A program made the position numbers and the translations under genes. 64,000 nucleotides of DNA from Azospirillum humicireducens (GTDB taxonomy: Bacteria; Pseudomonadota; Alphaproteobacteria; Azospirillales; Azospirillaceae): assembly GCF_001639105.2 (NCBI RefSeq), contig NZ_CP015285.1:1232501-1296500 (forward strand), given 5' to 3'. Below the pieces are notes generated by a model. The model was not told the origin of the DNA and did not search any database. It saw only the letters and a program-made list of their open reading frames with translations. Of this stretch, positions 1 to 64,000 are shown in pieces (the stretch's first letter is position 1; each line of letters starts with the position of its first letter).

Positions 1-256
1 AGGTACGGACGCCATTCGCGAAGCCGGCGATGGCGCTCATGTCCTTCTCGATCTCCTGGCGCGGCACCACCGGCTGGTGGTTGGGATCGTAGCTGCGGCC
101 CGAAGGCGAGTAGGACACCGATTCGATACGGCCGGGCTCCGCCTCCACCGGCGTCGGCGCGTTGCGCCAGGACCAGAAGGACGCGTGGCCGGCGGTCACG
201 GCCAGCAGTGCGGCGGCGATGGCTGCGCGCCGGATCGAGTTCTTCGGGTTGCTCAT
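1..256 (-). CDS. GH17-like / beta-glucan-associated protein, 5' part only
   Basis: This is the first 85 codons of a gene that runs off the left edge of the window. The product begins MSNPKNSIRRAAIAAALLAV, a basic start followed by a hydrophobic segment that suits a signal peptide or membrane anchor. It is followed by 'SVSYSPSGRSYDPNHQP' and 'EIEKDMSAIAGFANGVRT'. The order 'sYSP...Q...I..Dm..la.....vRT' resembles the N-terminal strand and helix of glycoside hydrolase family 17-like proteins linked to beta-glucan synthesis. The family call is inferred from this short stretch. The catalytic residues lie outside the window. The gene is divergent from the small gene at 444. Confidence 0.5.
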   Translation of the reverse strand, partial: MSNPKNSIRRAAIAAALLAVTAGHASFWSWRNAPTPVEAEPGRIESVSYSPSGRSYDPNHQPVVPRQEIEKDMSAIAGFANGVRT

Positions 257-443
257 GGGGAGTTCGCGTTGCCCTGTTGCAGGGTGGCCGTTCGCCACCG
301 GACATCCGCACAAACGGACAGACCGACTTCCCTATTCCGTCACTTCCGAAAATTTTTTGTGCGGTGCAGAGAACGGAACCCCGGCAGGTGCTCTCTGTTG
401 GACAACGTCCGGTTCGAGACTCCAGAACAGCAGGAGAAGCCCC

Positions 444-659
444 ATGGCCACGCGCCACGAAGACAGCCCGGAGCACAAGAAGGCCCATGATCTGGCCGAG
501 CAGGCCCTGGACAAGGCCGCCGACGGCGATGCCCGTAAGGCGCGCGACCTGATCGAGGAAGCCAAGAGCATCGATCCGAAGATCGGCGAGGAAATGGCCC
601 GCGAGGCTGCCGAGGATCAGAAGAAGGCCGACAACTATGCCGGCAAGACCAACAAGTGA
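444..659 (+). CDS. Small charged hypothetical protein (71 aa)
   Basis: The product is a 71-residue soluble peptide rich in Lys, Glu, Asp and Ala. It contains 'HKKAHDLAEQALDKAADGDA' and 'ARDLIEEAKSIDP', which should form amphipathic helices. There is no signal peptide, membrane segment or cysteine. The ATG at 444 is chosen because AGGAG lies just upstream (about 432-436), while longer frames starting at 162 lack such a site. A strong hairpin follows at 668. I do not recognise a named family; small helical proteins of this kind are common in Rhodospirillales. The function is unknown. Confidence 0.7.
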   Translation: MATRHEDSPEHKKAHDLAEQALDKAADGDARKARDLIEEAKSIDPKIGEEMAREAAEDQKKADNYAGKTNK

Positions 660-667
660 TTGAAAAG

Positions 668-698
668 AACTCCCTCTCCCCACGCGGGAGAGGGAGTT
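668..698. terminator. Hairpin between convergent genes
   Basis: AACTCCCTCTCCC (668-680) pairs perfectly with GGGAGAGGGAGTT (686-698) over 13 bp with a 5-nt loop. It lies between the stop of the small plus-strand gene (659) and the stop of gcvPB (711), so it may serve both. Its CCCTCTCCC/GGGAGAGGG core recurs at 7386, 23988 and 61344. Confidence 0.65.
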
Positions 699-710
699 TG
701 GGGGTGGTCC

Positions 711-2282
711 TTACTCCGCCGCCAGAGCCTCCGCCGCGACCGGCGGCGTCCAGCGCAGGACCGGTTTGCGGGCCGCCGCAGTTTCGTCCAGGCGACGCCG
801 CGGCGTCAGGCGCGGAGCGGCCTGGAAGTAGGCGACATCGCCCGACTTGGCGCGCTCGGCCAGTGCCCGCAACGCATCGACGAACTGGTCGAGGCTGGCC
901 TTGCTCTCCGTCTCGGTCGGCTCGATCAGCAGGGCGCCGTGGACGACCAGCGGGAAATACATGGTCATCGGGTGGAAACCCTCGTCGATCAGCGCCTTCG
1001 CCATGTCGAGCGTGGTGACACCCGTTCCCTTCAGGAAACGGTCGTCGAACAGGCACTCGTGCATGCACGGTCCTTCGAAGGAAGCCGTCAACACGTCCTC
1101 CAGCCGCGCCATGACATAGTTGGCGTTCAGCACCGCGTCGCCGGAGGCCTGCCACAGCCCGTCGGCGCCGTGGCTCAGCATATAGGACAGCGCGCGGACG
1201 AACATGCCCATCTGGCCGTGGAAGGCCTTCATGCGGCCGAAGGCCGGGCCTTCGCCGGCGTTCTCGACCAGCGCGAAGCCGTCCTTGCCGTGGGTGACGT
1301 AGGGCACCGGGATGTAGGGCGCCAGCGACTCCGCGAACACCACCGGCCCCGACCCCGGACCGCCGCCGCCATGCGGGGTGGAGAAGGTCTTGTGCAGGTT
1401 GATGTGCATGACGTCGATGCCGAGATCGGCCGGACGGACCCGCCCGACGATGGCGTTGAAGTTGGCGCCGTCGCAGTAGAAATAGCCGCCGGCCGCATGC
1501 ACCGCCTCGGCGATCTCGATGATATCGCGCTCGAACAGGCCGCAGGTGTTGGGATTGGTCAGCATCAGCCCGGCCACGTCGGGGCCGAGCTTGGCCTTCA
1601 GCGCGTCCAGATCGACGCGGCCATCGGCGGTCGCCGGGATGGCATCGACGCTGTAGCCGCAGGCGGCTGCGGTCGCCGGGTTGGTGCCGTGGGCGCTTTC
1701 CGGCACCAGGATCTTGGTGCGGCCGCTGTCGCCCTTGGCCTCATGCGCGGCGCGGATCGCCATGATGCCGCACATCTCGCCATGGGCACCGGCGGCGGGC
1801 GCCAACGTCACCGCGGCCATGCCGGTCAGCGTCTTCAACCAATGGGCCAGCTGGTCCATCAGTTCCAGCGCACCCTGCACCGTGCTGACCGGCTGCAGCG
1901 GATGCACGTCGGAGAAGCCCGGAAGCCGCGCCATCTTCTCGTTCAGGCGCGGGTTGTGCTTCATCGTGCAGGAGCCGAGCGGATAGAAGCCGCTGTCGAT
2001 GGCGTAGTTCTTCTGCGACAGGCGGGTGTAGTGGCGGACCACCTGCGGCTCGGCGAGGCCGGGCAGCCCGACCCTGGCGCGCGGCTTCACCGCACCCAGG
2101 CGCGAGGCGACCTTCGGCACATCGGGCAGATCGACGCCGGTGCGGCCGGCACTGTCCTGTTCGAAGATCAGCGGCTCTTCGATCTGGAGACCGCGGTTGC
2201 CGGTGACGGTACCGGTCACGCCGTCGAACGAGGCGGCACCGGCCGGAATGGCCGACGGACGGCCCTGGTTGTTCATGCTCAT
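711..2282 (-). CDS. gcvPB: Glycine dehydrogenase (decarboxylating) subunit 2
   Basis: This is the C-terminal half of split glycine cleavage P protein. With GcvPA it forms the PLP enzyme that decarboxylates glycine and passes the aminomethyl group to lipoyl-GcvH. The 523-residue product contains '[20 protein letters not shown]', whose lysine is the PLP Schiff-base residue, and the family segment '[14 protein letters not shown]'. Its ATG overlaps the gcvPA stop in an ATGA junction (2279-2282), so the two subunits are probably translationally coupled. It is the last gene of gcvT-gcvH-gcvPA-gcvPB. Expression should follow the glycine riboswitch upstream of gcvT. The length fits the split-subunit family. 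Confidence 0.96.
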
Positions 2283-3622
2283 GCCAGAACCTCACTCAGA
2301 GCGGCGGCGAAGGCGTCCATGTCGGCGTCGGTGTTGGTCTCGGTGACGGCGACCAGGAGAAGGTCTTCCATCTCGCCCGGATAGAGGCGCGACACCGGCA
2401 CGCCGCCCAGGATGCGGCGCTTGGCAAGCTCCTCGACCACCGCGGCGGCCGGCTTCGGCAGCTTGACGGTGAATTCGTTGAAGAAGCCGTCGTTCAGCAG
2501 CTCGACACCCGGTACCGCCGCCAGCTTGTCGGCCATCTGGACCGCCTTGGCATGGTTCAGCTGGGCCAACTGCGTGATCCCCGCCTCGCCCAGCAGGCTG
2601 ACATGGATCGAGAAGGCCAGCGCGCACAGGCCGGAGTTGGTGCAGATGTTCGAGGTCGCCTTCTCGCGGCGGATGTGCTGCTCGCGGGTGGAGAGCGTCA
2701 GCACGAAGCCGCGGCGGCCATCGGCATCCACCGTCTCGCCGCACAGGCGGCCCGGCATCTGGCGGACATATTTGTCCTTCACCGCGAACAGCCCGACATA
2801 GGGACCGCCGAAGTTCAGCGCGTTGCCGAAGGACTGGCCTTCCGCCGCCACAATGTCGGCACCCATGTCGCCCGGCGGCGTCAGCAGGCCGAGCGACAGC
2901 GCTTCCGTCACCACCACGATCAGCAGGGCGCCCTTGGCCTGGCAGGCGGCGGCAAGGTCGGTGTAGTCGCGGACATGGCCGAAAACGTCGGGGTTCTGAA
3001 CGACGACGCAGGACGTCTTGTCGTCGACCAGCGCCAGCAGATCCTCGCCGCCGGTCGGGGCGGCTGGCAAAGCGACAGCCTCGAACCCGATGAAGCGGGC
3101 GTCGGTGGTGGTCACGTCGCGGTAATGCGGGTGCAGGCCGCCGGACAGGATGGCCTTCTTCCGCCGGGTGACGCGGTTGGCCATCATGACGGCCTCGGCG
3201 CAGGAGGTGGCGCCGTCATACATCGAGGCGTTGGCCACATCCATGCCGGTCAGCAGCGCGACCTGGGTCTGGAATTCGAACAGGACCTGCAGCGTGCCCT
3301 GGCTCACCTCCGGCTGGTACGGCGTGTAGGCGGTGAGGAACTCGCCGCGCTGGACCAGATGATCGACGGTCGCCGGCACATGGTGGCGGTAGGCACCGGC
3401 GCCGAGGAAGCTCGGCACCGACCCCGCCGGGATGTTCTTCGCCGCCAGGGAGCCGAGCAGCCGTTCGACCTCAAGCTCGCCCATATGGTTGGGCAAGCCC
3501 CCGATCGGGCCGGCCAGACGGGCCGCCTTTGGAACATCGCGGAACAGGTCTTCGACCGATGTTGCGCGGACGGCCTCCAGCATGGACTGCCGGTCGGCCT
3601 CGGTCAGGGGCAGGTAACGCAT
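2279..3622 (-). CDS. gcvPA: Glycine dehydrogenase (decarboxylating) subunit 1
   Basis: This is the N-terminal half of the split P protein (447 aa). It starts [20 protein letters not shown]. It carries family segments '[18 protein letters not shown]', '[20 protein letters not shown]' and '[20 protein letters not shown]'. It lacks the PLP lysine, which is supplied by GcvPB. Its stop overlaps the gcvPB start by 4 bp, and it begins one base after the gcvH stop codon. The pair catalyses the first step of glycine cleavage in the cytoplasm. The split form, rather than one protein of about 950 aa, is a recognised alternative architecture. Confidence 0.96.
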
Positions 3623-3623
3623 G

Positions 3624-3998
3624 TTAGTGGGATTCCTCCACGAAGGCCTTGTAGGCCGATTCGTCCATCAGACCATCGAGTTCGGAGGCGTCCTTCAACT
3701 GGATCTTGAAGAACCAGCCCTCACCCTCGGCGGCGCTGTTGACCATCGACGGATCGTCCACCAGGGCCTGATTGGCCTCGATGACGGTGCCGGAGACCGG
3801 AGCGTAGACGTCGCTGGCCGCCTTCACCGATTCGACGACGGCGGCTTCCTTGCCCTGCTCCAGCACGCGGCCGGCCTCGGGAAGCTCGACGAACACCACA
3901 TCGCCCAGCTGGCTCTGGGCGAAATCGGAGACGCCGACGGTGGCGACGTCGCCGTCGACCTGAACCCACTCGTGGTCCTTGGTGTATTTCTTGGTCAT
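3624..3998 (-). CDS. gcvH: Glycine cleavage system H protein
   Basis: This is the lipoylated carrier that shuttles the aminomethyl group from P protein to T protein and is then reoxidised by lipoamide dehydrogenase. The 124-residue protein begins [17 protein letters not shown] and has the lipoyl-domain core with lipoylation site K59 in '[17 protein letters not shown]'. The length is normal for the family. It is the second gene of the operon, with about 50 bp to gcvT upstream and one base to gcvPA downstream. No lipoamide dehydrogenase gene lies in the window, so L protein must be encoded elsewhere. Confidence 0.97.
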
Positions 3999-4049
3999 CT
4001 GAAGGGTTCCCTGTTCGAAACGTTGCTTGCGGTTGGAAGAACCGGAGCG

Positions 4050-5162
4050 TCAGCCCCGGTAATAGCGTTGCGGCACGAAGGGCGTGGCGGCGACGCGGGC
4101 GGGCAGCGGCTTGCCGCGCACCACCAGCGTCAGCGGCGTGCCCACCGCCGAATGCGCGATGTCGACATAGCCCATGGCCACCGGCGCCCCGGCGGTCGGG
4201 CCGAAGCCGCCGCTGGTGATCTCGCCGATGCGGTTGCCGTCGGCATCCTGGATTTCGGTGTGCTCGCGGGCCGGCTGGCGGCCTTCCGGCTGGATGCCGA
4301 CACGGCGGCGAGACGCGCCCTCGGTCAGCTGCCGGTGGATGATGTCATAGCCGGGGAAACCGCCCTCGGCGCGGCGGCGCTTCGGCAGCGTCCATTCCAG
4401 CGCGCCGTCCACCGGCGTCGTGGCGGTGTCGATGTCATGGCCGTAGAGGCAAAGCCCGGCCTCCAGCCGCAGCGAGTCGCGGGCGCCGAGCCCGATCGCC
4501 TCGACCTCCGATTCGGCCAGCAGGGCGCGGGCGATCATCTCGGCATCGGCCTTGTCGCAGGAAATCTCGTAGCCGTCCTCGCCGGTGTAGCCGGACCGGG
4601 TCAGGATCACCGGCACGCCCTTGAAGCTGGCGGACAGGTAGCTCATGAACTTCATGGTGGCGGCTTCCGGGACGAAACGGGCCATCACCTCGGCCGCCAT
4701 CGGACCCTGGAGCGCCATCAGCGCCAGATCGTCCAGCAGTTCCACCTCGGCCTTGCCGGCCAGCTTCTCGCGCAGATGGGCGACGTCCTGCTCCTTGCAG
4801 GCGGCATTCACCACCAGGAACAGATGGTCGCCGGCATTGGTCACCATCAGGTCGTCGAGGATGCCGCCCTGTTCGTTCAGGAACAGCGTGTAGCGCATGC
4901 GGCCCTGGGCCAGCCCCTTGATGTCGCCGGGAACCAGCGTTTCCAAGGCGGCGGCAGGATCGGCGCCGGTCAGGCGGACCTGCCCCATGTGGGACACGTC
5001 GAACAGCCCGGCCTTCTCGCGGGTGTGCTGGTGTTCCTTGAGAATGCCGAGGGGATACTGCACCGGCATGTCATAGCCGGCGAAGGGGACCATGCGGGCG
5101 CCAAGCTCGACATGGAGCGCGTGCAGCGGGGTGGTCTTGAGAGCGGTTGCGGCCTCGGTCAC
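4050..5162 (-). CDS. gcvT: Aminomethyltransferase (glycine cleavage T protein)
   Basis: GcvT transfers the methylene group from H protein to tetrahydrofolate and releases ammonia. I place the start at a GTG (5162-5160) because GGAGGA lies 5 nt upstream (5173-5168). The longer frame to 5246 would read into the riboswitch. The resulting 370-residue protein begins (V)TEAATALKTTPLHALHVELG and carries 'MVPFAGYDMPVQYPLG', 'FDVSHMGQVRLTG' and 'SGYTGEDGYEI', all typical of the GcvT folate-binding fold. It is the first gene of the gcv operon. A tandem glycine riboswitch fills most of its leader. Confidence 0.95.
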   Translation of the reverse strand: MTEAATALKTTPLHALHVELGARMVPFAGYDMPVQYPLGILKEHQHTREKAGLFDVSHMGQVRLTGADPAAALETLVPGDIKGLAQGRMRYTLFLNEQGGILDDLMVTNAGDHLFLVVNAACKEQDVAHLREKLAGKAEVELLDDLALMALQGPMAAEVMARFVPEAATMKFMSYLSASFKGVPVILTRSGYTGEDGYEISCDKADAEMIARALLAESEVEAIGLGARDSLRLEAGLCLYGHDIDTATTPVDGALEWTLPKRRRAEGGFPGYDIIHRQLTEGASRRRVGIQPEGRQPAREHTEIQDADGNRIGEITSGGFGPTAGAPVAMGYVDIAHSAVGTPLTLVVRGKPLPARVAATPFVPQRYYRG

Positions 5163-5215
5163 GCGGGTCCTCCGACAGGGTTCTAGCGCCCACGCCGGGA
5201 TCGGCGCAGGAAGCT

Positions 5216-5444
5216 GCCCCCTCTGTCTTGGACCTGAGAGATTCACCGCCGCCCGGTCGAGCCGGGCACCCGGTTTACTCCTTCGGTGAGTCGCGGCGAC
5301 TGGGCGCCGAGGCTGCTTTCCAGAGTTGCCTTATCCCCTTGCGGTCCTTTTGCCTGAGAGTTTCCGGGGGCGGTTGCTCCTTCGGCGCCGCCTGCGGACC
5401 TGTCGATTTACGACAAGCTCACAAGCGATCTCTCCCGCGAGGGA
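5216..5444 (-). promoter_or_regulatory. Tandem glycine riboswitch controlling the gcv operon
   Basis: On the minus strand two glycine aptamers stand in series. The first has GGGAGAGAT, GCCGAAGGAGCAACC and CTCTCAGGCAAAAGGACC. The second has CACCGAAGGAGTAAACCGG, AATCTCTCAGG and GACAGAGGGGGC. These are the conserved CCGAAGGAG and CTCTCAGG modules of the glycine riboswitch class. The second aptamer ends about 50 nt before the GTG of gcvT. The class usually activates gcv genes when glycine is bound. Which expression platform is used (terminator or ribosome-site masking) was not resolved here. Confidence 0.94.
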
Positions 5445-5463
5445 TCATCGGCGTGATGGCGGC

Positions 5464-5492
5464 ACAGTGTCGCGAATAGACAGGTTTGTCAA
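5464..5492 (-). promoter_or_regulatory. Possible promoter of the gcv operon
   Basis: On the minus strand TTGACA (5492-5487) is followed after 17 nt by CACTGT (5469-5464). The -35 is perfect but the -10 is weak. The position about 20 nt upstream of the riboswitch start is right for a gcv promoter. Inference only. Confidence 0.4.
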
Positions 5493-5528
5493 TCGACGGA
5501 TCGGGTCCGCTCTGTCCTCTCATCGGCC

Positions 5529-5608
5529 GTCATCCCCGCGAAGGCGGGGATCCAGACCATGCAGCCAAGCATTTGATGCGGCTGGATTCCCGCCTTCGCG
5601 GGATTGAC
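5529..5608. repeat. REP-like interrupted palindrome
   Basis: The left arm GTCATCCCCGCGAAGGCGGG plus GATCCAG (5529-5555) is the near-perfect reverse complement of the right arm 5582-5608 (CTGGATTCCCGCC, then TTCGCGGGATTGAC). About 26 bp separate the arms. This sequence type (ATCCCCGCGAAGGCGGGGAT) is a widely dispersed intergenic palindrome in proteobacterial genomes. It lies between the divergent-side leader of gcvT and the 3' end of the lipoprotein gene. No second copy was seen in the window. Confidence 0.75.
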
Positions 5609-5636
5609 GGTCGACAAAGCGCAGAAACGATCCGCC

Positions 5637-6233
5637 TTACTTCTTAACCTGCGTCCGGTTGAAGTTCAGCTGTTCCGGCGTCAACTGGAAGCCGAGATAG
5701 ATCTTCCAGTCCTTGGCGTTGCCATCCTTGGGCAGTGGAATCTTCGGGGCCAGCTCTTCCCTGGTGCCGGCGCGCGGCTGGCCGGGAACGAAGGTCACGT
5801 CGGTGTCGAAATAGGCCTTCGACACCAGCGTTTCGTCCGGCTTGGCGATGGCAACGAAATACTGGTACTTGGCGGTGTTGCCCTGAAGAGCCGGGCCGCG
5901 CTCGGCGACCAGGAAGACGTTCACGTTCACCGTGACGCCGGCGCTGGTGTATTCGCAGTTGCCGGTGTAGTCGGTCAGGGCGGCGCGCGACTCCAGATCG
6001 GTCAGATCCTTCCCGCCGGGGCGGAAGACCGTCACCTCCTGCAGGTCGCGGACGATATTGACCTTCGGGCAGGCCAGCGCCGCGTCCGCCGGGTTGTTCG
6101 ATCCCATGCCGGAACAGCCGGACAGCACCGCGACGGCCCCGGCGGCAAGCAGCGCAGGGCGGCTCTTACGCATCAGGGACGCCAGCGGGCTTTTCCGGGC
6201 GGGGGTTCCTAGTTTACGGTCGCGGCGGTCCAT
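5637..6233 (-). CDS. Putative lipoprotein
   Basis: The product contains MRKSRPALLAAGAVAVLSGC, a basic n-region, a hydrophobic stretch and the lipobox L-S-G-C. It is therefore expected to be lipidated and exported. The mature part (about 150 aa) includes 'NIVRDLQEVTVFRPGGKDLT', 'CEYTSAGVTVNVNVFLVAER' and 'YQYFVAIAKPDETLVSKAYF'. This looks like a beta-rich periplasmic domain with one further cysteine. I do not recognise a characterised function. The ATG at 6233 gives 198 aa; an internal ATG at 6173 would start exactly at the signal peptide and may be the true start, since neither has a clear ribosome site. It is divergent from ispH. Confidence 0.7.
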   Translation of the reverse strand: MDRRDRKLGTPARKSPLASLMRKSRPALLAAGAVAVLSGCSGMGSNNPADAALACPKVNIVRDLQEVTVFRPGGKDLTDLESRAALTDYTGNCEYTSAGVTVNVNVFLVAERGPALQGNTAKYQYFVAIAKPDETLVSKAYFDTDVTFVPGQPRAGTREELAPKIPLPKDGNAKDWKIYLGFQLTPEQLNFNRTQVKK

Positions 6234-6386
6234 CGGTTCGGCCTGATCGGTTAACGGGCTGTTGGATCGCGACTTTAGTGTCCCAGCTTGACCGGCACAA
6301 GACCGCGCGGCGGTTCTATCCCTTGCGACGGTTCGGCACAGGGCCACCTTAGGGCACGTCTTCCATGCAAGGGCGGAACAGCGCAT

Positions 6387-7364
6387 ATGACCACCACCCA
6401 TTCCCCGGCCCTCCAGCCCTTGACGATCCTGCTGGCCGCACCGCGCGGTTTCTGCGCCGGTGTCGACCGGGCGATCCAGATCGTCGAGACGGCGCTCGAC
6501 CGCTTCGGGGCGCCCGTCTATGTCCGGCACGAGATCGTCCACAACCGATTCGTGGTCGAGAACCTGGAAGCCAAGGGCGCCATCTTCGTCGATGAACTGA
6601 CCGAGGTGCCGGATGGCCGCCCCGTGGTGTTTTCCGCCCATGGCGTGCCGAAATCGGTGCCGCAGGCGGCGGAGGCGCGCGGCCTGTTCTATCTCGACGC
6701 CACCTGCCCGCTGGTCAGCAAGGTCCACCGCGAGGCCGAACGCCATTTCGAGGAAGGCCGCCAGATCGTGCTGATCGGTCACGCCGGGCATCCGGAGGTG
6801 ATCGGCACCATGGGGCAGTTGCCGGAGGGGGCGGTCGTGCTGGTGGAGACGGTGGCCGACGTCGCGACACTTGAGGTGAGCGATCCGGACAACCTCGCCT
6901 ACGCCACCCAGACCACCCTGTCGGTCGACGAGACGACGGAGATTCTGGCAGCCCTGCAGGCCCGTTACCCCGCCATCGCCGGGCCGAAGAAGGAGGATAT
7001 CTGCTACGCCACCACCAACCGTCAGGCGGCGGTGAAGGCCATCGCGCCGAAGGTGGAGGCGCTGCTGGTGCTGGGGGCGCCGAACTCGTCCAACTCCAAG
7101 CGGCTGGTTGAGGTGGCGAAGACCCATGGCTGCCCGACAGCCCATCTGGTCCAGCGCGCCGCCGATATCGACTGGAGCGCACTGGCCGGTGTCTCCCGGC
7201 TCGGCATCACCGCCGGCGCGTCGGCCCCGGAAGTCCTGGTGGAGGAAGTGATCGAGGCGGCACGCGCGCGGTTCGACGTGACGGTGGAGGAACTGCGCAC
7301 CGCGACCGAGAACATCGTGTTCAAGCTGCCGCGCGCGTTATCGGTGGAGCGGGAAACGGTTTGA
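6387..7364 (+). CDS. ispH: 4-hydroxy-3-methylbut-2-enyl diphosphate reductase
   Basis: This is the last enzyme of the MEP isoprenoid pathway. It reduces HMBPP to IPP and DMAPP with an iron-sulfur cluster. The 325-aa product has the three cluster cysteines C23 ('APRGFCAGV'), C107 ('DATCPLVSK') and C206 ('[11 protein letters not shown]'). It also has '[12 protein letters not shown]', '[10 protein letters not shown]' and '[10 protein letters not shown]', all diagnostic of IspH. The start is the ATG at 6387 (GGGCGG upstream), because the frame's upstream extension has no family similarity. It is a monocistronic-looking gene, followed by a palindromic repeat. Confidence 0.97.
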
Positions 7365-7385
7365 GAGAAGCTGACGGCAGCTTTT

Positions 7386-7510
7386 GCCCCCTCCCCATCC
7401 CTCCCCCGCCTACGGCGGTGGAGGGGGTAGGATGCTTGACAGGTGACGTTTACAAAAATGCGGCGGAGTTCCCTCTCCCGCCAAAGGCGGGGGAGGGTTA
7501 GGGAGGGGGC
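7386..7510. repeat. Intergenic palindromic repeat, copy 1
   Basis: About 125 bp are bounded by GCCCCCTCCC and GGGAGGGGGC inverted ends. Inside are two smaller hairpins: CCCTCCCCCGCC/GGCGGTGGAGGGG and CCCTCTCCCGCC-AAA-GGCGGGGGAGGG. The right end (TTAGGGAGGGGGC) recurs at 24076-24088. It starts 15 bp after the cobQ stop on the minus strand. It may act as a terminator or an mRNA 3' stabiliser. Confidence 0.75.
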
Positions 7511-7525
7511 ATCAGCACCGATACC

Positions 7526-8986
7526 TCACCCCTCCGCCACCGCCAGCAGCCCCTCCACATCCACCACGCACTCCAGGCGATCCGCGACCGCATCCAGCGC
7601 ACGCTCCACGGCCACCCCATAGGCCAACTCCGACCCGCCGCCCATTCCACGCAGATAGGCGGCGCGGAAGCCGTCGGCGCCGAACAGCCCGTGCAGGTAG
7701 CAGCCTGCGATCCGTCCGTCCGCCGACTCCGCGCCATCCGTCACCCCATCCTGAAGCTCCAGCATCGGCCTTGCCCGGTCCGGTCCGTCGGTGCGCCCCA
7801 TGTGCATCTCGTAGCCCGCCACCGCGGCGCCGGTGCGGCGCTCCCGGCCATGGGCTTCCTCCAGCACCTTGGGACCCTTCAGCACCGTCTCGACATCCAG
7901 CAGCCCAAGCCCTGCCGCCTCCCCCGCCGGTCCCTCGATGCCGTCGGGATCGGCGATGCGCCGCCCCAGCATCTGATAGCCGCCGCAGATCCCCAGCACC
8001 CGCCCGCCGCGCCGGCAATGGGCCAGCAGGTCGATGTCCCAGCCCTGCGCCCGCAGGAAGGCAAGGTCGGCAATCGTCGCCTTGGTGCCAGGCAGGATCA
8101 CCAGATCGGCATCGCCCGGCAGCGGCTGGCCCGGACGCACCATGGTCAGCGCGACGCCGGGCTCCTGCGCCAACGGGTCGAAATCGTCGAAGTTGGCGAT
8201 CCGCGACAGCATCGGCACGGCGATGCGCAGCGCCCCGTCGCCGGCCTCCCTCGGCCGGTCGAGCGCGACCGCATCCTCCGCCGGCAGGGTCGCCGCCTCC
8301 TTCAGCCAGGGCACCACGCCGAATCCACGCCAGCCGGTGTGGCTTTCGATGATCCGCAGCCCTTCATCGAACAGGCGAACATCACCGCGGAACTTATTGA
8401 TGATAAAGCCCTTGATACGCTCCTGCTCAGATTTCGGTAGAAGGGCGTGGGTGCCGACCAGACTGGCGATCACGCCGCCGCGGTCGATGTCGCCGACCAG
8501 CAGGACCGGCACGTCGGCGGCGGTGGCGAAGCCCATGTTGGCGATGTCGCCGGCCCGCAGATTGACCTCCGCCGGGCTGCCGGCGCCTTCCACCACCACG
8601 ATATCGGCCTCGGCGCGCAGCCGCTCGAAGCTGTCCAGGACGGTGCCCAGCAGTTCGCGCTTGCGCGCCTGATAGTCGGCGGCCCGCGCGGTGCCGACCA
8701 CCACGCCCCGCACCACGATCTGGCTGCCGACATCCGACTGCGGCTTCAGCAGCACCGGGTTCATGTGGACGCTGGGCACCACGCCGCAGGCGCGCGCCTG
8801 CAGCGCCTGGGCGCGACCGATTTCGCCGCCGTCGGCCGTGACCGCGGCGTTGTTGGACATGTTCTGCGGCTTGAACGGCCGGACGGTCAGTCCGCGCCGC
8901 ACCAGCGCCCGGCACAAACCCGCCACCAGCAGCGACTTGCCGACGTCGGAGCCGGTTCCCTGCAGCATGATCGCGCGCGATGGCAT
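7526..8986 (-). CDS. cobQ: Cobyric acid synthase (amidase)
   Basis: CobQ amidates adenosylcobyrinic a,c-diamide at four side chains in adenosylcobalamin synthesis, using glutamine and ATP. The 486-residue protein starts [20 protein letters not shown] with the dethiobiotin synthetase-like P-loop. It continues with '[15 protein letters not shown]', and '[14 protein letters not shown]'. It ends in a class I glutamine amidotransferase domain with nucleophile Cys in '[11 protein letters not shown]' and a conserved late histidine in 'CYLHGLFG'. It follows cobO by 4 bp in the run cupin-cobU-cobO-cobQ. No B12 riboswitch was found upstream of the run. Confidence 0.96.
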
Positions 8987-8990
8987 CGCT

Positions 8991-9614
8991 TTAGAACTCG
9001 ATGCCGGCCTGGGCCTTCACCCCGGCCTCGAACGGATGCTTGACCAGCGTCATCTCGGTGACGAGGTCGGCGGCGGCGATCAGTTCCGGCTTGGCATTGC
9101 GGCCGGTGATGCAGACATGCAGGTCCGGCCGGCGGGCGGCCAGCGTCGCCAGCACCTCGTCCAGCGGCAGATACTCCATCCGCAGCACGATGTTCAGCTC
9201 GTCCAGCACGATCAGGCGATAGCGCGGGTCGGCCATCAGCTCCTTGGCCTTGGCCCAGGCGGCCTCGGCGGCGGCGATGTCGCGGGCGCGGTCCTGGGTG
9301 TCCCAGGTGAAGCCCTCGCCCATCGTGTGGAAATCGACCAGATCCTCGAAGCGCTCCAGCGCCACCGTCTCGCCGGTGGACCAGGCGCCCTTGACGAACT
9401 GCACCATGCCCACCCGCATGCCATGGCCGGCGGCGCGCATCATCAGGCCGAAGGCGGCGGTCGACTTGCCCTTGCCCTTGCCGGTGTGGACCATCAGCAG
9501 GCCCTTCTCCACCGTCTTGGAGGCGAGCGCCCGTTCCTGCAACGCCTTGCGCCGCTTCATCTTCTCGGCATGGCGGCGGTTCAGCTCGTCGGCATCGGCC
9601 GCGGTGTCGGTCAT
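8991..9614 (-). CDS. cobO: Cob(I)yrinic acid a,c-diamide adenosyltransferase
   Basis: CobO attaches the 5'-deoxyadenosyl group from ATP to the cobalt of the corrinoid. The 207-aa product has the CobA/CobO P-loop '[16 protein letters not shown]', then '[15 protein letters not shown]', and '[16 protein letters not shown]' as the Walker B region. The C-terminal '[16 protein letters not shown]' is typical of the family. Its ATG overlaps the cobU stop by 4 bp (9611-9614), and cobQ follows after 4 bp. The order CobO then CobQ matches the order of the two reactions. Confidence 0.96.
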
Positions 9615-10150
9615 GCGGGGGTTCCCTTCACGAACATCGGCAGACCGGCGACGGTCAGCACGACGCGCGGCGCCACGGCCGCAATGGATTGGTGCAGGCG
9701 GCCGGCATGGTCACGGAAGCGGCGCGCCAGCGCATTGTCGGGGACGATGCCGAGCCCGACCTCGTTGGAGACCAGGACCACCCGGCCCGGCAGCGTCGGC
9801 AGAAGCTCCACCAGCGCCGCGGTCTCCGCCGCGATATCGGCCTCGGCCATCAACAGGTTGGTCAGCCACAGGGTCAGGCAATCGACCAGCACGCCGGTGC
9901 CGGCGGCGGCGTGGCTGCGGAGCGCGCCGGTCAGGTCGCGCGGCTCCTCCACCGTGGTCCAGTCGGGGCCGCGGTCGTCGCGATGCTTTGCCACCCGCTC
10001 CGCCATCTCCGCGTCCCACACTTGCGAGGTGGCGATGTAGACGCGCGGACCGCCCAATGCAGTCACCAGCCCCTCGGCATAGCGGCTCTTGCCGGAGCGG
10101 GCGCCACCGAGAACCAGGGTCAGGTCCGCACTCATTTCCCCGGCTGTCAT
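9611..10150 (-). CDS. cobU: Adenosylcobinamide kinase / adenosylcobinamide-phosphate guanylyltransferase
   Basis: This bifunctional enzyme (CobU/CobP) phosphorylates adenosylcobinamide and then transfers GMP to it, in nucleotide-loop assembly of B12. It shows the P-loop 'LVLGGARSGKSRYAEGL', 'HRDDRGPDWTTVEEP', 'VDCLTLWLTNLL' and 'VSNEVGLGIVPDNALARRFRD', all CobU signatures. I use the ATG at 10150, which overlaps the upstream cupin stop (ATGA) and gives 179 aa. An ATG at 10135 (174 aa) is also possible. It is coupled to cobO downstream by another ATGA overlap. Confidence 0.94.
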   Translation of the reverse strand: MTAGEMSADLTLVLGGARSGKSRYAEGLVTALGGPRVYIATSQVWDAEMAERVAKHRDDRGPDWTTVEEPRDLTGALRSHAAAGTGVLVDCLTLWLTNLLMAEADIAAETAALVELLPTLPGRVVLVSNEVGLGIVPDNALARRFRDHAGRLHQSIAAVAPRVVLTVAGLPMFVKGTPA

Positions 10151-10608
10151 TCCCAGGGCGTCCCGTCGCGGTGGCGATAGGCGCCGTCGCGCCACACCAT
10201 GTCCTCGTCGGAATAGCTGGCCTCGTCGCCGTCGCTGCGGTCGCCGACCTCCAGGTAGCTGGCCGGCCGGCTGCTGCGGTTGATCAGGTGGTGGCCGTCG
10301 GCGACGCCATGGGGAAATCCGGCGCACATGCCGGCGGTCAGCAAGGTCTCGCCCGCATCGGTGACCAGGGTCAGTTCGCCGTCCACCACATAGACGAATT
10401 CGTCCTGGCGGCTGTGCCAGTGGCGCAGGGCGGAGGAGGCACCGGGAGCCAGCCGGGTCAAATTGACGCCGAAATTGGTCAGCCCCAGCGGATCGCCCAG
10501 TGCAACCCGGTGCCGCCCGGCCACCTGCGCCCGGAAGGGCTGCGGATAGTCGGTGGCGCCGGTTTGGGCGGTCAGGGCGGTTGGATCAATGACCGGCGGT
10601 TTCGGCAC
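10147..10608 (-). CDS. Cupin-domain protein
   Basis: A single-domain cupin of 153 aa. Motif 1 is 'RHWHSRQDEFVYVVDGE' (two His and one Glu as metal ligands) and motif 2 is 'AGFPHGVADGHHLIN' (His). It ends with the acidic 'DGDEASYSDEDMVWRDGAY', common in small bacterial cupins. I place the start at a GTG (10608) because GGAG lies 7 nt upstream; a longer frame would begin at a TTG (10650). It overlaps cobU by 4 bp, so it is probably co-transcribed with the cob genes. Whether it has a role in corrinoid metabolism is unknown. Confidence 0.8.
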   Translation of the reverse strand: MPKPPVIDPTALTAQTGATDYPQPFRAQVAGRHRVALGDPLGLTNFGVNLTRLAPGASSALRHWHSRQDEFVYVVDGELTLVTDAGETLLTAGMCAGFPHGVADGHHLINRSSRPASYLEVGDRSDGDEASYSDEDMVWRDGAYRHRDGTPWE

Positions 10609-10790
10609 GGGCGGTCTCCGGATTGGCGTTGCGGGGTTGGACTGTCGCAAACCGAACCGGCGCCGTCAAACCGTGCAAGTCCCCTGACAACAGATGGGGG
10701 GTGCGGATCAGGGTTGAGGGGGCCGCGGCTGGACAGGCACCCTCCGGCCCGCCATGCTTGTTGCAACGCAAAATCAGGAACCGCGATCCG

Positions 10791-11597
10791 ATGTCCAACC
10801 TGGAAATCATCAGCCGCCGTCCCGCCGGTACGCCGAAAGCGCCGCCGCTCCTGTTCGTCCATGGTGCCTTCAGCGGCGCCTGGATCTGGGATGCCAAGTT
10901 CCTGCCCTGGTTCGCCTCGCGCGGGTGGGAAGCGCATGCCGTCTCGCTCCGCGGCCATGGCAACAGCGAGGGGCGCGACCGGTTGCATGAGTTCGGCATC
11001 GCCGATTATGTGGATGACGTCCTGCAGGCGGCGGACGGCCTGTCGGCGCCGCCGGTGCTGATCGGTCATTCCATGGGCGGCATGGTGGTGCAGCGCGCGC
11101 TGTCCAAGCGCCGCTTTGCCGGCGGCGTGCTGATGGCGTCGGCCCCGCCCTACGGTCTGTGGTCCTCCACGATGGGGCTGGCCTGGAGGTCGCCTTATGT
11201 GTTCCAGCAGATGGCGATGCTGACGACCTTCGGCGAGAAGGCCATCGACCCGGACGCGATCCGTCGCGCCATGTTCTCCGACAAGATGCCGCGCGATGAG
11301 GCCGCGAGATACGAGGCGTTTCTGCAGGAGGAATCGCGCCGGGTGCTGCTGGACATCGGCGGCTGGATCCCCTTCCCCGTGCTGCCGCCGCGCGACATGC
11401 CTGTGATGGTGATGGGCGCGGAGGAGGATCTGCTTTTCCCGCGCGCGGAAGTGATCGCCACCGCGATGGCGCTGAACACCCAGCCGGTCTTCATGCCGGG
11501 GATGGGGCACGCGATGATGCTGGAACAGGACTGGCAGGCGGTCGCCGAGCGGGTCGAGCAGTGGGTCTCGGCGGAGGCGATGGCGCAGGTGGGGTGA
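10791..11597 (+). CDS. Alpha/beta hydrolase
   Basis: A 268-aa soluble alpha/beta-hydrolase fold protein. It has 'PLLFVHGAFSGAWIWD' (oxyanion HG motif), 'VSLRGHGNSEG', the nucleophile elbow 'IGHSMGGMVVQ' (Ser), 'MVMGAEEDLLFP' (likely acid) and 'MPGMGHAMMLE' (His). The catalytic triad is thus complete. The start at 10791 has AGGAA upstream; the longer frame to 10623 shows no similarity. It is monocistronic and divergent from the cupin/cob run. The substrate cannot be told from the sequence. Confidence 0.85.
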   Translation: MSNLEIISRRPAGTPKAPPLLFVHGAFSGAWIWDAKFLPWFASRGWEAHAVSLRGHGNSEGRDRLHEFGIADYVDDVLQAADGLSAPPVLIGHSMGGMVVQRALSKRRFAGGVLMASAPPYGLWSSTMGLAWRSPYVFQQMAMLTTFGEKAIDPDAIRRAMFSDKMPRDEAARYEAFLQEESRRVLLDIGGWIPFPVLPPRDMPVMVMGAEEDLLFPRAEVIATAMALNTQPVFMPGMGHAMMLEQDWQAVAERVEQWVSAEAMAQVG

Positions 11598-11624
11598 GGG
11601 GAGCATGTGCCCCCCTCGCTCCCG

Positions 11625-11813
11625 TCACGCCGTCGTCGGATTCGGCATGCCCGGCATCGGCTCGTCGGCCGGCGGCGGGATTTCCGGCAGGACATCGGGA
11701 TTGTCGGGCACCGGATAGGGGTCCGGCGTCGTCGGCCGGCCGGGCTGCGGCGGGTTCGGGTTGGAGGGCGGCGGACTCTCGCCGGGGGTGGACGGCTTCT
11801 GCGGATCGCTCAT
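11625..11813 (-). CDS. Proline-rich small protein (62 aa)
   Basis: The 62-residue product is almost entirely Pro, Asn, Asp, Gly and Ser. It starts MSDPQKPSTPGESPPPSNPN and ends 'EPMPGMPNPTTA', so it should be disordered. It is accepted as a gene because a near-consensus AGGAGGT lies 6-7 nt before the ATG. It sits just downstream of the entericidin-like gene on the same strand. I do not recognise a function. There is no signal peptide or membrane segment. Confidence 0.6.
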   Translation of the reverse strand: MSDPQKPSTPGESPPPSNPNPPQPGRPTTPDPYPVPDNPDVLPEIPPPADEPMPGMPNPTTA

Positions 11814-11853
11814 GCGGAACCTCCTGGGTCAGGGATCGCTGTGGGGCAACGCC

Positions 11854-12039
11854 TCAATCGACTGTCCGTTCAATCGCCCGGCCGCCGGCCTGCACGTCCT
11901 GCCCGGCGCCCTCCACCGTGTTGCAGCCGGTCAGCAGGGCCGTCAGCGCCATCAGGAAGGTCAGGATCACCAGTTCACGCGCAGGGAACGGGATGGCGCG
12001 GGCAGTGGCGCGCTGCCGGCGGTTCTTGGCGTGGTGCAT
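11854..12039 (-). CDS. Entericidin A/B-family lipoprotein
   Basis: A 61-aa peptide with a hydrophobic segment and lipobox in 'LMALTALLTGCNTVEGAGQD', followed by 'VQAGGRAIERTVD'. The 'TGCNTVEGAGxDvxaaGxAI' pattern is the entericidin signature. The family consists of small membrane lipoproteins with stress or antidote-like roles in enterobacteria. The N-terminus is unusually long and basic before the hydrophobic segment (MHHAKNRRQRATARAIPFPA). The start is supported by GGAGAG upstream of the ATG. The adjacent proline-rich gene may be co-transcribed. Confidence 0.85.
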   Translation of the reverse strand: MHHAKNRRQRATARAIPFPARELVILTFLMALTALLTGCNTVEGAGQDVQAGGRAIERTVD

Positions 12040-12312
12040 GGCGTCTCTCCGGTGTGAGGGGGGCTGAGTGGCTGTCCGGGCGTCGTTCGTCTCTGTTTCT
12101 GACAACGGAGCGGCGGCGGCTTGGTTCCGCTGGCGCCCCTCCCGCCATGCAGGGAATGCAACGGTCCTTTCGATGCGTCCGAAAGCCTTGACGCGGTACG
12201 CCCACCGGGCAAGATGACCAGCTTTTGCGCAGCCTGCCCGCTTTCCAGCCAGCCAGTACGGTCCGGCGGCGCGGCCAAGGCCGCATCCCCCAAGTCCGAT
12301 ACAGGTCCCGTC

Positions 12313-13671
12313 ATGAGCACCGCCACCCTGCCCACGCCCGAGCCGTTGCGCGCGCGCCTCGCCGCCCACATCGGCGAGCTGCTGCGGCTGGCGGCGCCGG
12401 TGATCGTCTCCCGCGCCGGGCTGATGGTGATGATGGCGGTCGACACGGCGATCGTCGGCCGCTACTCGGCGCAGGAACTGGCCTATTACGGGCTGGCCCA
12501 TCTGCCGGGCAACATCATGGTCGGCACCGGCGTCGGCCTGTTGATGGGCACGGTCATGATCACCGCCCACGCCTTCGGCGCCGGCAACGATGCCGAGTGC
12601 GGGCGGGCGTGGCGTCGGTCCGTTCCCTATGCGCTGCTGCTGGGGGTGCTGTTCGCGCTGGTCTCGCTGCTGGGCGATCCGCTGTTCCAGGCGGGCGGCC
12701 AGACGCCGGACATGGCGGCGGGCGGCGCCCATGTGCTGGCGGTGCTTGGCCTCGGCGCACCCGGCATGATGCTGTACATCACCACCGGCTTCTTCCTGGA
12801 GGGCGTCAAGCGGCCGCTGCCAGGCATGGTCGCGATGGTGATCGGCAACATCGTGAACGCCGCACTCGCCTGGGCGCTCGTCTGGGGCCATGTCGGGCTG
12901 GAGCCGCTGGGCGCCGTCGGCTCGGCCTGGGCCACAACCATCGTGCGCTGGGGCATGGGACTGGGGCTGGTCGCCTATGTCTGGTGGATGCGCGACCATC
13001 ACCGCTGGCAGGTCCGCCTGCCGGTGGCCGACTGGTGGAGCGGCGCCGCCCGCCAGCGCCATCTCGGCTATGCCGCCGGTCTCAGCATCGGGGTGGAGAG
13101 CGGCGCCTTCGGCGGTCTCGGCCTGTTCGCCGGGATGATCTCCCCGCTGGCGCTGGGCGCCTATACGGTGGGCCTGAACCTGACCGCCCTGCCCTTCATG
13201 GCGGCGGTCGGGCTGGCGTCGGCGACGGCGGTGCGGGTGGGCGTCGCCTACGGCCGCGGCGACCGCAGCGACATGGCGCTGGCCGGCTGGACCGGGCTTG
13301 GCGTCACCAGCGCCATCCTGGCCGGCGTCGGCATCCTCTACCGCAGCATGCCCGAGGCCCTGGGCGCCATCTACACCAACGACCCCGAGCTGCTGGAGGC
13401 GGTGGTGCCGCTGATCGCCTTCGCCGCCTGGATCCTGATTGCCGACGGTGGCCAGACGGTGATGGCGAACGCGCTGCGCGGCCGGCACGACGCCTGGGTC
13501 CCGACCGCGCTGCATTTCTTCTCCTACGCGGTGGTGATGATTCCGGTATCGGCCTTCCTCGTTTTCGGTCTCGGCCACGGCGCCCATGGGCTGTTCGAGG
13601 GAATCCTGATCGCCAGCCTGGTTTCGGTGACGATCCTGTCGGTGCGATTCGCGCTTCTCAGCCGGCGCTGA
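12313..13671 (+). CDS. MATE family efflux transporter
   Basis: A 452-aa inner-membrane protein with about 12 hydrophobic segments in two similar halves. The first half has 'LRLAAPVIVSRAGLMVMMAV' followed by 'DTAIVGRYSAQELAYYGLA'. The second half has 'GLSIGVESGAFGGLGLFAG' and 'ALGAYTVGLNLTALPFMAAV'. This layout is that of the MATE (NorM/DinF) drug or metabolite:cation antiporters. The start is the ATG at 12313; an upstream in-frame extension to 12121 is not hydrophobic and is unlikely to be coding. The gene is monocistronic. The substrate is unknown. Confidence 0.92.
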   Translation: MSTATLPTPEPLRARLAAHIGELLRLAAPVIVSRAGLMVMMAVDTAIVGRYSAQELAYYGLAHLPGNIMVGTGVGLLMGTVMITAHAFGAGNDAECGRAWRRSVPYALLLGVLFALVSLLGDPLFQAGGQTPDMAAGGAHVLAVLGLGAPGMMLYITTGFFLEGVKRPLPGMVAMVIGNIVNAALAWALVWGHVGLEPLGAVGSAWATTIVRWGMGLGLVAYVWWMRDHHRWQVRLPVADWWSGAARQRHLGYAAGLSIGVESGAFGGLGLFAGMISPLALGAYTVGLNLTALPFMAAVGLASATAVRVGVAYGRGDRSDMALAGWTGLGVTSAILAGVGILYRSMPEALGAIYTNDPELLEAVVPLIAFAAWILIADGGQTVMANALRGRHDAWVPTALHFFSYAVVMIPVSAFLVFGLGHGAHGLFEGILIASLVSVTILSVRFALLSRR

Positions 13672-13694
13672 GCAGGCCATTCGGCCCCGAATCA

Positions 13695-13723
13695 TTGTGT
13701 GCAATTGCGAGAGTTGCTATATT
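13695..13723 (+). promoter_or_regulatory. Probable gyrA promoter
   Basis: TTGTGT (13695-13700) is separated by exactly 17 nt from TATATT (13718-13723). The element lies about 75 bp upstream of the gyrA start in an AT-richer gap after the MATE gene. This fits a housekeeping sigma-70 type promoter. Confidence 0.6.
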
Positions 13724-13799
13724 TCCTGGGCAAAACCTTCGGCCCGCAAGGCCAGTGACTGCCGCGGATTCCTAAAGCGGCGGCGCATTCGAAGAATGA

Positions 13800-16580
13800 G
13801 TGTCCTGCTTGAGCAATACGCCCCTTCCTCCCGCCTCCGACATCGCGCCGATCAACATCGAAGACGAGATGCGGAAATCGTATCTCGACTACGCGATGAG
13901 CGTGATCGTGAGCCGCGCCCTGCCCGACGTCCGCGACGGGCTGAAGCCGGTGCACCGGCGCATCCTCTACGCGATGAAGGAGGGCGGGTACGACTCGACC
14001 AAGCCCTACAAGAAGTCGGCGCGCATCGTCGGCGACGTGATGGGTAAATACCACCCGCACGGCGACAGCGCGATCTACGACGCCATGGTCCGCATGGCGC
14101 AGGACTTCTCGATGCGCCTGCCGCTGATCGACGGCCAGGGCAATTTCGGCTCGATGGACGGCGACCCACCGGCGGCGATGCGCTACACCGAGGCGCGGCT
14201 TGCCAAGGCGGCGGAAGCGCTGCTGGACGACATCGACAAGGACACCATCGATTTCCAGGCCAGCTACGACGATTCGGGCCGCGAGCCCACCGTCGTCCCG
14301 GCCCGCTTCCCGAACCTGCTGGTGAACGGCGCCGGCGGCATCGCCGTCGGCATGGCGACCAACATCCCGACCCACAATCTGGGCGAGGTGATCGACGCCT
14401 GCTGCGCCTACATCGACAATCCCGACATCACGCTCGAAGAGCTGATGGAGCATGTGCCCGGACCCGATTTCCCGACGGGCGGCCTGATCCTCGGCCGGTC
14501 GGGCAGCCGGGCGGCGCTGCAGACCGGGCGCGGTTCGATCATCCTGCGGGCCAAGACCCATTTCGAGGAGGTGCGCAAGGACCGCACCGCCATCGTCGCG
14601 ACCGAGATCCCCTATCAGGTCAACAAGGCCAAGCTGATGGAACGCATCGGCGAGGTCGTGAACGACAAGATCATCGAGGGCATCTCGGACCTGCGCGACG
14701 AGTCCGACCGCGACGGCGTGCGCGTGGTGATCGAACTGAAGCGCGACGCGGTCCCCGACGTGGTGCTGGCCCAGCTGTTCCGCCACACCCAGCTCCAGAC
14801 CTCCTTCGGCGTCAACATGCTGGCGTTGAACGGCGGCCGTCCGGAGCTGATGCATCTCCAGCAGATCATCGCCGCCTTCATCCGCTTCCGCGAGCAGGTC
14901 ATCACCCGCCGGACCGAGTTCCTGCTGGGCAAGGCGCGCGAGCGGGCGCACACCTTGGTCGGCCTGGCGGTCGCCGTCGCCAACCTCGATGCGATGATCG
15001 AGCTGATCCGCAGCGCCCCCGATCCGGTCTGGGCGCGCGAGGAGATGATGAACCGCGAATGGCCGGTTCATGACGTCGGCCCGCTGATCGAACTGATCGA
15101 CGAGCCCGGCCGCGGCGTCAGCGAACAGGGCACCTACCGCCTGTCGGAAGTCCAGGCCCGCGCGATCCTCGACCTGCGCCTGCACCGCCTGACCGGGCTG
15201 GAGCGCGACAAGATCGGCGCCGAGCTGACCGACGTCACCGACCAGATCGCCGATTTCCTGGCCACGCTCGCCAACCGGCCGAAGCTGATGGGCATCCTGC
15301 GCGACGAGCTGGTCGAGATGAAGGAGCGGTTCGGCACCCCGCGACGCACCGAAATCCAGGATCTGGAGTTCGAGGCCGACATCGAGGACCTGATCCAGCG
15401 CGAGGACATGGTCGTCACCGTCAGCCAGTCCGGTTATGTGAAGCGGGTGCCGCTGTCGACCTACCGGGCGCAGAAGCGCGGCGGCAAGGGCCGCGCCGGC
15501 ATGTCGATGAAGGCGGAGGATGCGGTCAGCGACCTGTTCGTCGCCAACACCCACACGCCGCTGCTGCTCTTCTCCAACCGCGGCATGGTCTACAAGCTGA
15601 AGGTCTACCGCCTGCCGCTGGGCAACCCGCAGGCGCGCGGCAAGGCCTTCGTCAACCTGTTGCCGCTGATTGACGGGGAGACCATCACCACCGTCCTGCC
15701 ACTGCCGGAGGACGAGGCCGCCTGGGCCGATCTGCACGTCGTCTTCGCCACGTCGAAGGGCAACGTGCGCCGCAACCGCATGTCGGACTTCGCCAACATC
15801 CGCTCCAACGGCCTGATCGCCATGAAGCTGGAAGAGGAGGGCGAGCGGCTGATCGGCGTCCACACCTGCTCGGAGACCGACGACGTCCTGCTGGCGACCC
15901 GCGGCGGCAAGTGCATCCGCTTCCCGGTCGACGATGTGCGCGTCTTCGCCGGCCGCACCTCCACCGGTGTCCGCGGCATCAAGCTGGCCGATGGGGACGA
16001 GGTGGTGTCGCTGTCGATCCTGGCCCATGTCGATGCCACGCCCGAGGAACGCGCCGCCTTCTTCAAGATGAAGCGCGACGAAGGGCTGGAGATGGAGGGC
16101 GAGGCCGCTCCGGAAGCCGATGATGTGCCGGCGGACAGCGTCACCCTGACGCAGGAACGCTACGAAGAACTGAAACAGAAGGAACAGTATATTCTGACCG
16201 TCTCCGACCGCGGCTATGGCAAGCGCAGCTCGTCCTACGAGTACCGCATCGCCGGTCGCGGGGGCCAGGGCATCTGGAACATGGAGATGGGTGAGCGCAA
16301 CGGGTCCATCGTCGCGGCCTTCCCGGTCGAATCGAATCATCAGGTGATGATGGTGACCAACGGCGGCCAGGTGATCCGCATGCCCCTGCACGATGTGCGG
16401 GTGGCGGGCCGGAAGACGCTGGGCGTGACGCTGTTCCGCGTCGGTGCGGAAGAGCGTGTGGTCTCCGTCGCGACCATCGCCGAGGAAGACGGTGACAATG
16501 GCGTTGAGACCGGCGGCGAGGCCAACGGTTCGGACGGTTCCGTCGGCGATGCCGGCAGCGCCGCCACGCCGAACGAATAA
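13800..16580 (+). CDS. gyrA: DNA gyrase subunit A
   Basis: GyrA is the breaking-rejoining subunit of DNA gyrase, working as A2B2 to supercoil DNA. The 926-residue product carries the catalytic tyrosine Y129 in '[12 protein letters not shown]'. The quinolone-determining region '[17 protein letters not shown]' has S90 and D94, equivalent to E. coli S83 and D87, so it looks quinolone-sensitive. The C-terminal beta-pinwheel has the GyrA box 'QKRGGKGR', needed for negative supercoiling. The end is a Gly/Ala/Glu-rich tail. The start is a GTG at 13800; a TTG at 13809 is an alternative. It lies 23 bp upstream of coaD. Confidence 0.97.
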
Positions 16581-16603
16581 CGGACGGGCCTAAAGGGGAA
16601 CCC

Positions 16604-17167
16604 ATGGCGACCAGCCAGACCGAGACCAGCAAGGGTCGTCGAATCGGTGTCTATCCCGGCACCTTCGATCCGATCACCAACGGTCACATGGACATCATCC
16701 AGCGTGCCGCCCGTCAGGTTGACCACCTGATCATCGGCGTCGCCCGGAATGCCGGCAAAGGGCCGCTCTACTCCACGGACGAGCGGGTCGCCATGGTTCG
16801 CGAGGACGTGGCCGCGCTGAACGCCGGCGGGGCCAGCATCGAGGTGCGGGCGTTCGACAATCTGCTGATGCATTTCGCCATCGAGATGAACGCCAGCGTC
16901 ATCATCCGCGGTCTGCGCGCCGTCTCGGACTTCGAATACGAGTTTCAGATGGCGGGCATGAATGCGCGGTTGAACCCGAAGGTCGAGACGATCTTCCTGA
17001 TGTCCTCGGAAAAGCACCAGTTCATCTCCTCCCGTTTCGTGAAGGAGATCGGGCGCCTGGGCGGCGACATCCGCCACTTCGTCTCCGCCCGCGTCGCAGA
17101 ACGCCTGTCCGAGCGTTTTGCGTTCGAAGCCGGCAACGGCACGACTCCGACGACCAACCAGACTTGA
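16604..17167 (+). CDS. coaD: Phosphopantetheine adenylyltransferase
   Basis: CoaD joins 4'-phosphopantetheine and ATP to give dephospho-CoA, the penultimate step of coenzyme A synthesis. The 187-aa protein has the nucleotidyltransferase motif 'GVYPGTFDPITNGHMDII', then 'IIRGLRAVSDFEYEFQMAGM' and 'SSEKHQFISSRFVKEI', the ISSR motif near the C-terminus. The tail after 'RLSERF' is about 20 residues longer than in many CoaD proteins and is low in complexity. AAGGGG precedes the ATG. It probably shares a transcript with gyrA (23-bp gap). Confidence 0.96.
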   Translation: MATSQTETSKGRRIGVYPGTFDPITNGHMDIIQRAARQVDHLIIGVARNAGKGPLYSTDERVAMVREDVAALNAGGASIEVRAFDNLLMHFAIEMNASVIIRGLRAVSDFEYEFQMAGMNARLNPKVETIFLMSSEKHQFISSRFVKEIGRLGGDIRHFVSARVAERLSERFAFEAGNGTTPTTNQT

Positions 17168-17189
17168 CCTTTCCGGTTCATGGGTCTGG

Positions 17190-17233
17190 CATGGGCTTGA
17201 AGAGAAAATCCTGCATTTTCCATCAAGCCCATG
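17190..17233. other. Long hairpin downstream of coaD
   Basis: CATGGGCTTGA (17190-17200) pairs perfectly with TCAAGCCCATG (17223-17233). An inner stem GAAAAT/ATTTTC continues the helix. It lies 22 bp after the coaD stop and abuts the tRNA-Lys promoter. No T-run follows, so it is not a standard terminator; it may end or protect the gyrA-coaD mRNA. Confidence 0.6.
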
Positions 17234-17234
17234 G

Positions 17235-17263
17235 TTGACCTTTGGAGCGCGTCTTTCTATGGT
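17235..17263 (+). promoter_or_regulatory. Promoter of tRNA-Lys
   Basis: TTGACC (17235-17240), 17-nt spacer, TATGGT (17258-17263). It stands 47 bp upstream of the tRNA-Lys 5' end. Both boxes are close to the sigma-70 consensus. Confidence 0.7.
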
Positions 17264-17309
17264 GCGCCCACTTCCGGCGGGGGCGCTGTTAGCAGCCTTC
17301 GCACTGGAT

Positions 17310-17385
17310 GATCCGGTAGCTCAGTCGGTAGAGCACGTGACTTTTAATCATGTGGCCGTGGGTTCGAATCCCACCCGGATCACCA
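17310..17385 (+). tRNA. tRNA-Lys (anticodon UUU)
   Basis: A 76-nt cloverleaf with CCA encoded. The acceptor stem is GATCCGG/CCGGATC with discriminator A. D-loop sequence TAGCTCAGTCGGTAGAGC, anticodon loop CTTTTAA (17341-17347) with anticodon TTT, and T-loop GGTTCGAATCC are all present. A terminator follows at 17414. Confidence 0.97.
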
Positions 17386-17413
17386 ACCGTTTCAAGGCTC
17401 TTGCCTTCCTTGA

Positions 17414-17437
17414 GGGGTCGCTTCGGCGGCCCCTTTT
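17414..17437 (+). terminator. Terminator of tRNA-Lys
   Basis: Stem GGGGTCGC (17414-17421), tetraloop TTCG, stem GCGGCCCC (17426-17433), then TTTT. It is a compact intrinsic terminator 28 bp after the tRNA. The following stretch 17438-17671 holds no gene that I can support. Confidence 0.85.
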
Positions 17438-17671
17438 GCATTCCAGGGAACATTCCGGGGCACAATGCGCAGCTGCCTGTGGGACGCCGCGCCGCAGCCA
17501 TCGGCGAAGGACCAGGGAGCCCTGTCGATGGGGTTCCTTGTGGCGGTGACACCGGACCGCTCCAAGCAGCTCCATGCGGGGCATGAGCGGCCGCACCTGG
17601 CGGCTCGGGTGAACGCCAGTCTCAACCCGCCAGACATGGACCAGGAATCGGGACTATGATCGCGTGAACGC

Positions 17672-17698
17672 AAAAAGCCCCGCCGAAGCGGGGCTTTT
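17672..17698 (-). terminator. Terminator of tRNA-Arg
   Basis: AAAAAGCCCCGC-CGAA-GCGGGGCTTTT forms a 7-bp GC stem with flanking A and T runs. On the minus strand it lies 26 bp past the 3' end of tRNA-Arg. Confidence 0.85.
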
Positions 17699-17724
17699 CC
17701 ATGTTCTGCACTCGCCTGCCGAGA

Positions 17725-17801
17725 TGGCGACCCCAGCTGGATTCGAACCAGCGACCTGCCGCTTAGAAGGCGGCTGCTCTATCCAACTGAGCTATGGGGC
17801 C
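17725..17801 (-). tRNA. tRNA-Arg (anticodon UCU)
   Basis: A 77-nt cloverleaf with CCA encoded. Acceptor GGCCCCA/TGGGGTC (one G-T pair), D-arm ATAGCTCAGTTGGATAGAGC, anticodon loop CTTCTAA with anticodon TCT, and T-loop GGTTCGAATCC. It reads AGA and AGG, rare codons in this GC-rich genome. Confidence 0.97.
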
Positions 17802-17832
17802 TTATCCCGGATCCCGGCTCTGGCGGCCGCCG

Positions 17833-18129
17833 TCAGAAGCGCGGGCGGTCGGTGCGGAAATTGTCGGCGTAGTTGCGCGGACGGACGCGGCGAACCGCCG
17901 CTTCCTGAACGGTGTAGTTCCAGCCCTCGCGCTCCGCGAACGCAATGGCCTCCTCCTTCGTTTCGAAGGACAGGCGCACCTGGTTCAGCGTGTCGCCGGA
18001 GCTGGTCCAGCCCATCAGCGGCTCCGGACGGCGCGGAGTCTCGATCTCGTAATCCAGCATCCAACGGTGAGTCTTCGCCCGGCCGGACTGCATGGCCGTC
18101 TTGCTCGGCTGATAGATCCGGACGTTCAT
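17833..18129 (-). CDS. NDUFS4-like complex I accessory subunit
   Basis: The 98-aa protein starts MNVRIYQPSKTAMQSGRAKT. It continues 'WMLDYEIETPRRPEPLMGWT', 'LSFETKEEAIAFAEREGWNY' and ends 'RPRNYADNFRTDRPRF'. The motifs 'MQSGra.t..W.l.......r..dplMGWt.s.d....v.l.F.tkEeAiafAe..G' and 'kp.sYa.Nf' define the ETC complex I NDUFS4 family, one of the supernumerary subunits shared by alphaproteobacteria and mitochondria. It should sit on the peripheral arm of NADH:quinone oxidoreductase. It is isolated from nuo genes, between tRNA-Pro and tRNA-Arg. Confidence 0.93.
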   Translation of the reverse strand: MNVRIYQPSKTAMQSGRAKTHRWMLDYEIETPRRPEPLMGWTSSGDTLNQVRLSFETKEEAIAFAEREGWNYTVQEAAVRRVRPRNYADNFRTDRPRF

Positions 18130-18201
18130 GGCTCGCTCGTCTCCCCCAATGCTGTTGCGTCCTGGCGCTTACGGCTTGGACGCGGTTTTGTCCCTCGGCG
18201 A

Positions 18202-18279
18202 TGGTCGGGGCGCCCGGATTCGAACCGGGGGCCTCCAGTACCCAAAACTGGCGCGCTGACCAGACTGCGCTACGCCCCG
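18202..18279 (-). tRNA. tRNA-Pro (anticodon UGG)
   Basis: A 78-nt cloverleaf with CCA encoded. Acceptor CGGGGCG/CGCCCCG, D-arm TAGCGCAGTCTGGTCAGCGC, anticodon loop TTTTGGG with anticodon TGG, and T-loop GGTTCGAATCC. The C at position 1 and the D-arm form are typical of bacterial tRNA-Pro. Confidence 0.97.
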
Positions 18280-18451
18280 TCGCCGCGATGTGAGATACAC
18301 GAACGCCACGCCCACGGCAAGCGAAGGGCGCACCGCTTTCGCGCTCTTTCTCCATTCCGCCTGCAACATCGGGCTTCCGGTGCGGCGTTCGGTCGCTGAA
18401 CATCATCCCCTCAGCAGATTTCCCCCTTCAACAGATTCTTGGACCCGTTCG

Positions 18452-18856
18452 TTGCCGTCGCTCACCCCCGCTCCATTCGCCGTCGCCCTCTTCCTGCCCG
18501 ACCTGGACGACCGGCCGGACCGGCAGGCGGCGGTCGAGCTCGCCCATCGCCTGCTGCGCACCGGTGCGGCGGTGGATGTCGTGGCGCCGATGGGCGGCGG
18601 TCCCTTGCGCGCGGCGCTCGATCCCGCCATCGGCCAGATCGACCTCGCCAAGCGGCACGCCGCAACCTCCGTCCTGGCGCTGGCGCGGGTGGTGGCGGAA
18701 CGGCAGCACGGGCTGCTTGCCGCACCGCGGGAGGTTGCCTGGATCGCCCGAGCGGCGCTGTGGCTGGCGCGCAGCGATGCGCGGATGGTGGCCTTGGCCG
18801 GAGATGCGACGGCCGACTTCGCGGCTATTCGTGCCGCAGCGCCTCGATGGGATTGA
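18452..18856 (+). CDS. Possible remnant or stand-alone N-terminal domain of a GT4-type glycosyltransferase
   Basis: The frame from TTG 18452 (open from 18290) encodes about 134 aa. Its 'AVALFLPDL', 'AAVELAHRLLRTGAAVDVVA', 'GGPLRAALDPAIGQIDLAKR' and 'VLALARVVAERQHGLLAA' parallel the N-terminal Rossmann half of GT4 glycosyltransferases (lpdl..GGaer.. / eLarrGh.VdlVva / GpL...l......v.dl). The GT4 C-terminal donor-binding half is absent. The last 32 bp overlap the convergent MacB-like gene, and no good ribosome site is seen. It may be a decayed gene. It could also be chance similarity in an open frame. Confidence 0.4.
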   Translation: MPSLTPAPFAVALFLPDLDDRPDRQAAVELAHRLLRTGAAVDVVAPMGGGPLRAALDPAIGQIDLAKRHAATSVLALARVVAERQHGLLAAPREVAWIARAALWLARSDARMVALAGDATADFAAIRAAAPRWD

Positions 18857-20057
18857 GCAGGGCGGCCCGCCGGGCCGGATAGAGGCCGAAGAAGACGCCG
18901 ATCAACCCGCTGACCACCACGGCCAGCACAACGGAGTCGATCCGGATCAGGGTCGGCCAGCCGGCAAGCGCGGCAACCCCCATGGCGGCCGCGATGCCCA
19001 GCGCCACCCCCACGGCGGCGCCGATCAACGAGAGGGTGGTCGATTCGATCAGGAACTGCACCAGGATGTCGCGCCGCCGCGCCCCGATGGCGAGCCGCAG
19101 CCCGATCTCCCGCGTGCGCTCGGTCACCGACACCAGCATGATGTTCATGATGCCGATGCCGCCGACCAGCAGCGACACCGCGGCGACCGCCGCCAGCAGG
19201 AAGGACAGCGCGCGGGAGGAGGCATCGCGGGTCGCCGACACCTCCGACAGGTCGCGCATCCAGAAATCGTCGTCCTGACCGGGGATCAGCCGGTGGCGCT
19301 GGCGCAGCAGGTCGCGGATCTGGGCCTGCGCCTCCGCCATGTCGGCACCGTCCCGCATCTTCACCACCATGGTGTGGATGAAGCGCGGGTTGCTCTTCGC
19401 CATGCCCGGAATGTTGCGTTTGGCGGTGGACAACGGCACGAAGATGACGTCGTCCTGATCCTGCCCCTGGGTGTTCTGCCCTTTTTCCGCCAGCACGCCG
19501 ACAACGGTCATGGGCGTGGAAAAGACGCGGACCGTCTCGCCGATGGGATCACCGCCGCCGAACAGGTTACGCACCACCGTCTGGCCCAGCACCACCACCT
19601 TGTTGGCCTGGGCCACATCCTCGTCCGACAGCCCCCGCCCCGTCGCCACGGTCCAGTCGCGGGCATCCATATAGTCGGGCGTGACGCCGAACAGCACCGT
19701 GCCCCAATTCTGGTTGCCGGCGACGATCTGCAACCCCCAGCGCACCGATGGCGCCGTCACCACCACGCCGGGGATCTCGGCCAGCACCGCCAGCGCATCG
19801 TCCTCCGTCAGGGTCGATGCGGTGCCGGCGCCCAGCTTCACCCCGCTGCGGACGACGCTGCCCTGCCCCACCATGATCAGGTTGGTGCCCAGGCTGGCGA
19901 TCTGGCGCAGCACCTGATCCCGCGCACCGGCTCCGACCGCGACCATGGCGATCACCGCGGCGACGCCGATGACGATGCCCAGCATGGTCAGCGCGCTGCG
20001 CAGCGGGTTGGCCTTGAGCGAATCGAGTGCCGCCCGCAGGGCGTCCCATGCGGTCAT
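18825..20057 (-). CDS. MacB-type ABC transporter permease
   Basis: A 410-aa inner-membrane protein. The N-terminal helix 'PLRSALTMLGIVIGVAAVIA' is followed by a large periplasmic MacB_PCD domain (about residues 45-270). Three C-terminal helices lie in the FtsX-like domain, with 'IGIMNIMLVSVTERTREIGL' and 'FFGLYPARRAALLNPIEALR'. Unlike E. coli MacB, the ATPase is a separate gene, which overlaps it by 4 bp upstream. With the adaptor at 20760 it should form a tripartite exporter needing a TolC-like channel, which is not in the window. Confidence 0.93.
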   Translation of the reverse strand: MTAWDALRAALDSLKANPLRSALTMLGIVIGVAAVIAMVAVGAGARDQVLRQIASLGTNLIMVGQGSVVRSGVKLGAGTASTLTEDDALAVLAEIPGVVVTAPSVRWGLQIVAGNQNWGTVLFGVTPDYMDARDWTVATGRGLSDEDVAQANKVVVLGQTVVRNLFGGGDPIGETVRVFSTPMTVVGVLAEKGQNTQGQDQDDVIFVPLSTAKRNIPGMAKSNPRFIHTMVVKMRDGADMAEAQAQIRDLLRQRHRLIPGQDDDFWMRDLSEVSATRDASSRALSFLLAAVAAVSLLVGGIGIMNIMLVSVTERTREIGLRLAIGARRRDILVQFLIESTTLSLIGAAVGVALGIAAAMGVAALAGWPTLIRIDSVVLAVVVSGLIGVFFGLYPARRAALLNPIEALRHE

Positions 20058-20770
20058 GCCGCCATCTCCGGCTCCTGGCGCAGGTCGTCGATCAACCGGC
20101 CGTCACGAAAATGGAGGAGGCGCGCGGCGAAGCGCGCCACCTCCGGTTCGTGGGTGACAAGCACCACCGTGATGCCGCGGCGGTTCAGCCGCTGGAACAG
20201 GGCGATGATTTCCAGGCTGGTGGCGCTGTCGAGCGCTCCCGTCGGCTCGTCTGCCAGAAGCAGAAGCGGATCGTTGACCAGGGCGCGGGCGATGGCGACG
20301 CGCTGCTGCTGCCCGCCGGAGAGCTGGGTCGGCCGATGTCCGGCGCGCTCCCGCAGGCCCACCGCGTCGAGCGCCGTGAGCGCCCGGTCCATACGCTCGG
20401 CATGGCCGACTCCGGCATAGACCATCGGCAGCATGACGTTGGCGAGCGCCGTCTGCCGCGGCAGCAGGTTGAAGGACTGAAAGACGAATCCGATGCTGCG
20501 GTTCCGCACCGCCGCCAGCGCGTCCGAGGACAGGCCGGCGACTTCCTGCCCGTCCAGCCGGTATCGCCCGGAATCGGGACGGTCCAGGCAACCCAGCAGA
20601 TTCATGAAGGTGGATTTGCCCGATCCCGACGGCCCCATGACCGCCACGAACTCGCCGCGGGCGATGGTGACGGTGACGTCGTCCAGCGCATGGACGGTCT
20701 GCGGCCCCATGCGGTAGTGGCGGCAGAGGGTCTCGACGGCGATCAGGGGCGGGGGAGGATCAGAAGCCAA
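20054..20770 (-). CDS. MacB-type ABC transporter ATP-binding protein
   Basis: The cytoplasmic ATPase of the MacAB-like exporter. It shows Walker A 'GPSGSGKSTFMNLLG', Q-loop 'FVFQSFNLLPR', signature 'LSGGQQQRVAIARALVNDP', Walker B 'LLLLADEPTGALD' and H-loop 'VLVTHEPE'. The beginning 'PLIAVETLCRHYRMGPQTVH' is needed for the first strands, so I favour a TTG start at 20770 inside the 3' end of the adaptor gene (238 aa). The first ATG (20710) would remove them. Overlaps of 11 bp upstream and 4 bp downstream tie it to both neighbours. Confidence 0.9.
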   Translation of the reverse strand: MASDPPPPLIAVETLCRHYRMGPQTVHALDDVTVTIARGEFVAVMGPSGSGKSTFMNLLGCLDRPDSGRYRLDGQEVAGLSSDALAAVRNRSIGFVFQSFNLLPRQTALANVMLPMVYAGVGHAERMDRALTALDAVGLRERAGHRPTQLSGGQQQRVAIARALVNDPLLLLADEPTGALDSATSLEIIALFQRLNRRGITVVLVTHEPEVARFAARLLHFRDGRLIDDLRQEPEMAA

Positions 20771-22406
20771 GGCGCGGTCCCCGGCGGGTGTCGCGGTCGG
20801 GGGGCAGGATGCCGGTGATGACCTCCTGCCCGGCGCGCAGATCGCCGGACACCACCTCCGTAAAACTGCCGTCACCGATGCCGAGCCGGACCGGCACGCC
20901 GACAGGGCTGCCGTTGCCGGGTCCGGGAACCCAGACGGTGCGGGTGGCTTCCGCAGCCCGGCCCGGCTCCACCAGCGCATCGAAGCGGTCGCGCTGCGCC
21001 GGCTCCAGCAGTGCGGCCATCCTTTCCAAGGCCACGGTGCGGATGGCATTCGCCTCCGCCCGGCGGCGCTCAGGATCGCCGCCTTCGGCGTCCAGTGCGG
21101 TGAAGCGCTCGCGCGCTTCGGCGACCAGAGCGGCGAAGTCGCGGCGCTTGCCCTCGTCCAGCTTGAGGCCGTCAACCGCCCGCTTGGCTGCGGCCTCCAG
21201 CGCCGCGGCTCCGCGGCCCCCGTTCGGACCGCCGGTGGTGGGGGCCGGCGCATCGCCCGCCATCTCGACGCCCGGCGGGCGGAAGCGCAGGGCGGCATTG
21301 GGCAGCTTAACCGCCGTCGCGCGCTCGTCCACCGTGATGCGCAGATTGGCGGTCATGCCCGGCAGAAGCCGCAACTCCGGATTCTCGACCGTGATGACGA
21401 CGATGTAGGTGACGACGGTCAGATCCTCCTTCGGCGCCAGCCGCACCTGGGCGACGCGGCCGGTGAAGCTGTCGCCGGGGAAGGCGTTCACGGTGAAACG
21501 CACCGGCATGCCTTCCCGCACCCGGCCGATGTCGGCCTCGTCGATGTTGGCCAGCACCTCCATCTGCCGCAGATCCTGGGCGATGGTGAACAGGGTGGGC
21601 GCGGACAGGCTGGCCGCCACCGTCTGGCCGGTGCTGACTGCGCGGTTCACCACCACCCCGTCGATGGGAGAGCGGATGACCGAACGATTCAGGTCGACGC
21701 GGACAAGCTGCAGGGCGGCCTCGCGCTGCGCCACCTGGGCACGGGCGACCTCCACCTGCGCGGCGGCGACGGCGAGCGAGGCTTGCGCCGAGGATTCCGC
21801 CGCTTCGGCCTGACGCTTCTGGGCGCGGGCGGCGACCAGCTGGGCCTGGGCGCTGTGGGCGGCCGTTTCGGCCTTTTCGAGGTCGGCGGCGGCGACCACA
21901 CCCCGGCCCTGCAGGTCGCGCCGCCGCCGCAGATCACGCTCCGCATCGCGTTGGGCAAGCTCGGCGCGCAGGATCTGGGCGTCGGCATTGGCGACGCTGG
22001 CCTGTGCGCTGGCGAGATCGGCCCGCGCCTTGTCGAGCAGGGCCTGCTGCTGGATCAGCGCCGCCTTGGCGGAGTCGACGTCGGCACCGGCTTGGGCCAG
22101 CCGGGCGGCAAGCTGGTCGCCGTTCAGGCGGGCGAGGATCTGGCCGCTGGTGACGCGGCTGTTGAAATCGGCATAGAGTTCCGCGATCTGCCCGGAGAGC
22201 TGGGAGCTGACCTCGACCGTCACCAGGGCGCTCATGGTGCCGGTGGCGGTGATGGCGCTGACCAGGGGGCCCTGCTCGACACGGGCCAGCCGGTAGGCCG
22301 GTCCCGGCTCGGCGCGCGCCAGCACGACATAGGCGGACAGGCCGGCCGCGGCGCAGAGCGCCACACCGGCGATGACCGCCATCCGCCTGCCTGCTCTTCC
22401 CGCCAT
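20760..22406 (-). CDS. MacA-type periplasmic adaptor with an extra helical insert
   Basis: A 548-aa membrane-fusion protein. An N-terminal anchor (MAVIAGVALCAAAGLSAYVV) is followed by a lipoyl-like start 'GTMSALVTVEVSSQLSGQIA'. A long alpha-hairpin with heptad Ala/Gln/Leu repeats follows (about residues 95-220), then a beta-barrel with 'IRSPIDGVVVNRAVSTGQTV' and 'EVLANIDEADIGRVREGMPV'. Between the barrel and the last domain (roughly 375-485) lies an additional charged helical segment ('LKLDEGKRRDFAALVAEARE', 'ALLEPAQRDRFDALVEPG') not found in E. coli MacA. GGAGGG precedes the ATG at 22406. First gene of the exporter operon. Confidence 0.9.
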   Translation of the reverse strand: MAGRAGRRMAVIAGVALCAAAGLSAYVVLARAEPGPAYRLARVEQGPLVSAITATGTMSALVTVEVSSQLSGQIAELYADFNSRVTSGQILARLNGDQLAARLAQAGADVDSAKAALIQQQALLDKARADLASAQASVANADAQILRAELAQRDAERDLRRRRDLQGRGVVAAADLEKAETAAHSAQAQLVAARAQKRQAEAAESSAQASLAVAAAQVEVARAQVAQREAALQLVRVDLNRSVIRSPIDGVVVNRAVSTGQTVAASLSAPTLFTIAQDLRQMEVLANIDEADIGRVREGMPVRFTVNAFPGDSFTGRVAQVRLAPKEDLTVVTYIVVITVENPELRLLPGMTANLRITVDERATAVKLPNAALRFRPPGVEMAGDAPAPTTGGPNGGRGAAALEAAAKRAVDGLKLDEGKRRDFAALVAEARERFTALDAEGGDPERRRAEANAIRTVALERMAALLEPAQRDRFDALVEPGRAAEATRTVWVPGPGNGSPVGVPVRLGIGDGSFTEVVSGDLRAGQEVITGILPPDRDTRRGPRLGF

Positions 22407-22490
22407 ATCCGCCCTCCGCGCCGCCGTACCCCGCGCGATCAATCTGGGGGAGTTTAAGCGAAAGTCATGGGCGGAGGATCGTCTTTCCGC

Positions 22491-22961
22491 TTATGGCTTG
22501 GCAATGTCGGGCGATACCACCCGGTCGCCGGGGCGGATGCCCAACCGCGCCGCCATGCCGCCGTTCAGCTCCAGGATCGCCTTCACCGGACCGTCGGAGT
22601 TGACGGAGTCGAGCGATTCCGGCACCGCGCGCTCGTGGATGTTCACGATGCGGCCGTCGGCGGCGATGAACAGCATGTCCAGCGGAATCAGGGTGTTCTT
22701 CATCCAGAAGCTGGCCGGCTGTACCCGATCGTAGACGAACAGCATTCCGGCATCGGCCGGCATCGACTGGCGGTACATCAGGCCCTGCGCCTGCTGGCCG
22801 GGGGTCAAGGCCAGCTCGACGGTGAAGCGGAACTTGCCGCCGCCCGCCGTCTCAACGGTCAGCTTGGACTTCTGGAAGGTCTCCAGCGCCGCCGCCGGAA
22901 AGGCGACCGCCAGCAGCAGGAGCGCCATGACGGCACCCCGAAAACCCCGACCGAACATCAT
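22491..22961 (-). CDS. DUF192 exported protein
   Basis: A 156-aa protein with a signal peptide (VMALLLLAVAFPAAALETFQ). A single DUF192 domain has 'VELALTPGQQAQGLMYRQSM', 'GMLFVYDRVQPASFWMKNTL', 'IPLDMLFIAADGRIV' and 'AILELNGGMAARLGIRPGD'. The family is small and beta-rich, with no established biochemical role. It is expected to be periplasmic. The start at 22961 sits just before the signal peptide; a longer frame to 23006 is unlikely. It is followed on the same strand by the MacAB-like operon after 84 bp. Confidence 0.9.
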   Translation of the reverse strand: MMFGRGFRGAVMALLLLAVAFPAAALETFQKSKLTVETAGGGKFRFTVELALTPGQQAQGLMYRQSMPADAGMLFVYDRVQPASFWMKNTLIPLDMLFIAADGRIVNIHERAVPESLDSVNSDGPVKAILELNGGMAARLGIRPGDRVVSPDIAKP

Positions 22962-23036
22962 GCACGCCCCCGAACGGCTGAAACGGAAGAGGTGCCAGTC
23001 AAGCACGGCGCCGCCTTCCTGCCAAATTAAGCGTCT

Positions 23037-23864
23037 TCAGGCCTTCGCCAGACGGTCGAAGGCCTGCAGCTTCGCCAGCAGGGCCGGCATGTCCGTCAGA
23101 GGGACCATGTTGGGGCCGTCGCTGGGGGCGCAGTCCGGGTTCTCGTGCGTCTCCATGAAGACGGCGGCGACGCCGACCGCGATGGCCGCGCGGGCCAGAA
23201 CCGGAACGAATTCGCGCTGCCCGCCCGAGGTCGTGCCCTGCCCGCCCGGCTGCTGGACGGAGTGGGTGGCGTCGAACACCACCGGGAAACCGGTCTCGGC
23301 CATGATCGGCAGGGAGCGCATGTCCGACACCAGCGTGTTGTAGCCGAAGCTGGCGCCGCGCTCGCACAGCAGCACGCGCTCGTTGCCGGAGGCGACCAGC
23401 TTGGCGGCGACATTCTTCATGTCCCACGGCGCCAGGAACTGGCCCTTCTTGACGTTGACCGCCCGGCCGGTCTCCGCGGCGGCGATCAGCAGGTCGGTCT
23501 GCCGGCAGAGGAAGGCCGGGATCTGCAGCACGTCCACCGCCTCGGCGACCGGGGCGCACTGGCTGGACTCATGCACGTCGGTGATGACCGGGCAGCCGAA
23601 GCGCTCGCGGATTTCCGCGAAGATCGGCAGAGCCTTGTCCATGCCCAGACCGCGCGCGGTGGCGATGGATGTGCGGTTGGCCTTGTCGAAGCTCGACTTG
23701 TAGATCAGCCCCATGCCCAGCGCCCTGGTCATCTCCACCAGCGCGGACGCGGTCTCCAGCGCATGGTCGCGGCTTTCCATCTGGCAGGGGCCGGCGATCA
23801 GGACGAAGGGGCGGTCGTTGGCAATGGTCAGGTCGCCGACCTGGACGGCGCGCGGCGTGGTCAT
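23037..23864 (-). CDS. kdsA: 3-deoxy-8-phosphooctulonate synthase
   Basis: KdsA condenses PEP and arabinose 5-phosphate to Kdo 8-phosphate for the LPS inner core. The 275-aa product has '[20 protein letters not shown]', '[14 protein letters not shown]', '[20 protein letters not shown]', '[16 protein letters not shown]', '[15 protein letters not shown]' and '[20 protein letters not shown]', all KdsA motifs. GGAG lies 7 nt before the ATG at 23864. It is often next to pyrG and eno in proteobacteria; here pyrG is about 1.2 kb upstream, separated by a dienelactone hydrolase gene. Confidence 0.97.
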
Positions 23865-23987
23865 CGGAGTGCTCCAATACGAAAACGGGCGAAACGGCGC
23901 CCGTGGGCCTTTGCATCCCATTAAATGGGGGGACGGTCAATGGCGGGCGCCACCGCGGGCTGCAAGCCACTTAGGCGCCTGCCGAAT

Positions 23988-24088
23988 GCCCCCTCCCCGA
24001 CCCTCCCCCGCTTTGCGGGAGAGGGAGCTGAGCGCATTAGCGGCGGGGTTCCCTCTCCCGCAAAGCGGGGGAGGGTTAGGGAGGGGGC
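23988..24088. repeat. Intergenic palindromic repeat, copy 2
   Basis: About 101 bp with GCCCCCTCCC and GGGAGGGGGC inverted ends. Inside are CCCTCCCCCGC-TTT-GCGGGAGAGGG and CCCTCTCCCGC-AAA-GCGGGGGAGGG hairpins. It is the same family as copy 1 at 7386. It begins 5 bp after the stop of the minus-strand hydrolase gene at 24094. Confidence 0.78.
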
Positions 24089-24093
24089 AAACG

Positions 24094-24789
24094 TCACCCC
24101 AGATGCGTCCGGAAGAACTCCACCGTCAGCCGGTTCGCCTCGTCGGCGGCATCCCGGTCGTAATGCTCGCCGCCCGGCCTTGCGAACGCATGGTCCATGC
24201 CCGGATAGACCTTTGCGGTCACCCATCTGTTGCCCTTCACTCCGTCGATCACGGCGTCACGCTTGTCGGGGCTGGAGAACTTGTCGTTCTCCGCGATGTG
24301 CAGAAGCAGCGGCTTGGCGATCCTGTCGGCCTCACCCAGCAGCCCTTCCAGCCCGACGCCGTAATAGCCGACATTGGCGTCGGCGTCCGACCGCGTCGCC
24401 ATCAGGAAGGCCAGCCGGCCGCCCAGGCAGTAGCCGACGCTGCCCGCCTTGCCGGTGCAGCCATCCTGACCGCGGACCCAGGCGAGCGCCGCCTTCAGAT
24501 CCTCCACCGCCTTGTCCTGGTCCATGCCGTTCATCAGGGCGAAGGCCTGGTTCCATTCCTCCTGCGTCTTGTCGGTCAGCTGTACGCCCGGCTGCTGGCG
24601 CCAGAACAGGTCGGGGCACACCGCCAGAAATCCCTGCGAGGCGTACCAGTCGCACAGCTCGCGCATCACCGCGTTGACGCCGAAGATCTCCTGGATCACC
24701 ACCAGTCCGCCGGCCGGCGTCGCGGCGGGTTTGGCGACATAAGCCGAAAAACGCCCTCCGTCGGCGGCCTCAATCATCATTTCCGGCAT
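24094..24789 (-). CDS. Dienelactone hydrolase family protein
   Basis: A 231-aa alpha/beta hydrolase with a cysteine nucleophile. It shows 'GLVVIQEIFGVNAVMRELCD' (conserved Glu), 'GSVGYCLGGRLAF' (Cys), 'LHIAENDKFSSPDKR' (Asp) and 'YPGMDHAFARPGGEHYD' (His). These are dienelactone hydrolase (carboxymethylenebutenolidase) signatures. The start at 24789 has GGGAGG upstream with an 11-12 nt spacing. No aromatic-degradation genes surround it, so its physiological substrate is open. Upstream is an AT-rich gap with a palindrome at 25014. Confidence 0.9.
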   Translation of the reverse strand: MPEMMIEAADGGRFSAYVAKPAATPAGGLVVIQEIFGVNAVMRELCDWYASQGFLAVCPDLFWRQQPGVQLTDKTQEEWNQAFALMNGMDQDKAVEDLKAALAWVRGQDGCTGKAGSVGYCLGGRLAFLMATRSDADANVGYYGVGLEGLLGEADRIAKPLLLHIAENDKFSSPDKRDAVIDGVKGNRWVTAKVYPGMDHAFARPGGEHYDRDAADEANRLTVEFFRTHLG

Positions 24790-25013
24790 CGTCTTGTCAT
24801 CCTCCCGTTTGCAAATCCGCCCCTGATATGGAGCGGCCTCGGCGCCGGTCATCCCGCCTTCCGTCAGAATCCGACACTGAGGCCGACGACGCCGCCTTAA
24901 TCGCGGCGATCCTGACGCGGTTCATGGTCCATCCCTGATCTGATTGTTTTAGAGAGCGATTTTCAGGAGTTCGTTCCATAAGGATGCCCGATGCACAATA
25001 AACATGACGTATA

Positions 25014-25025
25014 GGTAATATTACC
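25014..25025. promoter_or_regulatory. Operator-like palindrome
   Basis: GGTAATATTACC is a perfect 12-bp palindrome. Extended to TATAGGTAATATTACCGATA it has one mismatched pair. It sits in the AT-rich gap 24790-25031, between the pyrG terminator and the hydrolase gene. No gene is supported in this gap. Confidence 0.5.
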
Positions 25026-25031
25026 GATACA

Positions 25032-25063
25032 AAAACGCCCCGCCTTGAGGGGCGGGGCGTTTT
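25032..25063 (-). terminator. Terminator of pyrG
   Basis: CGCCCCGCC (25036-25044) pairs with GGCGGGGCG (25051-25059), flanked by A and T runs. On the minus strand it lies about 50 bp after the pyrG stop and is followed by a run of Ts. Confidence 0.85.
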
Positions 25064-25110
25064 CGTGGAACGGGTGATCAGGGATGAAGGGGAAAGCCCC
25101 CGCCTGCCGC

Positions 25111-27036
<1,926 letters not shown>

Positions 27037-27378
27037 TTACTGGGCCACCGGCGGCGCTGGCTGGGCCGGAGCGGCAGGCTGCGCCGGGACCGCCGGAGCG
27101 GTCGACTGCGCGGGCGCCGCCGGCAGGCTGTCGATGATCGACGCCGGACGGGAATGCCCGCCGGCCAGGATCGCCAGCACGATGCTGGTGGCGAAGAAGC
27201 AGGCGGCCAGGATGCCGGTGGTCCGCGTCAGCAGATTGGCCGTTCCGCGGGTGCTCATCATGCCGCCCATGGTGCCGCCGCCGATGCCGAGCCCGCCGCC
27301 TTCCGACCGCTGGATCAGGATCACGCCGACCAGCCCGATGGCGATCAGCAGGTGAATAACCAGAATCACCGATTCCAT
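27037..27378 (-). CDS. secG: Preprotein translocase subunit SecG
   Basis: A 113-aa inner-membrane protein of the SecYEG channel. The first helix is 'VILVIHLLIAIGLVGVILIQ', then the conserved 'RSEGGGLGIGGG' loop. 'GTMGGMMSTRGTANLLTRTT' follows, and then the second helix 'GILAACFFATSIVLAILAGG'. The C-terminal tail is a Pro/Ala/Gln-rich extension, common in alphaproteobacterial SecG. The ATG at 27378 begins the first helix. Adjacent tpiA upstream is the usual secG partner in many proteobacteria. Confidence 0.95.
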   Translation of the reverse strand: MESVILVIHLLIAIGLVGVILIQRSEGGGLGIGGGTMGGMMSTRGTANLLTRTTGILAACFFATSIVLAILAGGHSRPASIIDSLPAAPAQSTAPAVPAQPAAPAQPAPPVAQ

Positions 27379-27545
27379 GCGATGCTCACCCCACACCCAT
27401 CCCAAAAATCGAATAGCGCGCCACAGGCCGTCTTAAGGGCCCGTGGCGCGCGCCCACTGTTTGTACCGCGGAGCCGCGCGATATGCCAGCGCCAAAATAC
27501 CTATGCCGTATCCATTGGCGGCATGGCTGGCACCTGACTTCCGTA

Positions 27546-28301
27546 TCAGCGGCAGGCGGTGGCGATGCCCCAGAAATCCTCGGCCTTCAACGACGCACCG
27601 CCGACCAGCGCGCCGTCGACATTGTCCACCGCCATCAGTTCCGCCGCGTTGCCCGGCTTGACCGAGCCGCCGTAGAGAATGCGGACCTTGTCCGGGTCGG
27701 CGATCTTTCCGGCCAGTTCGGCCCGGATGTGGGCATGCATCGCCTTCACGTCGTCCGGAGTCGCGGTCTTGCCGGTGCCGATGGCCCAGACCGGCTCATA
27801 GGCGATGACGGTGTTCTCCGCCGTGGCGCCGGCGGGGATGGAGCCGGCGAGCTGACCCGATACCACCGCGTTGGCATCGCCGGCGTCACGCTGCGCCTCC
27901 GTCTCGCCGACGCAGACGATGGCGACCAGCCCTTCCTTGTGGGCGGCGACCGCCTTGGCGTTGACCACGGCATCGCTCTCGCCATGGTCGGCGCGGCGCT
28001 CCGAATGGCCGAGGATGACGAAGCGGCAGCCTGCGTCCTTCAGCATGGTCGGGGCCACGTCGCCGGTGTGGGCGCCGGAGGTCTTCGGGGCGCAGTCCTG
28101 GCCGCCCAGCGCCAGCGGGCTGTCGGCGATCGCCTCCCCCACCGGGAACAGCAGCGGGAAGGGCGGGCAGACCAGCATGTCGAAGGCGACCGGGCCGGCG
28201 CCCTTCAGCCGCCCGGCAAGGTCGGAGGCGAGATCCAGCCCGTCGGCCTTCAACCCGTTCATCTTCCAGTTTCCGGCGATCAGCTTCCGGCGTGCGGTCA
28301 T
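27546..28301 (-). CDS. tpiA: Triosephosphate isomerase
   Basis: TpiA interconverts dihydroxyacetone phosphate and glyceraldehyde 3-phosphate. The 251-aa product has '[10 protein letters not shown]' (Asn, Lys), '[15 protein letters not shown]' (electrophile His), '[20 protein letters not shown]' (catalytic Glu and loop 6) and '[16 protein letters not shown]' (phosphate site). The length is normal. AAGGAAA precedes the ATG at 28301. The order tpiA-secG-pyrG on one strand is conserved in many alphaproteobacteria. Confidence 0.97.
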
Positions 28302-28533
28302 GGTCGTTTCCTTCTTGTCTCGGCTTTGTATGGGAACTTGTGGAACGTTCTTTGCCTCTCGTGACCACAGCCCATACCAAGCCCGCCGCGGAATTTCCAC
28401 CCACCCGACCGGTGCACCCACCCATGGCGACCGTCAGGGACATCGTGTAGCACCCGGCCGATGCCAAGGCGCCCAAGCGGCGGAGGAAAAGCCGCTCTGG
28501 TGAATGAGCTTGTTCTTGTAACCGGACGCACGA

Positions 28534-28567
28534 TTGTTTATGTCTGAGTCGCTGTCCTAATTAGAAC
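28534..28567 (+). promoter_or_regulatory. petP promoter with overlapping palindromic operator
   Basis: TTGTTT (28534-28539), 17-nt spacer and CTAATT (28557-28562) form a promoter. The -10 is embedded in GTCCTAATTAGAAC (28554-28567), an imperfect palindrome. That position is what a self-repressing MarR protein would bind. The ATG of petP is only 22 bp further on and has no Shine-Dalgarno site, so the transcript may be nearly leaderless. A 13/14 match to this sequence occurs at 39120-39133. Confidence 0.55.
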
Positions 28568-28589
28568 AAAACGAACCAACCGCGTCGCC

Positions 28590-29102
28590 ATGGCTGACCT
28601 GAAAGCAGGCGTGAACCAGCTCTTCCTCCGCGAGGAGGAACTCCGTACCGGGATGGAGCTGCTTTTCTACGCTTATCGCGAATTCACCGCCGAACCGGAC
28701 GAAATTCTGGCGGAGATCGGCTTCGGCCGGGCGCATCACCGCGTGATATATTTCGTCGGCCGCTATCCCAGGATCACCGTGTCGGAACTGCTGGCGATCC
28801 TGAAGATCACCAAGCAGAGCCTGTCGCGCGTGCTGGGCGAACTGGTGCGCCAGGGTTTCATCGACCAGCAGACGGGCGCCCGCGACCGGCGGCAGCGTCT
28901 GCTGGAGCTGACGGAAAAGGGCGTGGAGCTGGAGCGCCAGCTGTCCGAGACCCAGCGCCAGCGCATCGCCCGCGCCTACCGCATGGCCGGTGCGGAGGCG
29001 GTGGAGGGTTTCCGCAAGGTGATGATGGGCATGCTGGACGAGGGGGACCGCGCGAAATTCGCACCGCCCGTTCCCCCTGCCCGTCTTGCCGCGAAACGCT
29101 GA
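28590..29102 (+). CDS. petP: MarR-family regulator, PetP-like
   Basis: A 170-aa winged-helix protein. It has 'NQLFLREEELRTGMELLFYA', 'GFGRAHHRVIYFVGRYPRIT', recognition-helix region 'LLAILKITKQSLSRVLGELV', wing 'DQQTGARDRRQRLLELTEKG' and 'QRIARAYRMAGAEAVEGFRK'. These match my recollection of PetP, the MarR-type partner of the response regulator PetR in Rhodobacter. The petR-like gene is about 470 bp downstream on the same strand. The assignment combines sequence pattern and neighbourhood. Its promoter carries a palindrome consistent with autoregulation. Confidence 0.75.
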   Translation: MADLKAGVNQLFLREEELRTGMELLFYAYREFTAEPDEILAEIGFGRAHHRVIYFVGRYPRITVSELLAILKITKQSLSRVLGELVRQGFIDQQTGARDRRQRLLELTEKGVELERQLSETQRQRIARAYRMAGAEAVEGFRKVMMGMLDEGDRAKFAPPVPPARLAAKR

Positions 29103-29123
29103 AAACGAGACGCTGAAATCGCC

Positions 29124-29402
29124 TCAGCCGGCGCCCGACCCGGTCTTCGCCTCCGGCGCGGCCGGGCCGGCATCCTTGGCCCCGGCCTCTGTGCTGTTGG
29201 TGTCCGCCGACTTGTCGGCTGCGGCCTTGGTGTCGTTGGGGGTGCGGCGGCGGAAGCCGCCCTTGCGGTACACGACGTTTTCCGAAGCGCCGGGCGGACA
29301 TTGAACGATGCTGCCGCCCTTCGCCAGGAAGTTGCGGGTCATTTCGGCGAGGTCTTGGGCGTCCAGGTCCCGGGGGTCGTTGGACCTGTGGTCGTAGGCC
29401 AT
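29124..29402 (-). CDS. Small conserved hypothetical protein (92 aa)
   Basis: The product begins MAYDHRSNDPRDLDAQDLAE and has a compact core 'TRNFLAKGGSIVQCPPGASE' followed by 'NVVYRKGGFRRRTP', with a single Cys. The last 35 residues are low-complexity Ala/Lys/Asp/Gly. AGGAG lies about 8 nt before the ATG. It is transcribed toward petP from between petP and petR. The basic 'GGFRRR' segment could touch nucleic acid, but that is speculation. I do not know a function. Confidence 0.7.
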   Translation of the reverse strand: MAYDHRSNDPRDLDAQDLAEMTRNFLAKGGSIVQCPPGASENVVYRKGGFRRRTPNDTKAAADKSADTNSTEAGAKDAGPAAPEAKTGSGAG

Positions 29403-29570
29403 CGTGATCGCTCCTGTGTCTCTCGGCCCTCTGAGGAGGACATATGGAGGGTAACACGGAACGAGGGCAAAACGGCCAACCGCTTACACGACTGCCCGCC
29501 ATGCACACCCACGATGCGTCCCGCATGGTGTTGCTATGTCGATTGCGGGGACAGGCGTTATAGTCGCGCC

Positions 29571-30272
29571 ATGACCGAAGACCTGCCTCATATCCTGGTC
29601 GTCGACGACGACACCCGCCTGCGCGAACTTCTGCGCAAGTACCTTGCGAGCAACGGCTTTCTGGTCAGCACGGCCCGTGACGCCGCGGATGCCCGCGCGC
29701 AGTTGGGCGGGCTGGCCTTCGACCTGCTGGTGCTCGACATCATGATGCCGGGCGAATCCGGGCTGTCGCTGACCGAGTCGCTGCGGCGCGAGCGCGACCT
29801 GCCGATCCTGCTGCTGACCGCCCGCGACGAGCCGGACGACCGCATCGCCGGGCTGGAGGCCGGGGCCGACGACTATCTCGCCAAGCCCTTCAACCCGCGC
29901 GAGCTTCTGCTGCGCATCAACTCCATCCTGCGCCGTCAGGCGGCCCGTCCGCCCGAACCGGCGGCGCCGCCCGCCGTGCCGGTACGGCTCGGCCCCCTGA
30001 CCTATCTGCCCGACCGGGACGAGCTTCGCCAGGGCGACGAGGTGATCCGCCTGACGACGGCGGAGGCCAGCCTGCTGCGCATCCTCGCCGCCTCGCCCGG
30101 CGTGACCTTCACGCGCGAGGAATTGACCGAGCGCAGCAAGGTCGCCGGCAACGCCCGCACCGTCGATGTGCAGGTCACACGCCTGCGCCGCAAGATCGAG
30201 GCGGACCCGCGCGAGCCGCGCTATCTGCACACCGTCCGCGGCGAGGGGTATGTGCTGAGGCCCGATCCGTGA
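29571..30272 (+). CDS. petR: OmpR-family response regulator, PetR-like
   Basis: A 233-aa regulator. The receiver domain has acidic pocket 'LVVDDDTRLRELL', phosphoacceptor D56 in 'LLVLDIMMPGESG', conserved Thr in 'LLTARDEPDDRIAGLEAGAD' and K105 in 'DYLAKPFNPREL'. The C-terminal winged helix includes 'LTTAEASLLRILAASPGVTF' and 'TVDVQVTRLRRKIE'. The stop overlaps the start of the downstream sensor kinase (GTGA). The wording is very close to PetR of Rhodobacter; the match is recalled, not computed. Confidence 0.88.
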   Translation: MTEDLPHILVVDDDTRLRELLRKYLASNGFLVSTARDAADARAQLGGLAFDLLVLDIMMPGESGLSLTESLRRERDLPILLLTARDEPDDRIAGLEAGADDYLAKPFNPRELLLRINSILRRQAARPPEPAAPPAVPVRLGPLTYLPDRDELRQGDEVIRLTTAEASLLRILAASPGVTFTREELTERSKVAGNARTVDVQVTRLRRKIEADPREPRYLHTVRGEGYVLRPDP

Positions 30273-31645
30273 CGGCGGCATCGAACCCGACGGTCGCGGC
30301 ACGGCGGGCGGAACGGCGGCGGCGCACGCCGTTCCTGAAGCGGTTCCTGCCGCGCACCCTGTTCGGCCGGACTTTGCTGATCATCGTCACGCCGGTGATC
30401 CTGGCCCAGGCGGTGGCGACCTGGATCTTCTATGACCGCCATTGGGACACGGTGACCAACCGGCTGGCCTATGCCGTGGCCGGCGATATCGCCACCGTGA
30501 TCGCCATGATCGAGCACGACCCGTCGCAGGACGGGCGCGACTGGACGCTGGCCACCGTCGCCCGCACCACCGATCTGATCGTGACGCTGGAGCCTGGGCA
30601 GATCCTGCCGGATCAGCGGCGCCGGCTGAGCGGACTGCTGGAACGCACGCTCGGCAAGGCTTTGGACGAACGGATCGGCCGCCCCTTCGCCATCAACACC
30701 CGCGTTGCACGGGAATGGTACGAGATCCGGGTGCAGATGGCCGACGGCGTTCTGTCGGTGATGTCGCCGGAGCGGCGGCTGTTCACGCCGACCAGCTATA
30801 TCTTCATCCTGTGGATGGTCGGGTCGGCGGTGGTGCTGTTCGCCGTGGCGATCCTGTTCATGCGCAACCAGATCCGCCCGATCAAGCGGCTGGCCATTGC
30901 CGCCGACGCGCTGGGCAAGGGCCGCGACGTCTCCAACTTCAAGATGGAAGGAGCGACGGAGGTGCGGCAGGCGGCCTCCGCCTTCCTGCTGATGCGCGAA
31001 CGCATCCAGCGCCAGATGAACCAGCGGACGGAGATGCTGGCCGGCGTCAGCCACGACCTGCGCACTCCGCTGACCCGGATGAAGCTGGCGCTGGACATGA
31101 TCGGGGATCCCGAGCTCGACCCCGAGGTGGAGGAACTGAAGGCCGACGTCGCCGAGATGGAGCAGATGATCGAGGGCTATCTCGCTTTCGCCCGCGGCGA
31201 AGGAACGGAGGCGGTGCAGCCGACCGATCTCACGCGCCTTCTGAACGAGGTCGCCTCCGGCGCCCGGCGCGACGGGACGGAGGTGACGCTGTCGGTACCG
31301 GACGGGCTGGTCCTGCCACTGCGTCCCAACGCGGTCCGCCGCTGCATCGCCAACCTGCTGGTCAATGCGGGGCGCCATGCCGGCACCGCCTGGGTCAAGG
31401 CCGAGCGGAAGGAGGGGGTGATCGAGATCACCGTCGACGACGACGGCCCCGGCATTCCGCCCTATCTGCGCGAAGACGTGTTCAAGCCCTTCTTCCGCGT
31501 CGACAGCAGCCGCAATCTGGACACCGGTGGCTCGGGCCTGGGGCTGACCATCGCCCGCGACGTGGCCCGCAGCCATGGCGGCGACATCACGCTGGACGAC
31601 AGCCCCTATGGCGGCCTGCGCGCGGTGATCCGGCTGCCGGTATGA
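30269..31645 (+). CDS. EnvZ-like sensor histidine kinase
   Basis: A 458-aa membrane kinase starting at GTG 30269, coupled to the regulator by a GTGA overlap. A basic start is followed by TM1 ('LLIIVTPVILAQAVATWIFY'). A periplasmic domain (about 60-170) leads to TM2 ('FILWMVGSAVVLFAVAILFM'). Then come a HAMP domain ('RPIKRLAIAADALGKG'), an H-box 'LAGVSHDLRTPLTRMKLALD', N-box 'RRCIANLLVNAGRHA', G1 'DDDGPGIPPYLREDVFKPFF' and G2 'GGSGLGLTIARDVARSHGG'. It should phosphorylate the PetR-like regulator. The signal is unknown. Confidence 0.92.
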   Translation: MTAASNPTVAARRAERRRRTPFLKRFLPRTLFGRTLLIIVTPVILAQAVATWIFYDRHWDTVTNRLAYAVAGDIATVIAMIEHDPSQDGRDWTLATVARTTDLIVTLEPGQILPDQRRRLSGLLERTLGKALDERIGRPFAINTRVAREWYEIRVQMADGVLSVMSPERRLFTPTSYIFILWMVGSAVVLFAVAILFMRNQIRPIKRLAIAADALGKGRDVSNFKMEGATEVRQAASAFLLMRERIQRQMNQRTEMLAGVSHDLRTPLTRMKLALDMIGDPELDPEVEELKADVAEMEQMIEGYLAFARGEGTEAVQPTDLTRLLNEVASGARRDGTEVTLSVPDGLVLPLRPNAVRRCIANLLVNAGRHAGTAWVKAERKEGVIEITVDDDGPGIPPYLREDVFKPFFRVDSSRNLDTGGSGLGLTIARDVARSHGGDITLDDSPYGGLRAVIRLPV

Positions 31646-31655
31646 CGGCATCGCG

Positions 31656-31691
31656 CCGCGGGGGAGCAGGCGGCGCCAGGCTCCCCCGCGG
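31656..31691. terminator. Hairpin between convergent kinase and trpE(G) genes
   Basis: CCGCGGGGGAGC (31656-31667) and GCTCCCCCGCGG (31680-31691) form a perfect 12-bp stem with a 12-nt loop. It lies 11 bp from the kinase stop and 12 bp from the trpE(G) stop. It has no T-run, so it may act as a bidirectional 3' end. Confidence 0.6.
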
Positions 31692-31703
31692 CGGTCATCG
31701 GTT

Positions 31704-33965
31704 TCAGGCAGCCTGCTCCCGGTCCGGCAGCGTGCCGGTACGCCGGGCCAGCGTCGCCATCACCCTGTCGATCAGTGCCAGCCCATGGCCGCCGTCCAGC
31801 GTCAGGATCGATTCGGGATGGAACTGGACGGCGGCCAGCGGCAGCGTCCGGTGCTCGATCGCCATCACCGTTCCGTCCTCCGTCTCGGCCGTGACGCGCA
31901 GTTCAGGCGGCAGGCTGTCGCGCCTTGCGACCAGCGAATGATAGCGGCCGACCCGCATTCCCTGCGGCAGCCCCTCGAACAGGCCGCGACCCTCGTGGAT
32001 CAGGGAAGAGGCCTTGCCGTGCATCGGCTCCGGCAAGCGGTCGAGCGTCGCGCCGAAGCTCTCCGCCATTCCCTGCAGCCCCAGGCAGACCCCGAACACC
32101 GGAACGCCGAGCTCCAGCGCCGTTCGCACGCTGCCGCCGATGTCGAAGTCCTCAGGACGCCCCGGCCCAGGCGACAGCACCAGCAGGTCGGGCGGGTCGT
32201 CCCGCAGTACCGCCCGCGCATGGCTGTGGCGCAGAGTCGTCACCGTCGCGCCGGTCCGGCGGAAATAGTCGGCCAACGTGTGGACGAAGCTGTCGTCATG
32301 GTCGACCAGCAACACCCGCCGCCCCTCTCCGCTCCGCCGGGCGGCGGAGGATGCCGCTGCGGCAACCAGCGCCAGTCGCGGTGACGCTCCTTCCCCCCGC
32401 ACGGCGTCGAGGAAGGCGGAGGCCTTCAGGCGGCATTCGGCGTCTTCCGCCTCCGGGTCGCTGTCGGACAGCAGCGTCGCGCCGGCACGAACGAAGGCGA
32501 CCCCGTCCTTCATGCGGATGGTGCGCAGCGTCAGGCCGGTGTCCATCCCGCCGTCGAAGCCGATGCGGCCGAAGGCTCCACCGTACCAGCGGCGCGGCGA
32601 CCGTTCGGTGTCCTCCAGGAACTGCATGGCCCAACGCTTGGGCGCGCCGGTCACCGTGACCGCCCAGCTGTGGGTGAGGAAGGCGTCCAGCGCGTCGAAG
32701 CCGTCGCGCAACCGCCCTTCCACATGGTCGACCGTGTGGATCAGGCGGGAGTACAGCTCGATCATCCGCCGGCCGACCACACGGACCGAGCCGGGTTCAC
32801 ACACCCGTGCCTTGTCGTTGCGGTCGACGTCGGTGCACATGGTCAGTTCGGCCGCGTCCTTGGCGGAGTTCAACAGCGTCAGGATCTGTGCGGCATCGCC
32901 CAGCGCATCGGCACCGCGCGCCACCGTGCCGGAGATCGGGCAGGTCTCCACCCGCCCGGCGGTGGGGCCGGTGCCGACGCGGACATACATCTCCGGGCTG
33001 GCGGCGACCAGGAACTCGCCATCCCCCAGATTGACCAGCGCCTCGTAAGGAGCGGGATTTGCGGCGCGCAGGCGGCGGAAGACGGTGGAGGGGCTGTCGG
33101 TGCAGGGCTCGGCGAAGGTCTGGCCGGGCACCACCTCGAACAGGTCGCCGCGGCGGAAGGCCTCCTTCGCCGCCAGCACCGCCTGCTGGTACTCGCCGGG
33201 CGCATGGTCGCACCCCGCGGCGGCGTTGGTGTCGGGGCGATAGGCATGGACCCGCCCGCCGCCGGCAACCCCTTCGCTGGAAACGCCGTTCACAACGAAC
33301 TCATAAGCGAAGCGGCGGGCCACCCCGGCAGCGTGGTCGATAACCAGAAGCCGGTCGGGCAGATACAGCACGAGATCGCGCTGGTCGTCCGGCCGCTCCA
33401 GCCGGCGTCGGATCGGCTCGAACTGGAAGGCGAGGTCGTAGCCGAAGGCGCCGTAGAGTCCAAGGAACGGCTCGTCCGGGCAGGAGAACAGCGCCATCAG
33501 CATGCGCAGCACCGTGAAGACCGATGGCTGGCGGCTGCGTTCCTCCTCCGTGAAGACGCCTGCCGGCCGGCGGACCAGGGCGGTGATGCGGCCGGCCGTC
33601 ACCTCCAGCCCGGCCAGCGCCTCATGCCCGTCCAGTGCGGCGGCAATCGGGGGCAGCAGAAGGCGGCCGCGCGGATTCAGCGCGTCGATGCGCACCGTCC
33701 GGCCGCGGGCGGTTACGGCCAGGGGCGGATCGACGAACCCCATGGCCTGGCGGCGGTAGCGGCCGGGTGCCTCCACGCCGCCGGACAGCAGCAGGCCGCG
33801 CCGATCGTCCAGCCCGGCGGCGAGCGTGTCGAGTGCGCCGGCAATCTCCACCGGCTCGGCGGTACGACCCACCCCCAGCCCGCCGCCGGTGGTGGTGGCG
33901 AACGGGTCGAGGAAGGCGGGATCTGCCAGGAAGATGTGGGACGGATACAGGTGTGACGGCGTCAT
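31704..33965 (-). CDS. trpE(G): Fused anthranilate synthase TrpE-TrpG
   Basis: A single 753-aa chain carries both anthranilate synthase components and makes anthranilate from chorismate and glutamine. The N-terminal part (to about 520) holds the chorismate-binding domain, with 'GNYQ'-type 'ECAPGEYQQ' region, 'ETCPISGTVARGAD', 'TMCTDVDRNDKARVCEPGSV' and 'VTGAPKRWAMQFLEDTE'. The C-terminal amidotransferase has 'VLLVDHDDSFVHTLADYFRR', Cys in 'FGVCLGLQGMAES' and 'AVQFHPESILTLDG'. Such fusions are known in rhizobia and Azospirillum. A leader peptide and attenuator lie upstream. The first four residues of the quoted ECAPGEYQQ are read with some uncertainty. Confidence 0.95.
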   Translation of the reverse strand: MTPSHLYPSHIFLADPAFLDPFATTTGGGLGVGRTAEPVEIAGALDTLAAGLDDRRGLLLSGGVEAPGRYRRQAMGFVDPPLAVTARGRTVRIDALNPRGRLLLPPIAAALDGHEALAGLEVTAGRITALVRRPAGVFTEEERSRQPSVFTVLRMLMALFSCPDEPFLGLYGAFGYDLAFQFEPIRRRLERPDDQRDLVLYLPDRLLVIDHAAGVARRFAYEFVVNGVSSEGVAGGGRVHAYRPDTNAAAGCDHAPGEYQQAVLAAKEAFRRGDLFEVVPGQTFAEPCTDSPSTVFRRLRAANPAPYEALVNLGDGEFLVAASPEMYVRVGTGPTAGRVETCPISGTVARGADALGDAAQILTLLNSAKDAAELTMCTDVDRNDKARVCEPGSVRVVGRRMIELYSRLIHTVDHVEGRLRDGFDALDAFLTHSWAVTVTGAPKRWAMQFLEDTERSPRRWYGGAFGRIGFDGGMDTGLTLRTIRMKDGVAFVRAGATLLSDSDPEAEDAECRLKASAFLDAVRGEGASPRLALVAAAASSAARRSGEGRRVLLVDHDDSFVHTLADYFRRTGATVTTLRHSHARAVLRDDPPDLLVLSPGPGRPEDFDIGGSVRTALELGVPVFGVCLGLQGMAESFGATLDRLPEPMHGKASSLIHEGRGLFEGLPQGMRVGRYHSLVARRDSLPPELRVTAETEDGTVMAIEHRTLPLAAVQFHPESILTLDGGHGLALIDRVMATLARRTGTLPDREQAA

Positions 33966-34065
33966 GGCGGCGGAACTCCGGTTCGGGCGTCTTGCTGGTG
34001 ACGCCGCACGGTGCTTCCGCCTGCCTGTCCGTCTTTCCGTCGGATGACCCACTGCCGGGTCAGGA

Positions 34066-34099
34066 AAAAGGCCGCTCCGGATGCACCGGGCGGCCTTTT
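34066..34099 (-). terminator. trp attenuator terminator
   Basis: On the minus strand AAAAGGCCGC, CCGG, loop TGCAT, CCGG, A (bulge), GCGGCC, then TTTTT. It is a 10-bp GC-rich stem with a single bulged base and a T-run. It lies 16 nt after the trpL stop codon and about 100 nt before trpE(G). This is the correct place for an attenuator terminator. Confidence 0.88.
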
Positions 34100-34114
34100 G
34101 TCGTCAATCCACGT

Positions 34115-34186
34115 TCACACGCGTCGCCAGGCCGGCCCGTTGGAGACGGGCCACCACCAATGTTGCGACAGGAGGGGCGAGGACAT
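34115..34186 (-). CDS. trpL: trp operon leader peptide
   Basis: A 23-codon frame, starting ATG 34186 (or 34192 for 25 codons), encodes MSSPLLSQHWWWPVSNGPAW followed by RRV. Three tandem Trp codons at 10-12 and another at 20 make four of 23 residues Trp. This is far above chance and is diagnostic of ribosome-mediated attenuation. A pause-type hairpin (34134-34152) begins just after the WWW codons, and an intrinsic terminator follows the stop. The ribosome site is weak. In Sinorhizobium meliloti the analogous leader peptide and attenuator RNA are reported to act also in trans; whether that holds here is unknown. Confidence 0.88.
   Translation of the reverse strand: MSSPLLSQHWWWPVSNGPAWRRV
34134..34152 (-). 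promoter_or_regulatory. trp leader pause hairpin
   Basis: GGCCCGT (minus strand 34152-34146), loop CTCCA, ACGGGCC (34140-34134) forms a perfect 7-bp stem inside the second half of trpL, directly after the WWW codons. This is the place of the 1:2 pause structure in classical trp leaders. Confidence 0.7.
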
Positions 34187-34223
34187 GCTCATGCCGACAA
34201 GCGCACCACAAGCCCCGGTTGCC

Positions 34224-34229
34224 TGTCAA
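34224..34229 (-). promoter_or_regulatory. Possible -35 box of the trp leader promoter
   Basis: TTGACA on the minus strand lies about 38 nt upstream of trpL. No good -10 follows at 16-18 nt (GTGCGC or TGCGCT), so the promoter call is tentative. It is only 10 bp from the phoU stop codon. Confidence 0.35.
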
Positions 34230-34238
34230 GCCCCGTGT

Positions 34239-34958
34239 TCACACCCCGTCCGGCGGGGGAGCGACTGCGTAGCTGCTGTGGTCCTCCTTGCGGCGCTCGT
34301 CCGACGGCAGGCGGCCCTTGACCAGGAAGCTGATATTCTCCGCCACGTTGGTGGCATGGTCGCCGATTCGCTCGATCGACTTGGCGGCGAACAGCAGATG
34401 GGTGCAGCCCGTGATCTGGGCCGGCGTTTCCATCATGTAGGTCAGGAATTCGCGGAACAGCGCGGTATAGGCCGCATCGACCTCCCCGTCGCAATCGCGG
34501 ACGGAGGCGGCGAGATCGGCATCCTGTTCGGTGTAGGCGCGGCGCATGTCGCCGATCATCGCCTGCACCATGCGGCCCATCCGGACCAGCGAGGCGACCG
34601 GCGGCGCCGCCGGCAGGGTGGCGAGCGTGACCGCCCGCTTGGCGACGGAGCCGGCGAAATCGCCCATCCGTTCCAGGTTGGAGGCGATCTTCAACGCCGC
34701 GACGATCTCGCGCAGGTCCTTGGCCATCGGCTGGCGCAGAGCCAGCAGGCGGACGGTCATTGCCTCCACCTCCATCTCCAGCCGGTCGATCTCGGCGTCG
34801 CCCTTCAGCACCTCGCCCGCGATATCGGCGTCCGGACCGGCCAGCGAATCGAGCGCGAGCCCGACCTGCCGCTCCACCAGCTCGCCCATGCGGTCGATGG
34901 CGGTGCGCAGCGCCGCCAGTTCAGTGTCGAACGCCGCAAGCGTGTGTCCACCCGACAT
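34239..34958 (-). CDS. phoU: Phosphate signalling protein PhoU
   Basis: A 239-aa all-helical protein made of two PhoU repeats. It has 'LERQVGLAL'-like 'LVERQVGLALDSLAGPDADI' and 'DAEIDRLEMEVEAMTVRLLA', then 'RQPMAKDLREIVAALKIASN' and 'LERMGDFAGSVAKRAV'. The second repeat includes 'AKSIERIGDHATNVAENISF'. The acidic E/D-xxx-D motifs bind metal clusters. PhoU modulates PhoR/PstSCAB signalling of phosphate status. No pst or phoBR genes lie in the window. The start at 34958 has GGGGGA upstream. Confidence 0.95.
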   Translation of the reverse strand: MSGGHTLAAFDTELAALRTAIDRMGELVERQVGLALDSLAGPDADIAGEVLKGDAEIDRLEMEVEAMTVRLLALRQPMAKDLREIVAALKIASNLERMGDFAGSVAKRAVTLATLPAAPPVASLVRMGRMVQAMIGDMRRAYTEQDADLAASVRDCDGEVDAAYTALFREFLTYMMETPAQITGCTHLLFAAKSIERIGDHATNVAENISFLVKGRLPSDERRKEDHSSYAVAPPPDGV

Positions 34959-35136
34959 GATCCCCCAACTCCTTGCTGTGACAGGCGGCCCGCTGCCCGA
35001 CTCCCCGCAGATGGGGGGCGGACGCCGCCGCGCCAAGCCGCTCACACACCGGATGCGGCCTTAACCTTTGGCATAGATTATTTCTGGACACTGGTCTATC
35101 GATGGACCACGCAACCGAGCAGACCGGACAGGGCCG

Positions 35137-36453
35137 ATGACACCGCACGAGTTGGTTGCCGTGCTGGAAAAGCACGAGCGCTGGCTGAAGAACAAGTCTG
35201 GCGGTTCGCGCGCCAACCTGACCATGGCGAACATGGAAGGCTCGAACCTGTCCGGCGTGAACCTGGCTCAAGGCAAGCTGTCCGGCGCCAACCTGTCCCA
35301 TTGCGACCTGTCCAACGCCAATCTCAGCACCGCGGATCTGTTCGCCGCCCATCTGACCAAGGCCGACCTGTCCGGCTGCAACCTGTTCCGTGCCGACCTG
35401 CGCGGCGCCCACATGCGCGGCGCCAAGATGAAGCGCGCCATCCTGAAGGAGGCCGACCTGCGTGGCGGCGCCCTGCTCTATGGCGGGCCGGGCGGCGGCA
35501 AGGGTGGCAAGGGGCTGGATTTCGTCCGATCCGACCTGTCGGGCACCGATTTCGACGATGCATCGCTGAACAACGCCAACCTGTCCGGCGCGGACCTGAC
35601 CGACGTGTCGATGAACGGCGCCGACTGCGAGGGCGCGCTGCTGACCGGCGCCACGCTGATGCGCGCCAGCATGAAGAGCTGCAATCTCGCCCGCGCCGAT
35701 CTGCGCGGCAGCAACCTGTCGGGCGTGAACCTGCAGGGTGCCGTCCTGCGCGACGCCAACCTGACCGGAGCGATGCTGGCCGGCGCCAATCTGCGCAATG
35801 CCGATCTGCAGGGTGCCAAGCTGGAAGGGGCCGATCTGGCCGGTGCCGACACGACCGGTGCCAATCTGGCGCGGTCGGCCGACAATTTCTCCGTCCAGAT
35901 CCAACAGGCCCTGCACAGCCATTACACCTGGATCAACACCAATGGCACGATGGGCGCGCGGGCCGACCTGTCCGGCGCCGACCTCGGCCACATCGATCTG
36001 TCCGGCGTGAATCTGTCCGGTGCCAATCTGAAACGCGCAAACCTCAGCGGCGCCAAACTGCGCGAGGCACTGCTGATCATGTGCGACATCTCCGAGTCGG
36101 TGCTGGCCGGCGCCGATCTCGGCGGCGCGATCCTGGACGGCGCCAATTTGCGGGGCGCCAACATGGATGGGGTGCGGCTGGACGGGGCCGGCATCGGCTG
36201 GGTCGACATCAAGGGGCCGGATGGCCAGCCGACCGGCCGGTTGTGGGCGGCGAACCTGACGGGAGCCCGGCTGACCAACGCGTCCTGCGTCCGCACCAAT
36301 CTGCGCGGAGCCAACCTGTCGGGTTGCGATTTCGCCAACGCGAACCTGACCGGCGCGATCCTGAGCGACGCGAACATCCGCGATGCAAAATTCACCGGAG
36401 CGAACCTGACCGGCGCCAGCCTGCCGCCGCCGCCCGACCCGGACGACGATTGA
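35137..36453 (+). CDS. Pentapeptide-repeat protein with duplicated N-terminal module
   Basis: A 438-aa protein made mostly of A(D/N)LxX pentapeptide repeats, which build a right-handed four-sided beta-helix. It starts with a helical cap 'ELVAVLEKHERWLKNKSGGS' then 'RANLTMANMEGSNLSGVNLA'. After about 125 residues of repeats and a second break (near residue 255) the cap recurs as 'QIQQALHSHYTWINTNGTMG' then 'ARADLSGADL'. A short Gly-rich loop 'GGPGGGKGGKG' interrupts the first helix, and an insert 'IKGPDGQPTGRLWA' interrupts the last. There is no signal peptide. The function is unknown; some family members bind gyrase, but nothing here shows that. Confidence 0.93.
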   Translation: MTPHELVAVLEKHERWLKNKSGGSRANLTMANMEGSNLSGVNLAQGKLSGANLSHCDLSNANLSTADLFAAHLTKADLSGCNLFRADLRGAHMRGAKMKRAILKEADLRGGALLYGGPGGGKGGKGLDFVRSDLSGTDFDDASLNNANLSGADLTDVSMNGADCEGALLTGATLMRASMKSCNLARADLRGSNLSGVNLQGAVLRDANLTGAMLAGANLRNADLQGAKLEGADLAGADTTGANLARSADNFSVQIQQALHSHYTWINTNGTMGARADLSGADLGHIDLSGVNLSGANLKRANLSGAKLREALLIMCDISESVLAGADLGGAILDGANLRGANMDGVRLDGAGIGWVDIKGPDGQPTGRLWAANLTGARLTNASCVRTNLRGANLSGCDFANANLTGAILSDANIRDAKFTGANLTGASLPPPPDPDDD

Positions 36454-36498
36454 CGTTGCGCCGGGTCGATGGAAAAGAATGGAGGGAGGCCGCCCGGC

Positions 36499-37014
36499 TC
36501 ACTCCTCGCCGTCGTCGCGGGCCGACGCCGCTGCCGCATTGAGGTTGGCACCGACGCGGCGGAGCACGTCCAGCGTCAGGTCCAGTTCGCCTGGCGTGAT
36601 GCCCTGGATGGCGAGTTGGGCGATCTCCGACGCGCTGGGCATCATCGAATCGCGGAGCGCCCGGCCCTTGTCGGTCAGGAAGATGTTCATCTTGCGGCGG
36701 TCATGGCTGTTGCGCACCCGCTGAACCAGACCCTGCCCCTCCATCACGTTGACCGCGGTGACGGTTGTCGGCTCCATCATGCCGACGCGGTGGCTGAGTT
36801 CTCGCTGGGTCAGGCCATCCTCCTCCCACAGCGCGCGCAGGAAGAACCATTGCCCCATGCTGACGCCCGACCGCGCGATGCGCGTCTGCAGGGCGCGGGC
36901 GAATGCGCGGTTCACATCACGGACGACGAACGATAAAGCACCATCGGCCGAGCCGGCCGCATCCTCCGAACCGTCGGGGCGATCCGGCTCCCACCCCTTG
37001 ACAGACGCCTCCAT
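36499..37014 (-). CDS. MarR-family transcriptional regulator
   Basis: A 171-aa winged-helix regulator. It has 'VRDVNRAFARALQTRIARSG', 'MGQWFFLRALWEEDGLTQRE', helix-turn-helix 'LSHRVGMMEPTTVTAVNVME' and wing 'VQRVRNSHDRRKMNIFLTDK'. The first 27 residues are acidic and low in complexity. It is convergent with the pentapeptide gene (45 bp apart). The 546-bp gap beyond its start may hold its operator, but I could not pick one out. The ligand and targets are unknown. Confidence 0.9.
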   Translation of the reverse strand: MEASVKGWEPDRPDGSEDAAGSADGALSFVVRDVNRAFARALQTRIARSGVSMGQWFFLRALWEEDGLTQRELSHRVGMMEPTTVTAVNVMEGQGLVQRVRNSHDRRKMNIFLTDKGRALRDSMMPSASEIAQLAIQGITPGELDLTLDVLRRVGANLNAAAASARDDGEE

Positions 37015-37560
37015 ACCGACAATCTCTCTGCCGTCGTTACCAATCCATCAACCATTCCCGCCCGCCGGGTGCAAACGCCGGGCGGTTGCCCGTGAGGGTA
37101 CCTGGCGGCATAGCGTCGGTCGGATCCATGCCTTCCAGGTGATACCACCTTGACACGAATGGTCCTGGCTGCGTCATCCAATCATAACGTGCTGTGTGCA
37201 AAGCGCAAATCAATTGCGCAGCCGTCGGTCGCAGGCATGCAATGATATGTCGGTCAATGGATCGCCAATTTCCATCCAACTTAAGCAGAACGGCAGCCCG
37301 GATACGGTGCATGGCCGCCTTGTGTGGAATCGTTCTTTTCAAATCGGGCGCAGGCCGCCATATCCCCATATGATGCTGGTTGCGAAGATTACCCTTTGGA
37401 TCGGTTTTATTTGGCAGATCATATCTCTGAACCAGTGAAATGTGAATAATTTGCTAAAATTCAGCGGCGCCCCACGCCGCAGCTTGTATCCGCCGCGACC
37501 ATTGGTCACACAGACATCAACCGCCACAGTCCCGTGCCGCAACAGGAGCCAGCGACCGCA
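37015..37560. other. Long intergenic stretch, AT-richer, no supported gene
   Basis: This 546-bp gap is visibly richer in A and T than its surroundings, especially 37180-37470. The longest frames (110 aa on the minus strand at 37037-37369; 80 aa on the plus strand at 37196) lack a ribosome site and known motifs. It separates the divergent MarR and amidohydrolase genes, so it must contain both promoters. Confidence 0.5.
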
Positions 37561-38469
37561 ATGACCGCTTCGCCGACCGTCCCCTCGTCCCGTACCGTCA
37601 CCGTCGCCGCCACCCAGATGGCCTGCAGCTGGGACCGTGCCGCCAACGTCGACGGCGTCGAATCGCTGATCCGTGAGGCTGCCGCCAAGGGTGCGCAGAT
37701 CATCCTGCCGCAGGAGCTGTTCGAGACCCCTTATTTCTGCAAGGACCAGAAGCAGTCTCTGTTCGAACTCGCAGCCCCGGCGGAAGGTCATCCGGTGATC
37801 CAGCGGATGCAGTCGCTGGCGCGCGAGCTGTCGGTGGTGATCCCCGTCAGCTTCTTCGAAAAGGCGCGGAACGCCTATTACAACTCCATGGCCATGGTCG
37901 ATGCGGACGGCAGCCTGCTGGGCCTCTATCGCAAGTCCCATATCCCCGACGGACCGGGCTATCAGGAGAAGTTCTATTTCAGCCCCGGCGACACCGGCAT
38001 CCCGGTGTTCAAGACCCGCTACGCCACCATCGGCTGCGCCATCTGCTGGGACCAGTGGTTTCCGGAAACCGCGCGGGTCATGGCGCTGAGGGGGGCGGAA
38101 ATCCTGCTCTACCCGACCGCCATCGGATCGGAGCCGCAGGACTCCTCCATCGACAGCCAGGGCCATTGGACACGGGTGATGCAGGGCCATGCCGGCGCCA
38201 ATCTGATGCCGCTCGTCGCCTCCAACCGCGTCGGCGTGGAACAGGGGGAAAGCTGCGCCCTGACCTTCTACGGCTCGTCCTTCATCGCCGGGCCGCAGGG
38301 CGAGATCGTCGCACAGGCCGACCGCGAAAGCCGCGCGGTGCTGACCGCGACCTTCGACCTCGACCGCATCGCCGCCCAGCGCGCCTCCTGGGGGATTTTC
38401 CGCGACCGCCGTCCGGAGCTTTATGGCGCCATTCTCACGCTGGACGGAGAGACCACGCCGCGACGCTGA
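37561..38469 (+). CDS. aguB: N-carbamoylputrescine amidase
   Basis: A 302-aa nitrilase-superfamily enzyme that hydrolyses N-carbamoylputrescine to putrescine, CO2 and ammonia in the arginine decarboxylase/agmatine route. The Glu-Lys-Cys triad is seen in 'IILPQELFETPYFCKDQ', 'LYRKSHIPDGPGYQEKFYFS' and 'GCAICWDQWFPETARVMALR'. 'LYPTAIGSEPQDSSIDSQGH' and 'ALTFYGSSFIAGPQGEI' are typical of the AguB clade. AGGAG lies 9 nt before the ATG at 37561. An agmatine deiminase gene (aguA) is not in the window. A polyamine deacetylase-like gene is 0.7 kb downstream. Confidence 0.93.
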   Translation: MTASPTVPSSRTVTVAATQMACSWDRAANVDGVESLIREAAAKGAQIILPQELFETPYFCKDQKQSLFELAAPAEGHPVIQRMQSLARELSVVIPVSFFEKARNAYYNSMAMVDADGSLLGLYRKSHIPDGPGYQEKFYFSPGDTGIPVFKTRYATIGCAICWDQWFPETARVMALRGAEILLYPTAIGSEPQDSSIDSQGHWTRVMQGHAGANLMPLVASNRVGVEQGESCALTFYGSSFIAGPQGEIVAQADRESRAVLTATFDLDRIAAQRASWGIFRDRRPELYGAILTLDGETTPRR

Positions 38470-38490
38470 CCATACCACCGCGGAGCGGCA

Positions 38491-39096
38491 TCAGACCGTC
38501 AGCCCTCTGTCCGACCGGGCATAGCCCAGGGACTGTGCCGCGCCATAGGCGGCGGCGGCCCGTGCGGCAGGGGGCTCGGCGCCCTGCCCTTCCCCGCCCT
38601 GTCCCTCTCCACCCTGGCGGCGCAGATCCGCCTGCGCCTTCAGCTTCGCCGCATCGGCTTGGGCGGCGACGCGCATGTCCTGCGGTGACGGATCGGCGGG
38701 AGCGAGGGCGGCGGCTTTCACCTGCTCCATCTTGGCGATGGTTGCGGCCGGCTCGGATTCGGCGCTGACGTCGATCGGCACCTCGCCCGCGGTCGCGTAG
38801 TTCTTGCCGTCCGGCCCGCGCGTGTAGGTGAAGGACGCGCCGCCGGCATGGCTGCCGCCCGCCGCCTGATGTGCCGCCTCGTGCTGGCGGACATTGGCAT
38901 CGATCTGCTTGAGCTTCTGGACCTGCTGCTGGGCGGCGTCGGACAGGGTGACCGTGTCGGTCGCCCCGGCGGAACCGCCGCCGCCCTTCACGCCGGACGC
39001 GTTCCCGTCCTCCCCGCGCGCCGGCCGGCTGCGCGGAGTGCCATAGCTCCCGATGGGCAGGCTGGAGATGGAGAGGTCGGCGGCCACCGTCCACAT
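38491..39096 (-). CDS. Putative metalloprotease (CJM1_0395-like)
   Basis: About 200 aa. The core is 'LKQIDANVRQHEAAHQAAGG' and 'GGASFTYTRGPDGKNYATAG' followed by 'EVPIDVSAE', with HEAAH as a zinc-metallopeptidase-like motif. The block 'DVxxHEaaH...aGg.a.gg.sytYq.GPDGk.YAvgGEV.id.s' matches a family of putative SprA-related metalloproteases. N- and C-terminal parts are Gly/Gln/Ala-rich and probably disordered. The start is uncertain (TTG 39102, ATG 39096 or GTG 39087, the last best placed after GAGG). A PetP-like operator sequence lies at 39120. Proteolytic activity is not established. Confidence 0.8.
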   Translation of the reverse strand: MWTVAADLSISSLPIGSYGTPRSRPARGEDGNASGVKGGGGSAGATDTVTLSDAAQQQVQKLKQIDANVRQHEAAHQAAGGSHAGGASFTYTRGPDGKNYATAGEVPIDVSAESEPAATIAKMEQVKAAALAPADPSPQDMRVAAQADAAKLKAQADLRRQGGEGQGGEGQGAEPPAARAAAAYGAAQSLGYARSDRGLTV

Positions 39097-39119
39097 CCTC
39101 AAGAAGGGTGCGGTTCTCC

Positions 39120-39133
39120 GTCCAAATTAGAAC
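39120..39133. promoter_or_regulatory. Second copy of the petP operator-like sequence
   Basis: GTCCAAATTAGAAC matches 13 of 14 bases of GTCCTAATTAGAAC, which overlaps the petP promoter at 28554-28567. It lies 24-33 bp upstream of the possible starts of the minus-strand metalloprotease gene. Confidence 0.45.
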
Positions 39134-39184
39134 GAATCGACCCTATCGGCAACGGGAAGGCCGAGTCGTCCCAACCGCTTCCGC

Positions 39185-40219
39185 TCAAGCCTGCTCGAAG
39201 CCGGTCAGCACATTGACGACGTTCACGCCGAGATCGTCGACGGCATAGCCGCCTTCCATCACGAACAGCGTCGGGAGACCGATGCCGGAAATGGCAGCCC
39301 CCATGCGCAGGAAATCCTCCGACAGCAGCCGGAAGCGGGAGATGGGATCGCCGCCATAGGTGTCCGCCCCCAGCGACAGGACCAGCGCGTCGGCCCCGAA
39401 CTCCCGGATCTTCGCCGCCGCCGCAGCCAGCGCCTCGGCATAGCCGGTCCAGTCGGTGCCCCAGGGCAGCGTCAGGTTCAGGTTCGCCCCCTCGCCCACC
39501 CCGGCGCCGGTCTCGTCGGCATGACCGCAGAAATAGGGGAACTCATCGATCGGATCGGCGTGGATCGACACGAACAGCACGTCGCCGCGTTCCCAGAAAA
39601 TCTCCTGCGTGCCGTTGCCGTGGTGGTAATCGACGTCCAGCACCGCAACCCGAGCGGCTCCGCCGTCGCGCAGGGACTGCGCGGCAATGGCGGCATTGTT
39701 CAGGAAGCAGTAGCCGCCATAGAACGCATGTCCGGCATGGTGGCCGGGCGGGCGGCAGAGCGAGAAGGCGCTGCGGTCGCCGCCCCGCAGCCGGTCGGCG
39801 CCGGTCAGTGCGCTGTCCGCCGCCGCCGTCGCCGCCCGCCAGGTGCCGGCGGTGATCGGTGTGCCGGCATCGAAGGAATAGAAGCCGAGTCGACCGTCGA
39901 TGGACCGCGGCACCCGCCGCCGCGACATGCCCGGCGCCACCCAATTCAGCGGCAGAGCGTCGATATCGGCGCCATGTTCCTTCACCCACTCGTCCCAGGC
40001 GGTCTGGAGGAAGCCGAGATAGCCGGCATCATGCACCCGCTCCAGCGGGGCCAGGCCGTGACGGGTGGGTTCGACGATGGGCCCGAACCCCACCGCCTCG
40101 ATCCGTGCCCGCACGATGTCGGCACGCGCCGGCTTCTCGTAGCAGGGGACGAGTTGGCCGTCGTTGAGTTCGGACCGGCCAGCCTGCAGCCGGTGCTCTT
40201 CGCTGTGGATGACGATCAC
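39185..40219 (-). CDS. Histone deacetylase-family acetylpolyamine amidohydrolase
   Basis: A 344-aa zinc hydrolase. It begins (V)IVIHSEEHRLQAGRSELND, followed by 'GQLVPCYEKPARADIV', the opening of acetylpolyamine amidohydrolases rather than of acetoin-type members. Catalytic and zinc residues are seen in 'LCRPPGHHAGHAFYGGYCFL' (two His), 'VLDVDYHHGNGTQEIFW' (Asp, His), 'FVSIHADPIDEFPYF' and 'LSLGADTYGGDPIS' (Asp). I choose GTG 40219, since AAGGA precedes it and the length fits AphA (about 340). It probably deacetylates acetylated polyamines in the cytoplasm. aguB nearby supports a polyamine role. Confidence 0.88.
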   Translation of the reverse strand: MIVIHSEEHRLQAGRSELNDGQLVPCYEKPARADIVRARIEAVGFGPIVEPTRHGLAPLERVHDAGYLGFLQTAWDEWVKEHGADIDALPLNWVAPGMSRRRVPRSIDGRLGFYSFDAGTPITAGTWRAATAAADSALTGADRLRGGDRSAFSLCRPPGHHAGHAFYGGYCFLNNAAIAAQSLRDGGAARVAVLDVDYHHGNGTQEIFWERGDVLFVSIHADPIDEFPYFCGHADETGAGVGEGANLNLTLPWGTDWTGYAEALAAAAAKIREFGADALVLSLGADTYGGDPISRFRLLSEDFLRMGAAISGIGLPTLFVMEGGYAVDDLGVNVVNVLTGFEQA

Positions 40220-40454
40220 GCCACTGGTATCCTTGTGTTTTCCGGCGATCAGCCGGTGCCTTGCCGCTTCACGGCTCCGCCGCGGCAGCGAGTCGGGTGG
40301 ACGGCGCATGATAGCCTCACCCGCGTGCGCACGGATGCCGCCCTTTTGCATGGCGCCCCGGATGCTGGCCATTGCCTTCCGGTCGAATGCATTCGATAGT
40401 GTTCACCGATTTTTGCTCGCCGTAAGCGGGTGAATGGCCGGATAATGGACATTA

Positions 40455-43394
40455 ATGCTGTCTGCTGAGTGCAGGATACTCGCCCGATTGGCGCCAGGGG
40501 TGGCGTTTTTGCTGTGGGTGTGCACCGTGTTGGCCGCCGGGCCGACGCGAAGCGATCCTTTGATGCCGCCTTCCGTCTCACCTCTTGAAGCCGCCTTTTC
40601 CGCCCGCGCCGGCGAGCCGCTGCGTCAGTTCGGCTATGACCTGTTCGCCCCGGCGCGCGATTCGGCAGCCGCTGACGCGAGCGCACCCGGCGCGGTTCAG
40701 GGCGACTATGTGCTGAACACCGGCGATGCCGTGACGGTGACGCTGCGCGGCCAGAAGTCGTTCAGCAAACGGTTCGTGGTCGACCGCAACGGCCAGCTGG
40801 TGGTGGACGACCTGCGCCCGGTCACCGCGGCAGGCCTGCCGTTGGACAGCCTTCGTCGGGAGCTGGCCGCTGCGGTCGCCGCAACCTGGCCAAACACCGA
40901 ATCTTTCGCCACGCTGGCGGAAGTTCGTCGGATCGGTGTGGTGGTCACCGGTGCCGTGCGACGCCCAGGCCGGCAGGAGGTCAGCGCATTCGCCACCGCG
41001 CTCGACGCCCTGTCGGCGGCGGGCGGTGTCGAGCGGAACGGCAGCTTGCGGGCCATCCGCCTGATGCGTGCAGGCGGAAGCATCGCGGTGGATCTGTATG
41101 CCCTGCAGGTGGGAGGGGATGCCGGCAATGCCGATCGGCCGTTGCGCGACGGCGACCGCCTGTTCGTTCCGCCGCTGGGCGCCACGGTCGGGATCGCTGG
41201 GCCGGTCAAGAGGCCGGGCATCTATGAGCTGCCGCCCGGCGGCGGTCAGCTGTCGGCTGCCGAATTGCGCGATCTGGCCGGCGGCGCATTGCGGCCCGGC
41301 CGTGCCCGGCTGCTGCGCCTCGGCATCGGCCCGTCAGGCGAGGAAGCGGCGGAGGAGATCGCAGACGCCGATGCCCGCCGGTTCGGCGACGGCGACCTGC
41401 TGCTGATCGCCCCGTTGCGCGAAGACCGCCGCGACGAGGTGCGGCTGGAGGGACATGTCCTGCGCCCCGGCCCGCGCGCCCTTCCTCAGGCCGCGACCCT
41501 TGCCGGACTGCTTTCCCGCAGCGATCTGCGTCCCGCTCCCTATCTGCCTTTCGCGGCACTGGAGACGGACGAAGCCGCCACGGGATCGCGTGTCCTCCAC
41601 CCGGTCGATCTCGCCTCCGTGCTGAAAGGGCGCGACCGACGCCGGTTGGCCGGGGGCGACATTCTCTATGTTCTGGGAGCGAACGACATCGATTTCCTGA
41701 CGGCAGAGCCGGTGCTGGCACTGCTTCGCGGGGAGAGGCAGCCGCCGCAGGACGCCTGCCCCGGTCTGGTCACGTTGGCCCGCAACCTGGCCGCGGACCC
41801 CGATGGGCCGCTTGCAACCGGACCGCAAGCACGGGCCGCTGCCGGGCTGACCGGCGCACGCACGCCTTGCCCACCTCTGTTTACCACCGTGCCCGATCTG
41901 CTTCCCTTGGCGCTCCGCCACTCGGTGCTTCGCCTGACCGGCGTGTCGCGCCCCGGCTTCTATCCGGTCGTCGATGCCGGCACCGCTGCGAACGGCGGCG
42001 CCCGCGAAGCAATCGTCGAACCGGAGGCGCCGCAGTACGAATTGATCGGTCATGTCCGCCGTCCGGGCACGCGCCGCCTGACTGCGGAAACGACCTTGCG
42101 CGCTGCGCTGGCCGACGGGAAGGCCCTGAAGCGGGACGTCTATCCGCTGCTGGGGATCGTCGAGCGTTATGACCGGCGCAGCCTGACCCGCGCCTATCTG
42201 CCCTTCTCCCCGCAGGAGGTGGCCGCAGGACGCGCCGACCGTAGACTTGCCGACGGCGACCGCATCCACCTGTTCGCCGCGGAGGATGTCCGCGGCCTGG
42301 TGAAACCCAGCGACGCCGGCAGCGCTGCAAGGTCCACCGAGCCGGCCGACGGAGAGGCGGCGGACGAGCCACCGATTCTCGCCGCGTTGCTCGATCCCGC
42401 CATCGTCGCACTGATCGGAGAGCGGACGGTACAGGTGCGCGGCGCGGTACGCGATCCCGGCGGCTATCCGGTCGCCGACCGCACGCCGTTGTCCGCGCTG
42501 ATCGCCGTTGCAGGCGGTCTGTCGGCCGATGCCGATCCGGCCGCGGCGGAACTCACGGAAGTGACTGGCAGCCGCAGAATCGTCGATCTCGGGCGCGACG
42601 GCACGCATATGGCCGGCCCCGGCGATGCGCTGCGGATCAATCCGCGGCCACAGGCGCTGGAATCGCGTGCTGTCGCCATTGACGGGGCGGTGCGCCGGCC
42701 CGGCCGCTACGATATCGGCCGCAGTGAAACGCTGTCCTCCTTGATCGCTCGGGCCGGGGGCCTACTGGAAGACGCCTATCCGGCCGGAGCCGTCCTGACC
42801 CGCGAGAGCGAGCGCCGTCGCGAGAAGGAGCAGTTCCAGCGTCAGGCACGGGAATTGGAACGCACGCTGGCGCTGGAGGTGGAAAAGGGCGAGCCGGTGA
42901 AGGCGGAGAATGTCGCGCTGGCGCGTCAGCTCGCCGCCCAGCTTCGCGGTGCGGAACCGCTCGGCCGCGTGGTGGTGGAGGCGGATCCAGCCGTCCTGCG
43001 CACGCGGCCGGAGCTGGATCCGCTTCTGGAACCGGACGACCGCATCGTGATCCCGAAACGGCCGCTGACCGTCGCGGTCGCCGGCGAGGTCCTGCATCCC
43101 ACCGCCGCCCAGTTCGTCAGCGGCAAGAGCGCGGAAGATTACCTGAACGAGGCCGGAGGACCGACCCGCGATGCCGATACCGGACGCAGCTTCCTGGTTC
43201 TGCCCGACGGCAGGGCGCGTACACTGGCCTTGTCCTCCTGGAACCATCGGGTGGAGGCGATACCGCCCGGCTCCATCCTGGTGGTGCCGCGCGACCCGCG
43301 TCCCTTCGATGGCCTCGACGTCGCCAAGACCTTCGGCAACATCCTGAGCCAGCTTGCCATCACCGCCGCCTCCGTTTCGGTGATCGCGCGATGA
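40455..43394 (+). CDS. Large polysaccharide export (OPX/Wza-like) protein with many SLBB domains
   Basis: A 979-aa exported protein. After a signal peptide ('GVAFLLWVCTVLAAGPTRSD') comes the polysaccharide export domain 'YVLNTGDAVTVTLRGQKSFS' with 'RFVVDRNGQLVVDDLRPVT'. At least five SLBB-type units follow, recognised by 'V.GaVrrPGrxev', 'IAGPVKRPGIYELPPGGGQL', 'LIGHVRRPGTRRLTAETTLR', 'VRGAVRDPGGYPVADRTPLS' and 'IDGAVRRPGRYDIGRSETLS'. A charged helical segment (about 785-850) precedes the last domain 'VAVAGEVLHPTAAQFVSGKS'. It is much longer than Wza (about 380 aa). It overlaps the next glycosyltransferase by 4 bp. Confidence 0.9.
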   Translation: MLSAECRILARLAPGVAFLLWVCTVLAAGPTRSDPLMPPSVSPLEAAFSARAGEPLRQFGYDLFAPARDSAAADASAPGAVQGDYVLNTGDAVTVTLRGQKSFSKRFVVDRNGQLVVDDLRPVTAAGLPLDSLRRELAAAVAATWPNTESFATLAEVRRIGVVVTGAVRRPGRQEVSAFATALDALSAAGGVERNGSLRAIRLMRAGGSIAVDLYALQVGGDAGNADRPLRDGDRLFVPPLGATVGIAGPVKRPGIYELPPGGGQLSAAELRDLAGGALRPGRARLLRLGIGPSGEEAAEEIADADARRFGDGDLLLIAPLREDRRDEVRLEGHVLRPGPRALPQAATLAGLLSRSDLRPAPYLPFAALETDEAATGSRVLHPVDLASVLKGRDRRRLAGGDILYVLGANDIDFLTAEPVLALLRGERQPPQDACPGLVTLARNLAADPDGPLATGPQARAAAGLTGARTPCPPLFTTVPDLLPLALRHSVLRLTGVSRPGFYPVVDAGTAANGGAREAIVEPEAPQYELIGHVRRPGTRRLTAETTLRAALADGKALKRDVYPLLGIVERYDRRSLTRAYLPFSPQEVAAGRADRRLADGDRIHLFAAEDVRGLVKPSDAGSAARSTEPADGEAADEPPILAALLDPAIVALIGERTVQVRGAVRDPGGYPVADRTPLSALIAVAGGLSADADPAAAELTEVTGSRRIVDLGRDGTHMAGPGDALRINPRPQALESRAVAIDGAVRRPGRYDIGRSETLSSLIARAGGLLEDAYPAGAVLTRESERRREKEQFQRQARELERTLALEVEKGEPVKAENVALARQLAAQLRGAEPLGRVVVEADPAVLRTRPELDPLLEPDDRIVIPKRPLTVAVAGEVLHPTAAQFVSGKSAEDYLNEAGGPTRDADTGRSFLVLPDGRARTLALSSWNHRVEAIPPGSILVVPRDPRPFDGLDVAKTFGNILSQLAITAASVSVIAR

Positions 43395-44185
43395 CCTTGG
43401 CTCTCCCGATCCGCCTGGCCATCCTGACGGTGGTTCTTAATCACCGCACCGGCCTGATCGACACCCATGATAGCCTGCGGGGGCAATTGGGACCGCAGGT
43501 CGCCTGGCTGGTCGCCGATGGCGGGTCCACCGACGGAACCGCCGATTGGCTCGCGGAGAATGGCAACCAACCGGTCTGGTGGCGGTCCGCCCCGGATCGG
43601 GGGCTCTATGCGGCGATGAACAATACGCTCGACGCCGCCCGGCACCTCGGATTCAGCCATGTGCTTTTTCTGAATGCCGGCGACCGGCTGGCCGCGGCGG
43701 ACAGCGCCATGAGGGTGCTGCAGGCCATCGGCCGCGATCCCGACGCCGCCCTCCTTTACGGCGATGCGCTGGAGCGGCAGAGCGACGGACGTATCCTGTT
43801 GAAGCGCGCGCGGTCCCACCGCTGGGCGGCTTTCGGCATGTTCACACACCATCAGGCCATGATCTACAGCGTACCGGCCCTGGCAGGGCTTGGTTTCGAC
43901 CCCGCCTTCAGGATCGCAGCCGACTATGCCTTCACGCTTGGCGCCCTGGGTCGCGGACCTGCTGTCCGGCTGCGGTGGCCCATCTGTCTGTTCGCCCCCG
44001 GCGGCCTGTCGCAACGCGATGCCGCCATCGGCCGGCGTGAACAGGAAGCGATTCGGCGTATGCAGTTGGGCCAGGGCCCGCTTTGTGCGGCAGCGATCAC
44101 CGCAGTGCAACGAGTCGCACTGGCAGTGCGTCAACATCTTCCCACCGCTTACGCGAAATTACGTTTCCGATGCCCGGAAACTTAA
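43391..44185 (+). CDS. Family 2 glycosyltransferase
   Basis: A 264-aa GT-A fold enzyme. It has 'LAILTVVLNHRTGLIDTHDS', the nucleotide-sugar site 'WLVADGGSTDGTADWLAENG', 'WRSAPDRGLYAAMNNTLDAA' and the metal-binding region 'VLFLNAGDRLAAADSAMRVL'. The later segment is 'HHQAMIYSVPAL', then 'GFDPAFRIAADYAFTLGAL'. This arrangement resembles WcaE-type colanic acid transferases. The ATG overlaps the stop of the export gene (ATGA), so the two are co-translated. There is no membrane segment. The donor and acceptor are unknown. Confidence 0.9.
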   Translation: MTLALPIRLAILTVVLNHRTGLIDTHDSLRGQLGPQVAWLVADGGSTDGTADWLAENGNQPVWWRSAPDRGLYAAMNNTLDAARHLGFSHVLFLNAGDRLAAADSAMRVLQAIGRDPDAALLYGDALERQSDGRILLKRARSHRWAAFGMFTHHQAMIYSVPALAGLGFDPAFRIAADYAFTLGALGRGPAVRLRWPICLFAPGGLSQRDAAIGRREQEAIRRMQLGQGPLCAAAITAVQRVALAVRQHLPTAYAKLRFRCPET

Positions 44186-44227
44186 TGTCTTTCGCATATG
44201 GCTTCCCACTTCTACCCAAACGGACCG

Positions 44228-44255
44228 TTGATGCGCACAAATGGTTGCATAGAAT
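44228..44255 (+). promoter_or_regulatory. Promoter of the XRE regulator
   Basis: TTGATG (44228-44233), 16-nt spacer, TAGAAT (44250-44255), in a short AT-rich gap 65 bp before the ATG. Confidence 0.55.
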
Positions 44256-44319
44256 TTACTTTCTGAACTAAGCATTCTCGCGGCGCCTTCCCTCCGGCTT
44301 TCCCTTCGAGGTACGACTT

Positions 44320-44787
44320 ATGAGCGCGACCAAGACCAAACTCGCCCCCGCCCACACCCTGTCGCGCCGCGGCGAAGGTCCCAACCCAATCGACATCCAT
44401 GTCGGTGCCCGCCTGCGGCTTCGCCGCACCCTGCTCGGCCTGAGCCAGGAGAAGCTGGGCGAAGCGGTCGGGATCACCTTCCAGCAGCTGCAGAAGTACG
44501 AGCGCGGGTCGAACCGCATCAGCGCCAGCCGCCTCTACAATCTCTCCCAGGTTCTGGGCGTTCCGGTCAGCTACTTCTTCGACGACATGCCGTCTCCCGA
44601 TCAGATCTCCGCCGAGGCGCCAGCTGAGAGCCCGAGCGAGACCGACGAATTCGAATCGATGGCCCGCCGTGAAACGCTGGAGCTGGTCCGTGCCTACTAC
44701 CGGATCGAGGATCCGGGTGTGCGCAAGCGCACCTTCGATCTGCTGAAGGCGCTGGGCGGCGACCGCATCGCACTGGTCGAGGAATAA
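44320..44787 (+). CDS. XRE-family transcriptional regulator
   Basis: A 155-aa protein. The Cro/C1 helix-turn-helix is 'VGARLRLRRTLLGLSQEKLG' plus 'EAVGITFQQLQKYERGSNRI', then 'SASRLYNLSQVLGVPVSYFF'. An acidic linker follows, and then a helical C-terminal part 'RRETLELVRAYYRIEDPGVR' to 'KRTFDLLKALGG'. This two-part form is common in alphaproteobacteria. GAGGT lies 9 nt before the ATG. Being within the polysaccharide block, it may control it, but that is inference. Its last 91 bp overlap the convergent glycosyltransferase frame. Confidence 0.9.
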   Translation: MSATKTKLAPAHTLSRRGEGPNPIDIHVGARLRLRRTLLGLSQEKLGEAVGITFQQLQKYERGSNRISASRLYNLSQVLGVPVSYFFDDMPSPDQISAEAPAESPSETDEFESMARRETLELVRAYYRIEDPGVRKRTFDLLKALGGDRIALVEE

Positions 44788-45683
44788 GGGCTGGGCGAAG
44801 GGGAGCAGCCCGACGGAAGGCGCACGGCGGAAGCCTGAGCCTGGACGGCAGCCCGCATCTTGAGCCCGACCTGCCAGTAGTAGAACGCGCGACCCAACGC
44901 GTGATCCAGCCCCGCTGCGCCGTCGAGGACGCCCAGGCGCAGCACATAGGCATGCAGGAACGCCCAGAGCGGACGGCCGGGGAGACGCTGAAACAACCGC
45001 TTCAGCGTTTTCCGGCGCGGGAGCCCGCCATCGCCCGGTTCACCGTCGATCAACCGCTCCATCCGGCCATCGGCGCGCAAGGCCGCCTCCCAGTCGGAAT
45101 AGCGGTTGTGCCGGTCGAACCAGGCGGACGGCGGCTTGGCGTCGCCATGATCCATCGGGTGCCGCAGCCGTCCCGTCGTGCCGGCAACCTCCGGCTGGTA
45201 ATGCCCCTCCACCTCCCACATGGCGGCAACATCCAGGTCAGGCTGATCGGGAAAGCGCACATGGCGCCGGTCGAGCAGAGCCAGCTTGCGGTTCCAGCAG
45301 CCGAACCGCAGCGCGCGACCCCGCAGGACCGGGCGGCCATCGATCCAATAGGCGGAATGGCATGGGCCGCCGGCCATCAGCTTGGCGATCTCATCGGCCA
45401 GCGGCGCGGTCGGCCGCTCGTCGGCATCGACGAACAGCACCCAGTCATGGGCGAATGGCAGCGTGTCCAGGCACCATTGCTTCTTCTTCGGATAGCGGCC
45501 GTTCCAGCGGAAGGGGACCACCCTTGCGCCCAAGGAACGGGCCATCTCCGGCGTGCCGTCGTCGCTGCCGCTGTCGACCACGAAACACTCGGCAAAGCGG
45601 GTCAGCGCCGTCAGGCAGGGGACGAGGTTCGCGGCCTCGTTGCGCGTCATCACCACCACGGAAACGGGGATGGGGGTCATCAT
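44697..45683 (-). CDS. Family 2 glycosyltransferase, WaaE/KdtX-like
   Basis: A 328-aa product. It has 'VSVVVMTRNEAANLVPCLTA', 'CFVVDSGSDDGTPEMARSLG', 'VVPFRWNGRYPKKKQWCLDT' and 'DWVLFVDADERPTAPLADEI' (DxD). It ends 'LHAYVLRLGVLDGAAGLDHA', then 'LGRAFYYWQVGLKM'. This pattern is that of WaaE/KdtX-type LPS core glycosyltransferases. The normal domain ends near residue 280; the last ~50 residues are Ser/Pro-rich and antisense to the XRE gene, with the stop codon reached only at 44697. The upstream ATGA overlap couples it to the chain-length-like gene. Confidence 0.85.
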   Translation of the reverse strand: MMTPIPVSVVVMTRNEAANLVPCLTALTRFAECFVVDSGSDDGTPEMARSLGARVVPFRWNGRYPKKKQWCLDTLPFAHDWVLFVDADERPTAPLADEIAKLMAGGPCHSAYWIDGRPVLRGRALRFGCWNRKLALLDRRHVRFPDQPDLDVAAMWEVEGHYQPEVAGTTGRLRHPMDHGDAKPPSAWFDRHNRYSDWEAALRADGRMERLIDGEPGDGGLPRRKTLKRLFQRLPGRPLWAFLHAYVLRLGVLDGAAGLDHALGRAFYYWQVGLKMRAAVQAQASAVRLPSGCSPSPSPYSSTSAMRSPPSAFSRSKVRLRTPGSSIR

Positions 45684-46657
45684 GCGTCCCTCCCCGCGCG
45701 CCCATCCCGCAGGGCATGACGGGCAGAGAGGCAGAAGCAGGCAGCCATCAGTCCCGCCATTCCCGCCAGCGGCACGACCACTGCCGGATTCGGCCAGTCC
45801 GGCAGGGACGCGGCGCCGGGCGGCTGGATCATGTCGGCGGCGAAGGGCAGCTCGACTCCAATCATCATCGCCACGCGCTCCTGATCCAGCAGCAGGTCGC
45901 TCAAGGCCTGGCGGTGTTCGGCCACGGTGATCGCGCCCAGCCGCTCCTTGATATGGGCGATCTGGGCAGCGCTGCGCCGTGCCGCCTCCGCCCGCAAATG
46001 GGCATCGGTGGCTGCGGCGACGCGGCCCAGCAGGTCGAGCGCCGTCGCACGGTCGGAATGGCGCAGGGTGATGCGCCGCATCGGCCCCGACCGCAGCATG
46101 TCGATCATCAGCCGGTCACGCAGGGCACGCGCCACCCGCTCCCCATCCGGCTCCACCCAATCCTGCCGGCCGACCAGCGCCAGCAGCGTGCGCTTCACCG
46201 CCGGAATCAAGCCGGCGGGCGGGTGCCAGCGCTGCGACTCCGCATCCCAGCGATCGGGGAACAGAGCGCGCAGCACGCCGGGATCCCGCGCGAGCTGGTC
46301 CGCCACCGGACCGGAGCCGAAAAGTTCGAGATAGCGGGCGAAATCCGACAGCGATTCGTCGCCGGCGCCCGGTTCCGCCATCGCGGCGGAGTCGCGTCCG
46401 CTCAGCGTGGGCACGCGCGCCCCCATGGCGGCGGAGCCGACCCGGGCGGTCGGACCGATCACCATCGTCGCCGTGTAAGCCGGCGCAACCAGCCACAGGG
46501 CGCAAACCGCAAGTGCAATGCCGCCGAAGCAGCCGGTAAGGAGCCAGCGCCACCCCTGCCGCAGCAGGCGAACGAGGCCGCGAAGATCGCCCTCCCCGCC
46601 CTTCGTGGGAAGACGCAGCGTCATGGCGTCGGGTTGGGTCAGCACGCCATCAGGCAT
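45680..46657 (-). CDS. Wzz-like polysaccharide chain-length/co-polymerase protein
   Basis: A 325-aa inner-membrane protein. TM1 is 'LLTGCFGGIALAVCALWLVA', followed by 'PAYTATMVIGPTARVGSA', the start typical of Wzz/BcsA-like GumC proteins. A periplasmic helical domain runs to about residue 280, with 'DLLLDQERVAMMIGVELPFA' near its end. TM2 is 'PAVVVPLAGMAGLMAACFCL'. There is no cytoplasmic tyrosine kinase domain. It overlaps the GT4 gene by 8 bp and the next glycosyltransferase by 4 bp. It should set chain length with the Wzy-like protein at 47935. Confidence 0.82.
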   Translation of the reverse strand: MPDGVLTQPDAMTLRLPTKGGEGDLRGLVRLLRQGWRWLLTGCFGGIALAVCALWLVAPAYTATMVIGPTARVGSAAMGARVPTLSGRDSAAMAEPGAGDESLSDFARYLELFGSGPVADQLARDPGVLRALFPDRWDAESQRWHPPAGLIPAVKRTLLALVGRQDWVEPDGERVARALRDRLMIDMLRSGPMRRITLRHSDRATALDLLGRVAAATDAHLRAEAARRSAAQIAHIKERLGAITVAEHRQALSDLLLDQERVAMMIGVELPFAADMIQPPGAASLPDWPNPAVVVPLAGMAGLMAACFCLSARHALRDGRAGRDA

Positions 46658-47915
46658 ATGGCAGCGGCCTGACCATCATCGGCCGGGAGATCCGCCGTGC
46701 CGACAAAAGGCGTTCGGCGATTGCGGCGAACGCGGCGGCAGCATCATCGGCCGTCCAGGCGGCGGAGCGACGGGCGGCATGAGCGCCCTCCGCTGCGCAA
46801 CGCACCGGATCGGCGGCATAGGACCGGACCGCATCGGCGATGGCAACACCGTCGAACGGATCGATGACGAGTCCGCAGCCGGCAACCCGCGTCGCGGCCT
46901 CGCTCTCCCGTGGTCCCAGGAACAGGCAGGGGCGTCCGGCGGCCTGGACGCCGGCCAGCTTGCTCGGCACCAGCAGTCCTTCCGCCGCCGGGTGCATCGT
47001 CACGAGATGCAGGTCGGCGGCCGACAGACTCTCCGCCAACCGCTCCGCCGGCTGCCAGGGCATCCGCCGCAGATTGCGCAGGCCACGGCTTCGCGCCTTC
47101 CCCTCCACCGCCGCGAATCCCCTCCCCTCCCCGGTCAGCAGGAACAGGATGTTCGGGTCGCTGTCCTGCAGCCGCGCCGCGGCCTCCAGCACGCCGTCCA
47201 TCGGGTGGGAAAGGCCGAGGGTTCCGGAATAGGAGACCACAAAACGGCTTTCGACTTCCCTCGCCCCCAAGGACCTGCGGAAAGCGCTGCCGGCCTTCGG
47301 CAACGGGCGGATGGCAGGATCGGGCCAGTTGGGCAGAAGGCACAGCCGCTCCTCCTTCACGCCCATGGCCGCGATCCGGTCGCGCATGCAGCGTCCGATC
47401 GCGATCACGCCGTCGTGACGGCGCAAGGCCCGCGACATTCCTTTTACGGCCAGCCGATGCACCATCCCCGGCATGCGCACACCCAGCACCGGCAGCAGAT
47501 CGGGATAGAGGTCCTGGCACCAGTGCACCGTCGCCGCGCCATGGCGTGCAGCCAGAATCGGCCCGGCGAGCGCCAGCATCGGCGGATCGGTCATCGTCAC
47601 CACCACGTCATGACGCGGCAGGCGCAGGGCCAGTCCGGTCAGACGGCACAGCGAGTCGAGATACGCACGGGCGTCCGGCCGATCCCCCTCCGGCACCTCG
47701 CCGCCGGTCCGATGGAGCGCGATGCCCGCTGGCGCGGCGACGCGAGACACCGCTCCATCCGCGACCACCGTGACCCGCCAGCCTGCAGCCACCATGCGGG
47801 TTGCCAGATCGTCAAGGCAACGCCCGGTCGCCCCGCGGTCGGGCGGGAACACCCGATTGACGAACAGTATGGAAGGTCTGCCGAGCGTCACAGCGCACCG
47901 AAGCCAGAATTGCAC
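46650..47915 (-). CDS. GT4-family glycosyltransferase
   Basis: A 421-aa GT-B enzyme. The N-terminal domain has 'SILFVNRVFPPDRGATGRCL' and 'HDVVVTMTDPPMLALAGPIL', then 'VHWCQDLYPDLLPVLG'. The C-terminal donor domain has 'FVVSYSGTLGLSHPMDGVLE', 'NILFLLTGEGRGFAAVEGKA' and 'AEGLLVPSKLAGVQAAGRPC', with the E-x7-E-like acidic region. It resembles WcaI/WbuB-like transferases. The start is a GTG at 47915 or 47891, with no clear ribosome site for either. It lies 20 bp after the polymerase-like gene. Confidence 0.88.
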   Translation of the reverse strand: MQFWLRCAVTLGRPSILFVNRVFPPDRGATGRCLDDLATRMVAAGWRVTVVADGAVSRVAAPAGIALHRTGGEVPEGDRPDARAYLDSLCRLTGLALRLPRHDVVVTMTDPPMLALAGPILAARHGAATVHWCQDLYPDLLPVLGVRMPGMVHRLAVKGMSRALRRHDGVIAIGRCMRDRIAAMGVKEERLCLLPNWPDPAIRPLPKAGSAFRRSLGAREVESRFVVSYSGTLGLSHPMDGVLEAAARLQDSDPNILFLLTGEGRGFAAVEGKARSRGLRNLRRMPWQPAERLAESLSAADLHLVTMHPAAEGLLVPSKLAGVQAAGRPCLFLGPRESEAATRVAGCGLVIDPFDGVAIADAVRSYAADPVRCAAEGAHAARRSAAWTADDAAAAFAAIAERLLSARRISRPMMVRPLPYA

Positions 47916-47934
47916 GCGAAAGTATGCTTTGTCT

Positions 47935-49161
47935 CTATGGCTTGGACAACCCCTTCCTGAACTCGGACGCCAAAAGCATCAGCGACAGGATGACGCCAGT
48001 ATCGAGATACTTGAAACTGGTATGGAGACAGAGCGCCATGAGCAGCGGCGGCACCACCGCCATGGCCAAAGGCGGATCCTCCGCCAGCAGGCGACGCCAG
48101 GGACGGACCAGGGCGCACAGGTAGGCTGCGAATGCGAGCATGCCCAGGAGTCCCGTCTTCAGCAGGCTGTAGCTGACCAGGGTGTGGGTGTAGCCGACCC
48201 GCCATCCTCCTACGGCCGGATTGGCGATGCGCGCCCCCCATCCATCGCCGAACAGCAGGATCCAGGGCGATGAAACTGCATGGTCGATCACCGCCGCCGC
48301 TTCCTCCCAGCGCGTGTTGGCGCCGGTCAGCCGGGTCTTCTCCGCCACCTGCTGCCAGGCACCGACAAGCGCATCCCCGGCGGGAAGGATGACGACCCCC
48401 ACCGCCAGCAGCAGCGGAGCCGCCAGCCAGGGGCGCCGCCGCACCCACCACAGGGCCACCATCGTCAGCGACAGCACAGCCAGCCCCAAGGCGGTGCGGT
48501 GGACGGCTCCTGCCAAAGCACCGAGGCAGAGCCCTCCCCCGGCAGCGCAGGCGAACGCCGCGATCCAGCGCCTGAACGCTCCTCCGACCGCCACGAGCGA
48601 GAGCGCCAGCGCCGGCAACGCCACCGCGGCGAACAACACCGATGGGGCATTCAGCAGATAGGCCCCCCCGTCCGCCATCGCCCGCGTACCGACGGCGCCG
48701 AACCCCCAATCCGCCTGCTTCCACCAGCGCAAGGTCAGGAGCAATCCGGCGAGGGCCAGCCCGCCGGTCAGAAGCCGCGCACCCCAGGCTCCGGCGCGCC
48801 GCAATGCGGGAACCAGCAGCACCGGCAGGAACAGATAGAACAGCGGCACCACGTCCCGCAGGATGTCCGCCGCCTCCCAGCCGAGCGCCGCCCCACGCAG
48901 CAGCGGCACCCACAGCAGCCAGCCCAGCGCCGCGACCGCGATGGCCATCCAGGCCCCCTCCCCCGAGTCGCGCAGCGCATGGCCGGTCGCCACCATCAGA
49001 GGCCGCCTCCAGCCGATGGACAGCAGGATCAGCAGGCCGATGGCGGCCTCGCCCCAGCGCAGGGACGGCGGCGCAGGGACGCTGACGCCGCCATATATCA
49101 GTAGCGCTCCCGCCATCGCCGCGGCCGAAGCAAGGCGCATTCCGGACGCAGCAGTCATCAC
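47935..49161 (-). CDS. O-antigen polymerase/ligase-like membrane protein
   Basis: A 408-aa protein with about ten or more hydrophobic segments. It has a long periplasmic loop 'EKTRLTGANTRWEEAAAVID' and 'SSPWILLFGDGWGARIANPA', followed by 'YTHTLVSYSLLKTGLLGMLA'. The order of a Wzy-type loop with R-x-x-x-W and H-x-x-x-x-x-x-L residues between late helices suits the O-antigen polymerase/ligase (Wzy/WaaL) family. It is the first gene of the minus-strand run Wzy-GT4-Wzz-GT2. No flippase (Wzx) gene is in the window. Confidence 0.82.
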   Translation of the reverse strand: MMTAASGMRLASAAAMAGALLIYGGVSVPAPPSLRWGEAAIGLLILLSIGWRRPLMVATGHALRDSGEGAWMAIAVAALGWLLWVPLLRGAALGWEAADILRDVVPLFYLFLPVLLVPALRRAGAWGARLLTGGLALAGLLLTLRWWKQADWGFGAVGTRAMADGGAYLLNAPSVLFAAVALPALALSLVAVGGAFRRWIAAFACAAGGGLCLGALAGAVHRTALGLAVLSLTMVALWWVRRRPWLAAPLLLAVGVVILPAGDALVGAWQQVAEKTRLTGANTRWEEAAAVIDHAVSSPWILLFGDGWGARIANPAVGGWRVGYTHTLVSYSLLKTGLLGMLAFAAYLCALVRPWRRLLAEDPPLAMAVVPPLLMALCLHTSFKYLDTGVILSLMLLASEFRKGLSKP

Positions 49162-49176
49162 CGCCGCACTGCCGGG

Positions 49177-49216
<40 letters not shown>

Positions 49217-49720
49217 TCAGGCCCAGCGCTGTTCGGCGCGATCCAACCGGTAGAAGAGCCCTTCCTGCGGACGCAGGCGCAGGGTGCCGGTCAGAGTCAC
49301 CGGCTCCCTGGTGCTGGGCAATGCGATGGAAGAGTGGACATGCATCATACCGGCCGGTCCGGGGCTTTCGCAGGCGGGGCAGCCCATGGGATTGGCGGAC
49401 AGGATGAAGCGGTTGTGGGTGGTGCCGCCGGTCAGCGGAACCATGAAGCCGCGGACGGTGACGGTACGGCCGTCCAGGGCGGAGACCTTGACCGGAAACT
49501 GCGGATCGCCGGCGAGGCCGCCGAGCCGGACCGTGCCAAGGTCGCGCCACAGAGCCGTCGTCTCGTCCAACGGCAAGTGGAACGGCCCTGCCGGATGGCT
49601 GGGCGCCTCGGGTGTACCGGCTGCCCAAACCGCCCAGCCGGCGACGGGCGCCAGCGCGAGCGGCAACAGGATCTGGCGCCTGCCGGGCATGGCAGCGCCG
49701 AGACGGGTGGCGGTGTTCAT
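49217..49720 (-). CDS. DUF3299-like exported protein
   Basis: A 167-aa protein with a twin-arginine-like or Sec signal ('GRRQILLPLALAPVAGWAVW'). Its mature domain has 'LWRDLGTVRLGGLAGDPQFP', 'KVSALDGRTVTVRGFMVPLT', 'THNRFILSANPMGCPACESP' and 'MMHVHSSIALPSTREPVTLT'. The 'GfmvPl....t...FlL.......C' pattern with CPAC resembles DUF3299 proteins, thought to be periplasmic. GGGAG precedes the ATG at 49720. Its stop is 56 bp before the Wzy-like start on the same strand. Confidence 0.75.
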   Translation of the reverse strand: MNTATRLGAAMPGRRQILLPLALAPVAGWAVWAAGTPEAPSHPAGPFHLPLDETTALWRDLGTVRLGGLAGDPQFPVKVSALDGRTVTVRGFMVPLTGGTTHNRFILSANPMGCPACESPGPAGMMHVHSSIALPSTREPVTLTGTLRLRPQEGLFYRLDRAEQRWA

Positions 49721-50088
49721 GGTCGCTTCTCCCCTGCTGCGTTGCTTCGTCACCGGGGCTGCGAAATCGGGGCGCCGTATGTTTTGGAAGTCTTCGGTCC
49801 GGTCGCCGGGGGACAGCTCGATCCGGTGCTGGGCGCCGCCTTCTGCCGGGCGGTCGCCGATGTCGCGGGAGTGTCCGGCAAGTCGAGCTTCCGGTCAACG
49901 GCCAACTCGGTGTGCCATGGTAGGGAATGCGGTGCGGAAGAACAGGATCGACTTGTGCGCCGTCACTGGAGGTTTCAAAAAAACGCAATGTGTTTGACGG
50001 ACTACGGCAACGCGCCCCATAGTCCACCGGCTGTCCTTGCCGCACTGCACACAGCCCTGAGCCAGCCGTTCCCGTAACGAGACGAGCC
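49721..50088. other. Intergenic region between divergent genes
   Basis: A 368-bp gap. No frame in it has both a ribosome site and recognisable content. The right end holds a promoter-like element: TTGACG (49994-49999), 18 nt, CATAGT (50018-50023), 65 bp before the amidohydrolase gene. Confidence 0.5.
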
Positions 50089-50913
50089 ATGGAAACCTTC
50101 CGCTTCCAGCCAGGTGAAACGCCGGTCCTGCTCAGCATTCCGCATGTCGGGACCATGATTCCGCCGGATATCGCCGCGACGATGACCGAACACGGGATTG
50201 CACAGCCCGATGTCGATCGGCACCTGGACCGGTTGTATCACTTCGCCCCGGCTCTCGGAATCGGTTTCCTGACGGCGCTCTGTTCGCGATATGTGGTCGA
50301 CCTGAACCGCGACCCAGAGGGAATCGTCGCCCAGCCCGGCCTCGACCCGACGGAACTCTGCCCGCTGACGAGCTTCGACCATGCGCCGATCTATCGCGCC
50401 GGGCAGGAACCCGACCGGGCGGAGATCGAACGGCGGGTCGGCGCCTACTGGCGTCCCTATCATGAACAGCTGCACAGCGAACTGCGCGCCCTGCGCGACC
50501 GGTTCGGGGTCGCGGTGCTGTTCGACGCCCATTCCGTGCGCAGCCGGGTTCCACGCTTCTTCGACGGCACCCTGCCGGACTTCAACCTGGGCACCGGCGA
50601 CGGCAGCAGCGCCGCCCAGCCGCTGGTCGCCCGACTGATGAACGTCCTTTCGGCATCGGAACGTTACTCCGCCGCATTGAACGGCCGCATGCGCGGCGGC
50701 TACATCATCCGCAATTACGGCAAGCCGGACGAGAATATCCACGCCATCCAGCTGGAGCTGACCCAGTCCACCTATATGGACGAGGACGCGCCCTACCGCT
50801 TCCGCCCCGACCTGGCGGCGGAGCTGAAGCCTGGGCTGGAGCGGCTGATGAGCGCAGTCGTCGAGTGGGCGTGGCAGAAGGCCAGCGGACAGCGCCGCGC
50901 AGCCTATCTGTAA
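50089..50913 (+). CDS. hutG: N-formylglutamate amidohydrolase
   Basis: A 274-aa enzyme of the N-formylglutamate deformylase family, which releases formate from N-formyl-L-glutamate at the end of one histidine degradation route. It has 'VLLSIPHVGTMIPPDIAATM', 'DRHLDRLYHFAPALGIGFLT', 'SRYVVDLNRDPEGI', 'YHEQLHSELRALRDRFGVAV', 'LFDAHSVRSRVPRFF' and 'HAIQLELTQSTYMDE'. The His, Asp and Glu residues in these blocks are probable metal ligands. No other hut genes are near, so the histidine role is inferred from the family. Confidence 0.9.
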   Translation: METFRFQPGETPVLLSIPHVGTMIPPDIAATMTEHGIAQPDVDRHLDRLYHFAPALGIGFLTALCSRYVVDLNRDPEGIVAQPGLDPTELCPLTSFDHAPIYRAGQEPDRAEIERRVGAYWRPYHEQLHSELRALRDRFGVAVLFDAHSVRSRVPRFFDGTLPDFNLGTGDGSSAAQPLVARLMNVLSASERYSAALNGRMRGGYIIRNYGKPDENIHAIQLELTQSTYMDEDAPYRFRPDLAAELKPGLERLMSAVVEWAWQKASGQRRAAYL

Positions 50914-50935
50914 CCCAGCTCCCCTGAAAAAGAGT

Positions 50936-50963
50936 GGCCCTCCCCCGTCGCCGGGGAAGGGCC
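50936..50963. terminator. Hairpin between convergent genes
   Basis: GGCCC/GGGCC and CCCC/GGGG stems with a small internal loop lie between the hutG stop (50913) and the stop of the ATPase gene (50989). There is no T-run. It is probably a shared 3' end. Confidence 0.5.
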
Positions 50964-50988
50964 GAAGGACGGCCTGATCGGGGATGGA

Positions 50989-52650
50989 TCAGATCTGGCC
51001 GCGCTCACTCGCCTGACGCATCAGAACATATTGGCGCATCATCTGATTACGGAAACGATAGCGTTCCAATCCCGGCTCCACCATCGGGGCCAGGACGCCG
51101 CCATGGTCGTCGCGGGTCAGGCGTTTCAGCAGGTCGAGCGTCGCGGCACTCGGCAACTCACCGCTGTCGCCCGCCAGATCGTTGGGATCGAACACGCCAT
51201 AGGCGTCGGCCGGGCACAGGGCGGCGGCCAGCAGCGCATCCTCCAGTTCCGCGCGGCGGTCGGCCGCCAGTGCGCGGGCATAGCTCTCGACGATGCCGCG
51301 CTCGGCCTCCTGCAGGCAGCGGGCGACGGCATAGGCCAGATCCGGCCGCTCCACCAGCTTGCTGCCGCGGCTGACGGCGCTGCGCGCCGCATGCAGGCCC
51401 AGAAGCTGGGCGTAGTAGGGGAGCCCGCGCACGAACTCGGCGATCCGCCGCACCACGTCGGGCGCGAACTCGATCCCGGCATTCTGGGCACCGGCCTGGA
51501 TCAGCCGGCCGATCTCCTGATCGGTCATCAGCGGCAGATGCACCGGCACCAGCGACCGCTGGATCGACGGATGCTTGCCCAGCAGCTGGTCCAGATTCTC
51601 GGCGACGCCGACCACCAGCAGGGTGACCGGGATCGAACTGTCGGTCAGGTTCTTGAACAGCTCCGCCAGCTTGTTGCGGAAATCCTCGTCAAGGACGCGG
51701 TCGTATTCGTCCAGGATCAGCAGCACATGGGTGGCGTGGATGCCCGCCAGCACCTCGTTCAGTTCGGTGACGCTGAAGGTGCCGTCCGGCAACAGCTCGT
51801 TCAGGCTGGCGAAGTTGCGCCGGGCCGCGAACGGGTTGTCGAGCGCTGAGCGGTAATAGGTGGAGGGGATCTTCTTCAGGAAGTGCCTGAAGATGTCCTC
51901 GAAGCTCAGTTCGCCGCTGCAGGTCAGCTTCAGCGACAGGTAGCCGGCCTGCCCGGCGATCTTCTCGATCGCATTGGCGACGGAAGTCTTGCCGCGGCCG
52001 CGGTCGCCATAAAGGATGACGTGCGCCCGCTCCTCCTCGATGGCCGAGATGATGCGGCGGAGCGTGTCGTTGCGGCCGATGAACAGGCCGTTCAGCTGCT
52101 GCTTCGGCCGGGTCGGGGTGAAGGCCTCGCGCAGCAGGCCGTTCAGCTCCGGCGTCAGGCCCTTCAGCATGGCCGGCGCGTTGGCGCCCATGCCGCCGCG
52201 ATAGCCGCCGTTGACCGACATGGTGAAGCGCGGCAGCTCGTGCTCGCTTTCAGCCTCGCGCCCGCCGGGCTGCGGGAACATGTGGCCGCGGCGGTCGCCG
52301 GTGGCGTCGTTGTCGATGATGTCGGGCTGGCGCGGCGCGGCAGGACCGCGCATCGCCTCGAACCCGACGCGTCCCTGTCCGCCGCCCTGTCCGCCGTCCA
52401 CCGGACGCAGGGGCGTCCCTCCGGGCCGGGAGAATCCGGGAGCATTGGGGAAGTTGCCTGTGGTGGATCCTGGACCGGACAGGCCCGGTCCCGACATGCC
52501 AGGTCCACTCATGCCCATTCCGTTGCCGGTCAGGCCGCCGCCGAGTCCGCCACCGCCTAGACCCGCACCGCCTAGACCCGCACCGCCAGCCGCCGGCATC
52601 CGTTCGTCCGCCACAGCGGCCGAGCGACGCTTCCGAAAGAAATTCCGCAT
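50989..52650 (-). CDS. Orc1/STAND-like AAA ATPase with glycine-rich N-terminal tail
   Basis: A 553-aa ATPase. Residues 1-20 are basic (MRNFFRKRR). About 20-110 are a disordered Gly/Pro/Met tail with repeats such as 'GLGGAGLGGGGLGGG' and 'GMSGPGMSGPGLSGPG'. The AAA core begins 'LNGLFIGRNDTLRRIISAIE'. It has Walker A 'VILYGDRGRGKTSVANAIEK', Walker B 'HVLLILDEYDRVLDEDFRNK' and a sensor region 'LLVVGVAENLDQLLGKHPSI'. A helical lid follows, and a winged-helix-like end 'RYRFRNQMMRQYVLMRQASE'. This resembles Orc1-like and STAND P-loop ATPases. The role is unknown. I chose ATG 52650 over TTG 52659. Confidence 0.8.
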   Translation of the reverse strand: MRNFFRKRRSAAVADERMPAAGGAGLGGAGLGGGGLGGGLTGNGMGMSGPGMSGPGLSGPGSTTGNFPNAPGFSRPGGTPLRPVDGGQGGGQGRVGFEAMRGPAAPRQPDIIDNDATGDRRGHMFPQPGGREAESEHELPRFTMSVNGGYRGGMGANAPAMLKGLTPELNGLLREAFTPTRPKQQLNGLFIGRNDTLRRIISAIEEERAHVILYGDRGRGKTSVANAIEKIAGQAGYLSLKLTCSGELSFEDIFRHFLKKIPSTYYRSALDNPFAARRNFASLNELLPDGTFSVTELNEVLAGIHATHVLLILDEYDRVLDEDFRNKLAELFKNLTDSSIPVTLLVVGVAENLDQLLGKHPSIQRSLVPVHLPLMTDQEIGRLIQAGAQNAGIEFAPDVVRRIAEFVRGLPYYAQLLGLHAARSAVSRGSKLVERPDLAYAVARCLQEAERGIVESYARALAADRRAELEDALLAAALCPADAYGVFDPNDLAGDSGELPSAATLDLLKRLTRDDHGGVLAPMVEPGLERYRFRNQMMRQYVLMRQASERGQI

Positions 52651-52680
52651 CCGTCCCAATCCCCACGCGTTGTCGGCGTT

Positions 52681-52732
52681 CGCGGAACCGCTCCCCTTTC
52701 GGCTTCTCTGTCGGGCCAGGAACGGTTCCGCG
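52681..52732. other. Inverted repeat in the ATPase leader
   Basis: CGCGGAACCG (52681-52690) and CGGTTCCGCG (52723-52732) are perfect 10-bp inverted arms separated by 32 bp, upstream of the ATPase start. A TATTAT -10-like box lies further upstream on the minus strand (52788-52783). The whole stretch 52651-52855 holds no gene. Confidence 0.45.
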
Positions 52733-52855
52733 TGTTCCCGATGTAAGCGCTGCGCCGGCCGGGGTGGGCTGGGATTTCGGATATAATACCGACGCGGCTT
52801 CCCTCGTTCGGGGACCTCTTCCGAAGGGGCAGGCGCCCCGACGTCATAGGCCCGC

Positions 52856-52954
52856 TCAGCCGATCAGGATCGGCCCGACCGTTGCCCAGCCATAGAGAAC
52901 GGCGAGGAACAGGGCGAGGGTCATGCATTCACGCAGGAAAGCCAGAACCGACAT
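52856..52954 (-). CDS. 32-aa single-pass membrane peptide under LexA-type control
   Basis: A 33-codon frame reads MSVLAFLREC, MTLALFLAVLYGWATVG and PILIG, then TGA. Residues about 10-30 form one hydrophobic helix behind a short N-terminal segment with Arg and Glu. The frame is accepted because GGAGGT, a near-perfect ribosome site, lies 4-5 nt before the ATG, and because three GTTC-N7-GTTC boxes crowd its promoter region (52968-53038). Known precedent: Caulobacter SidA is a 29-aa SOS-induced inner-membrane division inhibitor. Homology to SidA is not claimed. The ATPase gene follows on the same strand after 205 bp. Confidence 0.75.
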   Translation of the reverse strand: MSVLAFLRECMTLALFLAVLYGWATVGPILIG

Positions 52955-52967
52955 GCCAACCTCCATT

Positions 52968-53038
52968 GTTCGCGTCTTGTTCTTGTATGGCTACCAGAAC
53001 GGACGCTGAACAGCAACCGCATAGTTCTCTTTACGTTC
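52968..53038 (-). promoter_or_regulatory. Three LexA (SOS) boxes
   Basis: The alphaproteobacterial LexA box is the direct repeat GTTC-N7-GTTC. Three perfect matches are present: GTTC-GCGTCTT-GTTC at 52968-52982 (plus), GTTC-AGCGTCC-GTTC at 53011-52997 (minus) and GTTC-TCTTTAC-GTTC at 53024-53038 (plus). A weak promoter, TTGCTG (53016-53011), 17 nt, TAGCCA (52993-52988), reads toward the 32-aa gene, with one box in its spacer, one downstream and one upstream. The boxes begin 14 bp before the ATG. Confidence 0.8.
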
Positions 53039-53134
53039 CTGTTATGGGCGCAGGTGTTCCCTTCTGGACACAGATCGAACAGGTTGGTGAGTATAAGATT
53101 ACGTGTCGGACGCGCGAAAATTTCCAGCCGAGAG

Positions 53135-53623
53135 TCAGGCGGGATCGGCATCGTCGTAGCGGATCAGGTCGGTCCAGGCGCGCTCCAGCCGCCGCAGCGT
53201 GCGGTAGGTGGTCTCGAAATCGGCACCGTCGCTGTCACTGCGCAGCAGGCTGTCGGCCCGCGCCGCTTCCAGCTTCTTCAGCGCCTCGCAGGTGGCCAGT
53301 CCCTGTTCCGACAGCTTGAGCCGCGCGGCCCGCCGGTCGCGCAGGGACGGGCTGCGGTCGACATAGCCGGCTTCCACCAGATGCTTCAGATTGTAGGAGG
53401 CGTTGGACCCCAGGTAATAGCCGCGCTCCAGCAGATCGCGGACAGACAGCTCCTCGGTGCCGATGTGCAGCAGCATCAGGGCCTGGGTCGGGCTGAGGTC
53501 GGTCACGCCGATCCGGGCCAGCTCCATCCGAAGCACGTCGAGGAAGCGGCGGGTGATGCTCTCCATGACGCGGCCAAGGTCGGTGTAGACCGCGGGGGCC
53601 GCCACGCTCTGCTGCATGCTCAT
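53135..53623 (-). CDS. MarR-like winged-helix regulator
   Basis: A 162-aa protein. It has 'VMESITRRFLDVLRMELARI', 'LSPTQALMLLHIGTEELSVR', 'DLLERGYYLGSNASYNLKHL', 'VEAGYVDRSPSLRDRRAARL' and 'KLSEQGLATCEALKKLEAAR'. The helix-turn-helix and charged wing are clear. The segment 'GYYLGSNASYNLKHL' suits the LdtR-like branch of the family, though this is recalled only. AGGAACG precedes the ATG. Its 3' end lies 96 bp upstream of the outermost LexA box, so it could contribute read-through to the membrane peptide. Confidence 0.88.
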   Translation of the reverse strand: MSMQQSVAAPAVYTDLGRVMESITRRFLDVLRMELARIGVTDLSPTQALMLLHIGTEELSVRDLLERGYYLGSNASYNLKHLVEAGYVDRSPSLRDRRAARLKLSEQGLATCEALKKLEAARADSLLRSDSDGADFETTYRTLRRLERAWTDLIRYDDADPA

Positions 53624-53824
53624 CGTTCCTATGCCAGTGGCTTGTCAGCCGTTGTCCGGGCGCCGCGGCACTGCCGCGCTTGCGAACCGGCGGACCGGGG
53701 AAGCGGCGCCGAAGCCCCCTTCCCGCGGTCGTTTCTTAATGGCCTGTGACGATGGGCGGATTTTGATGCGAATTGGAGGGACAAACTTGAGACGCGGGGG
53801 CTTCGCCACCCCTCGATTGCTTAA

Positions 53825-54604
53825 TCACATGGTGCCCGGATAGGCCCCACCGTCCAGAAGGATGTTCTGGCCGGTCATGAAGCCGGAGCGCGCGGCGCAG
53901 AGGAAGGCGCAGGCGGCCCCGAACTCCTCCGGATCCCCGAATCGGCCGGCGGGGTTTCCCTTGCGGCGCAGGTCCATCTCTTCGTCGATGCTGCGGCCGG
54001 CGGCCTTCGCTCCGCCTTCCATGGTCTTGCGCAGACGGTCGGTCTCGAACGGGCCGGGCAGCAGGTTGTTGATGGTGACGTTGTGCTTCACCGTCTGGCG
54101 CGACAGGCCGGCGACGAAGCCGGTCAAACCGCTGCGCGCACCGTTCGACAGGCCGAGGATGGGAATCGGCGCCCGCACCGCGGCCGAGGTGATGTTGACG
54201 ATGCGGCCGAACCGGCGGTCGATCATCCCGTCCACCGTTGCCTTGATCAGGAAAATCGGCGCCAGCATGTTGGCATCCAGCGCGCGGATCCAGTCCTCCC
54301 GGTCCCAGTCGTGGAAATCGCCGGGCGGCGGCCCACCGGCATTGTTGACCAGGATGTCCGGCTCGGGACAGGCGGACAGCGCCGACGCCCGACCCTCCTC
54401 CGTCGTGATGTCGCCGGCAGCGGTCGTCACGGTGACGCCGGTCGCCTTGCGGATCTCCTCCGCCGTCGCTTCCAGCGCATCTGCATTGCGGGCGGTCAGG
54501 GTGACATGCACGCCCTCGCGGGCCAGCGCGAAGGCGCAGGCACGGCCCAGCCCCTTGCTGGCGGCGCAGACGATGGCGCGGCGGCCGGCGATACCCAAAT
54601 CCAT
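53825..54604 (-). CDS. Short-chain dehydrogenase-like protein lacking the YxxxK pair
   Basis: A 259-aa Rossmann-fold protein annotated by pattern as SDR. It has 'RAIVCAASKGLGRACAFALA', 'DILVNNAGGPPPGDFHDWDR', 'GRIVNITSAAVRAPIPILGL' and 'MTGQNILLDGGAYPGTM'. Ser140 is present. Where the active site normally reads Y-x-A-S-K it reads S153-N-G-A-R157, so catalytic Tyr and Lys are replaced by Ser and Arg. It may be a non-catalytic or mechanistically different SDR. It is the gene just after hda on the same strand (21-bp gap), possibly in the same operon. Confidence 0.85.
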   Translation of the reverse strand: MDLGIAGRRAIVCAASKGLGRACAFALAREGVHVTLTARNADALEATAEEIRKATGVTVTTAAGDITTEEGRASALSACPEPDILVNNAGGPPPGDFHDWDREDWIRALDANMLAPIFLIKATVDGMIDRRFGRIVNITSAAVRAPIPILGLSNGARSGLTGFVAGLSRQTVKHNVTINNLLPGPFETDRLRKTMEGGAKAAGRSIDEEMDLRRKGNPAGRFGDPEEFGAACAFLCAARSGFMTGQNILLDGGAYPGTM

Positions 54605-54625
54605 GCTCGTCCCTTCCCAAATATC

Positions 54626-55348
54626 TTAGCGGGTCGTTTTGGAACCGGATCGTTGCGGTTCCGTCCGTTGCAGTTCCGAAAGGACCTCGCGAGCCAGCGG
54701 CACGGTCACCCCGCGATGGGCGGCGAGCGAGGCGTGGTCCAGTGCCGCCACCAGCCGGCGGGCGAAGTCGAGCGAGCGTTCCATCCGCGCCAGCAGATAG
54801 GTGATGACCTCCAGCCCCGGCCGCAATTGCCGGTCGGCGAACAGCTTCACCAGCACGGCGGCAAGCAGGGCGTCGTCGGGAGGGCGAACCTCGACCGCCG
54901 GGGCGCCCTTGATGCGGGAGCGCAGGTCGGCCAGCCGCGTGCGCCAGCGCGACGGCGCCTTGCGCGACAGCAGCAGCAGATGGCCCTGCTGTTCGCGGGC
55001 CAGATTGTAGAGGTGGAACAGCGCCTCTTCCCGCTCGGGCTTGCCCGACACCGCGTCGGCATCCTCGACCACCACCGCGTTGGCGGGTGCCAGCAGCGCC
55101 GGCACCACGCCCGAGTCGAGCATCTCGCCCCTGGTGATGACGGCATGGCTGCGGGCGCGCCAGACCTGGGACAGATGGGTCTTGCCGCAGCCGGCCGGTC
55201 CGAACAGGGTCAGCGCCGGAGCCGGCCAGGATGGCCAGCGGTCGAGCCATGCCACCGCGTCGGCATTGCTGGATGCCACGAGGAAGTCCTCGCAGCCCAT
55301 TGCCGTCCGGTGCCCGAGGTCGAGCGGTATCTGCGCCGGCAAGCTCAT
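54626..55348 (-). CDS. hda: DnaA-related regulatory protein Hda
   Basis: A 240-aa AAA+ protein that promotes hydrolysis of DnaA-ATP together with the DNA-loaded clamp. The N-terminal 'MSLPAQIPLDLGHRTAM' contains the clamp-binding QxPLDL-like motif. Walker A is 'LTLFGPAGCGKTHLSQVWRA', Walker B is 'VVVEDADAV' and sensor 1 is 'GHLLLLSRKAPSRW'. A helical lid and 'MERSLDFARRLVAALDHASL' (sensor 2 region with Arg) follow. It lies 13 bp after the permease gene. The order pgsA-permease-hda, divergent from purMN, is familiar in alphaproteobacteria. Confidence 0.93.
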   Translation of the reverse strand: MSLPAQIPLDLGHRTAMGCEDFLVASSNADAVAWLDRWPSWPAPALTLFGPAGCGKTHLSQVWRARSHAVITRGEMLDSGVVPALLAPANAVVVEDADAVSGKPEREEALFHLYNLAREQQGHLLLLSRKAPSRWRTRLADLRSRIKGAPAVEVRPPDDALLAAVLVKLFADRQLRPGLEVITYLLARMERSLDFARRLVAALDHASLAAHRGVTVPLAREVLSELQRTEPQRSGSKTTR

Positions 55349-55361
55349 GCGGACACACCCA

Positions 55362-56429
55362 TCAGCGTTCCGCGTCGGTGCCGCGGTAGTACGGGCTTGA
55401 GAGATACTGTCGCAATGCGAAGCGGGTCAACACGCCGATCACCGCGGCGACCGGCACCGCCAGCAGAACGCCGACGAATCCGAACAGGCTGCCGCCGGCC
55501 AGCAGGGCGAACATCACCCAGACCGCATGCAGCCCCACCTTGTCGCCGACCAGCTTCGGCGTCAGGACATTGCCCTCCACCGCCTGGCCGAACAGGAAGA
55601 TGCCGACCACGACGGCGACCCGCCAAAGCTCGTCGAACTGCAGCAGGGCAAGGCCGGTGCTGGCGACGAAGCCGAACAGGCTGCCGACATAGGGAATGAA
55701 GGACAGAACCCCGGCCATCAGGCCGATCACCAGCCCGAAATCCAGCCCGGCCGCCGACAGCGCCAGCGCATAGAAGACGCCCAGCACCAGGCAGACCATC
55801 GCCTGTCCCCGCACGAAGCCGGACAGGGTGGCGTTCACCTCGCGCGCCTGTTCGCGCACGGTTTCGGCATGCTGGCGCGGCAGCCACGAATCGACCTTCC
55901 CCACCATCACGTCCCAGTCGCGCATCATGTAGAAGGCGACGATCGGGGTGATGAACATCAGGGTCACGATGTCGAACACCGCCAGCCCGCCCGACAGGAT
56001 GTGCGAGACGATTCGTCCCACCATCCCCGCCACCTCGCCGGCATAGGTGCCGGCGGCGGCCCGCAGCCGCTCCACGTCATCGGCCGGAAGCCGGTGGATG
56101 AAGCGGTCGAGCGCCGGGATCAGCCGCTCCTTCACCAGGGTGGCGTAGGTCGGCAGCACCTCCAGCAGATGCGAGATCTGCCCCTGCACCAGCGGCACGA
56201 GGAGCAGCGCCATCAGCACCAGGACCAGCAGGAACCCCAGCAGCACCAGCGTGGTGCCGAGCCAGCGCGGCAGCCGGGCCCGCTCCAGCCGGTCGACCAG
56301 CGGATCGAGCAGATAGGCGATGGCCAGCCCGACCACGAAGGGAAGCAGCATGCCGGCCAGCAGCCACAGCGCAAGGACGAACAGCCCGAGTCCGATCAGC
56401 CAGAAGCGGAGTTGCTTGGCCGAGGTCAC
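55362..56429 (-). CDS. AI-2E/PerM-family membrane permease
   Basis: A 355-aa inner-membrane protein with about eight helices, starting at GTG 56429 in a GTGA overlap with the PgsA-like gene. It has 'FWLIGLGLFVLALWLLAGML', 'PFVVGLAIAYLLDPLVDRLE', 'GFVRGQAMVCLVLGVFYALA', 'GVLSFIPYVGSLFGFVASTG' and 'GQAVEGNVLTPKLVGDKVGL'. The last two blocks define the AI-2E exporter/PerM family. Members in different bacteria act as permeases or Na+/H+ antiporters, so no substrate is assigned. Confidence 0.92.
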   Translation of the reverse strand: MTSAKQLRFWLIGLGLFVLALWLLAGMLLPFVVGLAIAYLLDPLVDRLERARLPRWLGTTLVLLGFLLVLVLMALLLVPLVQGQISHLLEVLPTYATLVKERLIPALDRFIHRLPADDVERLRAAAGTYAGEVAGMVGRIVSHILSGGLAVFDIVTLMFITPIVAFYMMRDWDVMVGKVDSWLPRQHAETVREQAREVNATLSGFVRGQAMVCLVLGVFYALALSAAGLDFGLVIGLMAGVLSFIPYVGSLFGFVASTGLALLQFDELWRVAVVVGIFLFGQAVEGNVLTPKLVGDKVGLHAVWVMFALLAGGSLFGFVGVLLAVPVAAVIGVLTRFALRQYLSSPYYRGTDAER

Positions 56430-56986
56430 GGAACACCGCCGAGCCGGTTGAACAGCAGGGCGCCGCGCCGCGCATAGAGCAGGCCGGACAGGACCGTCGT
56501 CACCGTGCAGGCGTACACCAGCACATCGACAACTTCCCAGCCGTACAGATGAATCTCCGGCAGGCCCAACGCCGGCGGCGCCAGCACCGCGGCGGCCAGC
56601 GCGATCTGGACGACCGTGTTCACCTTGCTGATGTAGAGCGGCTGCATCGCCAGCGTCTCCTTCAGCGTGAACAGCAGGATGACGCCGCCGATGATCATGA
56701 TGTCGCGGAAGATCACCATCATCGCCAGCCACAGCGGGATCGTACCCACCCAGGCCAGCGCCACATAGACGCCGACGATCAGGGCCTTGTCGGCCAGCGG
56801 ATCGAGGTAGCCGCCCAGAACCGTACGCGCCCTGAACATGCGGGCGATGGCGCCGTCCAACGCATCGGACAGTCCGGCAGCGACGAAGAGTGCGAAGGCC
56901 CACTCCATCCTGCCGGTCAGGATCATGTACATCGCGGCCGGTACAGCCAGGATGCGCAGAAAGGTGATGATGTTCGGAACGCTCAC
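56426..56986 (-). CDS. CDP-alcohol phosphatidyltransferase (PgsA-like)
   Basis: A 186-aa membrane enzyme. It begins (V)SVPNIITFLRILAVPAAMY and has the CDP-alcohol phosphatidyltransferase motif D-G-x2-A-R-x8-G-x3-D-x3-D in 'DALDGAIARMFRARTVLGGY' plus 'LDPLADKAL'. Four to five further helices follow. The family includes phosphatidylglycerophosphate synthase and cardiolipin synthase-type enzymes. The sequence alone does not decide the alcohol. It starts with GTG overlapping the upstream stop (GTGA) and is coupled to the permease downstream in the same way. Confidence 0.9.
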   Translation of the reverse strand: MSVPNIITFLRILAVPAAMYMILTGRMEWAFALFVAAGLSDALDGAIARMFRARTVLGGYLDPLADKALIVGVYVALAWVGTIPLWLAMMVIFRDIMIIGGVILLFTLKETLAMQPLYISKVNTVVQIALAAAVLAPPALGLPEIHLYGWEVVDVLVYACTVTTVLSGLLYARRGALLFNRLGGVP

Positions 56987-58380
56987 GGTACGCTCTTGGC
57001 CGGCAGCGTTCCCAGGTTGCGCGGCGGAGCGCCCAGCATGCCGCCCGCCGATCCGCCGGAAACGCCGGCATCCAGCGGCGCCGACGGTGCCAGCGTGGTG
57101 GGAGACGCGACCGGAGACGTCGCGGACGGAACGGCTCCGGCCGATGCGGCACCCGACCCGCGCGGCAGCAGCGTCAGCTGCCAGTCCGCGGTGGGTGCCG
57201 GCAGCGGCGCACCGGGATAGGCTGCGGGAGCCGCCCCGGCCGTACGCGCAAGACCCAGATCCTGGCGGGCAAGCGCCTGGGCCAGCTGGTCGGGATCGCC
57301 GCGATGGGTCAGGGTGATCAGCGCTTCGCTGCGGCTGATGGACAAGAGGTTGCTGCGGGTCACGGCATTGACCGAGGAAAGCCGCTTGCGCGTCTCCACC
57401 AAGTCGTTCACCGCCGACAGCGGAATGCGGACCAGGGTGTCCTGCTCCGGCCCGGTGGCGGTGGTGTGTTCGCGACGCCAGGACTCATCCAGCTGGCTGC
57501 CGACCGCCGCGACCGCGCGGGTCAGCACGTCGTCGGCATTGCTGCCGCCCTTCACCTGCACGACCTGATTGTCGCGCGTGCCGTCAAGCCCATAGCGGGT
57601 GACGTCAATGGTCATGCCCCGCGCCGGATCGGGTCCGTTCGCCGGCAGATCGGTGCGGGCGACCACGACCCCGCCAGCCTTGTAGGCCTGGGCGATACGG
57701 CCCAGTGCCTCGGCATTGCCGGCGATTGCATCCTCGCCGCTGATCGCTTGGGCGTCGGTCAGCTCCCCATCCGGCAACACCAGCGGCACCAGCGACGCCG
57801 CGGGCTGCCGCGCCTCCCATGCCGCACGCCAGGGGGTGCGGTCCTGCCACAGGATCGTGCGCCCCTCGGTCAGGGTCACCGGCAGGATGACGAAGGGGCG
57901 CGCGGGCGGCTCCACATACTGGGTGGCGCCGCCGCTGTGGCCGAGCGCATCGCGCACCGCGTTGGGACGGAACCGCACGGTGATGGCGCCGACATAGCGG
58001 CTGGCCGACACCTTCTCCTCGTCGATCTCGAAGCCCTGGACCAGCTTGGCGATCTCGATGTCCGACAGGCGCGGCGGGGTGCCGCCGGGAACGAGGCGGC
58101 GGTAGAGCTCCGCCCATGCCTTGGCCTGCGCCTCGCGGATCGCCTGGTCGCGGACCGTGGTCGGGTTGCTGCCGTTGATGTCGACCCGGACGCCCGAGAC
58201 CGCGAAGGGGTCGGCGGCGGACGGCATGGCAGCATTGGAGGCGGCAGGGGCGGCAGCATTGGCGGCGGCCGGCGGCGGGGAGCCGGTCTGCGCGCCCGCC
58301 GGCCCGGTCATGGTCAGGACCAGAGCGGTGGACATGGCAGCAAGACCGGCGAGGAGCGGCGCGCGGCGGCGGTGGAGCAT
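56983..58380 (-). CDS. DUF2066 exported protein
   Basis: A 465-aa protein with a signal peptide (MLHRRRAPLLAGLAAMSTAL). A low-complexity Ala/Pro linker follows, and then a DUF2066 domain with 'FAVSGVRVDINGSNPTTVRD', 'QAIREAQAKAWAELYRRLVP', 'IEIDEEKVS'-like 'GFEIDEEKVSASRYVGAITV' and 'PFVILPVTLTEGRTILWQDR'. The second half repeats a mixed alpha/beta pattern and the last 70 residues are low complexity. It is probably periplasmic. GGAAGG lies 8 nt before the ATG. First gene of the run to hda, divergent from purM. Confidence 0.88.
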   Translation of the reverse strand: MLHRRRAPLLAGLAAMSTALVLTMTGPAGAQTGSPPPAAANAAAPAASNAAMPSAADPFAVSGVRVDINGSNPTTVRDQAIREAQAKAWAELYRRLVPGGTPPRLSDIEIAKLVQGFEIDEEKVSASRYVGAITVRFRPNAVRDALGHSGGATQYVEPPARPFVILPVTLTEGRTILWQDRTPWRAAWEARQPAASLVPLVLPDGELTDAQAISGEDAIAGNAEALGRIAQAYKAGGVVVARTDLPANGPDPARGMTIDVTRYGLDGTRDNQVVQVKGGSNADDVLTRAVAAVGSQLDESWRREHTTATGPEQDTLVRIPLSAVNDLVETRKRLSSVNAVTRSNLLSISRSEALITLTHRGDPDQLAQALARQDLGLARTAGAAPAAYPGAPLPAPTADWQLTLLPRGSGAASAGAVPSATSPVASPTTLAPSAPLDAGVSGGSAGGMLGAPPRNLGTLPAKSVP

Positions 58381-58405
58381 TGCAAAGCCTTCCGATTCGA
58401 GTATG

Positions 58406-58434
58406 TTCGGCCCGAGCCCAAGGCCCGGTATATA
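58406..58434 (+). promoter_or_regulatory. Possible purM promoter
   Basis: TTCGGC (58406-58411), 17-nt spacer, TATATA (58429-58434), 44 bp before the purM ATG. The -10 is good and the -35 weak. Confidence 0.45.
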
Positions 58435-58477
58435 GCTCAGCCCAAGCGAGGATACCATCAGCACCCAGTCCTATAAC

Positions 58478-59539
<1,062 letters not shown>

Positions 59540-59575
59540 GGGACGCACCCCAGGAAAAGTCCCAAGGATAGTTCG

Positions 59576-60229
59576 ATGAGCAAGTTGAAGCTCGGCGTCC
59601 TGATCTCGGGGCGCGGCAGCAATCTGCAGGCGTTGATCGACGCCTGCGCCGCACCCGGTTTCCCCGCCGAGATCGCACTGGTGCTGTCCAACAAGGCCGA
59701 TGCCTTCGGCCTGGAACGTGCCGCCGCGGCCGGGATCGCCATCGCGGTGGTCAGCCACCGCGACTATCCCGGCGACAAGCCGGCCTTCGAGGCGGCGATG
59801 GACGTCCGGCTGCGGGAGGCCGGCGTCGAGCTGGTCTGCCTCGCCGGCTTCATGCGGCTGCTGTCGCCCTGGTTCGTCGGGCGCTGGCAGGATGCGCTCA
59901 TCAACATCCACCCGTCCCTGCTGCCCTCCTTCAAGGGCCTGGACACCCATGAGCGGGCGCTGGCCACCGGCGTCCGTTTCCATGGCTGCACCGTCCATCA
60001 TGTCCGCCCGGCGATGGATGACGGTCCGATCATCGCCCAGGCCGCCGTTCCGGTCCTGCCCGGAGATGACGCCCACCGACTGGCCGACCGCGTGCTGGAG
60101 GCGGAGCACAAGCTCTATCCCCATGCCGTCCGCCTGATCGCGGAGGGACGCGCCCGCGTCGACGGCGATCTGGTGCGGATCGACGGTCCGGCCCCGGAAC
60201 TGGCGACCATCCTCAACCCGCCCCTCTAG
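59576..60229 (+). CDS. purN: Phosphoribosylglycinamide formyltransferase
   Basis: PurN transfers a formyl group from 10-formyltetrahydrofolate to GAR. The 217-aa protein has 'LGVLISGRGSNLQALIDACA', 'LVCLAGFMRLLSPWFVGRWQ', catalytic residues Asn-His in 'LINIHPSLLPSFKGLDTHER' and Asp in 'GCTVHHVRPAMDDGPIIAQA'. The length is normal. It is preceded by AAGGA upstream of the ATG and probably co-transcribed with purM. Its stop codon lies in the loop of an intrinsic terminator. Confidence 0.97.
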   Translation: MSKLKLGVLISGRGSNLQALIDACAAPGFPAEIALVLSNKADAFGLERAAAAGIAIAVVSHRDYPGDKPAFEAAMDVRLREAGVELVCLAGFMRLLSPWFVGRWQDALINIHPSLLPSFKGLDTHERALATGVRFHGCTVHHVRPAMDDGPIIAQAAVPVLPGDDAHRLADRVLEAEHKLYPHAVRLIAEGRARVDGDLVRIDGPAPELATILNPPL

Positions 60230-60239
60230 GCGGGTTTTT
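60215..60239 (+). terminator. Terminator of purMN
   Basis: AACCCGCC (60215-60222), loop, GGCGGGTT (60229-60236), then Ts. The stem overlaps the last purN codons and the stop codon (60227-60229) is in the loop, so translation of purN should run into the hairpin. Confidence 0.88.
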
Positions 60240-60353
60240 CCTTCCGGCCCCTATCCTTCCGGCATAGTTGACGGTTCCGCTCGGAATCTGTTGCGTTTCC
60301 GCGCGCCTGCGTCAGAATTGCTGGCAAAAGAAACTGTCGGAGGGTTGATCGAT

Positions 60354-60497
60354 ATGGCGGCCGTGAGTCCCAACCCGGTCAGTGAAGAGACCGTACGTAC
60401 CCATCAGGCGACCTGGATCGCCTTCACCAAATTCATGAAGTACAGCATCGCCGGCGTCATCGCGGTGCTGGTTCTGCTGGCGATCTTCACACTTTAG
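60354..60497 (+). CDS. aa3-type cytochrome c oxidase subunit IV
   Basis: A 47-aa single-pass membrane protein. A short soluble start 'PVSEETVRTHQATWIAFTKF' is followed by the helix 'YSIAGVIAVLVLLAIFTL'. The 'H..tw..F.k..kys..a.v.vl.lma.f' pattern is that of the small bacterial aa3 oxidase subunit IV found in alphaproteobacteria. The ATG at 60354 has GGAGGG about 10 nt upstream. It is monocistronic and away from other cox genes. Confidence 0.85.
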   Translation: MAAVSPNPVSEETVRTHQATWIAFTKFMKYSIAGVIAVLVLLAIFTL

Positions 60498-60594
60498 ACG
60501 GGGAATGTCCGAAGCCCTGCCCTTCCCCGCCCGGCGTCTGCCGGCCGCGGGGAAGGAGCGGGATGTGGCTGTTACGAGGAAATGTCGAAGCCGG

Positions 60595-61302
60595 TTACTG
60601 CGCCAGAATCAGTTCACCGTGCTTCGTGCAGCCAGCCTCGGCCAGCTCCACGAATCGATCGGCCACCTGATCCGGCTGGGTGATCCTGGTCGGATCCTCG
60701 CCGGGAAAAGCCTGGGTCCGCAGCTTGGTCGCGACCACGCCGGGATCGATCAGGTTGACCCGCACCGTGGAGCTTGACACCTCCATGGCATAGCTCTTCA
60801 CGATCATCTCCAAGGCCGCCTTGCTGGCACCATAGGGCATCCAGTAATGCTGCGGGGCCTTGGCGGCGGCAGAGGTGACGAAGATCGCGCGGCCGGTGCC
60901 CGACGCGCGCAGCAGCGGATCCATCGAGCGGATCAGGCGATAGTTCGCCGTCACGTTCAGGTCCATCACCCGCGACCACAGCTTGGGATCATACTGCGCA
61001 ACCGGGCCGAGCGCCTCCAGCGCGCCGGCATTGCCGACGACCACGTCCAGCTTGCCGAATCGCTCGTACAGCGCGTGACCGAGCTGGTCGATCTTGTCGT
61101 AGTCGCGCAGATCCATCGGCACCAGGGTCGCCGACTGGCCGGAGATCTTCTGGATGGCATCGTCGGTCTCCTCCAGCCCGCCGACGGTGCGGGCGACCAG
61201 GACCAGATGGGCGCCTTCGGCGGCAAAGCGCTTGGCGACTGCGGCGCCGATGCCGCGCGATGCGCCGGTGACGAGGGCGATGCGGCCGGAGAGACGGGAC
61301 AT
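60595..61302 (-). CDS. SDR-family oxidoreductase
   Basis: A 235-aa classical short-chain dehydrogenase. It has the nucleotide site 'ALVTGASRGIGAAVAKRFAA', 'DVVVGNAGALEALGPVAQYD', catalytic Ser in 'AIFVTSAAAKAPQHYWM', and Tyr/Lys in 'PYGASKAALEMIVKSYAMEV'. 'RVNLIDPGVVATKLRTQAFP' follows. The residue pattern is complete, in contrast to the SDR at 53825. The substrate is unknown. It is downstream of purF on the same strand, but a strong terminator lies after purF. Confidence 0.92.
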   Translation of the reverse strand: MSRLSGRIALVTGASRGIGAAVAKRFAAEGAHLVLVARTVGGLEETDDAIQKISGQSATLVPMDLRDYDKIDQLGHALYERFGKLDVVVGNAGALEALGPVAQYDPKLWSRVMDLNVTANYRLIRSMDPLLRASGTGRAIFVTSAAAKAPQHYWMPYGASKAALEMIVKSYAMEVSSSTVRVNLIDPGVVATKLRTQAFPGEDPTRITQPDQVADRFVELAEAGCTKHGELILAQ

Positions 61303-61343
61303 GGGAGCGGCTCGTTTCCTGGGATTATTGTTCGTTCACACAC

Positions 61344-61376
61344 AAAACCCCTCTCCCAGGAAGGGAGAGGGGTTTT
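61344..61376 (-). terminator. Terminator of purF
   Basis: AAAACCCCTCTCCC (61344-61357), loop AGGAA, GGGAGAGGGGTTTT (61363-61376): a perfect 14-bp A/T-flanked stem 4 bp after the purF stop. It shares the CCCTCTCCC/GGGAGAGGG core with 668, 7386 and 23988. Confidence 0.88.
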
Positions 61377-61380
61377 GGGG

Positions 61381-62829
61381 TCACGCGCGGACGGCGACGT
61401 TCGCCTCGACGGGCGGGTTCTCCAACGCGTCGGTCAACGGGATCGGATAATCGCCGGTGAAGCAGGCATCGCAGTAGCCGAGGTTGGCCGGATCGCGCTT
61501 CTCCTCGCCCATCGCCCGATAGAGGCCATCGAGCGAGATGAAGGCGAGGCTGTCGGCCTGGATGAAGTCGCGCATCTGCTCCACCGTCATGCGGTGGGCC
61601 AGCAGCTTGCCCTGCTCCGGCGTGTCGATGCCGTAGAAGCAGGGGTGCGAGGTCGGCGGACTGGAGATGCGCATATGCACCTCCTTGGCTCCGGCGGCGC
61701 GCACCATCTCGACGATCTTCTTCGACGTGGTGCCGCGGACGATGCTGTCGTCCACCAACACAACGCGCTTGCCCTCGATCATCGCGCGGTTGGCATTGTG
61801 CTTCAGCTTCACGCCCAGATGGCGGATCTGGTCGGTCGGCTCGATGAAGGTGCGGCCGACATAATGGTTGCGGATGATGCCGAGGTCGAAGGGAACGCCG
61901 GCCTCCTGGGCATAGCCCAGCGCCGCGGGCACGCCGCTGTCGGGGACCGGCACGATCACGTCGGCGGGAACGCCGGCCTCGCGGGCCAGCTCGCGGCCGA
62001 TGCGCTGGCGCGCCTCGTAGACCGAGGTGCCCTCCATCACGCTGTCGGGACGGGCGAAATAGATGTACTCGAAGATGCACAGACGGCGCTGCTGCGGCTG
62101 GAACGGCCGCAGGCTGTGCACGCCGTCGCCGTCGATGACGATCATCTCGCCCGGCTCGACGTCGCGGACATATTCGGCGCCGACGATGTCGAAGGCGCAG
62201 GTCTCGCTGGCCAGGATATGGGTGTCGCCCAGCCGGCCCAGCACCAGCGGACGGACGCCGAGTGCGTCGCGCACGCCGATCACTTCCTTGGAGGTCAGCG
62301 CGACCAGCGAGAAGGCGCCCTCGACCTGCCGGACCGCCTCGATCAGGCGATCCACCGGCGAGCCGCCGCGGGCGGTCGCCATCAGATGGACGATCACCTC
62401 GGTATCGGTGGAGGACTGGAACAGGCAGCCGCGGCGGACCAGCTGGCGGCGCAGGGTCTGCGCGTTCGTCAGGTTGCCGTTGTGGGCCAGCGCGAAGCCG
62501 CCGAATTCGAAGTCGGCATAGAGCGGCTGGACGTTGCGGATCGAGGTGTCGCCGGTGGTGGCATAGCGCACATGGCCGATGGCGCTGGCCCCCTTCAGCT
62601 TGGCGATGATCGCCTCGGAGCTGAAATGGTCGCCGACAAGGCCCAGCGTGTGCTGCAAATGGAAGCGGCCGCCATCGAAGCTGACGATACCCGCCGCCTC
62701 CTGCCCGCGGTGCTGCAGGGCGTGCAGGCCCAGCGCCGTGATGGCGCCCGCCTGCGGGTTGCCGTAGATGCCGAACACGCCGCACTCTTCGCGCAGCTTG
62801 TCGTCGTCGAACGGATGCGTCGTCAGCAT
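61381..62829 (-). CDS. purF: Amidophosphoribosyltransferase
   Basis: PurF makes phosphoribosylamine from PRPP and glutamine, the committed step of purine synthesis. The 482-aa protein has a 15-residue propeptide (MLTTHPFDDDKLREE) before the N-terminal nucleophile Cys16 in 'ECGVFGIYG'. 'LHALQHRGQEAAGIVSFDGG' and 'ALAHNGNLTNAQTLRR' follow in the glutaminase domain. The PRPP loop is 'VVLVDDSIVRGTTSKKIVEM'. Late cysteines in 'LGYCDACFTGDYPIPL' suit the iron-sulfur-containing type. The ATG at 62829 is used. It lies about 110 bp after cvpA, its frequent partner. Confidence 0.96.
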   Translation of the reverse strand: MLTTHPFDDDKLREECGVFGIYGNPQAGAITALGLHALQHRGQEAAGIVSFDGGRFHLQHTLGLVGDHFSSEAIIAKLKGASAIGHVRYATTGDTSIRNVQPLYADFEFGGFALAHNGNLTNAQTLRRQLVRRGCLFQSSTDTEVIVHLMATARGGSPVDRLIEAVRQVEGAFSLVALTSKEVIGVRDALGVRPLVLGRLGDTHILASETCAFDIVGAEYVRDVEPGEMIVIDGDGVHSLRPFQPQQRRLCIFEYIYFARPDSVMEGTSVYEARQRIGRELAREAGVPADVIVPVPDSGVPAALGYAQEAGVPFDLGIIRNHYVGRTFIEPTDQIRHLGVKLKHNANRAMIEGKRVVLVDDSIVRGTTSKKIVEMVRAAGAKEVHMRISSPPTSHPCFYGIDTPEQGKLLAHRMTVEQMRDFIQADSLAFISLDGLYRAMGEEKRDPANLGYCDACFTGDYPIPLTDALENPPVEANVAVRA

Positions 62830-62937
62830 CACAAGAAGTCCTTCGTCCAAGAGGCGCCGTCGGCGCGCGTCAGCACATGCAACGGAATAGAATCAGGGTC
62901 CACAAACGTCGATAGCGCCGAAACCGAGCGGTCAAGC

Positions 62938-63627
62938 TCAGCGGGCGTTGTTCTGAAACAGCCTGTCTGCTTCGGCGCGATCGCGCTCCTTATAACCGGT
63001 ATCGGGTGCCTGCGCACCCCCGGTCTTCGCGGAGCTGGGCACCGGCGTCGACAGACGGTCGAGCGCCTGCTTGGCCTCCATCGCCTGACGGGCGCGGTCT
63101 CGCGCCATGTCCATCTGGCCCAGCCCTTCCCTGCGCAAATGCTCCGGCACGAAGCCGTAGAGCGTCTCCGCCCCCATCGCCAGGAAGGGACGGGTCTTCG
63201 CCTCCTTCAGCCAGACCGGCTGTTCCGCCGGGTTGGGCACCAGCCACAGGAAGAACAGGTAGGCGATGGACACCAGCACCCCGCCCTTCACCAGCCCGAA
63301 GGCGAAGCCCAGCGTACGGTCCAGCGCCGACAGAGTCGAGGCCTGCACCCCGCGTGACAGGCTGCGGCCCAGAAGCGACAGCACGATCAGCGCGATGATG
63401 AACACCCCGACCGCGGAAGCGGCGTAGGCCAGCATCTCGAACCGGATATAGATCTGCGCGTAGGGAAGGACATGGGGCAGCGCGTAGAGCGTGATCACCG
63501 CGGCGCCGGCCCAGGCGGCGACCGACACCACCTCGGCCACCATGCCGCGGCTGAAGGCGAGCAGCGCCGCCAGAAGCAGGACGGCGATGACGACGATGTC
63601 CACCGGATTGACGGGAAGGTTGTCCAT
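62938..63627 (-). CDS. cvpA: CvpA family membrane protein
   Basis: A 229-aa inner-membrane protein with four hydrophobic helices in the first 140 residues: 'VDIVVIAVLLLAALLAFSRG', 'VVSVAAWAGAAVITLYALPH', 'AASAVGVFIIALIVLSLLGR' and 'GGVLVSIAYLFFLWLVP'. 'SALDRTLGFAFGLVKGG' between helices is the CvpA hallmark. The C-terminal 80 residues are charged and cytoplasmic or periplasmic. CvpA is needed for colicin V production in E. coli and has been linked to envelope functions. It lies upstream of purF, as in E. coli. Confidence 0.93.
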   Translation of the reverse strand: MDNLPVNPVDIVVIAVLLLAALLAFSRGMVAEVVSVAAWAGAAVITLYALPHVLPYAQIYIRFEMLAYAASAVGVFIIALIVLSLLGRSLSRGVQASTLSALDRTLGFAFGLVKGGVLVSIAYLFFLWLVPNPAEQPVWLKEAKTRPFLAMGAETLYGFVPEHLRREGLGQMDMARDRARQAMEAKQALDRLSTPVPSSAKTGGAQAPDTGYKERDRAEADRLFQNNAR

Positions 63628-63668
63628 GGCCCTGTGCCGATTATTGGAATGGCTATTGTCGAGTGGCG

Positions 63669-64000
63669 TCAGATGAATTCGTCATCGCGCCAGCGGCGCG
63701 TGTCGTTGTCGTCATGCGGTCGGCGGGAGGGCGGCCTGCCGGAGGAGCCCTGCGACTGGAACAGCGGCATCAACTCGCCGAGTTGCTGGAGTTCCACCGT
63801 CTTCAGGCCGTTGTCGCCGCGGCTGCCCTTCTTGCCGGTCCGTCGCGCCGGGAAGATGGCGGAGGAGAAGCCGAGCTTCGCCGCCTCCTTCAACCTCGTG
63901 TCGCTCTGGCCGACGGCGCGGACCTCGCCGGACAGGCCGATCTCCCCGAACACCACCGCGTCGGCCGGAACCGGCTCCCCGGTCAGCGACGACACGAGGG
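63669..64000 (-). CDS. radA: DNA repair protein RadA, C-terminal part
   Basis: The last 110 codons of a gene that enters from the right edge. It contains 'SSLTGEPVPADAVVFGEIGL', 'SGEVRAVGQSDTRLKEAAKL' and 'GFSSAIFPARRTGKKGSRGD', the end of the Lon-protease-like domain of RadA/Sms. A low-complexity Gln/Ser/Arg tail follows. RadA is a RecA-like branch-migration ATPase in recombinational repair; its zinc finger and Walker motifs lie outside the window. The stop is 42 bp upstream of the cvpA start on the same strand. Confidence 0.92.
   Translation of the reverse strand, partial: LVSSLTGEPVPADAVVFGEIGLSGEVRAVGQSDTRLKEAAKLGFSSAIFPARRTGKKGSRGDNGLKTVELQQLGELMPLFQSQGSSGRPPSRRPHDDNDTRRWRDDEFI

What the first reader, a model, noticed from the sequence alone, without database searches (positions are those of the whole stretch)
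52856..53038. Three LexA boxes in front of an unlisted 32-aa membrane peptide: candidate SOS division regulator
Seen directly: a 33-codon frame (52954-52856, minus) with GGAGGT 4-5 nt before the ATG and one hydrophobic helix. Immediately upstream are three perfect GTTC-N7-GTTC repeats within 71 bp (52968-52982, 52997-53011, 53024-53038). Known: this direct repeat is the alphaproteobacterial LexA box, and Caulobacter uses the 29-aa SOS membrane peptide SidA to block division. By simple base-composition odds about two single matches to an 8-base pattern are expected in 64 kb on both strands; three this close are very unlikely by chance. Inference: the peptide is strongly LexA-repressed and acts on the membrane or divisome after DNA damage. 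SOS peptides of this size are usually missed by annotation.
Basis: partly seen in the sequence, partly recalled or inferred. Interest (0 to 1): 0.88.

Follow-up and report, generated by a model that had tools for sequence, protein, structure and literature searches.

The report
SidA-like SOS membrane peptide in Azospirillum
A 32-residue membrane peptide gene, preceded by a conserved set of DNA-damage switch sites, occurs widely in Azospirillum and its relatives and most likely stops cells from dividing while their DNA is being repaired.

Summary
All three GTTC-N7-GTTC sites of the 64-kb window lie in front of one 32-codon frame. A peptide profile matches 74 of 82 genomes of the family. Of the 73 loci read, 72 have at least one perfect box within 400 bp upstream and 56 keep an opposed pair in exact 27-bp register, against 3 of 363 control tiles with a box. 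In 385 sampled alphaproteobacterial genomes the perfect paired operator occurs in 5, once each, always here. dN/dS is 0.08-0.19. Aligned promoters place box 2 inside the -35/-10 spacer. Box-fronted relatives occur in a second family (13 of 14 loci) and in two more (3 loci). A family taken as Caulobacteraceae carries box-fronted peptides of 29-31 aa, presumably SidA, that share an ungapped motif. Best reading: a LexA-repressed SidA-type division inhibitor. Gene reality and LexA control are near certain from sequence; the SidA link is supported but distant; division arrest is inferred, not tested. The peptide matches no Pfam or NCBIfam model.

The parts
52856..52954 (-). 32-aa SOS membrane peptide, including stop codon
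   Evidence: profile hits in 74 of 82 family genomes; dN/dS 0.079 in 16 close genomes; one helix, residues 2-31, mean pLDDT 90.7
52959..52964 (-). ribosome-binding site GGAGGT
   Evidence: read directly; similar purine-rich stretches in front of many relatives, judged by eye
52968..52982 (+). LexA box 3 (GTTCGCGTCTTGTTC), over the predicted transcription start
   Evidence: the geometry of box 2 plus box 3 (29 bp) is also that of 11 of 13 box-bearing loci of family f16 (29-30 bp)
52988..52993 (-). predicted -10 element (TAGCCA)
   Evidence: 17 nt after the TTG hexamer: A at its second position in 56 of 56 aligned operators, T at its first in 41 of 56; a plain consensus scan finds no promoter
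52997..53011 (-). LexA box 2 (GTTCAGCGTCCGTTC), inside the -35/-10 spacer
53011..53016 (-). predicted -35 element (TTGCTG)
   Evidence: TTG at this register in 55 of 56 aligned operators
53024..53038 (+). LexA box 1 (GTTCTCTTTACGTTC), just upstream of -35, opposed to box 2 at 27 bp
   Evidence: perfect pair at 27 bp in 56 of 73 loci, at 28 bp in 6 more; perfect pair pattern in 5 of 385 class genomes, each time here

Best explanation
The frame encodes a SidA-type SOS checkpoint peptide. In undamaged cells LexA dimers sit on two or three boxes that cover the -35 flank, the promoter spacer and (in this clade) the start site, and keep the gene off (inferred from anatomy). After DNA damage RecA-driven LexA cleavage frees the promoter (established pathway, applied here by inference). 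The 32-aa product inserts as one helix, probably N-terminus inside (Arg8 near the cytoplasmic face, inferred), and the helix face with the conserved Arg-Glu pair and the aromatic residue 12 further on binds a divisome membrane protein, most likely in the FtsW/FtsI/FtsN complex as SidA does, to hold septation until repair is done (inferred by analogy and distant similarity).
For: Peptide and operator conserved together: profile hits in 74 of 82 family genomes; of 73 loci read, 72 with at least 1 perfect box, 64 with 2 or more, 24 with 3 or more; 160 boxes in 29.2 kb upstream versus 6 in 195 kb of the rest of the same loci. Perfect operator pair only at this gene in 385 class genomes. Purifying selection. 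Neighbour genes differ between genera while peptide and operator stay. lexA of the same genome has two boxes of the same type upstream. Family f16: 14 of 17 genomes, boxes in 13 of 14 loci; A1 against f16 E 1.6e-10. Box-fronted peptides of 29-31 aa in 6 genomes of a presumed Caulobacteraceae family; a scan by box, size and hydrophobicity alone gave the first two. SidA is a 29-aa SOS-controlled inner-membrane peptide that interacts with FtsW (PMC4211646, passages). Diverse family profile against these peptides plus two f4 peptides: E 3.6e-6, 0 of 130 shuffles with the charged pair held fixed. Acid-to-aromatic spacing of 12 in 16 of 16 hand-picked sequences; longer motif in 85 of 87 loci.
Against: No induction, binding or phenotype data. 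Without the f4 sequences the SidA link is weaker: E 1.9e-4, and with the charged pair fixed 17 of 130 shuffles reach the score (f16 profile: 6 of 130); the earlier five-sequence comparison gave 40 of 150 and 7 of 150. The f16 profile against the set with f4 gives only E 2.1e-4. The f4 peptides were found by a profile that already held both groups, which favours them as a bridge. C-terminal halves differ (Gly27 block here, none in the SidA-like peptides). The gene lies 257 kb from lexA, not 23-28 kb as in 5 of the 6 genomes with SidA-like peptides. That these are SidA rests on size, box, family and place; no SidA sequence could be read. 8 of 82 family genomes lack a hit.
Confidence: 0.65

Rival explanations
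1. A TisB- or DinQ-like SOS peptide that acts on the membrane itself and slows growth or makes persisters, rather than a divisome-specific inhibitor.
For: Same size class, hydrophobic helix, LexA boxes; tight multi-box repression would suit a toxic product. DinQ is a toxic single-transmembrane SOS peptide (PMC3567139, abstract start in the listing).
Against: Only Arg8 and Glu9 are charged (sequence). The predicted leader is about 27 nt, too short for the structured, antisense-controlled leader of tisB (tisB recalled; promoter predicted). Residues kept at fixed positions suit a protein partner; similarity to the SidA-like peptides.
Confidence: 0.17
2. An SOS-induced membrane modulator with another target, for example a protease, transporter, kinase or envelope enzyme.
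For: A one-helix peptide could bind many membrane proteins; no target is shown. Some members have N- or C-terminal extensions.
Against: Likely SidA kinship; neither window neighbour is kept in any of the 29 loci read from other genera, so no neighbour hints at another target.
Confidence: 0.12
3. A leader peptide that regulates the downstream AAA/nSTAND-type ATPase gene (50989-52659, minus) under SOS control.
For: The ATPase gene follows on the same strand in 40 of the 44 loci read from the genus, and no terminator was recognised between them.
Against: No ATPase match within about 1.5 kb in 29 of 29 loci read from other genera, where the peptide persists; conservation is at the amino-acid level.
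Confidence: 0.04
4. Chance: an unused frame beside chance boxes.
For: Three boxes somewhere in 64 kb arise in 8 of 100 shuffles.
Against: The cross-genome evidence.
Confidence: 0.01

Closest known systems
SidA of Caulobacter crescentus (CCNA_02004)
   Same: SOS-controlled, about 30-aa single-helix membrane peptide; box-fronted peptides of presumed Caulobacteraceae share an ungapped motif (charged pair, small-hydrophobic step, aromatic 12 after the acid). sidA = CCNA_02004 from PMC10769358 (one passage seen).
   Different: 32 aa with a conserved C-terminal Gly block; two or three LexA boxes in fixed register, whereas about 97% of Caulobacter SOS promoters have a single box (PMC12700426, passages); 257 kb from lexA; function untested.
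DidA of Caulobacter crescentus
   Same: Small single-helix division inhibitor acting on FtsN (PMC4211646, passages).
   Different: 71 aa and SOS-independent (passages).
YneA (Bacillus subtilis) and SosA (Staphylococcus aureus)
   Same: SOS-induced division inhibitors; YneA interacts with FtsW (PMC13396833 and PMC6851548, titles and abstract starts in listings).
   Different: Other phyla and larger proteins (size recalled); no sequence relation was tested.
TisB and DinQ of E. coli
   Same: SOS-induced small hydrophobic peptides (DinQ: PMC3567139, abstract start; TisB recalled, and named a membrane toxin in a title).
   Different: Act on the membrane and are under antisense RNA control (DinQ abstract start; TisB recalled); no sequence relation was tested.

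Membership tests
SidA (SOS division inhibitor) | LexA box in the promoter | tested here: met
SidA (SOS division inhibitor) | About 29-aa peptide with one membrane helix | tested here: met
   32 aa, predicted helix 2-31; hydropathy up to 2.07 over 19 residues
SidA (SOS division inhibitor) | Sequence homology to SidA | tested here: inconclusive
   Against presumed SidA orthologues: E 1.9e-4 alone, 3.6e-6 with f4 peptides added; no authenticated SidA sequence was available
SidA (SOS division inhibitor) | Induced by DNA damage through RecA and LexA | not testable with these tools
   needs RNA-seq or a reporter
SidA (SOS division inhibitor) | Blocks division; interacts with FtsW (and FtsN) | not testable with these tools
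   needs overexpression, two-hybrid, suppressors
Alphaproteobacterial LexA regulon | GTTC-N7-GTTC operator, also in front of lexA itself | tested here: met
   lexA of G000 has boxes at C1:1028575 (+) and 1028625 (-), upstream of its start
TisB-type SOS toxin | Long structured leader with antisense RNA (recalled) | tested here: inconclusive
   predicted leader about 27 nt speaks against it, but the promoter is itself a prediction
TisB-type SOS toxin | Depolarises the membrane (recalled) | not testable with these tools
   needs a potential dye assay

The most novel reading that the evidence does not exclude
One old family of LexA-controlled micro-inhibitors, of which Caulobacter SidA is a local branch, is the SOS division checkpoint of at least five alphaproteobacterial families, and in Azospirillaceae it is held down by an operator not seen elsewhere in the sampled class: opposed LexA dimers at 27 bp (and, in one clade and in family f16, 29-30 bp) that lock the promoter spacer, possibly cooperatively, giving an all-or-none switch unlike the usual single-box control.
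Probability: 0.4. Interest if true: 0.8.

Novelty: new variant of a known kind. Interest (0 to 1): 0.7.

Why it matters
It would extend SOS division control by a tiny membrane peptide from the Caulobacter model to nitrogen-fixing Azospirillum and several other families, give 68 distinct natural variants in 87 loci that mark which helix residues matter for binding a partner, and offer a multi-box operator for studying how LexA dimers on facing sites repress one promoter. The peptide has no match in Pfam or NCBIfam.

Tried and rejected
Consensus promoter and terminator scans found nothing, and the downstream stretch folds no better than shuffles; the promoter came from aligned operators instead. 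No useful match in PDB sequences, PHROGs (2 of 20 members, best E 0.09), Pfam (1 of 20 members at 0.11 to YmiA-like), NCBIfam or plasmid records (window peptide only). Papers: by title, none of the papers listed (1; 7) is about an Azospirillum SOS regulon; the primary SidA paper is not held. Two searches for a lexA locus tag of Caulobacter found nothing, so the lexA-sidA distance there is recalled only. Class-wide profile hits outside the family without a box were set aside: with A1, 16 of 18 loci read had no box (the 2 with boxes are f16), 24 of 30 loci had none (L224 was skipped). Many of these are pieces of longer frames, some are short frames. Hits beyond the fetched loci were not examined. 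One search's permutations used f4 rows one residue out of register and are not used; one search repeats them. could in principle match past a stop codon; one search repeats it inside the open frame with the same count.

Full report
WHAT IS THERE. The window encodes MSVLAFLRECMTLALFLAVLYGWATVGPILIG at 52954-52856 on the minus strand, with GGAGGT four bases before the ATG. The only three GTTC-N7-GTTC sites of the 64 kb lie within 71 bp just upstream: the outer two on the plus strand, the middle one on the minus strand. The MarR-family gene upstream (53135-53623) is on the same strand and ends 180 bp before the peptide, so the boxes most probably serve the peptide.

IS IT A GENE. A single-sequence search of 100 genomes (own included) gave E below 1e-9 in 21, all of the genus. 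A profile of 20 relatives (A1) matches 74 of 82 genomes of the family at E 0.05 or better: 44 of 45 in the genus and 30 of 37 in the other genera. The misses are one fragmented genome of the genus, all 5 genomes of genus g6, the single g11 genome and 1 of 7 g2 genomes; the six g2 hits are weak (E 0.001-0.012). Named carriers include A. lipoferum, A. oryzae, A. melinis, A. endophyticum, A. picis, A. griseum, A. cavernae, A. agricola, A. doebereinerae and A. soli. In 16 close genomes dN/dS is 0.079, with 21 variable third positions against 9 first and 1 second; in a second clade of 16 it is 0.151; in the first clade plus five further genomes 0.192.

THE OPERATOR. I read 73 of the 74 loci (G057 was not fetched). 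72 have at least one perfect box within 400 bp upstream, 64 two or more, 24 three or more; 56 hold a perfect opposed pair GAAC-N7-GAAC-N12-GTTC-N7-GTTC (27 bp) and 6 the same at 28 bp; L129 has no box. Upstream 400 bp: 160 boxes in 29,200 bp; rest of the same loci: 6 in 195,254 bp; control tiles of 400 bp with a box: 3 of 363. The perfect 27-bp pair, searched in 385 class genomes, occurs in 5, one site each, and all five are this gene's operator; these 5 are the family members in that sample. The boxes were not used to select the 73 loci, so they are independent of the protein match.

THE PROMOTER. The 56 paired operators show TTG at a fixed place next to box 2 in 55 of 56, and 17 nt after that hexamer another with A at its second position in 56 of 56 and T at its first in 41 of 56. 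Box 2 therefore lies inside the spacer, box 1 just upstream of -35 and box 3 (in this clade) over the likely start. The promoter is inferred; a consensus scan does not see it.

CONTROL. lexA of the same genome (C1:1027797-1028516, minus) has two such boxes upstream of its start, so this genome uses the motif. In Caulobacter about 97% of SOS promoters have one box (PMC12700426, passages).

RELATIVES OUTSIDE THE FAMILY. In family f16 (not named by the tools) 14 of 17 genomes have a hit with profile A2, which already held two f16 sequences found at E 0.008 and 0.019 by A1. Thirteen of the 14 loci have perfect boxes just upstream; the other (L144) is cut at a contig end. Eleven of the 13 show a plus-then-minus pair 29-30 bp apart, the geometry of boxes 2 and 3 of the window. 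A1 against the f16 alignment: E 1.6e-10. A2 in 385 class genomes hit 18 at E 0.05. A wider profile, A5, hit 122 of 385 at E 0.5; of the 30 loci checked for boxes, six have one: three of the presumed Caulobacteraceae, one in f64 (32 aa) and two in f4 (33 and 34 aa).

SIDA. Family f63 is taken as Caulobacteraceae because G121 carries the holdfast protein HfaD over the cut-off, a model that among 14 control genomes rings only in Caulobacter vibrioides; G412 of the same family had no HfaD match. Around lexA up to 80 kb was read in five f63 genomes and scanned for a box, 22-50 codons and hydrophobicity: two gave 29-aa peptides (G507, G412), and a third genome (G483) gave one TTG frame that I did not believe. 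A motif scan over these five and 40 kb downstream of lexA in ten more found box-fronted peptides in 5 of 15 (adding G121, G511, G498). A sixth, G335, came from profile A5 and lies on another contig. They are 29-31 aa with the starts I chose, and in five genomes lie 23-28 kb from lexA. I take them as SidA orthologues from size, box, family and place; SidA has 29 aa (PMC4211646, passage), but no SidA sequence was available to me.

HOW STRONG IS THE LINK. Diverse family peptides against the six SidA-like ones: E 1.9e-4; 0 of 130 block shuffles reach the score, but 17 of 130 do when the charged pair is held fixed; for the f16 profile 0 and 6 of 130. An earlier run with five SidA-like sequences gave, with the pair fixed, 40 of 150 (A1) and 7 of 150 (f16). 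So much of the direct signal is the Arg-Glu at the same place. With the two f4 peptides added: E 3.6e-6 and 0 of 130 for the family, E 2.1e-4 and 1 of 130 for f16; but those two were selected by a profile holding both groups. Anchored without gaps, the aromatic residue stands 12 after the acid in 16 of 16 chosen sequences, and the longer motif holds in 85 of 87 loci of the family and f16 (the exceptions are L129 and L131). I judge common descent likely, not proven.

NEIGHBOURS. Among the 44 loci read from the genus, the MarR gene is found in 18 and the downstream AAA/nSTAND-like ATPase in 40; in the 29 loci read from other genera neither is found within about 1.5 kb. The peptide with its operator is the unit that is kept.

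HOW IT MOST LIKELY WORKS. Shown: conserved frame, conserved boxes, a predicted helix 2-31 with mean pLDDT 90.7. Established knowledge: LexA represses through this motif in Alphaproteobacteria and is cleaved on damage. Inferred: strong repression by two or three dimers, release on damage, insertion as one helix, and binding to FtsW/FtsI/FtsN to pause division. The main rival is a TisB-like membrane-active peptide; few charges, a short predicted leader and the SidA link speak against it.

VERDICT. A real gene, LexA-controlled by sequence, with a strikingly conserved operator, and most likely a SidA-type division inhibitor: a new variant of a known kind. On rechecking the calls I lowered confidence from 0.66 to 0.65, because the f16 comparison with the f4 peptides added is weaker than I had first written.

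Noticed in passing
L053 / L167 (G036:C1:2439587-2439652, minus): A second frame in one genome of the genus (about 46 aa from its ATG) with the same spacing (Tyr 12 after the acid) but no perfect box in the 3-kb stretch; possibly a paralogue outside LexA control.
   Followed up: partly
L132-L136 (genus g2) and L027, L122 (genus g5): Members with extensions: a longer N-terminal part in g2 (open frame of 64 aa, box pair at 28 bp) and an Ala-rich C-terminal tail in g5.
   Followed up: no
50989-52659 (minus): AAA/nSTAND-like ATPase with a Gly/Pro-rich N-terminal part, found next to the peptide in 40 of 44 loci read from the genus.
   Followed up: partly
G000:C2:486867-486925: Five overlapping GTTC-N7-GTTC matches made by an 11-bp tandem repeat, probably boxes without SOS meaning.
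   Followed up: no
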